The translations under genes were made by a program, and so were the position numbers. A stretch of 39,897 nt of DNA from the NCBI GenBank assembly GCA_003224715.1, contig QHZP01000100.1, forward strand, positions 1-39,897. Direction: 5' to 3'. This document shows, piece after piece, positions 1 through 39,897 of this stretch (position 1 is the stretch's first letter; the number at the start of each line of letters is the position of its first letter). The notes beneath the pieces are model-generated. The model was not told the DNA's origin and searched no databases. It saw only the letters and a list, made by a program, of their open reading frames with translations. The DNA is from Acidobacteriota bacterium (GTDB taxonomy: Bacteria; Acidobacteriota; Terriglobia; Versatilivoradales; Versatilivoraceae).

Positions 1-376
1 GCACTCCTTCATTTCATCACTGACTCGCGGTAATTGCCCAACTTGGCTGAATGAGGGTTTAGCCCAATTCCAGGAGGGAAAGTCAGCCCACGAACAAAAG
101 AACTTTCTGGCTTCGCTTCAGTCACAAGGCCATTCAATTCCGTTAACCAGTCTCGGAGGCTCTTTTGCTGAATTCTCCGATCGGATCGCGAGCCTCGCTT
201 ACCTCGAAGGACTTTCAGCCGTGGAGTACCTCTTCTCACGCCACGGTAGGAAATCAGTCCTGGCTATCCTAGATCTCCTCCGGCAAAGCTACAACTTCGA
301 AAGTGCATTGAAATCGACCACCGGCCAAACTCTGGCTGAATTTGAAAAATCCTGGCGAGAATTTCTCGTTCAATAG
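1..376 (+). CDS. C-terminal fragment of a peptidase MA-like (gluzincin) domain protein; 5' end outside window
   Basis: Frame starting at base 2 is open to TAG at 374-376: HSFISSLTRGNCPTWLNEGLAQFQEGKSAHEQK...TLAEFEKSWREFLVQ*. 'LTRG.CP.WLNEGLA.F.EG' and the terminal 'FEKSWREFL' are typical of peptidase MA-like domains. Missing from the ORF track because no start codon is in the window. Confidence 0.75.
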   Translation, partial: HSFISSLTRGNCPTWLNEGLAQFQEGKSAHEQKNFLASLQSQGHSIPLTSLGGSFAEFSDRIASLAYLEGLSAVEYLFSRHGRKSVLAILDLLRQSYNFESALKSTTGQTLAEFEKSWREFLVQ

Positions 377-601
377 ATTCCGATGAGACACTAAAGACAT
401 TTCCTGTAACTTGTCTTGGCAATAATGTCTGTTCAAGCAGGTTATTTGGAGGCCCGAGTTGAAAGAAAACAGGGAGGGAAGGTGTCAGAAGATCGGGAGG
501 ATGCTGAATTTCATTGAATAAGCGAACGGGAAAACTTGAGCTTTGTAAAATTTCTTGTCCGATAGCCCGATCATTGCCCTTTATCCAACCGAACTATGAA
601 A

Positions 602-1960
602 CTATTTTACAAAATAACTGTTGCACGCGCTGTCAACTAGTTCTTTGGTAAGGGCTGGAGGCACATTGAGATACCGGGCAATATCAATGACCTGCTCGAT
701 AATATCGCGAGGATGACAACACCGTAGGTCCAGATTATGCTTCTGGTAGAATTCTGTTTGAATGTAGTCCACGATAATCGGATTGTAGACAATGTTCTTA
801 CTCCGACAATAATTCTTACAGATCTCCTTATATTGCTCAAGGGTCGGATTATCAAAATGAATCTTATATCGAATCCGTCTAAAAAAAGCCTCGTCAACTA
901 GTTCTTGAGGCCTGAGGTTTGTCGAGAAAATAATAAGAGCGTCGAATGGCAGCTCAAATTTTTTTCCCGTATGCAAGGTTAAGTAATCAACCCGCTTTTC
1001 CAGAGGAACAATCCAGCGGTTCAGGAGATCTTTTGGGCGGACAAGCTGCCTTCCAAAGTCATCGATTAAGAAGACTCCCCCATTTGCTTTAACCTGGAAG
1101 GGAGCTTCATAAAACTTTGAGATCTCATTAAATGACAGATCCAACATTTCCAAGGTTAGTTCACCGCCAGTAAAAACGAACGGGCGCTTACAACGCACCC
1201 AGCGCTGATCAAAATCCTCTGTCTCACTTAGAATGGGAGAACGGTAACCACTAGAATCTGGTATCTTGTCACCATTCACCGGTCTATGGTTAATGGGATC
1301 AAAAACAGTAATAATAACCCCATCAACATCAATGGCATGCGGGATAAACACCTCGCCGCCAAGCATCCGTCCTATGGATTCAGACACAACCGACTTTCCA
1401 TTACCTGGAGCACCATAAATGAACATCGATTTTCCAGAGTTAATGGCGGGACCCAGCATATCCATCACATGTTTGGTTAAGACAAGATGTGAAAACTCCT
1501 TGACGATGGTCTCTTGTGTAATATAGGACCTTGTAGCCGCCTCGTTTTTGATCATTTCTGTATATTGAACCAATGGCACTGGGGCAGGACCAGTGTATTG
1601 GTTAATCTCCAAGAATTCCCGGGCGCGATCCCGACCCAAGGAGGTTATGGCATATTTGTATGCAGTTTTGCCAATTCCCGCCATCCCTTTAACTTCACAC
1701 ATCCTCTCATTTTTGACGAACTCAATCAATTCATCCACAATCGTATAAGGCAGTTTTAGGCGACCGGCCAGATACGCTCCAGTTACCTCCCCCGCGTAGT
1801 AGAGGACCTTGACGATCAGATGAATTAACATGTCTCTGTTCAGGCCCACATCCTTTAGGCTCGCAGGTATTAGCGGGGTATAGCTGACTTTGGGTCTTTC
1901 AGCACCTTCGTCAACAGGTCTTGCTTCTGTAAGAATGGTTCTGTTTTCCATACTTTTCAT
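602..1960 (-). CDS. AAA ATPase (MoxR/RuvB-like P-loop) with N-terminal winged-helix-like region; Tad-locus associated
   Basis: 452 aa; Walker A 'GAPGNGKS', Walker B-like 'GGVFLIDDFGR', sensor 'IIFSTNL', C-terminal lid-like region. Confidence 0.8.
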   Translation of the reverse strand: MKSMENRTILTEARPVDEGAERPKVSYTPLIPASLKDVGLNRDMLIHLIVKVLYYAGEVTGAYLAGRLKLPYTIVDELIEFVKNERMCEVKGMAGIGKTAYKYAITSLGRDRAREFLEINQYTGPAPVPLVQYTEMIKNEAATRSYITQETIVKEFSHLVLTKHVMDMLGPAINSGKSMFIYGAPGNGKSVVSESIGRMLGGEVFIPHAIDVDGVIITVFDPINHRPVNGDKIPDSSGYRSPILSETEDFDQRWVRCKRPFVFTGGELTLEMLDLSFNEISKFYEAPFQVKANGGVFLIDDFGRQLVRPKDLLNRWIVPLEKRVDYLTLHTGKKFELPFDALIIFSTNLRPQELVDEAFFRRIRYKIHFDNPTLEQYKEICKNYCRSKNIVYNPIIVDYIQTEFYQKHNLDLRCCHPRDIIEQVIDIARYLNVPPALTKELVDSACNSYFVK

Positions 1961-2169
1961 TCCTAATTTTCAAATTCAAAATGAGTATGACAACTTTCGG
2001 TTAACGCTAGCTCTAATCTTGATAACCGGAAGAATCTGTTCCCTTCCCTCCCATCTCGATTTCGAGACAATCGATGGATCTATCCTTTAGAAACCATCCT
2101 GACTTCCTGGAATTCGATGTTCCAACTACAGGGCCGGAAACCACAAACCTACGACTCAACATCCAAGGG

Positions 2170-3510
2170 CTAATCCGGACTCTCTTTTTTGTAGTCCGCT
2201 GAGCTCGGGGCTTCATTCCCTGGGCCTTTTGCTTTTACGATTTCGAACTGAACTGCACGATGCTCGAGAGAATTTCCCTGCAGGGAATCGGCAACAGGGG
2301 GTACATGGTCACTAACCCAGAGATACCCAGATCCAGGCCCGATAAACCAAGGATTTGAGGTGAAGTGAGAGAGAGGAAAAGGTTCCAATTCGAAATTCGA
2401 AATCAAGGCAGCATCATCGGTTGATCTCAGATCTTGCCCTTCTTCAAGGGCTCCTTTTCTTCGCTTTTTCTCCATCTCATACTTCAAGCTCTTGGCATAC
2501 TGGTAATTCTGAATAGCAACCTTGTAAAGGGGCCTTAGCTTAGCGGCTAACCTGAATTCCTCCATAGCTTCCAAATTTTTCTTTTTTTTCAAAAAGATCA
2601 TACCCAGGTTATTGTGGGCTCCAGCCTCATCACTCGCCAGCCTGAATTCCTGTATCGCTCGATTGAAATTATTGGCCATCCCATAGGCCAAACCTAAATT
2701 GTTGTGTGCAATTTTAAGACTGGAGTCAAGTTCTATAGCCTTCTCGGTATGAAAAATTGCTTCCCCTAAGTCACCGACCTGCAAATAACTAAAACCTAGA
2801 TTATTATGGATGAAGCCCAAGCGGGGATTCAATTCCATCGCCCGAATGTAGCATTGTTGGGCTTGAGAGAAATCTCCTAGTTCATCATAAATAGTTCCCA
2901 AAGAATTCCATGCTTCCAGGAAGTCAGCTCTTAGTTGCAAGGCTTTTTGCAAATCATTAATCCCGAATCGCGGCGCTCCCCAATCTCTCCACAGTCGTCC
3001 CATGCTCTCGAAGTAACACGGATTATCAGGATCTAGTGATATTGCCCTCTGATACTCCGCATAGGCTTGGTCAAATATTCTGTATCGATGGTAAATCGAA
3101 GCCAAGGCGAAATGGTTCTCGGCTTTACCAGGTTCATCTTTGATCTTCATTAGAAGCGAAGCCAGCTGGGAATTCTTTTCTTCCAGAACATCTGTATTGA
3201 CAACTTCCACCTTGGCTTTGGTCGGATCCTTTCCCTGCGCTATGAAGGTCTTCCGTATGGAATCCGAAAGGTCCGTGATTCTATGATCTGCCGGAGTCTG
3301 ATTCTTCGGCGGTCTCTTCTTGCCTCCCCTCAGAACAAAGAAGTCATCATGGCCCACGGTTCGCGTCGTCCTAACACAGGCACAACTCAATCCGAGCAGG
3401 ACCAGAAGAATGCTCCTCTTAAGAAAATGTTCTGAGTGCCAAGGAAAAATTGAAGCCAGCTTCACCTCTTTCCCAAATGGAGCCTTGTCGAATCCTGGAT
3501 GCATACTCAT
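2170..3510 (-). CDS. TPR-repeat lipoprotein, TadD-like
   Basis: Multiple TPR repeats (e.g. 'AEYQRAISLDPDNPCYFESMGRLWRDWG', 'AWNSLGTIYDELGDFSQAQQCYIRAMELNPRLG'). Hydrophobic leader 'SILLVLLGLSCAC' resembles a lipobox. Preferred ATG at 3510 has SD GAGGAA directly after the DUF192 stop; the track ORF extends to 3585. Confidence 0.75.
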   Translation of the reverse strand: MSMHPGFDKAPFGKEVKLASIFPWHSEHFLKRSILLVLLGLSCACVRTTRTVGHDDFFVLRGGKKRPPKNQTPADHRITDLSDSIRKTFIAQGKDPTKAKVEVVNTDVLEEKNSQLASLLMKIKDEPGKAENHFALASIYHRYRIFDQAYAEYQRAISLDPDNPCYFESMGRLWRDWGAPRFGINDLQKALQLRADFLEAWNSLGTIYDELGDFSQAQQCYIRAMELNPRLGFIHNNLGFSYLQVGDLGEAIFHTEKAIELDSSLKIAHNNLGLAYGMANNFNRAIQEFRLASDEAGAHNNLGMIFLKKKKNLEAMEEFRLAAKLRPLYKVAIQNYQYAKSLKYEMEKKRRKGALEEGQDLRSTDDAALISNFELEPFPLSHFTSNPWFIGPGSGYLWVSDHVPPVADSLQGNSLEHRAVQFEIVKAKGPGNEAPSSADYKKESPD

Positions 3511-3511
3511 T

Positions 3512-3859
3512 TTATTCCTCGGCGATTTCGATTTGGTCTCCCAATTGAGTCTGAGTTGAAGTGATGGTGTGTGCTGGCAGCTCAATTACGCTCTTCGCCC
3601 TGGAAACATGTATTGAGATACGAAATGGCTTCATGTTCTCAATCAGGTGAACTACTGTTTTTTCGCTGTCTAAGAAAATAACGTCTATGGGAAAACGCAT
3701 CCACATTGTGTGGATGCTCTGGCATGGCACTAGCCACAAACCTGCCCCGTGGGGAAGATTGCGTTTACCCAGTAAGCCAATCAAGCTGCTAAAAATTGTA
3801 TCGGCAGTAGACAGAACATCGGCTAGAGTTTTCTTTCGAGTCACATTGATCGCTTGCAT
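3512..3859 (-). CDS. DUF192 family protein
   Basis: 'GLLGKRNLPHGAGLWLVPCQSIHTMWMRFPIDVIFLD' matches the DUF192 signature. ORF runs to 3883 from a TTG inside the terminator T-tract; the family start is more likely ATG at 3859 (MQAINVTRKKTLADVL). Confidence 0.8.
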   Translation of the reverse strand: MQAINVTRKKTLADVLSTADTIFSSLIGLLGKRNLPHGAGLWLVPCQSIHTMWMRFPIDVIFLDSEKTVVHLIENMKPFRISIHVSRAKSVIELPAHTITSTQTQLGDQIEIAEE

Positions 3860-3881
3860 TGAACCAAAAAGGATGAGCACC

Positions 3882-3919
3882 AAAAAAGAAAAGGTTAACG
3901 GTCTTTTGAACCGTTAACC
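3882..3919 (-). terminator. Rho-independent terminator at the 3' end of the tad operon
   Basis: Perfect 10-bp inverted repeat GGTTAACGGT (3893-3902)/ACCGTTAACC (3910-3919), 7-nt loop, followed on the minus strand by TTTTCTTTTTT. Confidence 0.75.
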
Positions 3920-3954
3920 GAAAGAACAGGATTGCGTGCCATAAACCCTTGCAG

Positions 3955-4047
3955 TTATGATTTGCTGGACCTACGTTTGATCACAATTACCAGAAGGATC
4001 AGGAAAATAACGAACAAGGCAAGCTTGGCCCACCCGGCTGGTGACAT
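3955..4047 (-). CDS. 30-aa single-pass membrane microprotein
   Basis: Read directly: MSPAGWAKLALFVIFLILLVIVIKRRSSKS*. SD AAGGAG lies 6 nt upstream of ATG (AAGGAGCGTTCTATG). Sits between tadC and the terminator. One hydrophobic helix followed by a basic tail. Confidence 0.6.
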   Translation of the reverse strand: MSPAGWAKLALFVIFLILLVIVIKRRSSKS

Positions 4048-4097
4048 AGAACGCTCCTTTCTGTTCTTAGCTTTTCGAAAGAGAATGTTGGACTGGT

Positions 4098-5036
4098 TTA
4101 CTGGCCGCCCATTGCTGGAAACAGCTGCTTGATGATCTTAATGACACCAGGCCCTAAGATAACCACAAACATAGCAGGAAAGATCAAGAAAACGAGAGGG
4201 AAAACAAGTTTGACTGAGACTTTGTGTGCTTTTTCCTCGGCACGCTGTCGTCTCTTGGTCCTTAAGGCGTCCGAGTGGACTCTCAAAGATTGAGCAATAC
4301 TCGTCCCAAATTTGTCGGTTTGGACCAACATAGAAACTAAACCGTTAATATCTTCCACTCCCGTCCGTTCAGCCAGGTTTCTCAATGCCTCTTTTCGGGG
4401 CTTACCAGCTCTCAACTCCAAATTAACCAGGTTGAGCTCATCACAAATATCTGGATGAGTAACTCTCAGTTCTTCACTTGTCTTTAGAATGGCTTGATCC
4501 AGCCCCAGGCCCGCTTCCACGCAAACTACCAACAGATCTAGAGTATCCGCAAGTGCCAACTGAATTCTTTCTTGTCGAGCGCTTACGCGGGTTGAAAGTA
4601 TAAAATCCGGGAGAATATATCCAACACCAACACAGGTCACCAAAGCAATGACCAGGTTCTCGCTTGGCATGCTTCGAACTGAACCGGACAGAAATAGAAT
4701 TAAGAGGGCTACAATTATCAGCGCCATCTTAATTCCAAAGAAAATTGTGACAGCAGATTTATTGCGATAACCTGCCCTCATGATTTTTTGCGCTGTTGCC
4801 CCTACTTCTTTGGGAGATTTGGGGATTAGCCTGCTTAGTGGTTCAAATACTTTTTCGACCCCCGTCTCCCGCTGGGACCTTAACACACTCTCGCCGTATG
4901 GCTTAAAGGGATTAGATTTCTCCAAATCCGAAAGACGCTCGGCCAACGGATTCCTCTTTCGCATTAAGGCATACTGAATGTAAAAAACCAATGAGGTTGC
5001 AAGTATGAAAGTGATTAGAGTAATAGCAATTAGCAT
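4098..5036 (-). CDS. tadC: Tad inner-membrane protein TadC (T2SSF domain)
   Basis: 312 aa; 'LADTLDLLVVCVEAGLGLDQAI', 'LVQTDKFGTSIAQSLRVHSDALRTKRRQRAEEKAHKVSVKLVFPLVFLIFPAMFVVILGP' typical of TadC. Confidence 0.93.
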   Translation of the reverse strand: MLIAITLITFILATSLVFYIQYALMRKRNPLAERLSDLEKSNPFKPYGESVLRSQRETGVEKVFEPLSRLIPKSPKEVGATAQKIMRAGYRNKSAVTIFFGIKMALIIVALLILFLSGSVRSMPSENLVIALVTCVGVGYILPDFILSTRVSARQERIQLALADTLDLLVVCVEAGLGLDQAILKTSEELRVTHPDICDELNLVNLELRAGKPRKEALRNLAERTGVEDINGLVSMLVQTDKFGTSIAQSLRVHSDALRTKRRQRAEEKAHKVSVKLVFPLVFLIFPAMFVVILGPGVIKIIKQLFPAMGGQ

Positions 5037-5056
5037 CGAGTAATCCTCAGCGCTGG

Positions 5057-6034
5057 TTAGACCTTAATCTTAACGATCTTCCTGATGATGATATAGCCTA
5101 AGATCTGACAAAAGCCCGCCACCGCCAGCATGTAATGTCCAACCTTTTCATTGAACAAGGCACTCATGTACTGCCAGTTCATCATTGAGAGAATTAATCC
5201 CATCGCGACGGGAACTGCTGTAAGAATATAACCTGTCAACCGGCCTTGGGCGGAAAAGGTGCGGACCTCACCCATGATTTTAAACCGTTCTCGAATCACA
5301 TCGGAAAGGTTCGTCAGAATCTCAGCTAGGTTTCCTCCTGTTTCCTTTTGCATCAAGACAGCCGTCACAAAAAATCTCAAATCCAACAAGGGGATTCGAT
5401 CTACCAAGTTGAATAACGCTTGCTTCAATGGCAGCCCAAAATTTTGCTCGTCATAAGTGGTACGAAACTCCTTACTAATCGGATCAACCATTTCCTCGGC
5501 GATCATTTCTATGCCGGTATTGAAAGCATGTCCTGCTTTAACAGCACGAGTGAGGAGGTCGAGGGCTTCAGGAAAAAGCTCCTCGAATTTATCGAATCGC
5601 CTCTTTCGCTTGTATAAGACTATTAACAAAGGAATTGAGGAAAGAAAGCCAGCTACCAGGAGACTGACTGGAATGATATTCGTCAACTGCTGAGAAACAA
5701 TGGCACTAAGAGCAAACAATATGAGCGAGATCAAAATGAAGGTGCTCACTTGAAGCTTAATGTCTGCTTGGTTAATTAGCTTTTTCAGGCGATTGCTATG
5801 CGAGAATTGCAAAAGGATCTTATTAATTACCGGGACATCACTTAGAAGTTCTTTTTTGATCAAATCCAATTCGGGCGAAGGAGCTCTTCGGCCTGCCTCG
5901 GAAATCGACTCGAGTCGATCTCTGATCTGCCGCCGTTTGTTTCTCTCCGGCATTTCCCAGATGAAGAAATAGACCCCTCCAATGAACAGGATGGCCATAA
6001 AGAAAATACCTAAAGAAATCAAAATGGGATCCAT
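5057..6034 (-). CDS. tadB: Tad inner-membrane protein TadB (T2SSF domain)
   Basis: 325 aa; 'FPEALDLLTRAVKAGHAFNTGIEMIAEEMVDPISKEFRTTYDEQNFGLPLKQAL...AVLMQKETGGNLAEILTNLSDVIRERF' typical of TadB. Confidence 0.93.
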   Translation of the reverse strand: MDPILISLGIFFMAILFIGGVYFFIWEMPERNKRRQIRDRLESISEAGRRAPSPELDLIKKELLSDVPVINKILLQFSHSNRLKKLINQADIKLQVSTFILISLILFALSAIVSQQLTNIIPVSLLVAGFLSSIPLLIVLYKRKRRFDKFEELFPEALDLLTRAVKAGHAFNTGIEMIAEEMVDPISKEFRTTYDEQNFGLPLKQALFNLVDRIPLLDLRFFVTAVLMQKETGGNLAEILTNLSDVIRERFKIMGEVRTFSAQGRLTGYILTAVPVAMGLILSMMNWQYMSALFNEKVGHYMLAVAGFCQILGYIIIRKIVKIKV

Positions 6035-6051
6035 GGCTCTTTGAATGAAAT

Positions 6052-7399
6052 TTATCGTTTATAGTCGGTCACATTATCAAACATGCTGGCCGGCAGGTGA
6101 ATACCTGAGTATTTAAGTCTTTCTGCAAACTTAGGACGAATTCCAGTGGCCCGAAACCGACCTAAGACTTTTCCTTTTTCGCCAATACCAACCCGTTCAA
6201 AGACAAAGATATCTTGCATAGTCACAATGTCGCCTTCCATACCTACAAGTTCAGAAATACTCATTATCTTACGGGTACCATCACTTAGGCGAGAAGCCTG
6301 AATGACCAAATCAACCGCAGATGCAATTTGCTGGCGCATGGCTTTGTCAGGCAGGTTCAGGTTGGCCATAGAGATCATCGTTTCCAGTCTCGCTAGAGCA
6401 TCTCGAGGAGAATTGGCGTGTATCGTCGTTAGAGATCCATCATGACCAGTGTTCATTGCCTGAAGCATGTCTAGGGCTTCTTCACCACGAACTTCACCTA
6501 CGACGATTCGGTCCGGTCGCATACGCAAAGAGTTAATCACCAATTGCCGCTGCCGAATAGCACCTTTGCCTTCGATATTGGGCGGTCGAGTTTCCAACCG
6601 AACGATATGCTCCTGGTGAAGCTGCAATTCCGCGGCATCTTCGATTGTGACAATACGTTCATCTTCGGAGAGTAGTTTTCCCGGAGCCAGTTCCACCAGA
6701 AATAATTACATTGAGCCGAGCCTTGACGATGCCCTTGAGCAATTCCAACATCGCGGGCGTCAGGGTGTTGTTATTCAGCAAATCATCAGAGGTCAGAGGA
6801 GCAGAGCCGAAGCGACGAATGGACATTATGGGCCCATCCAAAGCGAGAGGAGGAATAATAGCATTCACACGCGAGCCGTCCGGCAGTCTCGCATCTACCA
6901 TCGGGGAGGACTCATCCACCCGTCTTCCCACGGCGGAAACAATCTTGTCAATAATCTGCATCAAATGGGCGTCGTCTTTGAAAACGACGTCAGTATGTTC
7001 CAATTTCCCCTTTCGTTCGATATAAACACTCTTACAAGTGTTGACCAAAATATCGGAAATGGTGGGATCCTTGAGAAGCGGCTCCAGCGGCCCCAATCCT
7101 AAGACTTCGTCTAACACTTCATTGACTAGCTTTTCCCGCTCAAGAAGGCTTAAGGGAGTTGTTTCTTCAACCAGCAAGCTCTCCACAAGTTTCCGAATCT
7201 CATTGGTCAAGACTGGCTTAGTCAGGGTAGAAATGCTTTCGAGATCCAGTTTATCCAGAAGTTTTCGATGGATGTTATGCTTCAGTTCTTGAAAATGATT
7301 CACACTTACCGAAGAGGACGCCTTGTTAAAGCGGTCATTCCAGGAGGAACGCTCCGGAGTAGGAATTCCTTCCCTAGTAAATAATCTTGTTTCGCCCAT
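6052..7399 (-). pseudogene. tadA: CpaF/TadA secretion ATPase, disrupted just after Walker A (frameshift plus apparent deletion)
   Basis: Two overlapping frames, 7399-6659 ending '...[17 protein letters not shown]' and 6696-6052 continuing '[33 protein letters not shown]...', together form one CpaF. The segment normally between GKTTLL and .DERIVTIED is missing. Confidence 0.8.
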
Positions 7400-7437
7400 A
7401 AATGTTCACTCGTCTTTCTGAAATTAAATGTGAAGAG

Positions 7438-8631
7438 TTATTTTCCAAATAGTCCCAAGAACCCTTTTTTCTTTTCCTTTTCCACAGGCTTTTGCGGCTG
7501 GACCTTTGCTACCTGCTGAACAAATTGGGCAAAAGATCCTGCAATCTCGGTGTGGTTTACCGTGGAGAGAGGAACTCCACTATTGACGGAATTGATTATT
7601 GTTGGCCAATCGTTGGGGAAGAACCAGTATACGGGAAAACCGAGTGTTTCTTCAATGTCTTTCGCTCGGATTTCCAAACTCTTCTGATAACGATTAATTA
7701 ATAGTCTGATCTTTTCCTTCTTATAGCCCATGCGTTCGAAAATAGACAAGCAACGCTGGGCATTTCGCAACGAAGGAAGGTCTGTATTCGATATCAGGAA
7801 TATGATAGAAGACTGGTCTAGTGCCGCCACAGTATGATCGTCAAAAGAATTCGAGGTATCAACAATAATGTACTCGTAATTACTTTTCAAAAATTGCAGG
7901 ATTTGCCCAACCTGAGCAGCTCCGACAGTTTCTACTTTTTCCAATGAATCAGGTGCAGCCAGCACATCCAATCCAGAAGCATGTTTCTTGATAAAACCCT
8001 TGAGAAGTATACTGTCCATTCGATGGATGTTGTCAGCTACATCAATAATTGTGAAGGCGGGCTTTATTCCCAAAAACAAGGAAACCTCACCTAGCTGCAT
8101 ATCCAAGTCCACCATGATTGCGGACTTCTTCGTTTGCTCTGTCAGGCTTACCGCAAAATTCGTCGAGATCACGGTCGAGCCGGTTCCACCTTTCGCACTA
8201 AAGAAAGTGAATAACTTGCCGTACCGCTTCTTTTCTTTGTTGACAACGGCATGAACTTTGCTTACACGTTCAGTGGCAGCAAACAGAGTTTGCGGTTCCA
8301 CGGGATTGGGCAGAAATTCCTTTGCCCCGGCTCGCATGGAACGCAAAATCGTGTCAGCGTCCGTGCCGTCACCTGACACAAAAATATGACTGTGTTTGGA
8401 AATCTCGACGATTTTCTCGATGGTAAGAATTCCCTGTTCCTTGTCAGGAAAGAGATCGACAATAACGATATCCGCCTCCATGGACTTGATCTCGTCAAAG
8501 ATCCAATTATCGAGGGCCGAATAGAAATTGTTAAGTTCGGCCCGGATTTCAATTTGGTCCGATCCTTCTAATATTTCGCGAATGTGGTCTCGGAATCCTT
8601 CGTCGGGACTAATGATAATGGCAGACAGCAT
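7438..8631 (-). CDS. tadZ: CpaE/TadZ-like pilus localisation ATPase (receiver-like plus MinD/ParA-like domains)
   Basis: 397 aa; N-terminal pseudo-receiver, then 'LFTFFSAKGGTGSTVISTNFAVSL' deviant Walker A and 'YEYIIVDTSNSFDD'. Confidence 0.88.
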   Translation of the reverse strand: MLSAIIISPDEGFRDHIREILEGSDQIEIRAELNNFYSALDNWIFDEIKSMEADIVIVDLFPDKEQGILTIEKIVEISKHSHIFVSGDGTDADTILRSMRAGAKEFLPNPVEPQTLFAATERVSKVHAVVNKEKKRYGKLFTFFSAKGGTGSTVISTNFAVSLTEQTKKSAIMVDLDMQLGEVSLFLGIKPAFTIIDVADNIHRMDSILLKGFIKKHASGLDVLAAPDSLEKVETVGAAQVGQILQFLKSNYEYIIVDTSNSFDDHTVAALDQSSIIFLISNTDLPSLRNAQRCLSIFERMGYKKEKIRLLINRYQKSLEIRAKDIEETLGFPVYWFFPNDWPTIINSVNSGVPLSTVNHTEIAGSFAQFVQQVAKVQPQKPVEKEKKKGFLGLFGK

Positions 8632-8650
8632 TTACTTCGAATCTCCAAAA

Positions 8651-9148
8651 TTAACTAGCACCTAAGCCTTCCAGTGGAAGGGTAGTTGAAAAACTTGGAA
8701 GAGTGATTCCTGCTCCAAACAGAGGAACCAGGAAACTGAACTGGTAGCCGGCAATACTGATTTGGATGACATCGGCCAGACTTTTGTTGGCAGAAACCGA
8801 GCCATCGTTCATCAGGTACTGTACTGACACGTTGCTTTCGCTCAGACCTGGAACAACCGGCTGACTAGAGGTAGTTCCGTTCGGGTCGTAGTACACGACA
8901 AATTTTATGATTTGAGCATCATCACCGGTGGGCGCTTCCACGACAGCGTATCTCGCCCCCGCTCTTGTCGCCTGAACGATGGTGTTCCAGGTCCAGAGAG
9001 CCCGGGAAAACTCAATAATCCCGAAAAGAAGCAAGAGAAAAAGCATGGCAACGAAGGCAAATTCTACCAAGGTTTGACCTTCTGCTCGCCCTGGAGTGGA
9101 CCAACGACATTTTGATAAAGGTTTAGTAGGTAGCATTGGGCCCCACAT
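8651..9148 (-). CDS. TadE-like minor pilin
   Basis: 'RAEGQTLVEFAFVAMLFLLLLFGIIEFSRALWTWNTIVQATRAGARYAV': TadE motif with G/E prepilin-like site. Start may be ATG at 9136. Confidence 0.88.
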   Translation of the reverse strand: MWGPMLPTKPLSKCRWSTPGRAEGQTLVEFAFVAMLFLLLLFGIIEFSRALWTWNTIVQATRAGARYAVVEAPTGDDAQIIKFVVYYDPNGTTSSQPVVPGLSESNVSVQYLMNDGSVSANKSLADVIQISIAGYQFSFLVPLFGAGITLPSFSTTLPLEGLGAS

Positions 9149-9644
9149 AGCGCATTCTAAACTGCGGACTGAAATTTACATTTAGATTGATGAGTCCAGG
9201 CACAAGCGAGTTAAACGGATATCCATTTATTCTGATGGTGACCCACCCTGGCGGATTCAACTCCGAATAGGGAGTTGTTCCACCGTCGGGGATCACCTGT
9301 ATCTTTGCTATGGTCAACCCGGGCAGCACTGGCATACCGGACCCGCGAGTATTTCCATAAACGACCATGTTCTTCGCATTATCCATCTCTGTGGTGCTAT
9401 AGATGTGACTGATCATATATCGACCACCGTCGCGAATAGCCTTGCTGAGCGTATTGTACTGGTAGAATGCACGTCCAAATTCAGTCACGCCAAAAGCAAG
9501 CAGAGCCAACAAAGGCAGAACCGCCGCAAATTCCAAGAGACTTTGTCCCCTTTCGGCCGCAAGGAATTTGATCCTTTTTCTCCATGAACTATATCTCTTC
9601 GTGGGTGCTAACTCCCCTACGGAACACGTTCCAAATACTGTCAT
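9123..9644 (-). CDS. TadE-like minor pilin
   Basis: 'ERGQSLLEFAAVLPLLALLAFGVTEFGRAFYQYNTLSKAIRDGGRYM'. Confidence 0.88.
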   Translation of the reverse strand: MTVFGTCSVGELAPTKRYSSWRKRIKFLAAERGQSLLEFAAVLPLLALLAFGVTEFGRAFYQYNTLSKAIRDGGRYMISHIYSTTEMDNAKNMVVYGNTRGSGMPVLPGLTIAKIQVIPDGGTTPYSELNPPGWVTIRINGYPFNSLVPGLINLNVNFSPQFRMRYVGPNATY

Positions 9645-9659
9645 AATACAAACCCTCGC

Positions 9660-10799
9660 TTAACGGTAGAGTACGAGCTTTCTGTCGCTCGGAAGTCCGG
9701 ATCTGCCCGCTGGCGATCTGGTAGGATCCACTTTACCGCTGGTATTGCAGAACCCTACGAATTCCCCGGTCACATCCACATTACCGTTGGGAACACGATT
9801 GTTTATAAAGAAGCAGACAATGTCAAAGATATAAACTGGGCAGTCCCTCCCATTCTGAATCGCCTGCAAGCTGACGGGATCAGAAGAAACGAGGGGCACA
9901 CGAAGAATCCTTCTGCCATTGCCATGCAATGATTGCCCGTAGGAGCTGTATCCTGCAAGGTATTCGGAGTAAGTAATCCCTTGACGAGTGTCGGTGTCGG
10001 AGTCAAAACGATCATTGAGCCCTTGCCTAACAGGCCCAGCATTAACCCCTGGCTTAGAACAGATGGCATCCCCGACTCCAATGCATCCCGTTGAGCCTCC
10101 ATAAAGCAGATCACGAACCAGCGATGCACCGCTATTCCCACCTGTTATCGGGCTGAAATCCAACACAAGGTAATTTCCTGATCCTGTGGGAGGAGGGTTA
10201 TTCCCACCCCCAAAACGGAGGGTGTACTGTTGTCCTGTAACGTAGTTTGTAACCAGCCCTCCAGGCCCCACTAGAGGTTCAGGCGTCAATGGGGATAAGC
10301 CATCGCAAGCGTAGTTCAACGGCGGGCTTTGTCCAGCCACAGCAACTGCATCGACATTTTGGGTACTGGCAATTCCGGGTAATACCTTGATCAACGCCAA
10401 GTCCATGTTCTTCTGTGTGATAACCTTCACAAATCTTATGCTCGCTGGACTTGCTGCAGCAGTAGCCTGAGATACATACCCACTGTCGCGGACAGCGCTG
10501 AAAGTGACTTCATCGGCAGTCACAGTTACGGGTTGACTATTGAAATTGTAATTGTTACTAGCGGCCACGGCGGACGACACTGCTGCATCAATCCCGCTGG
10601 CTGCACCATTCAACTCAGCAGCTCCAGCCATGGCTGCAGCGTCCACGGCATTTTGGAGTTCGCTTTTAACATTATAGAGCCTTCCTAAATCGAAAGCTAG
10701 CCCCGCCATGCCAAGAAATACTAACAGCCCTGCCGCTACTATGAAAATAACAACACCTTTTTCGTTTCTTGATGGCTGATTGTTTGACCTAGTAACCAT
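9660..10799 (-). CDS. TadG-like protein (Flp pilus-assembly TadE/G-like)
   Basis: 379 aa; 'NEKGVVIFIVAAGLLVFLGMAGLAFDLGRLYNVKSELQNAVDAAAMAGAAEL' TadG-type N-terminus. Confidence 0.85.
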   Translation of the reverse strand: MVTRSNNQPSRNEKGVVIFIVAAGLLVFLGMAGLAFDLGRLYNVKSELQNAVDAAAMAGAAELNGAASGIDAAVSSAVAASNNYNFNSQPVTVTADEVTFSAVRDSGYVSQATAAASPASIRFVKVITQKNMDLALIKVLPGIASTQNVDAVAVAGQSPPLNYACDGLSPLTPEPLVGPGGLVTNYVTGQQYTLRFGGGNNPPPTGSGNYLVLDFSPITGGNSGASLVRDLLYGGSTGCIGVGDAICSKPGVNAGPVRQGLNDRFDSDTDTRQGITYSEYLAGYSSYGQSLHGNGRRILRVPLVSSDPVSLQAIQNGRDCPVYIFDIVCFFINNRVPNGNVDVTGEFVGFCNTSGKVDPTRSPAGRSGLPSDRKLVLYR

Positions 10800-10903
10800 T
10801 GGAAATGCGCCTTTTGGGAAATTTTACTTCACCTGCCTTGCCAAATGCTTCAACTACCAATATCGATTTCTGGTGGGAAAAGTTTAATCGCGATGCTTGG
10901 TGG

Positions 10904-12349
10904 CTAGGGCTTACTTGAGCTAGTAGACCCAGCCTCGGAGGAACCAGCTCTTCCATCGACACGACCTACTTTCCCGTCAAACTTTTGTGGATCCAAAAAC
11001 GGCTTAGGAGCCTCAGGTAGAGGAGGTAACTGATCGGGATTTAGCGGTTTCACAAATTTTGGAGTCACTAAAACCAGTAATTCCGTCTTTGACTTTTGGA
11101 GCTGTCGGCTTCTGAAAAGGTAACCCAGGATTGGAATATCTCCCAGACCGGGAATCTTGTTATAAACTTCAGACAGACGGTTATCAATGAGTCCTGCAAT
11201 GGCAAAACTCTGTCCGTCCGCCAGTTCTATCTCAGTTTCGGCTTTTCGAGTGCTTAAGGCTGGAATAAAGAAACCACCAATCGTCACTGCGTTAGTGAAG
11301 TCTAAAGCACTCACTTCTGGTGCAACTTTCAATCGTATTTTGCCGCTCGGAGTGATATTGGGGGTAAAATTGAGTCGAACACCAAACTGCTTGAACTGAA
11401 TTGTCACAGAATTGAGATTTTGTGAACTTTGAACAACGGGAATTGGGAATTCACCACCTGCCAGAAAACTGGCCTCTTTCCCATTCGATGCCAGCAAATT
11501 GGGCTCAGCTAGTATTTGAAGCAGGTTTTTTTGTTGCAAAGCTTTGATGGTAGCACCCAGATTGAGGTCGAAGCGAAAAGCAAAAATATTCAAGACATCC
11601 TGGAGGGTCTGGGTAGATGTAAATCCAGGCCCTCGGGCAGGCTGGACTGTATTGAGGTTCACATCCCTCAGACCACTTCCAAACTGTTGAGTGGAAATTG
11701 AACCGAGAGTATTCCCAGCCCCGGTATTGAATAGGTTGATACCTAACTGTTGCGTGGCTGAACGATCCACATCGGCAAACTTAACTTGAAGCAAAATCTG
11801 CTCTGCATCCGGAGGGGGCGGTAATTGCAATAGGTTAATTACTTTTTGAGAAAAAGAGCCGGCAATTTCGACGGCCTTTTCTACAACATGGGGATCACTC
11901 GCAGTTCCCGAGAGCACCACGGCTCCCTTGGCAGAAGAAATATTAATATTCTCGGTTGGAAACTGCTCCTCAATCTGTCGCTGCAATAATGAAATATCAA
12001 CTTCCACTACCAAATCATAACTGGTACTTTTTCCTGTCCGGTCCCAAAGAATAAGGCTGACAATTCCTGGTGCCTTGCCATGAATCATAACCTGCTGAGG
12101 AGAGATCACAACCTGATCTGCTATGGCTGCATCGGTTATGGAGACCCTTTCGATGGGCTCAGCCGTATTCACGATAATAGACTTTGAAACGATGGCCGTG
12201 AGTTGAGGGACATCGGAAACGTGCTGTCGTATTGGGGCTTGGGCTATCAAATCCTGATTCACGTAGCCCATGATGAATGTTCCCGTTATTAGGAGTAGTA
12301 TCATTGTGCAGTGAAAGGGCTTCTCGAAAATAGCGACAACGTGCTCCAT
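10904..12349 (-). CDS. cpaC: Tad secretin RcpA/CpaC
   Basis: N-terminal BON/pilus-formation region and C-terminal secretin core 'LLQILAEPNLLASNGKEASFLAGGEFPIP...LRLKVAPEVS..GLGDIPILGYLFRS'. Preferred ATG at 12349 has SD AGGAGG; the track ORF extends to 12382. Confidence 0.92.
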   Translation of the reverse strand: MEHVVAIFEKPFHCTMILLLITGTFIMGYVNQDLIAQAPIRQHVSDVPQLTAIVSKSIIVNTAEPIERVSITDAAIADQVVISPQQVMIHGKAPGIVSLILWDRTGKSTSYDLVVEVDISLLQRQIEEQFPTENINISSAKGAVVLSGTASDPHVVEKAVEIAGSFSQKVINLLQLPPPPDAEQILLQVKFADVDRSATQQLGINLFNTGAGNTLGSISTQQFGSGLRDVNLNTVQPARGPGFTSTQTLQDVLNIFAFRFDLNLGATIKALQQKNLLQILAEPNLLASNGKEASFLAGGEFPIPVVQSSQNLNSVTIQFKQFGVRLNFTPNITPSGKIRLKVAPEVSALDFTNAVTIGGFFIPALSTRKAETEIELADGQSFAIAGLIDNRLSEVYNKIPGLGDIPILGYLFRSRQLQKSKTELLVLVTPKFVKPLNPDQLPPLPEAPKPFLDPQKFDGKVGRVDGRAGSSEAGSTSSSKP

Positions 12350-12547
12350 GAAAGTTTTTCCTCCTGAGATTTGCGGAACCAAGTCTGGCAGCTTGCGTCT
12401 CCCAAGAAACTGGATGCTGTCCTAATCTAGCTCCTTCAAGAATTCGTCAATATGTGTCAATTGATATTAGAGACAAGCGCTGAACTGTATGACGTAAAAA
12501 ACCGAAAAACTCCTTTACAGATATCTTTGTGCTGTGTTCTGTCGAAA

Positions 12548-13376
12548 TCAAAACTTCACGGTGGCTCGCTGATCGCCCTTAATAACTTCGATATTCGTTG
12601 CTGGAGCAACAGGTGGAGGTGGCGTCGGAATCACCTGTGGAACGCGCCTGGGCGCCTTAACAACTGCGGGAGGAGGAGCAGAGCCACGAATCAATTGACT
12701 CATCTGAATTCCGCGAGTCTTCGCCTCCTCCATATCGAGAGGATTCCTCAATGCCAATTGGAACTGACCCTGAGAACTGGCGCTGGTGAGCTTTTCCACT
12801 TCTTCGGGAGTCACAAACAGGGTCACGGCCGTAACCGTCACTGGTTTGCCCTCTGCATCCTTTTGGATAGCCGGACCTGCGCTGGCCACATAGACGTTTT
12901 GCAGCACTATCTTCGTAATAGCCTCCTGTGCACCAACTGGAGTTGCGGTTAGAACAACGTCCACTCGAGTTCCTGGCAAGACATATCCCACGACACCGAT
13001 GATTTCATTGGCTCGAATAGACATAGCCCTTTGGCCCTGGGGGATGGCTGGAGGCAAACCGGCTCCGGTTAAGTTTTGATTCGAGAAGGGGCTCATTGTC
13101 CACGACAGGCTGAATTAATCCTCTGCCAACCAAATCTTCCTTGCGCTCAAAGTAACCGGCTGGGAGGTTGGTCGCCGGCCAAGGAACAAATTTGAGACTC
13201 TCATCTTTGAGCAGAGTGCCCAGCGGTAATTTCCCCGAGGCCACGACAATGCTCTTTTCTGGGGTTCTTTCAACCCTCACCGGTCGTGTCTGAAGATAGG
13301 TATAGACGGCATAACTTAATAGTCCCCCTACCGATACTGCAACAATCAGAACTATAAGGATCCTTGCCCTGTTCAT
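12548..13376 (-). pseudogene. cpaB: CpaB/RcpC pilus assembly protein split by a single-frame shift
   Basis: N-terminal frame 13376-13005: MNRARILIVLIVAVSVGGLLSYAVYTYL...FERKEDLVGRGLIQPVVDNEPLLESK. C-terminal frame 13096-12548: NLTGAGLPPAIPQGQRAMSIRANEIIGVVGYVLPGTRVDVVLTATP. Together they read as one CpaB (SAF domain). SD AAAAGGAG before 13376. Confidence 0.82.
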
Positions 13377-13423
13377 GAATCACTCCTTTTCAAAAGGTTA
13401 TTCATTGCTGTATAGAGAGTGGT

Positions 13424-13969
13424 TTAGAACCCGAAGTCTGGAATCCGCTTGAGCCATACTGCCAGGATAACTCCCGCTGCAATTGCTACACCATAAGGCA
13501 ACTTGATTGAAGTCTCGTTTCTGATCGTCAGATTTGCGTCTTTGTTGTGAGTGCGCAGAATCCAATCCAGGAGCAAGATCTTCAAATTGCGAAAAGTTTG
13601 AGAAAATGCTTTCTTGTAAAGTATCAATATTAACGCCAAGACACCGCCGACAAGTGCCATCCAGATAAAGGAATAGAAAACCAGTTTCGGGCCAAGAAAG
13701 GCTCCTGCAACGCAAAGTAGTTTCACGTCGCCCGCTCCCATGCCACCCACTCTATACACAAAAAACAAAAGCAAAAAGCCAATTATGAGCCCAGTAATGC
13801 TTGAGGAGAGACCCTTAGCTCCATATAGGTGAAAGTTTAGAATCACACCCAGTAGAGCGGACGGAACAGTAAGCCAGTTGGGGATCTTCTGTGTGAGAAC
13901 ATCAATGACGGCCGCAACCACCACACACGTAATTGCTGCGCCGCAAAGATAATGATTCATCGAATCCAA
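13424..13969 (-). CDS. cpaA: Prepilin peptidase CpaA/TadV (A24)
   Basis: 181 aa; 'DVLTQKIPNWLTVPSALLGVILN' and 'GGMGAGDVKLLCVAGAFLG': both A24 aspartate motifs. Confidence 0.92.
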   Translation of the reverse strand: MDSMNHYLCGAAITCVVVAAVIDVLTQKIPNWLTVPSALLGVILNFHLYGAKGLSSSITGLIIGFLLLFFVYRVGGMGAGDVKLLCVAGAFLGPKLVFYSFIWMALVGGVLALILILYKKAFSQTFRNLKILLLDWILRTHNKDANLTIRNETSIKLPYGVAIAAGVILAVWLKRIPDFGF

Positions 13970-14050
13970 TCAGCATGAGTATTTCAGGTACCGTATGTTT
14001 CCTTGCATACAATTGAGTTCAAAACTTGTATCGACAGAGTATAGCAAATA

Positions 14051-14068
14051 GATTACGATTTCGTAATC
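14051..14068. repeat. 18-nt near-perfect palindrome
   Basis: GATTACGA-TT-TCGTAATC (8-bp arms, 2-nt centre) between the flp terminator and cpaA. Confidence 0.6.
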
Positions 14069-14075
14069 CTGAAAC

Positions 14076-14114
14076 AAAAAAAAGTCCAGTGGGGAACGCC
14101 CACTGGACTTTTTT
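14076..14114 (-). terminator. Rho-independent terminator or attenuator after flp
   Basis: Perfect 10-bp stem GTCCAGTGGG (14084-14093)/CCCACTGGAC (14099-14108), 5-nt loop, flanked by A8 and T6 on the + strand, so it could act in both directions. Confidence 0.85.
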
Positions 14115-14129
14115 GGAAAAACGGAAAAT

Positions 14130-14303
14130 TTAGGAGCCTGAGGTCAGGGTGCTAGCAGATTGACTGAAAACCTTGTTTACGGCACTTCCTAGTATCGGCA
14201 GGGTAACGATTGCTGCCAATGCGAGGAATACAAGCAAGAGAGCATATTCGACCAGGTCCTGTCCGTCTTCCTCCTTCATAAACCTTTTTGTTAATTCTAA
14301 CAT
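14130..14303 (-). CDS. flp: Flp/Fap-type major pilin, 57 aa
   Basis: Read directly: MLELTKRFMKEEDGQDLVEYALLLVFLALAAIVTLPILGSAVNKVFSQSASTLTSGS*. Canonical G|QDLVEYALLL Flp processing site. SD AAAGGAG upstream. Not in the ORF track. Confidence 0.93.
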   Translation of the reverse strand: MLELTKRFMKEEDGQDLVEYALLLVFLALAAIVTLPILGSAVNKVFSQSASTLTSGS

Positions 14304-14431
14304 AGTGTTGATTCTCCTTTTTAAAGTTTACTTGTCTTGGATCGTCACTGCCTGGGAAAAATTTAGTACAAAATAGATGGTCTTTTTTTCATCCACCCCT
14401 CCAACCAATGACCACTTTGCCGTTTGGAGGC

Positions 14432-14448
14432 GCGGTTATTCTAACCGC
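14432..14448. repeat. Inverted repeat in the flp leader
   Basis: GCGGTTA-TTC-TAACCGC, 7-bp arms. Confidence 0.5.
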
Positions 14449-14981
14449 TGGTGCCATTCTTGCTAGAGCAACTCCGTATCCAAATGGCTTACTTCTGTTC
14501 CTTATCACTTCCCTCAATTGCCTTCAACCCCGAATTAAATAAAGAAATGGCGAAAGTATAAAAGTTATAAATGCTCTCTTGGAAAACCAAAAGGAAATTC
14601 TCTTCTTTGCTCAATTCTGTCTTCGCCAATCCAATATCCGTATATTTTTTGGTCTTTGTTGACTTTTGTCAATCAGGTTCTTAACTAATCTACCAACCAA
14701 TATCTAACCGTCACCACGCAAGAGTCCATATGACGCTGACATTATCAAAGGCACTATGGAAAGAGTCAATTACCCAACGGGAGGATGTTCGCTCCGTTTA
14801 CGGAAGGACTCTTACTGCGGCCACTCATACCAAAGTACTAGTCCCGGCGCCCCTACAACCTGGCGACTCTACAAATAGATGAGATAGTAATAAGTGAAAG
14901 TCGTCCACATTCAAAGCATCCAAGCCTGAGAAAATCCTACCGGCCAATCCTTCCCAGTCAATCTTCACTGTTCACTTTCCC

Positions 14982-15641
14982 TTATGACCCTTCTACCAAT
15001 CCGTTGCGCATAGCATAAAGGGCGAGTTCTAGCCGGTCATTGATCTCCAATTTTTGAAAGATATTACTCAGATGTGTCTTGACTGTCTGCTCGCTGATAA
15101 AAAGTTTGCTGGCTATTTCTTTATTACGACAACCGGAGGCTATCAGCGCAACAACTTCTTTTTCACGATGAGAGAGTTCCCTCTTGTCCCTTTCCGAGTC
15201 CCTCTCACCACGGTATTTCCTGGAAAGGCTCTCCACCACTTGAGTCATGGTCGAAGTGTCCGCCCAAAGTTCTCCTTCGAAAACTTTTCGAATGCCTTTT
15301 ATTAGAAATTCGCTGGCGGCATGCTTTAAGATAATCCCTCGTGCCCCATCCTTGATGACTTTCACGCTCTCCGACTGACTGATCTGTGCAGTAAGAACAA
15401 TTACTTTCAACAAAGGATATTGTTCGACAATTTGAGGCAATACTTGGAGCCCATTGATTCTTTCCATCTTAATGTCAAGAAGTAAGATGTCCGGCTTGCA
15501 TTGAGTCAACAAGGCAACGACCTCCTCACCGTCTACGGCTTCCCCCACCATTTCAATATCCGGCTCTAAGGTTAGGATTCTCTTGATGCCCTCGCGAAAC
15601 AGCGTATGATCATCAACGATGGCAACTTTGATAGTCGACAC
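14982..15641 (-). CDS. NarL/FixJ-family response regulator
   Basis: 219 aa; receiver 'VAIVDDHTLFREGIKRIL..DILLLDIKM' and LuxR HTH 'LSHREKEVVALIASGCRNKEIASKLFISEQTVKTHLSNIFQKLEINDR'. GTG start. Confidence 0.93.
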   Translation of the reverse strand: MSTIKVAIVDDHTLFREGIKRILTLEPDIEMVGEAVDGEEVVALLTQCKPDILLLDIKMERINGLQVLPQIVEQYPLLKVIVLTAQISQSESVKVIKDGARGIILKHAASEFLIKGIRKVFEGELWADTSTMTQVVESLSRKYRGERDSERDKRELSHREKEVVALIASGCRNKEIASKLFISEQTVKTHLSNIFQKLEINDRLELALYAMRNGLVEGS

Positions 15642-15660
15642 TTACAAGCCTCACTTTCTG

Positions 15661-17370
15661 CTAGGCGTCTTGTTCAACCGCGATGGGTATACGAATGTGT
15701 AGTGAACTCCCCTTTCCAGGTGAAGAGTCAACTTCCAGGGTTCCACTCAAGGCTCGGGTTCGTTCGTAAATGGACCAAGGTTGCCCTGAAATCGGCTTGC
15801 CGCTCAGTCCTACCTTCCGAGGAAAGCCACACCCGTCGTCGGATATCATTAAGTTGGCAGTTGTGTCATCTCGATTCAATTTGATCAGAACCTGACGCGC
15901 CGCCGCATGTTTCTTTATGTTCGTCAACCCTTCATGAATGATTTGATATATTTCACTGCTCACTTGCCGGGGAAGATCCAGTTCTTCCGGTTCAATGCAC
16001 AGGCTCACCTCTAGACCATTCTGTCTTTCGAACTCCTGCACATATCCCTTGAGAGCCTCGGCCAACTTGTGACTCGCCACACATGGAGTCCTGAGTCGTT
16101 TCATATAATTTCTAAGTTCACTGTGTTCGGACCGAACTATCCTTTGTAACTCTCTCAGTTCATTTCTAAGTTCTTGAGAAGATTCGCAGGACAGTTTACG
16201 ACAAACCTCAATCCTGAGGTCCAAGCTGGCTAAGGATTGAACCAGTCCGTCATGCAAATCTCTGGCAATCCTATTTTTCTCCTCTAAGACAGAGAGAGTC
16301 TGCATGCGCTTGAGCAAGCGATAGTTTTCGATCAGAGGCCCCACTTGCGAAACGATAAGCCTTAGATATTGCAAGTCTGAATGGGTGAAGCGTTCTCGAA
16401 CCCTGTTCACTAGATAGACCCGGCCTCTAAATTGTTCGTTGAAGAAAACCGGTACGGAAAGGACGGAGTCCATCTCAAAGAAAGAGATCAACCGCCTATT
16501 GGGTTGAAAACCTTGTGTTACTATTCTCTGGGTATCAAAGTCATAAACCAAAATATCCTTCAGACCAAGCATCCTGGCGAGCTTTCTCCGAGGGTTCATC
16601 AAATAGCCCCAATTATGGCGAGGTGTGACTAGTAATTCAATTTCATCAGAGTACAGCTCAACTATTCGATAGGAATTGAACGTTCTTTCTCGGTATGCTT
16701 TTCTTAGTAGAAAGAATCTATCCGCTTCATTAAACACCAGAAAGCATTGCTCGACCTGGAAAAGACTTCTGACCTTTTCCATTAGTTCCTCGAGCATTTG
16801 GGAAAAACGGTCCTTGATTCTTATAGAACTCGACAATTCAGCCAGGGTAAATAATTGTCTCTGAGCTTTTTTCTGATGTTCACCGAGATATCCAATCAAG
16901 CAAGCCAAAACATAAAGATAGGTGGGACGAATCAAGAACCCATAAGAGCTAAAGTCCCGGGGTGCGGTGGCAGTGGCAAAATGCACGATCACATACATTC
17001 CCACATTGGCAGTATTTACAAAAAAAGTCTCCTTAAAGCCCCAACGAAAGCTGGCCGTGATTAAAGAAAAAACATAGAAGAGGAAGAATGGACTATTTTC
17101 TCCCTGTGTATGGAGAAGAATCACTGGAAACCATAGTGCATCAATTGCTTGAGTACAAAATCCCACGCGCTTCGCCTTCATGAGATTTCGATCCACAATC
17201 CAAATCACTGCAATTGAATAAAGAAAGTACAAGGCGACCACACTGTAGGATACATTAGATTGCTGCAGAGATTGACCGCGGTCCGAGAGAAAGAGCTCAA
17301 TGGCTGCAATGGAGAGAATTAGTCTGGCCCCGGCAATGATGCGCTCTGTGCGATAGGATCTCTCTTCCAT
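15661..17370 (-). CDS. NarL-family sensor histidine kinase (TM N-terminus, GAF-like middle, HisKA_3 and HATPase_c)
   Basis: 'EEKNRIARDLHDGLVQSLASLDLRIEV' (HisKA_3), 'IIHEGLTNIKKHAAARQVLIKL..ISDDGCGF' (HATPase). Preferred ATG 17370; the track ORF starts at TTG 17379. Confidence 0.9.
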   Translation of the reverse strand: MEERSYRTERIIAGARLILSIAAIELFLSDRGQSLQQSNVSYSVVALYFLYSIAVIWIVDRNLMKAKRVGFCTQAIDALWFPVILLHTQGENSPFFLFYVFSLITASFRWGFKETFFVNTANVGMYVIVHFATATAPRDFSSYGFLIRPTYLYVLACLIGYLGEHQKKAQRQLFTLAELSSSIRIKDRFSQMLEELMEKVRSLFQVEQCFLVFNEADRFFLLRKAYRERTFNSYRIVELYSDEIELLVTPRHNWGYLMNPRRKLARMLGLKDILVYDFDTQRIVTQGFQPNRRLISFFEMDSVLSVPVFFNEQFRGRVYLVNRVRERFTHSDLQYLRLIVSQVGPLIENYRLLKRMQTLSVLEEKNRIARDLHDGLVQSLASLDLRIEVCRKLSCESSQELRNELRELQRIVRSEHSELRNYMKRLRTPCVASHKLAEALKGYVQEFERQNGLEVSLCIEPEELDLPRQVSSEIYQIIHEGLTNIKKHAAARQVLIKLNRDDTTANLMISDDGCGFPRKVGLSGKPISGQPWSIYERTRALSGTLEVDSSPGKGSSLHIRIPIAVEQDA

Positions 17371-17388
17371 AATTTTCAAGTGAAGTCG

Positions 17389-18975
17389 CTAATCTCTTTT
17401 CTTGACGAAGATGATCGCAAAATGGTCATCATAGACTACTTCCCAACCCGGGAGTTCCTTAAGGGCGGAAGCCAATCCGTAATTGACAGGAAGCAATACC
17501 CATTTGACCTTATACTTGTCCAGAACACTTTTCCAAGAATACTCCAGGTTGGTCAAACTTCCATATTCCCTAATGAATTCCGGGCCGTACATATCGCTCC
17601 GTCCATCAAAGAAAACTTTGAGTCGTGGGTAAAATCGATAGATCATGTACCCACCCCAAGAGTCTGTGGTTGCAAAGTTCTTCTCGAAGGACTGCCCTTC
17701 GATGAAATCCGCTGCCTTAACAGGAAATTGTTTACTGTCAAAACTGGCATTGAGAACCTTATGGCCAAACACATATCCTTGATTTAAAGCGATGCCTATC
17801 ATGACCGCACTGGCGACGGTCGGATACAAATAGCCTTTGAATTGCTTTTCGAAGCGGAGAATGTTGCCCGAATAGCGATTGAACCCGCCAACAGTCTTTT
17901 CAACCCAAGAACTATATCCCGGGACTGTCGCGACCGTTTTAAGGTAATCTGTTAGATGACCTACGAGGACCGGCACAATCATCAGCGTATATAGAGGAAC
18001 ATGGCGTACTGAAAACAAAGCCATATGCGTCCAGAAAAGAATGAGTCCCACTTCAATAAAATTAAGACGTTTATAAGAAATACCCAAAATGACGATGCCT
18101 GATAAGAGAATAAGCTCAAAAAAAATAACCACCGGCGTATGGAAATTTGGCGAGGCAAATTCGTTAATCCTATCAATCAGGTACTGCGAGTGCAAGTAAG
18201 AGTCAAAAATGTGTTTATGCACCCTATACCCGTAGGGATTAATTAGTGTTACAGCCAGACAGAGGAAGGCCATCTTAGTAAAGTGCCAAGCCAGACTCTT
18301 GCTAATACCCCTTACTTCCTGGTTGTTGGAGGTAATACTCGTCAGATAATTGCCAAAAGCAAAAATAAACAAAAGGAGGATTCCCACGACGAAACCGCCG
18401 TGGAGATTGGTCCAAACTAAAATAATGGCTGGCAAAATCCACGATACTTTTCGTGGGATCGGTGACCTCGCCATCACTCGACCCTGAACATGCTCCAAGA
18501 GGAAATACCATATCAAAACGAGCAACATGGTAAACAAGTGGGGCCGTGCTAACCAGTGAACAGCCGCGGCAAAGCCCGCCAGGCGAGAAAAAATGAGACA
18601 TATGAGAACGTCCCCCCCTCGTCTAACCGTCCACCAGAACAAGAGCGTAAACGTCAAGGCGAAGGTTAGATTTGCCCAAAGTGCGATCCCATTGAGTCCA
18701 GCATACTTGTGAATGGTAGCCAAAGTGACATCGGCCAGCCATTCCCAGGCAAACCATGGCTTGCCGTAATTGGTATAGGAAAAATAATCCGTGTGCGGCC
18801 AGCTTGCGGTTTGGAGGATGTGCTCGCCATTACGGATATGCCATCCTGTATCACTGTCATAAAGCACTCCAGACTCATTCACCAACGAAGGTCCAAACAA
18901 ATATCCCAAGAACAGAATGTCCTTTATGGATGGAAAGAGCCACCGGGTGAGGTTTGATTTGTTATTTGAAGTCAC
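17389..18975 (-). CDS. Polytopic membrane protein, GT-C-like
   Basis: 528 aa, many TM segments; N-terminal 'YDSDTGWHIRNGEHILQTASWPHTDYFSYTNYGKPWFAWEWLAD' typical of GT-C-like membrane proteins; soluble C-terminus. Confidence 0.6.
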   Translation of the reverse strand: MTSNNKSNLTRWLFPSIKDILFLGYLFGPSLVNESGVLYDSDTGWHIRNGEHILQTASWPHTDYFSYTNYGKPWFAWEWLADVTLATIHKYAGLNGIALWANLTFALTFTLLFWWTVRRGGDVLICLIFSRLAGFAAAVHWLARPHLFTMLLVLIWYFLLEHVQGRVMARSPIPRKVSWILPAIILVWTNLHGGFVVGILLLFIFAFGNYLTSITSNNQEVRGISKSLAWHFTKMAFLCLAVTLINPYGYRVHKHIFDSYLHSQYLIDRINEFASPNFHTPVVIFFELILLSGIVILGISYKRLNFIEVGLILFWTHMALFSVRHVPLYTLMIVPVLVGHLTDYLKTVATVPGYSSWVEKTVGGFNRYSGNILRFEKQFKGYLYPTVASAVMIGIALNQGYVFGHKVLNASFDSKQFPVKAADFIEGQSFEKNFATTDSWGGYMIYRFYPRLKVFFDGRSDMYGPEFIREYGSLTNLEYSWKSVLDKYKVKWVLLPVNYGLASALKELPGWEVVYDDHFAIIFVKKRD

Positions 18976-20593
18976 GGCGTTTATGGATATTAAACTGAAT
19001 CTGAGGAAAGAACCTTGGGAGATCGCGGACGTCTCCTCGAAAAAGCGTGAGACCCGATGGGGTCATCAGAAGGTTCTCATCAGAGAATTTATCTATACGA
19101 AGCCTGTGGATCCAGCTGGGATCCTTGAGAAGTTCATCGGCATTGAGGACAAAAAAGTTAGTTGTAGCAGGAATCTCAATTCTATCGATTAATCGGGTTT
19201 CTTGTCGAAACCCTGCAAAGAGGAGAGTCCTTCCGGCCAGGGTGTAGAGTTTAGGCTGATAGGTGTGATATTCAGGCAAATGGAACATATAGTCGCGAAA
19301 CCCCAAGAACATGAAATCATAATTCATCAAGATGGTCGTTTCCGGGGAAAACTGTTCTTTCACGGTTGTCACTACTTCCTTCAGCTTCGATTCATATTGA
19401 GCAACCGCAAGTCGAGATACCGATGTGTTCATTTTGAGAAAAGTGAAAAGATTGCACCCGACTAAGACTAGTGGAACAATCTGGCTTGGTATTGAAAGCG
19501 GAAGCCAGCGTGATGATCTAAGGGTCGATTTCGTCTCTCCACGTCTCAGTACCACGGCATCTTTGCCTCTAAACTGTCCTTGCTTCGATTTGAATAATCC
19601 CAAAATTTGTTCACAGGTCAGTTGAGCGCCGGCCGGCATCAAAATCAACAATGCCGGCAGGTAAATCAAGCTGTGCCCGGTCTGTATGGGATGGGAATAA
19701 ATTAAGATAAAGAAACTCACAGGTGGAATAAGCCAAGCTGCGAAGAGCTGGAATCTGTGGTCTCGCCATAGCGAGTCGAGGTGGGCCTTTTCGAGATAAA
19801 AAATCCCTCCAAGAAACAGCAATAACATTCCTGGACCAGTGCCTAACAGGATGAAGTAACCCACACAGACCAGATTAAAGGGTAACCATCCGAGCGTGAA
19901 GCCATGCCAGTTGGAATTCAACCAATGATCACGCACCGCTATTTGGTAGGCTTTCAAACCACCGGACAGATGGGCCATCGGAACATACCAGGCACAAACG
20001 GTCACCATTAGAATAGCTACCGCAAGGGCCATTCTCTTGAGCCCCGCTTTTCTGACGGAAACGATCCAAAGAGGAAGCAGAAAGAGAATTGTATTCTGCC
20101 TTACACCACCCGCAAGGCCAAGTACCACGGCGGAGAAATTCATGAATCGGTAATTACCCTCGAGATTTCTCCAACAACATAGCGCCAAAAGGCAGACAAA
20201 AAAACAGTCTGCCAGATTGGACAACGCAACTTCCCCGTGGAACCAGAAGATGGGGCTGGTGGCCAACAGAAGCGCAGAAGAAAGGCCCGACCTGGCCCCG
20301 AAGATTTCCTTTCCCAATAGGAAAACCAGCCAAACCGCCAGACCACTGAATAGAATATTCAAAGCAATGAAGCTTAAATTCGGATCTTGGATCAACTTGT
20401 TAACAACCCTGCCCATCATGACAAATAAGAAATATCCCGGAGGCTGTGGCTGGTGGAGTCGCACGTCATAATGTCTTAGTCCTAGAACAAACTGGATCGA
20501 ATCTAACCCATAGGGTACGTGTGCCCGAAAAGGAATTCGGGAGAGGCATGTCGCCACTAATAATGCGACGACAGGCCAGTGATTCTTTGTCAT
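18962..20593 (-). CDS. Polytopic membrane glycosyltransferase, GT39/PMT/ArnT-like
   Basis: 'YGLDSIQFVLGLRHYDVRLHQPQPPGYFLFVMMGRVVNKL' plus multiple TMs. ATG at 20593 overlaps the upstream stop as ATGA; the track ORF extends to 20674. Confidence 0.65.
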   Translation of the reverse strand: MTKNHWPVVALLVATCLSRIPFRAHVPYGLDSIQFVLGLRHYDVRLHQPQPPGYFLFVMMGRVVNKLIQDPNLSFIALNILFSGLAVWLVFLLGKEIFGARSGLSSALLLATSPIFWFHGEVALSNLADCFFVCLLALCCWRNLEGNYRFMNFSAVVLGLAGGVRQNTILFLLPLWIVSVRKAGLKRMALAVAILMVTVCAWYVPMAHLSGGLKAYQIAVRDHWLNSNWHGFTLGWLPFNLVCVGYFILLGTGPGMLLLFLGGIFYLEKAHLDSLWRDHRFQLFAAWLIPPVSFFILIYSHPIQTGHSLIYLPALLILMPAGAQLTCEQILGLFKSKQGQFRGKDAVVLRRGETKSTLRSSRWLPLSIPSQIVPLVLVGCNLFTFLKMNTSVSRLAVAQYESKLKEVVTTVKEQFSPETTILMNYDFMFLGFRDYMFHLPEYHTYQPKLYTLAGRTLLFAGFRQETRLIDRIEIPATTNFFVLNADELLKDPSWIHRLRIDKFSDENLLMTPSGLTLFRGDVRDLPRFFPQIQFNIHKRRDFK

Positions 20594-22300
20594 CGGCAAA
20601 GAAATTCCTTCAGCGTAAAGCTTAGAATCCCCAACGCAGTAAATCCTGATAACCCGAGTGCGGCCTTTCTCCACCAGGTTTTTTCAAAACGCGCGCGTAG
20701 TTCATGCCGGCCCTGGGGAACGTTCACCACAATCCCTCCAGTGGCAGGATCCGTTGAAATCTGCGCCCTCTGCTCATCAATAGTTACGATCCAGCCTGGA
20801 TATTCGTAGAGTCGCAATCTCAACTGGGTGGGCATCTCGGCCTCGACATGAACATTACGCTCATGGGAAGCCCAGCGTTCTATCTTGATGTGGGCCTTAC
20901 CTTCCATTATGGCAAACTCCGGATCTTTTGCGGGGATGACTCTCTGCTGCCAATTAGGCATCGAACGAGGGTTATATTCTGGCGCGTTGTAAACATCTGC
21001 CTCCGCAGCACGCATATGTTCTTCATTTAGGAAACATCCACCCCGGATAATCAATACTGAACTTAACGCAGCCAAGAAAGTGCAGCTGAGATGCCCCATC
21101 TTTAACCATTTTCCTGCCCGACCGAGGTCATGTTTATAAGATTCAAATCCAACACCAATGATAAGTGCTCCCAGCAAGGTACAGATTGAAAGCCATCGGG
21201 TGGAAAACTGAATTTGCGGAAGTCCAGGAATTAGCCGCCAGATAAACGTTGAAGGACGCGACATCAGAAAAAGACAGAAAAGACTGAGCAGTATGGAAAC
21301 AGAGAGTTCTTTACGCAAGAGCTGATATAGGATCTTGTTGCGAAAAACGATTGCCAGGCTCATCAGGGTCCATGCGACCTGCAGAATCGTAATTGCTTGC
21401 AGGATCCCGAGAGTTTTAGCTTGAAAGGGGTTTGCCCAAGTCAGGTCAGCATTGGGAAAGAAGAGAAACGTATTACGAAAGTCGAACTCCGGCAACATCG
21501 TGCTGTATTCGAGGTGAATAAATTTCCGTTCATAGAGAGCGGGGCAAAGGAAGAAGGCAGTGAGGGCCAGAGTGATTATGATTCCAACAAGCAGCCGTTT
21601 CGAATTCTCAAGCATTCTTTCCCAGTCCGAATAGAACAAGAGGTAACCCACTATAACCAAACTAAACATGTAGGCAGAGACTAGATGAATAAGAGAGAGA
21701 AAAACCCGTCAAATGAAGAATTTTTCTTTCCTCAGAGGCCAAGAGATTACGCAAAAAAATCAAGATCAGTGGAAACCATATCCAAGCCCAAGGTTCCGCA
21801 TAAAGACTCCAATAGCTGATATCAAGGACATGGAAAGGAATGACAAGATAGACGAGGGAAACTAACAGCGCAAGCTTTCGACTGGTCAAGGCTCCGGCGT
21901 AAGTGAACATCGCCAGACCGGACAAGAAGAGACCAAGAAAGCGAACCAACTTCATTGATAACACCACTGATTTCGTTCCCCAGTAAAGGGACGCGGTGAC
22001 GTAGTAAACTAAGGGGGAATAGAAGGTAAAGATCGGGCTTCCGTATCCCCCGTTGGAATGTGGGAGCCACCGTGGCAACCACGTGCCCTCGCCCAATATC
22101 TGGGCAAATTGCCGGACCCAGCTCATTTGCAGGATGGAATCGTCGACCACACAGGAAGGAAAATAGGGGCTGGTAAATTGTCTGGCCAGAATAAGAACAG
22201 AGGCAAGCAACAAGCATCCCCACTCACCGTAGGGAAAACGGAATCTCTTACATTGACGTGGCCGGATCGACCGCCTCACTTTCTTGTAAGACAGATTCAT
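20590..22300 (-). pseudogene. YfhO-like / '6-pyruvoyl-tetrahydropterin synthase-related' membrane protein split by a frameshift
   Basis: N-terminal frame 22300-21662 (...SNGGYGSPIFTFYSPLVYYVTASLYWG...LTGFSLSYSS) and C-terminal frame 21669-20590 (MFSLVIVGYLLFYS...AQISTDPATGGIVVNVPQGRHELRARFEKTWWRKAALGLSG). Removing one base from the T5 run (21700-21704) joins them as ...LTGFLSLIHLVSAYMFSLVIVGYLLF... Confidence 0.75.
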
Positions 22301-22464
22301 GACAAGACGTATCTAGGTACTCGCAAACCACAACGTCACCAAGCTCAGTAAGGCCGGAATAACCAGAAACGCTCAGGAAGTGCTCAGGATTTCCAGTCCG
22401 GACAGACGGCATATTCCTCAACATAAACGCTGCCTCTAGGAATTCCGCCCGCATCTGTTGCCCT

Positions 22465-24639
22465 TCAAATATTCCCGGTTATCCGGCTGCGCAATGGATT
22501 CAGCTTGCGCCATTCGGACTTATGCAGCACACACATGGATATCAGGTAGATCCCTACAGCCAGGAGGTTTAGAAACGCCACGCCGTAAATCATGCAAAGG
22601 TTTTCCAATATCCCGCCAACCAAGGCACCCAGCAGATTGGCGCCGAAAGCTGAAGGGATATCCTTCACTTTCTTGAAAGCAGAAGCAAACAGAATCCCGG
22701 CAAAGAAAACAGGTATTGCACTCACAAAACCACCTAGAATCGCTTTGGAATGAAAGCCGAGGCCCGCTAAGGCGCCCGGCTTGAAAAAATAACCAAATAT
22801 CAAACTACAGGCCAGACCGAGATATGCCCAACTCAGTGCCTGTGGAGCTAGCTTAAGGACAAATATATTAGCCAGAAGGATCATTAGCAAAATTGCCGAG
22901 ATAACCACCGAGTTGACTAGCCAGGTAGAGCCAAAGAGCAAAGATAAGTCACTAATGCTCTTCACCTCGATCAGCATGAAACCTGTGCCCAGCAAAAACA
23001 GATAAGTTAATAGGGGCCAGTCTTGTAACCGTGCTTCTAATTCCAGTAGCCGTGCTTCCGATTGCCACTGCGATGAAAGAATTCCTTTAGTAAAAATGGC
23101 ACTGAAGACAAAAAGAATGGACAAGGTAAACCAATAAGCAAAGGGGATGGATTTATTTTTTAAGTAAAGGAACGGCCAATCGTCCGTAGGAAACGGCGTC
23201 GCGGTTTTGGGAATACGATCATTGATAACCATAGCCTCCAGGTCAGCTTGACCCCGGATATGATCTCGGTTGGCTGTCGGTCCCACCAGGTACGAAATTC
23301 CGGCATCGTACGGTGTTTGGAGACAGAGTGGTTCCTGCTCAAACACCTCTTGCAGCATCCGATAGAATCTTTCTTGGATCCAGGTTTCTGTAAGCGCAAA
23401 GCTCAGAGAAACTGTTCCACCGGGTTTGAGATGGCGTCGTGCTTCCCTTAGGCTTTCGAGAGTGTAGATGTAATTATCCAGTCGAATACTTGACATACCC
23501 GAAAGCAACGTCTGCGAATCCAATAGGCCAAATACGATCAAATCGTATCTCTCCCGGCTATACTTAAAGAAAGCCCGAGCATCGTTATTGATCACGCGAG
23601 CTCTGGCGGAACTGTAAGGCTTTTCCGGATGGAGTTGAAGGCCCAGGCGAAGGATAAGTGGATCAATCTCGACCGCATCCACATGCTGTACGCCATGACG
23701 AAGGGCGCTCGCCACATCGTTTCCAGAACCAGCCCCCACAATTAGGACTTGCCCGGGTTCGACAAAGCGATACACAAGATTGTAGTAAGGCCGGGCCTTA
23801 CCTGCGGATGGGGTTTCCAACGACCCATCCGAGAGATTGAGCATGCGTTGATGATAGTCATGATTGACATTGAGATTGTAACCTACAACAGCAGATTCCG
23901 GATTATCCTCCTGAACGTGTATTGGAGCCACGTCAATTCGATAATAAGGCGACCAGAGTGCTTTTTGCGGAACTGCATAGATGACTGTAATCGTTATCGC
24001 AAATAGGATCCCAGCCCACTTCCTTTTTTCCAGAAAGATCAGAAACAAGGCGAATCCAAGAATAAACCAAACCGGGGGGCCCCAGCCTTCCAGAGAAATC
24101 AGTGAGAACGTTAGAACGCCTAGCAGACTGCCTAGAACGTTGATGGTATAGCCTGGGAGGGGCGGAAGCTGTTCAAACAACTGTCCTAATTTTTGGCCGA
24201 GGGCAAGAAAGACACACACGCACAGTCCGAAAATTGTGAAGACTACTCCAAGAAACTTACCTAATGCCCAAAGTTTGTTGGAGAGCGTCGAATAATGAAA
24301 TCCACCGCTGACATCTCCCACAATCAAGTAATCTCCGATGGGAAAGGGCAGAAACGTAATGCCAAGCGGTCCCGAAAGAGCAATCACTAAACAGAGAAGG
24401 CCGATTAAGAAGGGAAAGTACTCAAAGAAATTCCGTTGCATTTTTGCACAAGCACAGCCTAACCCCATACCAAGAAAACTCGCGATTAAAGGGAGATTCT
24501 TGAGATAAGCAAAGATGCGTATTTCAGAGGACAACCAGCGGATGACGATTAGCTCCAAATACAAACAAAGGAAGCTAATCACGAATAGGTTAAATGGAAG
24601 TGCAAATTTATTGCCCCCACGAGGATCTTTGCTTTTCAT
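22465..24639 (-). CDS. Membrane-embedded spermine/spermidine-synthase-like protein
   Basis: 725 aa; TM domain, then 'VLIVGAGSGNDVASALRHGVQHVDAVEIDPLILRLG..NDARAFFKYSRERYDLIVFGLLDS', then more TMs. SD AGGA before ATG 24639. Confidence 0.8.
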   Translation of the reverse strand: MKSKDPRGGNKFALPFNLFVISFLCLYLELIVIRWLSSEIRIFAYLKNLPLIASFLGMGLGCACAKMQRNFFEYFPFLIGLLCLVIALSGPLGITFLPFPIGDYLIVGDVSGGFHYSTLSNKLWALGKFLGVVFTIFGLCVCVFLALGQKLGQLFEQLPPLPGYTINVLGSLLGVLTFSLISLEGWGPPVWFILGFALFLIFLEKRKWAGILFAITITVIYAVPQKALWSPYYRIDVAPIHVQEDNPESAVVGYNLNVNHDYHQRMLNLSDGSLETPSAGKARPYYNLVYRFVEPGQVLIVGAGSGNDVASALRHGVQHVDAVEIDPLILRLGLQLHPEKPYSSARARVINNDARAFFKYSRERYDLIVFGLLDSQTLLSGMSSIRLDNYIYTLESLREARRHLKPGGTVSLSFALTETWIQERFYRMLQEVFEQEPLCLQTPYDAGISYLVGPTANRDHIRGQADLEAMVINDRIPKTATPFPTDDWPFLYLKNKSIPFAYWFTLSILFVFSAIFTKGILSSQWQSEARLLELEARLQDWPLLTYLFLLGTGFMLIEVKSISDLSLLFGSTWLVNSVVISAILLMILLANIFVLKLAPQALSWAYLGLACSLIFGYFFKPGALAGLGFHSKAILGGFVSAIPVFFAGILFASAFKKVKDIPSAFGANLLGALVGGILENLCMIYGVAFLNLLAVGIYLISMCVLHKSEWRKLNPLRSRITGNI

Positions 24640-26308
24640 CAATTATCCTATATATCTGGTATTTGTTGTCCGTGCTTCTGAAGACCTGTTCGAATGTTAG
24701 TCCTTCCCTGCCTTCGATGACACGTCGCAGTTCTCGGCCCATCGCCTGCACGACATCAGGAGTAAAGACGCCAAAATCAAGTTCACCAGTGACCAGATAC
24801 TTGATTTCGTGTTTTTGAATGGGGGTGTCTAGAAATTTGGGGTGGGAGAGTCTTCCCCGAGGATCAAAGCTCATAGGAGCAACTTTTCTCTGCGTGTGGA
24901 GGTAATAAACCGGATCTAAGTAAGCCATTAAATGGTCGGACGGCCGCGTTTCCTTCTCCAGCCAATCAAAACTCTCTAGCATATCCCGATTCCTACTTTC
25001 AAATTGTTGCACTGCCTGCCTGACGTTACTAATAAGCTGATAGGTGTGAAGGCCAAATATAACTAAGCAAGCTCCACCCAGAGCCACCGGAAGCAAAGCC
25101 AGCCCAAGAGATCTCGCTTTCCTAAAGGCTAAATTAGGTCTGTCTTGGTTTCGTAAACGTTCGGTGATATGAAAAACTTCAACGAAGATAAAGAAATCCA
25201 AAAAAGGAAGGAGAGGCAAAAGCAAGCGCTCATGAGCCGGATAGGGCCAAAACCCAAGAACGGAGAGATAAGTCAGCACATAGAAGAGCACGACCCGACT
25301 TGTTTTTGATCGAAAAGAGCGCAGAATCCCAATCAACAACAGTGCAAGGACGGGAAGTCCAGTCCATGCCGTCAAAATCGTGATTAAGTGGAGATCCGTT
25401 TGAAATGGATAGACCAGTAATTTGGGGATCCCGATGAAAAGGTACAGGGCATTCTTTACAAGAAAAGCGCTCAGACCGCCCGCCTCGGCCAGTTGCCTGA
25501 AGTCAGATAAGTAATTAGTGTAAAAGGTATACTCTGGGAAGCGGCTCGCTTCATTGTGCGTACGAGTCCAGTAGAGCCAAGGGGAAAGAAATATCAATGT
25601 CAGTGCCAGCAACCAGAAAATGCGTCGCCATTTTCTTCTTATCAGGTAATCACAGGTCACAGCGGCGATCAGAGCGATCCCAATAGTACGAACGTAAAAC
25701 GAAAAGGCCAGGCAAACGGAAAAGAGGACTAGAAATAGAATACTCTCCGCTCTGTGATCCAATTCAACGACAACCCAAAGTGCTAGACAGGAAAAGAAGA
25801 GATAGGCTGATTCCGACAGAATGGCGGTGGAGCTGGCAATGAGAGCGGGATGCACGGCACAAAGTCCAATGATCAAGACGGCCCGCTTTTTGTTTCCTTC
25901 CAGCAATCTTGGCATGAGGAGGGCTAACACCCCTAAGAAAGCGGCCGCGAAAACGATGCTGACCCAGCGCAGCAGGCTCACGTTAGCTGGAAAATCTGGA
26001 GAGACTCGCCAAATCCAAGAAAGCAGCCACGGATATAGAACCGGATACTTTGTGTGATCAGGATCGCCGGGTAACGAAATTAGTTTATACTCGCCGGTAG
26101 TTGCCAGTGACTTGGCAAGCGTTACATAGACAGCTTCATCGGAGATTGGTTCTAGCCCTGAGGGATTTAGCAAAAAGAAACAAACAATCGCATGAAGAAG
26201 AATGAAGGCACCAATGAAAACGGGATAATTTGATTTGGTTTCGACTGCGATTCCCTTCCCAAGAACCAACGGATTTTCCACGGATATTGGATTCATGCCG
26301 GTAATCAA
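24608..26308 (-). CDS. Polytopic membrane glycosyltransferase, GT39/PMT-like
   Basis: 'LEPISDEAVYVTLAKSLATTGEYKLISLPGDPDHTKYPVLYPWLLSWIWRVS' GT39-like first loop; multiple TMs. Start may be ATG 26296. Confidence 0.75.
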   Translation of the reverse strand: MITGMNPISVENPLVLGKGIAVETKSNYPVFIGAFILLHAIVCFFLLNPSGLEPISDEAVYVTLAKSLATTGEYKLISLPGDPDHTKYPVLYPWLLSWIWRVSPDFPANVSLLRWVSIVFAAAFLGVLALLMPRLLEGNKKRAVLIIGLCAVHPALIASSTAILSESAYLFFSCLALWVVVELDHRAESILFLVLFSVCLAFSFYVRTIGIALIAAVTCDYLIRRKWRRIFWLLALTLIFLSPWLYWTRTHNEASRFPEYTFYTNYLSDFRQLAEAGGLSAFLVKNALYLFIGIPKLLVYPFQTDLHLITILTAWTGLPVLALLLIGILRSFRSKTSRVVLFYVLTYLSVLGFWPYPAHERLLLPLLPFLDFFIFVEVFHITERLRNQDRPNLAFRKARSLGLALLPVALGGACLVIFGLHTYQLISNVRQAVQQFESRNRDMLESFDWLEKETRPSDHLMAYLDPVYYLHTQRKVAPMSFDPRGRLSHPKFLDTPIQKHEIKYLVTGELDFGVFTPDVVQAMGRELRRVIEGREGLTFEQVFRSTDNKYQIYRIIDEKQRSSWGQ

Positions 26309-27960
26309 CGATCCATCAAAATGTTCACTGATAGCATTTGCTCTGGTTCAACGAGTGAACCCGATTGCGTGGCTACTCGATCAAGGCAAAAGCCCTTGGC
26401 TGTAAGAGCGGTGACAGTCACGAATGCCGCAGTGATATGTCGATCTCCAAAGCTACATATCAGGATCTCCCCTAGGAATGGGCTCATGAGTAAAAGAACG
26501 ACTGGCGGGCTGATCCCTTGAGAGAGGTTATGACTCCACCAAAAATCAAATCCCGGAGTCGCTTCAGTCCCTTCTGGTGCAGGATGGTGTTTCGATAGTA
26601 GCTGGATTTCAGAAAGTCGTAGCGCCTGGCCAATTTCCTGGACACGGTCTAGTAGCGGCGAGTAGCGCAAATCGAAATAAAGCGTCAAGGGATAGGCATG
26701 AGTATCAACATCGTGAATCACTTTGCGCTCAAGAAGTTTAGAATAGTGCAGGTTCATGTCGATCATGACCGCACTTAACTGTATCAAGAAGCTAATAGCG
26801 ATAAGCGTCTTCATCAGGAGTGAAATATAGTTCTGCCTTTTACAATCCTCTTCTAAAAGTACGCCCAGAGAGAGCATCCAAAACGGTAGCAGGAAGGTCA
26901 GCAAGCGAGGACCCCAGGCAATGTCGCCGTGCCAGAAAGAATACTTGGCAAAAAAAATCAAATAGAAAATCGATGTAGAGAAACAGACAACTGCTACTTC
27001 TTTTCGCCATAGGAAGAAGCGCTTTAGGCCAGCAACAGAAATAAACAGGATGGGGCAATATATCAACACGCCCTTCCCAGGACTGATTAGTTCTCCCATA
27101 AGACCTACCCGCAACGGATTGCCAATATTCGCAATCCCCTTTTGCCTTGCCCAGAACGAGTAGCCAGTCTCTAAGATGGAGCCAAATCTAAAAGCGTTAT
27201 GCCATAAAATGAAAGCCAGGAATGGCAGAAGGCCAGCCAAAAAGACGGCTCCGCTCCGCAAGAAGCTTTGAACTCTGCTGAGAGGAGGCTCGGTCCCCTG
27301 CCGGGTCAATAAAATGAATGCTGATAATGGAATCAACCAGAAGACTGAGGTCACCCGTGTAAGGACAGCAAAGCCCAGGCAGGCTCCTGCAAGTAAGAGT
27401 CTCCGCCGCCTTCCGTCCTGTACGAACCGATAAACTAAATACACACTCAACAGAGAAAATAAGGTCTCTATGCTGTGATCGAAAGGACTCTTCGATTCTG
27501 GCCAAATCTGGGTACACAGTCCCGCCAGCAAAGACAGTCTCAACGCTGTTTTCAAGGAATAGCCCAGTCTCAAGCAGAAAAAGAAAAGTACCAAACACAC
27601 CAGAGATGCAACGAGAGGACCCAAGAGAGTTACAAAGAATTTTGGATTTCCCAACCATTTACCCACTAGGAAAAAAGGAATCGCAAGCAAGGACTGGCCC
27701 AGACCATATTTTGTATAGTAATGACCATCACAGCCCTTTATCCCCCATCGGGCACCAATGTCGGAAGGAAGATCCAGAGCGCCTCTCTCTATCAGACTTT
27801 GAGTTACAGCGTAGCGAAGCATGCCGTCATCGGTCACGTCTACCGAATTGCCTGATGAAGTCAATGTGTAGATTGAGACGAGGAGAATAAATACATTAAG
27901 CGCGAGCTTCCGGGCCACGGCGGGCTGTCTGTCGTTCTCACGGGCTAGACCTTTATTCAT
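26305..27960 (-). CDS. Polytopic membrane protein, GT-C-like
   Basis: 551 aa; 'DVTDDGMLRYAVTQSLIERGALDLP...YTKYGLGQSLLAIPFFLVGKWL' loop and multiple TMs. ATGA overlap with the upstream gene. Confidence 0.65.
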   Translation of the reverse strand: MNKGLARENDRQPAVARKLALNVFILLVSIYTLTSSGNSVDVTDDGMLRYAVTQSLIERGALDLPSDIGARWGIKGCDGHYYTKYGLGQSLLAIPFFLVGKWLGNPKFFVTLLGPLVASLVCLVLFFFCLRLGYSLKTALRLSLLAGLCTQIWPESKSPFDHSIETLFSLLSVYLVYRFVQDGRRRRLLLAGACLGFAVLTRVTSVFWLIPLSAFILLTRQGTEPPLSRVQSFLRSGAVFLAGLLPFLAFILWHNAFRFGSILETGYSFWARQKGIANIGNPLRVGLMGELISPGKGVLIYCPILFISVAGLKRFFLWRKEVAVVCFSTSIFYLIFFAKYSFWHGDIAWGPRLLTFLLPFWMLSLGVLLEEDCKRQNYISLLMKTLIAISFLIQLSAVMIDMNLHYSKLLERKVIHDVDTHAYPLTLYFDLRYSPLLDRVQEIGQALRLSEIQLLSKHHPAPEGTEATPGFDFWWSHNLSQGISPPVVLLLMSPFLGEILICSFGDRHITAAFVTVTALTAKGFCLDRVATQSGSLVEPEQMLSVNILMDR

Positions 27961-29225
27961 GCAATGCGATTATCGAACCTTCTTAATTGATGCATCAGAA
28001 TTCCGCTTAGCACTAGCAGGGCCCACACGCTCAATTGTATCGGCACTATAGCTGAAACGATAAATGTCGCGACAAGGACTGGATAACCTACCAGGAAAAG
28101 CGCAATCAGCAGCATCCGACTCTCGGATGGAGGTAATACTTCCCTGAGGGTGAATTGATAAATCAACAGACCTGGCAACAGCAACAAGGAGAGATCATGA
28201 AAATTCAAATGGGGGCTCACTAGCAGACTGATGACGATGAGCAATGCGAATCTTAGATCAAAAATCGGCTGAGAAACATCCCACTTCCCTTTCCAAGACC
28301 GGATCGTCAACCCCACCAGCAAAAGGCTGCTGATTACAGTCGCAGCTATCGCGAAGTTGGCATGGCTATCGTACCAAAGCGCAAAAAACTGTCCGCGCAA
28401 AGAGTGCATTTGTGATGGGTATATACCATAACGATTGACCCAGCCAGTCATCTCGATCAAGAGTTCAAAATACTTCCTCAAACCTGAGGGACCTACAAGA
28501 GCTAAAGAAACCCCCAAAGCACCAATAGCGCCTATAAGAAACCCGCCGAAAACCTTCCATCGCCGTTTGACTAACATCAAAAGGAGAATGGGCCAGAGTA
28601 TTTGAAACTTTTGCAAGGCTAATGAAAGCCAGAGGCCTCCCGCAATCTCGCGAGATTCTTTTAAACTAACGAATGCGAGAACCAAGTACAGAAAGACGAG
28701 AGCCGTATCCTGGCCCTGAAGAAGAGTTGCAAACAATGGCAGGAATGCAAGACTCAGAACAGAAATCAGACCGGCGTTCGTTTTGCTTTGCAAACCACTC
28801 GATTTAATCAAGACGACCAACCCAAGGCCAAAGCAAGCCAGGCTGAATACATTCCAAAGTAAAAAAGCTTTTAAGTAAGAGAGACTGACAAAAGGCAAGA
28901 AATATATAACTTCAAAAGGAGGATGATTGTAAGGAAGGAGCCCGTCAGGAAATTGAACCGCGGATTGAAGGGAATTGAGAATGTCCCGTTGATACCGCAT
29001 TTGTAAATCCAGATCATATAAGCGAGGACCCTGCCTTTCTTTAACCAATCGAGCCCCTGTGTAATAGATAATGAAGTCACTGTCGCCTTGGAGGAACCTA
29101 TACTGAGGACTCAAGGCCAAGATTAGATACGCCACAATCAAGGTCGGAATGAAAACTCCCATCCATCGCCAATTCGAAGACTTCTTGGCGGAGACGATTG
29201 AAGGATAAGCATGATTGTTAAGCAT
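27957..29225 (-). CDS. GT87/DUF2029 glycosyltransferase
   Basis: 'DFIIYYTGARLVKERQGPRLYDLDLQ...YNHPPFEVIYFLPFVSLSY...LQGQDTALVFLYLVLAF' GT87 signature. TGATG overlap with the upstream stop. Confidence 0.85.
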   Translation of the reverse strand: MLNNHAYPSIVSAKKSSNWRWMGVFIPTLIVAYLILALSPQYRFLQGDSDFIIYYTGARLVKERQGPRLYDLDLQMRYQRDILNSLQSAVQFPDGLLPYNHPPFEVIYFLPFVSLSYLKAFLLWNVFSLACFGLGLVVLIKSSGLQSKTNAGLISVLSLAFLPLFATLLQGQDTALVFLYLVLAFVSLKESREIAGGLWLSLALQKFQILWPILLLMLVKRRWKVFGGFLIGAIGALGVSLALVGPSGLRKYFELLIEMTGWVNRYGIYPSQMHSLRGQFFALWYDSHANFAIAATVISSLLLVGLTIRSWKGKWDVSQPIFDLRFALLIVISLLVSPHLNFHDLSLLLLPGLLIYQFTLREVLPPSESRMLLIALFLVGYPVLVATFIVSAIVPIQLSVWALLVLSGILMHQLRRFDNRIA

Positions 29226-30973
29226 CAATCATTGGCCGAGCATCCTGCCGGTGATCTACCCAAGACCAGTTTTTCCAATTTCCAGGCTTTTTCGTCGAAA
29301 AGGAAAAATGATCTGCCTCGGAAGCAACGCATCAGTTTCTGGTTCTCGCCGCCTAAATCCAGGACAAAAATATTTCTGCTTGCTTGGAGATTAGGCTCAT
29401 TATTGATGAGATCAAAATGATAGTTATGTTTAGGCTGATACCTCACAAAGATGACTTTCGGTTCTGGTCCTGCGTTGTTCACCAGGTCTCTAAATGCTGA
29501 GTGATACCTGGTAAAGTCGCGCTTCAGATTAAATTCACCCAGCATCTTGAAAGAAAAGACATAGATAGCACCACTAAGCAAATGCCAAACGAGGAAGGAG
29601 CGTATCAAATTTCCGTCGGTCTTTTTTAGCAATTTTAGCAGTGCATATGTCCCCCTGACAATAAAGTAAATGATGAATGGAATTGCCTCGAACTGATAAC
29701 GGGGGAGTCCTCCATAATAGAAGAAATGAGCTAAGAAAAGAAATATCACTGACCAAAGCATCAGCTTTTCATAGATAGCCATGGGAAGGGAGAAGGCCAA
29801 GGGGAGGAACAGAACCAGCCCGATTGAATCGTCAGACGCACGAAGAGTATCAGGAAGTCGTTCGACCAAGAGTTGCCAGATGGCCCCTCCAAATGTGTAG
29901 TCCCTCTTAAGTCTTTGCACATAGTCCTGATAAAAATCAGCCTTCCTTGGCGAGAGTTGCTCCAGTCTGGAATTTTCAGTTAAGCCAAATCCGAAATTGT
30001 CGGCAGGCATGTATCTTTGCGTATATTCAGTCCACGGAAACTTGAGTGGGCTCCCCATCAGAATTGTGTTGTACCCAAAGAAAATAATGAGAAACGGGAA
30101 GCAGGCAAGGGACATTAAAGAAATTATTTTTAGCCCATGCTTTTTTCCTTCCCGAGCTTTCCGGATAGCCAAAAAGAAAAAGTAAAAGATGAAAGGACTG
30201 GCAACTGCAAACGCCGTCAAAGGGCGCGTGATAAATGCAATGCCGATAGCAATCCCAGCAATCACGGGGTATCCAAGAGATCTGCGTTCAAACGAATTTC
30301 TTAACGAGTATGCAAACAACAGCAAAAAGAATAGCGTGGTGCTGTGGGACAAATAGGAGGTAGCCATTTGGATCTGCAGAGGAGAGATGGCAAGCAGACC
30401 CGTGCTAATCAGAGCAAAATCCTGGTCCTTGATTTCTTTCACCCAGAAGTAAAGGACCATGAGCGATCCCATGCTCAGCAAAAGAGGCATCAACATTGGG
30501 ACACCCAAGAGTAAACCTGGAACCAGGATTAGCGCGTGGCCGGGTGGATACTTTGAAGCATAAATCTTCTCGGTCAGTATGTGAAACGCGTCAAAGAATT
30601 CGGGGTGAACTGGGGGAGGGTAATATAGTTTTCCATTCGCAAATGTCTCGGCCTGGAAAATGTATGCATACTCGTCGTGCATATTAGGCGTGAACCCTCG
30701 CTCGGCAAAATATCCGATTGCCCAGTACATAACAAAGGCAAATATCCAAATGGCCAACGCCCAATGTCCTTTTGAAGGCAGAGGGTCTATGATCGAACCT
30801 ATTGGTCTATTTTTTGGAAGAGACTTGCTCCTGAAAAGGAAGGCAGGAACCAGAAAATAGATGGAAACAACTAAGAAAACCCAAGTGCGCAGCTCAAATT
30901 TGTAAATCCAAACAACTAAAAAAATTAATAACAAACCGAATAGAAGAGATCTTAGATGCCTAAACAAATTCAC
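29225..30973 (-). CDS. Polytopic membrane glycosyltransferase, GT39-like
   Basis: 582 aa; 'FTPNMHDEYAYIFQAETFANGKLYYPPPVHPEFFDAFHIL..KYPPGHALILVPGLLLG'. GTG start inside TAGTG overlap. Confidence 0.75.
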   Translation of the reverse strand: MNLFRHLRSLLFGLLLIFLVVWIYKFELRTWVFLVVSIYFLVPAFLFRSKSLPKNRPIGSIIDPLPSKGHWALAIWIFAFVMYWAIGYFAERGFTPNMHDEYAYIFQAETFANGKLYYPPPVHPEFFDAFHILTEKIYASKYPPGHALILVPGLLLGVPMLMPLLLSMGSLMVLYFWVKEIKDQDFALISTGLLAISPLQIQMATSYLSHSTTLFFLLLFAYSLRNSFERRSLGYPVIAGIAIGIAFITRPLTAFAVASPFIFYFFFLAIRKAREGKKHGLKIISLMSLACFPFLIIFFGYNTILMGSPLKFPWTEYTQRYMPADNFGFGLTENSRLEQLSPRKADFYQDYVQRLKRDYTFGGAIWQLLVERLPDTLRASDDSIGLVLFLPLAFSLPMAIYEKLMLWSVIFLFLAHFFYYGGLPRYQFEAIPFIIYFIVRGTYALLKLLKKTDGNLIRSFLVWHLLSGAIYVFSFKMLGEFNLKRDFTRYHSAFRDLVNNAGPEPKVIFVRYQPKHNYHFDLINNEPNLQASRNIFVLDLGGENQKLMRCFRGRSFFLFDEKAWKLEKLVLGRSPAGCSAND

Positions 30974-31683
30974 TAGTCCTCAACTTCTGCTAAACAGCAA
31001 ATCTGTAATCCCGCCACATTCAAATTGAAATAAAAGAGCGCGCACAACGTTTTTGAGATCAGTTTTTCAAGCGGACCGTACTTCTTTTCTCCAAATCGAT
31101 CCAGACAGGCACCAGGTTTGAAATTTATCAAGTATTTATAAAGTGTATGAAACGGAAATCCCCACTCTCTAATCATCAAAACTTTGAAGCCATTTACTTG
31201 CAGAAAACTCCGAATATCGCCAGCGCTAAAATGGCGCACGTGGCCCATCCGCTGATCAATCGGAAAGACCCGACCGGTAGGGACAGTGACAATCAGGTAT
31301 TGGCTGCACATTCTGCGCAAATTCCGCAAGGCCGCTTCAAGATCCTCAATATGTTCCAAGACCTCCGAGCAAACCACTAGATCGAACTGCTCGTCCAAGG
31401 CTGTTCTAGAAATATCGACCGCATGAAATCGAAGGTCGGCGAATCTTCTTCCGTTTTCGCTGATAACGAATTCGGATAAATCAATACCTACTGAATCCAG
31501 GGGGACCAGTTTCCTAAAATCATTCAGCAATGCAGCGTGACCACAGCCGACGTCCAAGAGGCTTCGGAACTTAAGCCGTTTCGCTACCTCCAATATCATT
31601 CGCCGACGGTGGAACGGGGCTGGAGAAAAATCAATCATGTCAGTCCAAGTCTTCCATCCCGTGTCGTAGTTAACACAGCTCAT
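30973..31683 (-). CDS. Class I SAM-dependent methyltransferase
   Basis: 'FRSLLDVGCGHAALLNDF..DLVVCSEVLEHIEDLEAALRNLRRM'. ATG 31683 in ATGA overlap; the track ORF extends to 31764. Confidence 0.85.
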   Translation of the reverse strand: MSCVNYDTGWKTWTDMIDFSPAPFHRRRMILEVAKRLKFRSLLDVGCGHAALLNDFRKLVPLDSVGIDLSEFVISENGRRFADLRFHAVDISRTALDEQFDLVVCSEVLEHIEDLEAALRNLRRMCSQYLIVTVPTGRVFPIDQRMGHVRHFSAGDIRSFLQVNGFKVLMIREWGFPFHTLYKYLINFKPGACLDRFGEKKYGPLEKLISKTLCALFYFNLNVAGLQICCLAEVED

Positions 31684-32660
31684 TGTTTTACTCCCCAACC
31701 ACTCCAACTGTTGGCGTTGCGCTGGAAGATGGAAACTTGAGATAACCTTGCCTCCGAAAACCAACTCACAAATTCTTCTCGGCGATAATAATGGGAGATA
31801 GAGGGAATAACCTTATCGAAGACAGTTCCCCAAAAAGGACGAAAGCCCAATTTGAAAAAATAGAGAAAATACTCATGGAAAGGAAGACCCCGGAGTTTAA
31901 ACTTTTCCAGCGGGCAATAGATCAGAACGATGACAATCCAGAGTATGGAAGCAATGATTGCGGATAACCCTTTGTTCAGCCAGAGGGGAAAGCGACAAGT
32001 GATCTTCCGAATTGGATCCAGGAACTCGATATAGATCTCGTTTCCTTCGTATCCATAAACCCAGGCAAATATCTTCCCATTGCTTTTGAGGTACTCGACC
32101 AGGTTGTAGAATCCTTGTTCTGGCTGAGCCAGGTGATGCAAGACGCCAATGGAATAGATAAAATCAAAACATCGTTTTAAAGGGAGGTGAAGAAGGTCAG
32201 CCTGCACCACATGAACATTCTCTAAGTGCATTGTGTTCTTGTATGCGCGCTCAACACTGCCGGAGGCTAAATCAACTCCGATGGCATCCTTAGCACCGTA
32301 CTTACCCGTGAAATAAAGAAATTTACCCATGCCACAGCCCGCATCAAGCACGACCCGGGACGCAAACCCTTCTGGAAGAATTTCTCCTAGATAACTTCGA
32401 AATTCTATCTCATTTTTTTCCGAGATGGAGGATAACCAAGACCATTCATAGCCAAAATTATTTACGTTAAGCTTTACTTTCTCTGAAAGCTCAATAGGAA
32501 CAAATCTTGGGATGCCTTCACTTATTTCGTAGTCGCGACGACAACGGTCACAACTCAGAGAGCCGCTTTCAATCTCCAAATCCAGTTCCTTTAGAGGATT
32601 AAGAGTCAAGTTGGCTTGACAACGAGGGCAACAGAGATACTCTAGAAGCCTTCTTTTCAT
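31680..32660 (-). CDS. SAM methyltransferase with N-terminal Trm112-like zinc ribbon
   Basis: 'LLEYLCCPRCQANLTL...LSCDRCRRDYEISEGIPRFVP' plus 'VVLDAGCGMGKFLYFTGKYGAKDAIGVDLASGSVERA'. Confidence 0.87.
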   Translation of the reverse strand: MKRRLLEYLCCPRCQANLTLNPLKELDLEIESGSLSCDRCRRDYEISEGIPRFVPIELSEKVKLNVNNFGYEWSWLSSISEKNEIEFRSYLGEILPEGFASRVVLDAGCGMGKFLYFTGKYGAKDAIGVDLASGSVERAYKNTMHLENVHVVQADLLHLPLKRCFDFIYSIGVLHHLAQPEQGFYNLVEYLKSNGKIFAWVYGYEGNEIYIEFLDPIRKITCRFPLWLNKGLSAIIASILWIVIVLIYCPLEKFKLRGLPFHEYFLYFFKLGFRPFWGTVFDKVIPSISHYYRREEFVSWFSEARLSQVSIFQRNANSWSGWGVKQ

Positions 32661-32694
32661 TGGCGTAGTCTGTAGATCAAGCCTGAAAAGCCGC

Positions 32695-34581
32695 TCAGGA
32701 ACTGTATTTTTCGTGCCATCGTACCAGGTTCATTAATCCCCAGAGTTTATAGTCATGATTCCGCCTGCCGGAAAAATGTTCCTGTTTCAATTTGTCAATA
32801 AAATGCCAGTTGAGAAAACCGACCGTTTTGATGCTCTCCTGATTCAGAACTTCGTTAACAAGGTCTTTCAAATCCTCACGAAACCACTCTCCAAGCGGCA
32901 GATTGAATCCTGATTTCTTCCTTTTAAGTATCTCAGCGGGAAGCTTGCCAGCCATTGTTTTCCTCAACAGGTACTTGGTATCGAGCCCCTTGATTTTCAG
33001 AGAAACCGGAACCTTGGCCATTGTCTCAACCAATTCATAATCCAAGAAAGGGGATCGGCTTTCCAAAGAATTCGCCATTGTCATGTTGTCCACTTTACTT
33101 AGAATGCTCCCCACGAGAAACACTTTTATGTCTGCGTAAAAGCACCTTTCTAGGTCGTTGGTCACCTTAGCAACTTTGTGGTAGGAGGAATATGTCTCAG
33201 AAGAATCCTTCAATTCAAAAAAAGGACGGTAATCTTGTGAAATGACCTGCTGTTTCTGATCATCATCAAAGATAATCCTCCACCAATAATGTGCCTTGGC
33301 AGGAGAATACTCTGCCCCTTCTACAAATCGCTTCAGCCTGAATTCAAGACTCAATTTTTTGTTTGAGCTAGGAAGTAATCCCACCAGTTTATTGACTAGG
33401 GGCGTGCGAATAAGACTTGGCAACTTGCGGTAATAATGCGCCAAAAGGTCTGCCTGATAAGTGGGGTAGCCTCCAAAAGTCTCATCACCACCATCGCCTG
33501 TAAGAACTACTTTTACATGTTGTCGGGCGAGCTTCGAAACGAGATAGACTGCCAGGTTTGAATTATCCGCGCTAAGATTGTCAGAGTGCTTAATCAAATT
33601 GTCGAAGTGGTGTCGCAAATCAGCAGAATTGCAATTCACTTCAAAATGAGTCGTACCGAGTTTCTTTGCCATTAGTTTGGCAAACTCAGACTCGTCATAA
33701 CTAGCTTCAGAAAAGGACACGTTGAATGTTTTCAATGGACCGGGCAAAAACTCTCTCATTAGATACACAACAGAACTAGAGTCCAGCCCCCCGCTCAAGA
33801 ATGCGCCCAGGGGAACATCAGCAATCAAGCGCTTTTTGACGCAGTCCTTTAACTTGCTCTGAATCATTTCCACATACTCGCCTTGCGACCGGTCTTCCTG
33901 ATCCTCGAACTGAACGTCCCAATAGCAAGTGACTGAAGAATGCTCATCGTGGTGGACCAGATAATGTCCTGGAAGCAGGGCCTTAATTTTATGAAAAGGG
34001 GTCAAAGGAGGAGGGATGTAATTCATCGAAAGGAAATCACTGATGCCTTGCCAGTCAAGCTGGCGGTCAATCCCCGGAAATTTCAAAATGGCCTTGATTT
34101 CCGAAGCGAAGACAAGCCGACTTGAGTCCAGATAATAAAATAAGGGCTTGACGCCTAATCGGTCACGAACAAGCAACAATTTCTTTTCGCAATCGTCCCA
34201 TAAGGCGAACGCAAACATACCATTGAATCGATTAACGCAGTTTACTCCCCATTGCTGGTAAGAATGGAGAATTACTTCTGTATCCGTTCTTGACCGAAAC
34301 CGATGCCCCAACTGTTCCAGTTCTTTTCGCACCTCTTGAAAATTGTAAATTTCGCCGTTGTAAACAATCCATACGTCACCCGATTTGTTACTCATGGGCT
34401 GGTGTCCCAGGGGAGACAAATCGATAATACTGAGTCTTGAGTGTCCCAGTCCCACACACGAATTCGCGTAGACACCGTTATCATCAGGCCCTCGATGAGG
34501 AACCTGATCGCGCATGGCTACAATAACTTTCTCGTTGACATGACCTCCATCTAAACTCAGCACTCCGACTATGCCACACAT
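32695..34581 (-). CDS. asnB: Asparagine synthase (glutamine-hydrolysing)-family amidotransferase
   Basis: 628 aa; N-terminal MCGIVGV class II GATase, 'GPDDNGVY', 'FLSGGLDSSSV' PPi-loop. Confidence 0.93.
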   Translation of the reverse strand: MCGIVGVLSLDGGHVNEKVIVAMRDQVPHRGPDDNGVYANSCVGLGHSRLSIIDLSPLGHQPMSNKSGDVWIVYNGEIYNFQEVRKELEQLGHRFRSRTDTEVILHSYQQWGVNCVNRFNGMFAFALWDDCEKKLLLVRDRLGVKPLFYYLDSSRLVFASEIKAILKFPGIDRQLDWQGISDFLSMNYIPPPLTPFHKIKALLPGHYLVHHDEHSSVTCYWDVQFEDQEDRSQGEYVEMIQSKLKDCVKKRLIADVPLGAFLSGGLDSSSVVYLMREFLPGPLKTFNVSFSEASYDESEFAKLMAKKLGTTHFEVNCNSADLRHHFDNLIKHSDNLSADNSNLAVYLVSKLARQHVKVVLTGDGGDETFGGYPTYQADLLAHYYRKLPSLIRTPLVNKLVGLLPSSNKKLSLEFRLKRFVEGAEYSPAKAHYWWRIIFDDDQKQQVISQDYRPFFELKDSSETYSSYHKVAKVTNDLERCFYADIKVFLVGSILSKVDNMTMANSLESRSPFLDYELVETMAKVPVSLKIKGLDTKYLLRKTMAGKLPAEILKRKKSGFNLPLGEWFREDLKDLVNEVLNQESIKTVGFLNWHFIDKLKQEHFSGRRNHDYKLWGLMNLVRWHEKYSS

Positions 34582-34585
34582 ATGA

Positions 34586-35452
34586 TTACAACTTAGTTCG
34601 CTTTAGTATGAGGTCCGCCAGCAGCCCCAAGAAACCAATTTGAATGGCTGTCAGAATGACTATGGCAGAACCTACACCAAAATAATTCTGATGAAAAAAA
34701 TCGATTAGGGCTTTTGATAAGCCGACGACAAGCAATGCCAGACTGGCTGGCAGGAAGAAATTCAACGGCTTAAAGTAGACAATCAATCTTACTATTAAGC
34801 TCACAAACCCCAAGAAGTCTCGCAAAGGTTTTATGCTGGATTGACCTCTGCGTTGATAATAGTTGATGGGGACGTATTTCACCTGGTAACCGTTCGTCAA
34901 GGCCGCTATCGTAATAGTGGTCGTAAACGAGAACCCGTCTGGAAGAAGATCATAGAATCGCTCAACCAGCTCTCTTTTAAAAACCCGAAGTCCCGAATTA
35001 AGATCTGGAATTCTGGATTCGCTCAAATAGTTTGCCAATTGCCCTAGAAACCACTTAGCCGGCTTTCTGAGGAAAGGGATCTTGACATGATCTCCAGTCC
35101 TTGAGCCAACCACCATAGCGTAATCATATCCGTCGTCATTTATATGTTTCGACAAAATGGGAATGTCACTGGCAGGATAGGTGCCATCAGCATCAGTGAT
35201 GGCGATAAGATCATAATTAGCTTTAGCGATTCCCGACTTCAGTGCAGCCCCATACCCCTTGTTTTGGTCGTGTCTTACGATTTTCACACCCTTCGATCTG
35301 ACAATTTCTAAAGTTTTGTCTGTAGATCCGTCGTCTACAACAATGATTTCGTGCGCAATTTCATATGCCCTCATTGCTGTTTCGATGGTACCTATTACGT
35401 CCGCTATCGATTCTTCTTCATTGAAGGTCGGGACTATGATGGAAATGTTCAC
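34586..35452 (-). CDS. GT2 polyprenyl-phosphate sugar synthase-like (DPMS/ArnC-like) with C-terminal TMs
   Basis: 'ISIIVPTFNEEESIADVIGTIETAMR...EIIVVDDGSTDKT..DADGTYP..DLNSGLRVFKRELVERFYDLLPDGFSFTTTITIAAL' and two or three C-terminal TMs. Confidence 0.88.
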   Translation of the reverse strand: MNISIIVPTFNEEESIADVIGTIETAMRAYEIAHEIIVVDDGSTDKTLEIVRSKGVKIVRHDQNKGYGAALKSGIAKANYDLIAITDADGTYPASDIPILSKHINDDGYDYAMVVGSRTGDHVKIPFLRKPAKWFLGQLANYLSESRIPDLNSGLRVFKRELVERFYDLLPDGFSFTTTITIAALTNGYQVKYVPINYYQRRGQSSIKPLRDFLGFVSLIVRLIVYFKPLNFFLPASLALLVVGLSKALIDFFHQNYFGVGSAIVILTAIQIGFLGLLADLILKRTKL

Positions 35453-35576
35453 TTTTTTGCCCGCGAGTATGAATGAAGACTCAGTTAAGAATTCTTGCTT
35501 CTAGAGGAGATTCTCATCTTCTAATCACGGACGACGAAAATTATTGCCCTTCACGGGAGGGAGGCGTGAAAAAATT

Positions 35577-35654
35577 GGGAGGGCGGGTCTCCTGGCGAGC
35601 CATCGCCGCAGCAAATCCTTGCCTCATGAGGCTCGGCGGGAGCCTCGCCCTCCC
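35577..35654. repeat. Imperfect palindromic (MITE/REP-like) element
   Basis: 25-nt arms GGGAGGGCGGGTCTCCTGGCGAGCC (35577-35601) and GGCTCGGCGGGAGCCTCGCCCTCCC (35630-35654), imperfect inverted repeats with a 28-nt loop. Confidence 0.65.
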
Positions 35655-35973
35655 GATCTCCCCCGGGTTTTGAATCAGGGTGCAGGCTGGGTTGTCCCCC
35701 AACCGGCTGGGCCCACCCCGAAGGCTACACCTTCTCCCCCTCCAATCCCAAGAGAGGCTTTTCACCGGAGTTTCCCATACCGTCAACGGGGCCGCCACGG
35801 AGCATGAAAATATTCTCCCTTTTGAAGGGGGACATCGCTCTCGGAGAGCGAGCGGGGGATGTCAACCGGCCGGAACAGGGACACCCCCAGGGTGGCTTCG
35901 TCACCACTACCCCCTCAAGGGCGGATTTTCCTGGGAGTTTCTGTACACGGGTCATCATAGGGCTAAACCCTCT

Positions 35974-37173
35974 TTAGGCATAGCCGCTTCTTCCAACCAG
36001 TTCAGATTTAACTTGCACTTCCATGGTTCTTGAAGAAACTCGCTTGAGCTCCAGTTGGTAAACTTTTATCGCGATCAATGCCACGAACAATCCTCCCAGG
36101 AGATCAACCAAATAGTGCCATTGCAGGAAGATGATGGAGAAAAGCATCAGGAAGTCATAGGCCGCCAACGCCCAAAACACTCTTTTCATGAATCTCAAAA
36201 ACCAGAGCACTATTAACGGCTGTGCAAGGTGCATACAAGGAAAGGCAATATAGAAATCTAATCCAATTGAACTTTTTGTTCCCGTTTGCCAGAGCAATTC
36301 CAGTTTTTGGACTAGTTCCGCCTGAATATGAGTCGTTACCAGATGTGGGGGCAAGCCAGCCGAGACCGGCCTGGAGAGGAAGAAAGGTCCCAGGCTCGGA
36401 AAAAAGAAATAAATCAGCGTAGCCAACTGATAGGCAATGGCTATCGTTCCGACAAACCGCAGGGCGTGCTTTGTCCCCTTTTGAACTGTTAGCAAAATGA
36501 TCGCGGCGCCAATTTGTGGAAACATGAAAAAATATATCTTCTCGAGAAACAGAAAGACCAGTGGAGATGCCTTGAACGCTAGTTGCTGTGAAAGTTCAGT
36601 CACACTCCAACCGGACAGGAACAACTTGTCTAAGGAATTGAAAAACGAATCATAAGCAGCAAAGTATCGAGCTGAACCTATTAGAACATTGTAAGAGGCA
36701 ATGAGAATAAAGCCCGCAGAAAAATAAAAGGCCGGAATGAGAGCGGTCAGGGCGTCTTTGATCCAATCTTTGGTTTTACTACGCAGGTGAACTACAAAAA
36801 CTACAACCGCCAGAATATCTGAAGAAATGATGAGGGTGTTCCAAAAGCCCATCAGCCAGGTCGATTCAAGCACTAAGACCGTCAAGAAAATCAATCTTAC
36901 CTTCTTTCCAGCGAGTGGCTTGAAAGCCACCCAAAAGGACTTGCGTACCCCGTTTTCTATTAAATGAAAAAGGGCTGCAGCAAAGAGGGAATAAAGAGCA
37001 ACTCCAAGCCAAAAGGGAATGAAAAAATCGGTCCATTCGTAGTTCAACGCTAAGCCACGCCACCTGAACAAGACCGGCAACATGACATAGAGGATCACGG
37101 TGGTTTTATAGTCTAAAGGCAGAGCTGAAACTCTTTTCATGAACATGAAAATCGGCAAGGAGACTGGCATCAT
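35974..37173 (-). CDS. PAP2-superfamily phosphatase/inositolphosphotransferase-like membrane protein
   Basis: 399 aa; C-terminal 'FYIAFPCMHLAQPLIVLWFLRFMKR...LFSIIFLQWHYLVDLLGGLFVALIA' (PAP2 H..H/D motifs). Confidence 0.8.
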   Translation of the reverse strand: MMPVSLPIFMFMKRVSALPLDYKTTVILYVMLPVLFRWRGLALNYEWTDFFIPFWLGVALYSLFAAALFHLIENGVRKSFWVAFKPLAGKKVRLIFLTVLVLESTWLMGFWNTLIISSDILAVVVFVVHLRSKTKDWIKDALTALIPAFYFSAGFILIASYNVLIGSARYFAAYDSFFNSLDKLFLSGWSVTELSQQLAFKASPLVFLFLEKIYFFMFPQIGAAIILLTVQKGTKHALRFVGTIAIAYQLATLIYFFFPSLGPFFLSRPVSAGLPPHLVTTHIQAELVQKLELLWQTGTKSSIGLDFYIAFPCMHLAQPLIVLWFLRFMKRVFWALAAYDFLMLFSIIFLQWHYLVDLLGGLFVALIAIKVYQLELKRVSSRTMEVQVKSELVGRSGYA

Positions 37174-37193
37174 CGAGAGCTATATCTCTCGGC

Positions 37194-38417
37194 TTACGTT
37201 ACTAAGGTATATACACCCTGTGGAGGTTTTTCCACTTCCAACTTTCTCACCGTCAAATAGACAAAGGAAGCAAAAAGCATCAGCAGGTACAGGACGTTAA
37301 TTGGTATGCGGAATCGCCCAAATTCAATGAAAGCGAACATCAGGGCTGGATTGGCAAGAATTAATAGCAGAAAAATTCCAGTGCGCAATGTCTTGCTTCC
37401 GTTTTGTGCTATGGACAGGAGAATGAATAAGGGAAGAACGAGAATTGATTGGTCATGCGAATAGAGGTAATGACCGACTAATAAGCCGGCTATAACCAAC
37501 AACGAAGACTGCAAATCAAATTTTCGGTCGGAGGCATCCCATGGTCCTTTCCACGCCCTAAGAGTGATTGCCAAGACAAACACTCCGAGGATCAAAGAGA
37601 GCCACGTTACCATTGGGGGGTTTCCCCCAAGCAGAAGGGTCAACATTCCTCTGAGATTCCGCATTTGCAGAGGATTGAAATTATATCTGCCAGTCCAGCT
37701 GGCCATTTGGGATACCAACTTTACATAATCCACAATTCCTGTGAACCCCACCGTTGCATAGGAAAGGACCAACAAGCCAAGACTCGAATAGATTGATCCT
37801 CTGATTACTCTCCACCTCTTCTTAACCAGTAGGACGCCATATATAATCAAGACCAGGTGAAACTTGAAGAGAGCGCATGCCAGAACAATTCCGGCCTGGG
37901 TGTCCCGCTTTTGCTTTAATAACGTGAACGCCCAAGCTATAAAGAAGAGTAACATGAGGGAATCTTGCCCTTGAACCAGAGAAATGAATACGGGGAAGAA
38001 GCAGAATGTTGCCAGGAAGATCTGGGTAGACCACGGCCGCAATGCCTGGTAATGCGGGAGCTTTAAAAGAAATGAAATGCTCAATAACCCAAGAGCAGAC
38101 ATAAAAACGGACCAGGCACTGTAAGCCAGCGGGAAAGACAGATAACTAAATGGCAGAAATACAAGGGCCTGAAATGGAGGGTGAACGTAAGCCAAAACAC
38201 CACCCTCATGGATTTGTGATTGGAGTTTAAGGTTGTATAATTCCCCGCCTTTCCCCGCAATCAGTATTTTCCCAGCCGTATAACAGCTAATAAAATCCAC
38301 TCGACCAGAAGCAACTCTTTCATACAGTTTCAACCAAACTACTGCATATAAAACTAAAGTGGCAACCAGGCCCGTGCTAATGACCAGGGCAACCGTGGGG
38401 CTTCCTTTCTTTCTCAT
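37194..38417 (-). CDS. GT87/DUF2029 glycosyltransferase, paralog of 27957-29225
   Basis: 'DFISCYTAGKILIAGKGGELYNLKLQ...YVHPPFQALVFLPFSYLSF...LVQGQDSLMLLFFIAWAF'. Confidence 0.83.
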   Translation of the reverse strand: MRKKGSPTVALVISTGLVATLVLYAVVWLKLYERVASGRVDFISCYTAGKILIAGKGGELYNLKLQSQIHEGGVLAYVHPPFQALVFLPFSYLSFPLAYSAWSVFMSALGLLSISFLLKLPHYQALRPWSTQIFLATFCFFPVFISLVQGQDSLMLLFFIAWAFTLLKQKRDTQAGIVLACALFKFHLVLIIYGVLLVKKRWRVIRGSIYSSLGLLVLSYATVGFTGIVDYVKLVSQMASWTGRYNFNPLQMRNLRGMLTLLLGGNPPMVTWLSLILGVFVLAITLRAWKGPWDASDRKFDLQSSLLVIAGLLVGHYLYSHDQSILVLPLFILLSIAQNGSKTLRTGIFLLLILANPALMFAFIEFGRFRIPINVLYLLMLFASFVYLTVRKLEVEKPPQGVYTLVT

Positions 38418-38693
38418 GCAACGTGGATCATGTTTCTAAATGAAGCTCAATTGAGGATTATTTAAGAGAAACCCAAAGGGCTATCCTATTTGCTTCTTCA
38501 GAACAGACATTACTCCTAAAAGAAGAACAGCTCGTTCCGATCAACGTAATAATTCTTCAGAGTACAACTCTCTGCGTCTCCGCGGGGACTTTTTGTGCCC
38601 TTTCTCGGATCGCTTCCACTCTTTGCTTTTTTCTAATTTCTGGAAGACTGTCTGCTAACTGAGTCCCGCCACCGTTATTGCCATGGAGCCGCG

Positions 38694-39897
38694 TCAGGAC
38701 TCCGAGAGCATTGTGCTGGGTACGGTTGGGTTTTCGAACAGAAAATTAATGATATGGGCTATGAAATGCCGTTGCAACGCCAGCTCATTGAATAATCGGT
38801 TGCTCATGAATTTTTCAACGACTTTAATAGCAAACACAACGTCTTCTAGGGTAACCTGGGCTCTTCCATTAGAAGCGGCATAGGCACGGCTGAACCATTT
38901 CACCAGCGAAAAATTGGCGGCGATGATAGCCAACCGTTTGCTGATAGGCATTCTTCCAGTGCTTACCAGGGTTCTGACAAGATAACGCAAGTAACGGTCA
39001 ACCACCTTGCGAAAGGTTTCTACCTGCGCATAGAAACCAACATCTTTCATCTTCCTGTAATTCACCCGAAATTTGAAAACCTCAAAAGATTTCTCCCCGA
39101 TGCTCTTCCATTGCTTTAGGATATTCATAACCATGTTGCCAGAACTCACACGCTTCTCATTTATCCTTCGTGCATAGGACGCTTCCACACATTGGATCAG
39201 GATTGCCAAATATAATTCTCTCTTGGAGTGATTGGGAGAAGGGGCTTTAATCTTCGACAGAATCTTTTCCAATTCTCCCGCCTGGATACTGGTAAGTGCT
39301 TCTTTCACCGCCTCGCCCTTTGAAGTCGTCCGGCCGGAGAGACGCAAGCTCAGGTCCTTGACGATCTGATCGAGACAAAGAATTTTCTCCTCGTAGGAAA
39401 GATCAAACCCCAACACTTTCAGAAAGGAGTCTTCCATCTCTGCGTAACCCTGCCAGTCGAGGCTAGTCTTCGAGTCGAGAGGAAAGACAGGGGCAATGGT
39501 TAGAACATATTCGCGGGGAAGCCGGCGTTCCACCTCTTCAGTTGTGACTGGGTCATCCAGATTCTGGATGACTTCGGGACAAGAATGATCCAGCAAAACT
39601 TCCAGTCCACGAGGCGTTTGGTAATAGATGTAAGGATATTGCTGGCAACCGAGAGGTTTGGCATCGTATCCTTCGACAGCATGAATCGAACAGAGTTTAC
39701 GTTCATTAATAAAACTGCAGGTTCCGTTCTGACGCTGGATAATCTCGTCTTGACCAATAATCTTAAAGAGGGGTTGATGCTTGCGAGCTTCGAGGGCACG
39801 TGCCATCTCTTGAACCCAATCTTTCCGGAGCAGGGCATCCTTTCTCTGTTTGTCAATGCTGATATCCCAAAAACCACAACAGAAGCCACAGTCCGGA
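38694..39897 (-). CDS. YkgJ-family CxxCxxCC-type cysteine cluster protein, 5' end outside window
   Basis: Frame is open to the window edge: PDCGFCCGFWDISIDKQRKDALLRKDWVQEMARALEA...NGTCSFINERKLCSIHAVEGYDAKPLGCQQYPY. Cys-rich pattern matches YkgJ/FliB-like proteins. The track ORF begins at an internal Met (39806). Confidence 0.78.
   Translation of the reverse strand, partial: PDCGFCCGFWDISIDKQRKDALLRKDWVQEMARALEARKHQPLFKIIGQDEIIQRQNGTCSFINERKLCSIHAVEGYDAKPLGCQQYPYIYYQTPRGLEVLLDHSCPEVIQNLDDPVTTEEVERRLPREYVLTIAPVFPLDSKTSLDWQGYAEMEDSFLKVLGFDLSYEEKILCLDQIVKDLSLRLSGRTTSKGEAVKEALTSIQAGELEKILSKIKAPSPNHSKRELYLAILIQCVEASYARRINEKRVSSGNMVMNILKQWKSIGEKSFEVFKFRVNYRKMKDVGFYAQVETFRKVVDRYLRYLVRTLVSTGRMPISKRLAIIAANFSLVKWFSRAYAASNGRAQVTLEDVVFAIKVVEKFMSNRLFNELALQRHFIAHIINFLFENPTVPSTMLSES

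Follow-up and report, generated by a model that had tools for sequence, protein, structure and literature searches.

The tad locus and its short terminal gene

The window, that is, the whole stretch of 39,897 nucleotides analyzed here from an Acidobacteriota genome assembly (contig QHZP01000100.1), carries a full Tad set comprising a prepilin peptidase, RcpC, a secretin, one TadE/G-like and two TadE-like proteins, TadZ, TadA, TadB, and TadC. Behind tadC lies a 30-codon microgene, followed by a terminator. In the direction of reading, the features are as follows:

10904 to 13969, minus strand: genes for the secretin RcpA/CpaC, RcpC/CpaB, and the prepilin peptidase TadV (domain search)
8651 to 10799, minus strand: two TadE-like genes and one TadE/G-like gene (domain search)
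7438 to 8631, minus strand: tadZ-like gene, receiver plus ParA-type ATPase (domain search)
6052 to 7399, minus strand: tadA/cpaF ATPase gene, split by a frameshift (T2SSE in both pieces)
5057 to 6034, minus strand: tadB, platform protein T2SSF (Pfam PF00482)
4098 to 5036, minus strand: tadC, platform protein T2SSF (Pfam PF00482)
4059 to 4054, minus strand: Shine-Dalgarno (SD) sequence AAGGAG of the microgene, 6 nt from the ATG
3955 to 4047, minus strand: microprotein gene, 30 amino acids (ORF reading, homologues, pN < pS)
3919 to 3893, minus strand: intrinsic terminator 3' of the microgene, an 11-bp stem and then a T-rich tail
3512 to 3883, minus strand: DUF192 gene, the first gene past the terminator (domain and locus comparison)

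The microprotein ORF runs on the minus strand from an ATG at 4047 to a stop codon at 3957-3955, with 50 nt between it and the tadC stop at 4098. It translates as MSPAGWAKLALFVIFLILLVIVIKRRSSKS, for which a single transmembrane (TM) helix at about residues 5 to 23 and a basic tail, KRRSSKS, are predicted. The arms of the terminator hairpin are GGTTAACGGTTCAAAAGACCGTTAACC-TTTTCTTTTT, and the DUF192 gene is found downstream of the microgene in many relatives as well. Re-reading of the sequence confirmed the first-pass annotation with respect to the ORF itself, the AAGGAG-N6-ATG spacing, the hydrophobic helix, the basic KRR tail, and the position between tadC and the terminator. Its remark that the gene is too small for usual gene callers stood only in part: the usual minimum is 90 nt, and at 93 nt the microgene is borderline rather than strictly below it.

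Relative to the intact tadA of G006, a genome from another genus of the same family, the window tadA lacks 26 nt, in one gap of 14 nt and another of 12 nt, immediately after Walker A (6650-6700 on the minus strand), resulting in the frameshift. This may be a draft-assembly fault or may mark a dead motor (pseudogene); the comparative evidence on the microprotein is unaffected by it. For the TadE/TadE/TadG-like genes of the window (8651-10799, between secretin and tadZ), G006 has no matching genes at the corresponding position (L243), although the other parts of the locus are 45 to 93% identical between the two genomes. Elsewhere in the window, positions 602-1960 on the minus strand encode an AAA-type ATPase that is 81% identical in G006. 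Look-alikes of this protein are encoded directly behind tadC in L050, L051, L054, and similar loci, and it is apparently a regular, unnamed neighbor of Acidobacteriota tad loci.

Purifying selection and inheritance with TadC

The microprotein ORF is a real gene under purifying selection. In G006, a copy 70% identical in sequence lies directly behind a TadC that is 78% identical to that of the window. DNA identity between the two reaches 67% within the ORF, compared with 28% in the 3' stretch and 51% in the 5' stretch that holds the SD, and for this pair pS was 0.67 and pN was 0.23 (Fisher P = 5e-4). Among relatives, pN was lower than pS in 36 of 36 disjoint pairs (pooled pN, 0.143; pooled pS, 0.482), with third codon positions contributing 471 of 816 changes (230/115/471 at positions 1, 2, and 3). 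The first-pass annotation had stated that a lack of synonymous bias in syntenic relatives would refute its proposal; since pN < pS held in all pairs, the proposal withstands this test. As a control, the same loci were screened for any ORF of 23 to 62 amino acids with an SD, a hydrophobic stretch, and a basic tail located within 260 nt behind ORFs of at least 250 codons. Such an ORF was detected behind only 1 of 862 other long ORFs, and that one was itself a tad copy (otherwise 0 of 861); on the antisense strand of that stretch, the count was 0 of 78. Although the ORF has merely 30 codons, the possibility that it arose by chance is refuted by the bias in every pair, together with synteny and co-occurrence, and its probability is negligible.

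No family in Pfam or NCBIfam reached its curated cutoff with the microprotein, with weak matches to generic TM or sorting-signal models only. A direct search with the 30-amino-acid sequence yielded nothing but noise beyond G006; therefore, synteny and a profile were used. The first-pass annotation had suggested looking for short hydrophobic, basic-tailed ORFs downstream of tadC in relatives, and such an ORF was present in 26 of 30 TadC loci that had been fetched by TadC alone. In a 299-genome sample of the class (E ≤ 1e-4), the microprotein profile matched 146 of the 165 genomes with this TadC and 0 of the 134 TadC-less genomes. Among the best 150 profile matches, 105 lay directly behind a listed TadC and 18 more did so on inspection, for a total of 123 (∼82%). 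Because some later loci were fetched through a microprotein match, the clean rates are those of the TadC-only loci and the 299-genome survey. Some of the genomes missed by the profile carry a diverged ORF at the same place, such as MEYAILAVVLLLGLVVYNRKGKRA or MINLTQLVILLVIIAIVIAAYGLRERT, while others have no such ORF behind tadC; synteny was retained despite sequence divergence in L232, L234, L238, and L233.

Outside the class, five of seven matches in other families of the phylum also sit behind tadC. In Blastocatellia, most presumed Vicinamibacteria, Betaproteobacteria, Nitrospirota, and Gemmatimonadota, the TadC loci had no microgene, and tadC was followed immediately by the next gene. When mapped on a TadC tree of 158 rows, presence of the microgene required 9 changes, versus 41 for shuffled labels, and each TadC had a microgene of its own in genomes carrying two Tad systems (G023, G025, and G049). 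Selection has kept the gene beside tadC in a large group of Acidobacteria from soil, including Terriglobus albidus DSM 26559 (L084), whose microprotein is MDNITLIRVVSGVLFVVVLMFLIYRRRTRVH. Taken together, synonymous bias, synteny, and co-occurrence strongly support the claim of a protein-coding, Tad-linked membrane microprotein.

An SD-like motif precedes 110 of the 112 homologues compared. The weighted number of distinct microprotein sequences is about 33. In 17 of 112 loci (∼15%), including L094, L121, L144, and L180, the microgene is present in two or three tandem copies, about 40 to 170 nt apart, which are also under purifying selection (pS, 0.40; pN, 0.09).

Copies outside the tadC context and alternative functions

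Approximately 27 of the best 150 profile matches (∼18%) are not directly behind tadC. In family f6, the copy is downstream of a putative TonB-like gene (named by its look), and in the one such case inspected over a longer span (G145, L250) that position is at the distal end of the tad cluster. The other such copies, mostly from f5 genomes, are outside tad loci and adjoin putative malate dehydrogenase (mdh) and/or SET-domain genes. These paralogs, met in Tad-bearing genomes only, end in EDDF or ENDF (L185, L200, L206, L208, L209, L215, L223, L224, and others) and have the core RIVAGVLAV..RRK in common with the tad copies. Because copies away from tad carry this core, the microprotein family is broader than Tad, and its fold is not exclusive to Tad.

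Such homologues in non-tad surroundings of Tad-bearing genomes, for example between mdh and SET-domain genes and with an EDDF C terminus, speak for a small, general-purpose adaptor or regulator in the membrane, recruited to tad operons yet acting elsewhere, outside the platform, in membrane stress, lipid, protease, or signaling functions. However, the TadC-less genomes of the survey yielded no match at the same threshold, and presence tracks the TadC tree, to the point that separate Tad systems can each possess one. We consider a general adaptor possible but rather unlikely.

Type I toxins are small proteins with a hydrophobic helix and a basic tail, encoded in tandem copies, and the microprotein resembles them in each of these respects. 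A small hydrophobic toxin of a type I toxin-antitoxin-like system, or a selfish peptide, is nevertheless improbable given the place behind tadC, fixed over the whole class, and the inheritance along the TadC tree; moreover, the gene has a strong SD of its own, and a similar ORF is absent from the opposite strand. We give an equally low probability to a role as a leader ORF controlling, through attenuation or translational coupling, the genes that come after it (DUF192, TPR). In the window, the terminator does come right after the microgene and is followed by DUF192, but terminator-like sites were found after the microgene in only 5 of 112 relatives. This lack of conservation led us to reject a leader peptide or attenuator; in addition, selection acts on the amino acid sequence, which has no run of a single codon type. 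Least probable of these, despite the location immediately behind tadC, is the reading that gene fission in this lineage detached a helix from TadC: the helices and C terminus of TadC are the same with and without the microgene, and no fused form was seen. Because TadC is identical in this respect in both sets, the split helix was rejected, and the microprotein is considered an added part.

Candidate role at the TadB/TadC platform and likeness to known systems

Most microproteins are 29 to 33 amino acids long, and those of one TadC branch reach 51 to 56 amino acids through an N-terminal extension. The N terminus is short and uncharged or acidic, and the edge of the helix is occupied by Arg, Gln, Ser, or Lys; then come about 20 hydrophobic residues, followed by RR (91 to 92%, weighted) and more Arg or Lys. 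Net charge is about 0 before the TM segment and mostly +3 to +6 after it. Based on this pattern and the positive-inside rule, the microprotein is predicted to be bitopic, with one TM helix in an N-out/C-in topology.

We lean toward the hypothesis that the microprotein is an accessory bitopic subunit of the TadB/TadC inner-membrane platform, CydX-like in its mode of action, because its gene is located right behind tadC, its inheritance follows TadC and not the genome, and it has no catalytic feature. Gene order, co-inheritance, and topology appear best explained in this way, although the microprotein is missing from the Tad systems of several Acidobacteriota lineages and of many other bacteria, which counts against a platform subunit. 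The copies away from tadC, some of them in the mdh/SET-domain region, and the frameshifted tadA of the window also weigh against it. According to this hypothesis, translation would rely on a ribosome-binding site of its own shortly past tadC, and the protein would span the inner membrane once, with a short periplasmic N terminus, a helix of about 20 residues, and an Arg-rich cytoplasmic tail. The helix would pack against the TadB/TadC platform in the bilayer, with the RR tail on the cytoplasmic side close to the TadA motor, and the microprotein would stabilize or tune the platform in the way that CydX serves cytochrome bd.

A more specific version of this role, which we regard as doubtful, starts from the architecture of the two platform proteins. 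TadB ends in two helices, of which the last runs out-to-in and carries a basic tail, whether or not the genome has the microgene. In TadC, a single helix closes the protein, and the TadB-type last helix is missing in every lineage examined. Since the predicted topology of the microprotein is that of the helix that TadB has and TadC lacks, the microprotein might serve as a detached fifth helix for TadC, filling the place of the last out-to-in helix of TadB. If so, the TadB/TadC heterodimer would be pseudo-symmetric, Acidobacteria would have a tunable three-part platform, and tandem copies would make variant helices possible.

A recent study of the Tad motor describes a platform of CpaG/TadB and CpaH/TadC and names no other platform parts; it offers rival rotary and gyratory models for the transfer of work from TadA to the pilus through TadB/TadC (PMC11300603). 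Our literature search on Tad and small proteins, for which most subscription journals lay outside coverage, found no paper describing a small subunit here. A PDB profile search with TadC gave no match, and a plasmid collection in which an annotated copy of the microgene was sought returned distant Proteobacteria TadC only. The microprotein is probably a so far undescribed accessory component of the known Tad machine. An additional membrane subunit that is conserved and occurs in cultured Terriglobus would provide a handle on TadA-to-pilus transmission and would add a missing Tad part over a whole bacterial class; at a length of 30 residues, conserved machine parts can escape counting.

Small membrane proteins are already part of the same Tad system in the form of Tad/Flp pilins and the TadE/TadF pseudopilins. 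In pilins, however, the basic part precedes the helix and is accompanied by a G/A-xxxx-E site for processing by the prepilin peptidase, whereas the basic part of the microprotein comes after the helix. A type IV/Flp prepilin was rejected, as G/A-xxxx-E is absent from 111 of 112 microproteins, the single match lies before the helix, and the topology is opposite to that of a pilin. Sorting-signal tails of the LPXTG and PEP-CTERM type likewise consist of a helix and then an Arg tail, in line with the weak profile matches, but the microprotein is a stand-alone product with its own SD and start and with neither a preceding domain nor a sorting motif.

Further likenesses are offered by small subunits of other membrane complexes. 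The acrZ gene is encoded away from acrAB, whereas the microgene is in the operon. AcrZ is also a small single-helix protein and packs against the membrane part of AcrB (PMC7267776), with binding solved for AcrZ and inferred for the microprotein. Membership in the complex is similarly proven for CydX and inferred for the microprotein, and we claim no sequence relation between them: CydX has the motif YxxWxxGx15E, in contrast to the RR(R/K) after the helix in the microprotein. Nonetheless, subunits of the CydX/CydY type share with it a length of about 30 to 40 amino acids, one helix, a place as the last gene of the operon of their complex (cydAB), few conserved residues, a strong ribosome-binding site, and an occurrence linked to a particular form of the large subunit (PMC4325964).
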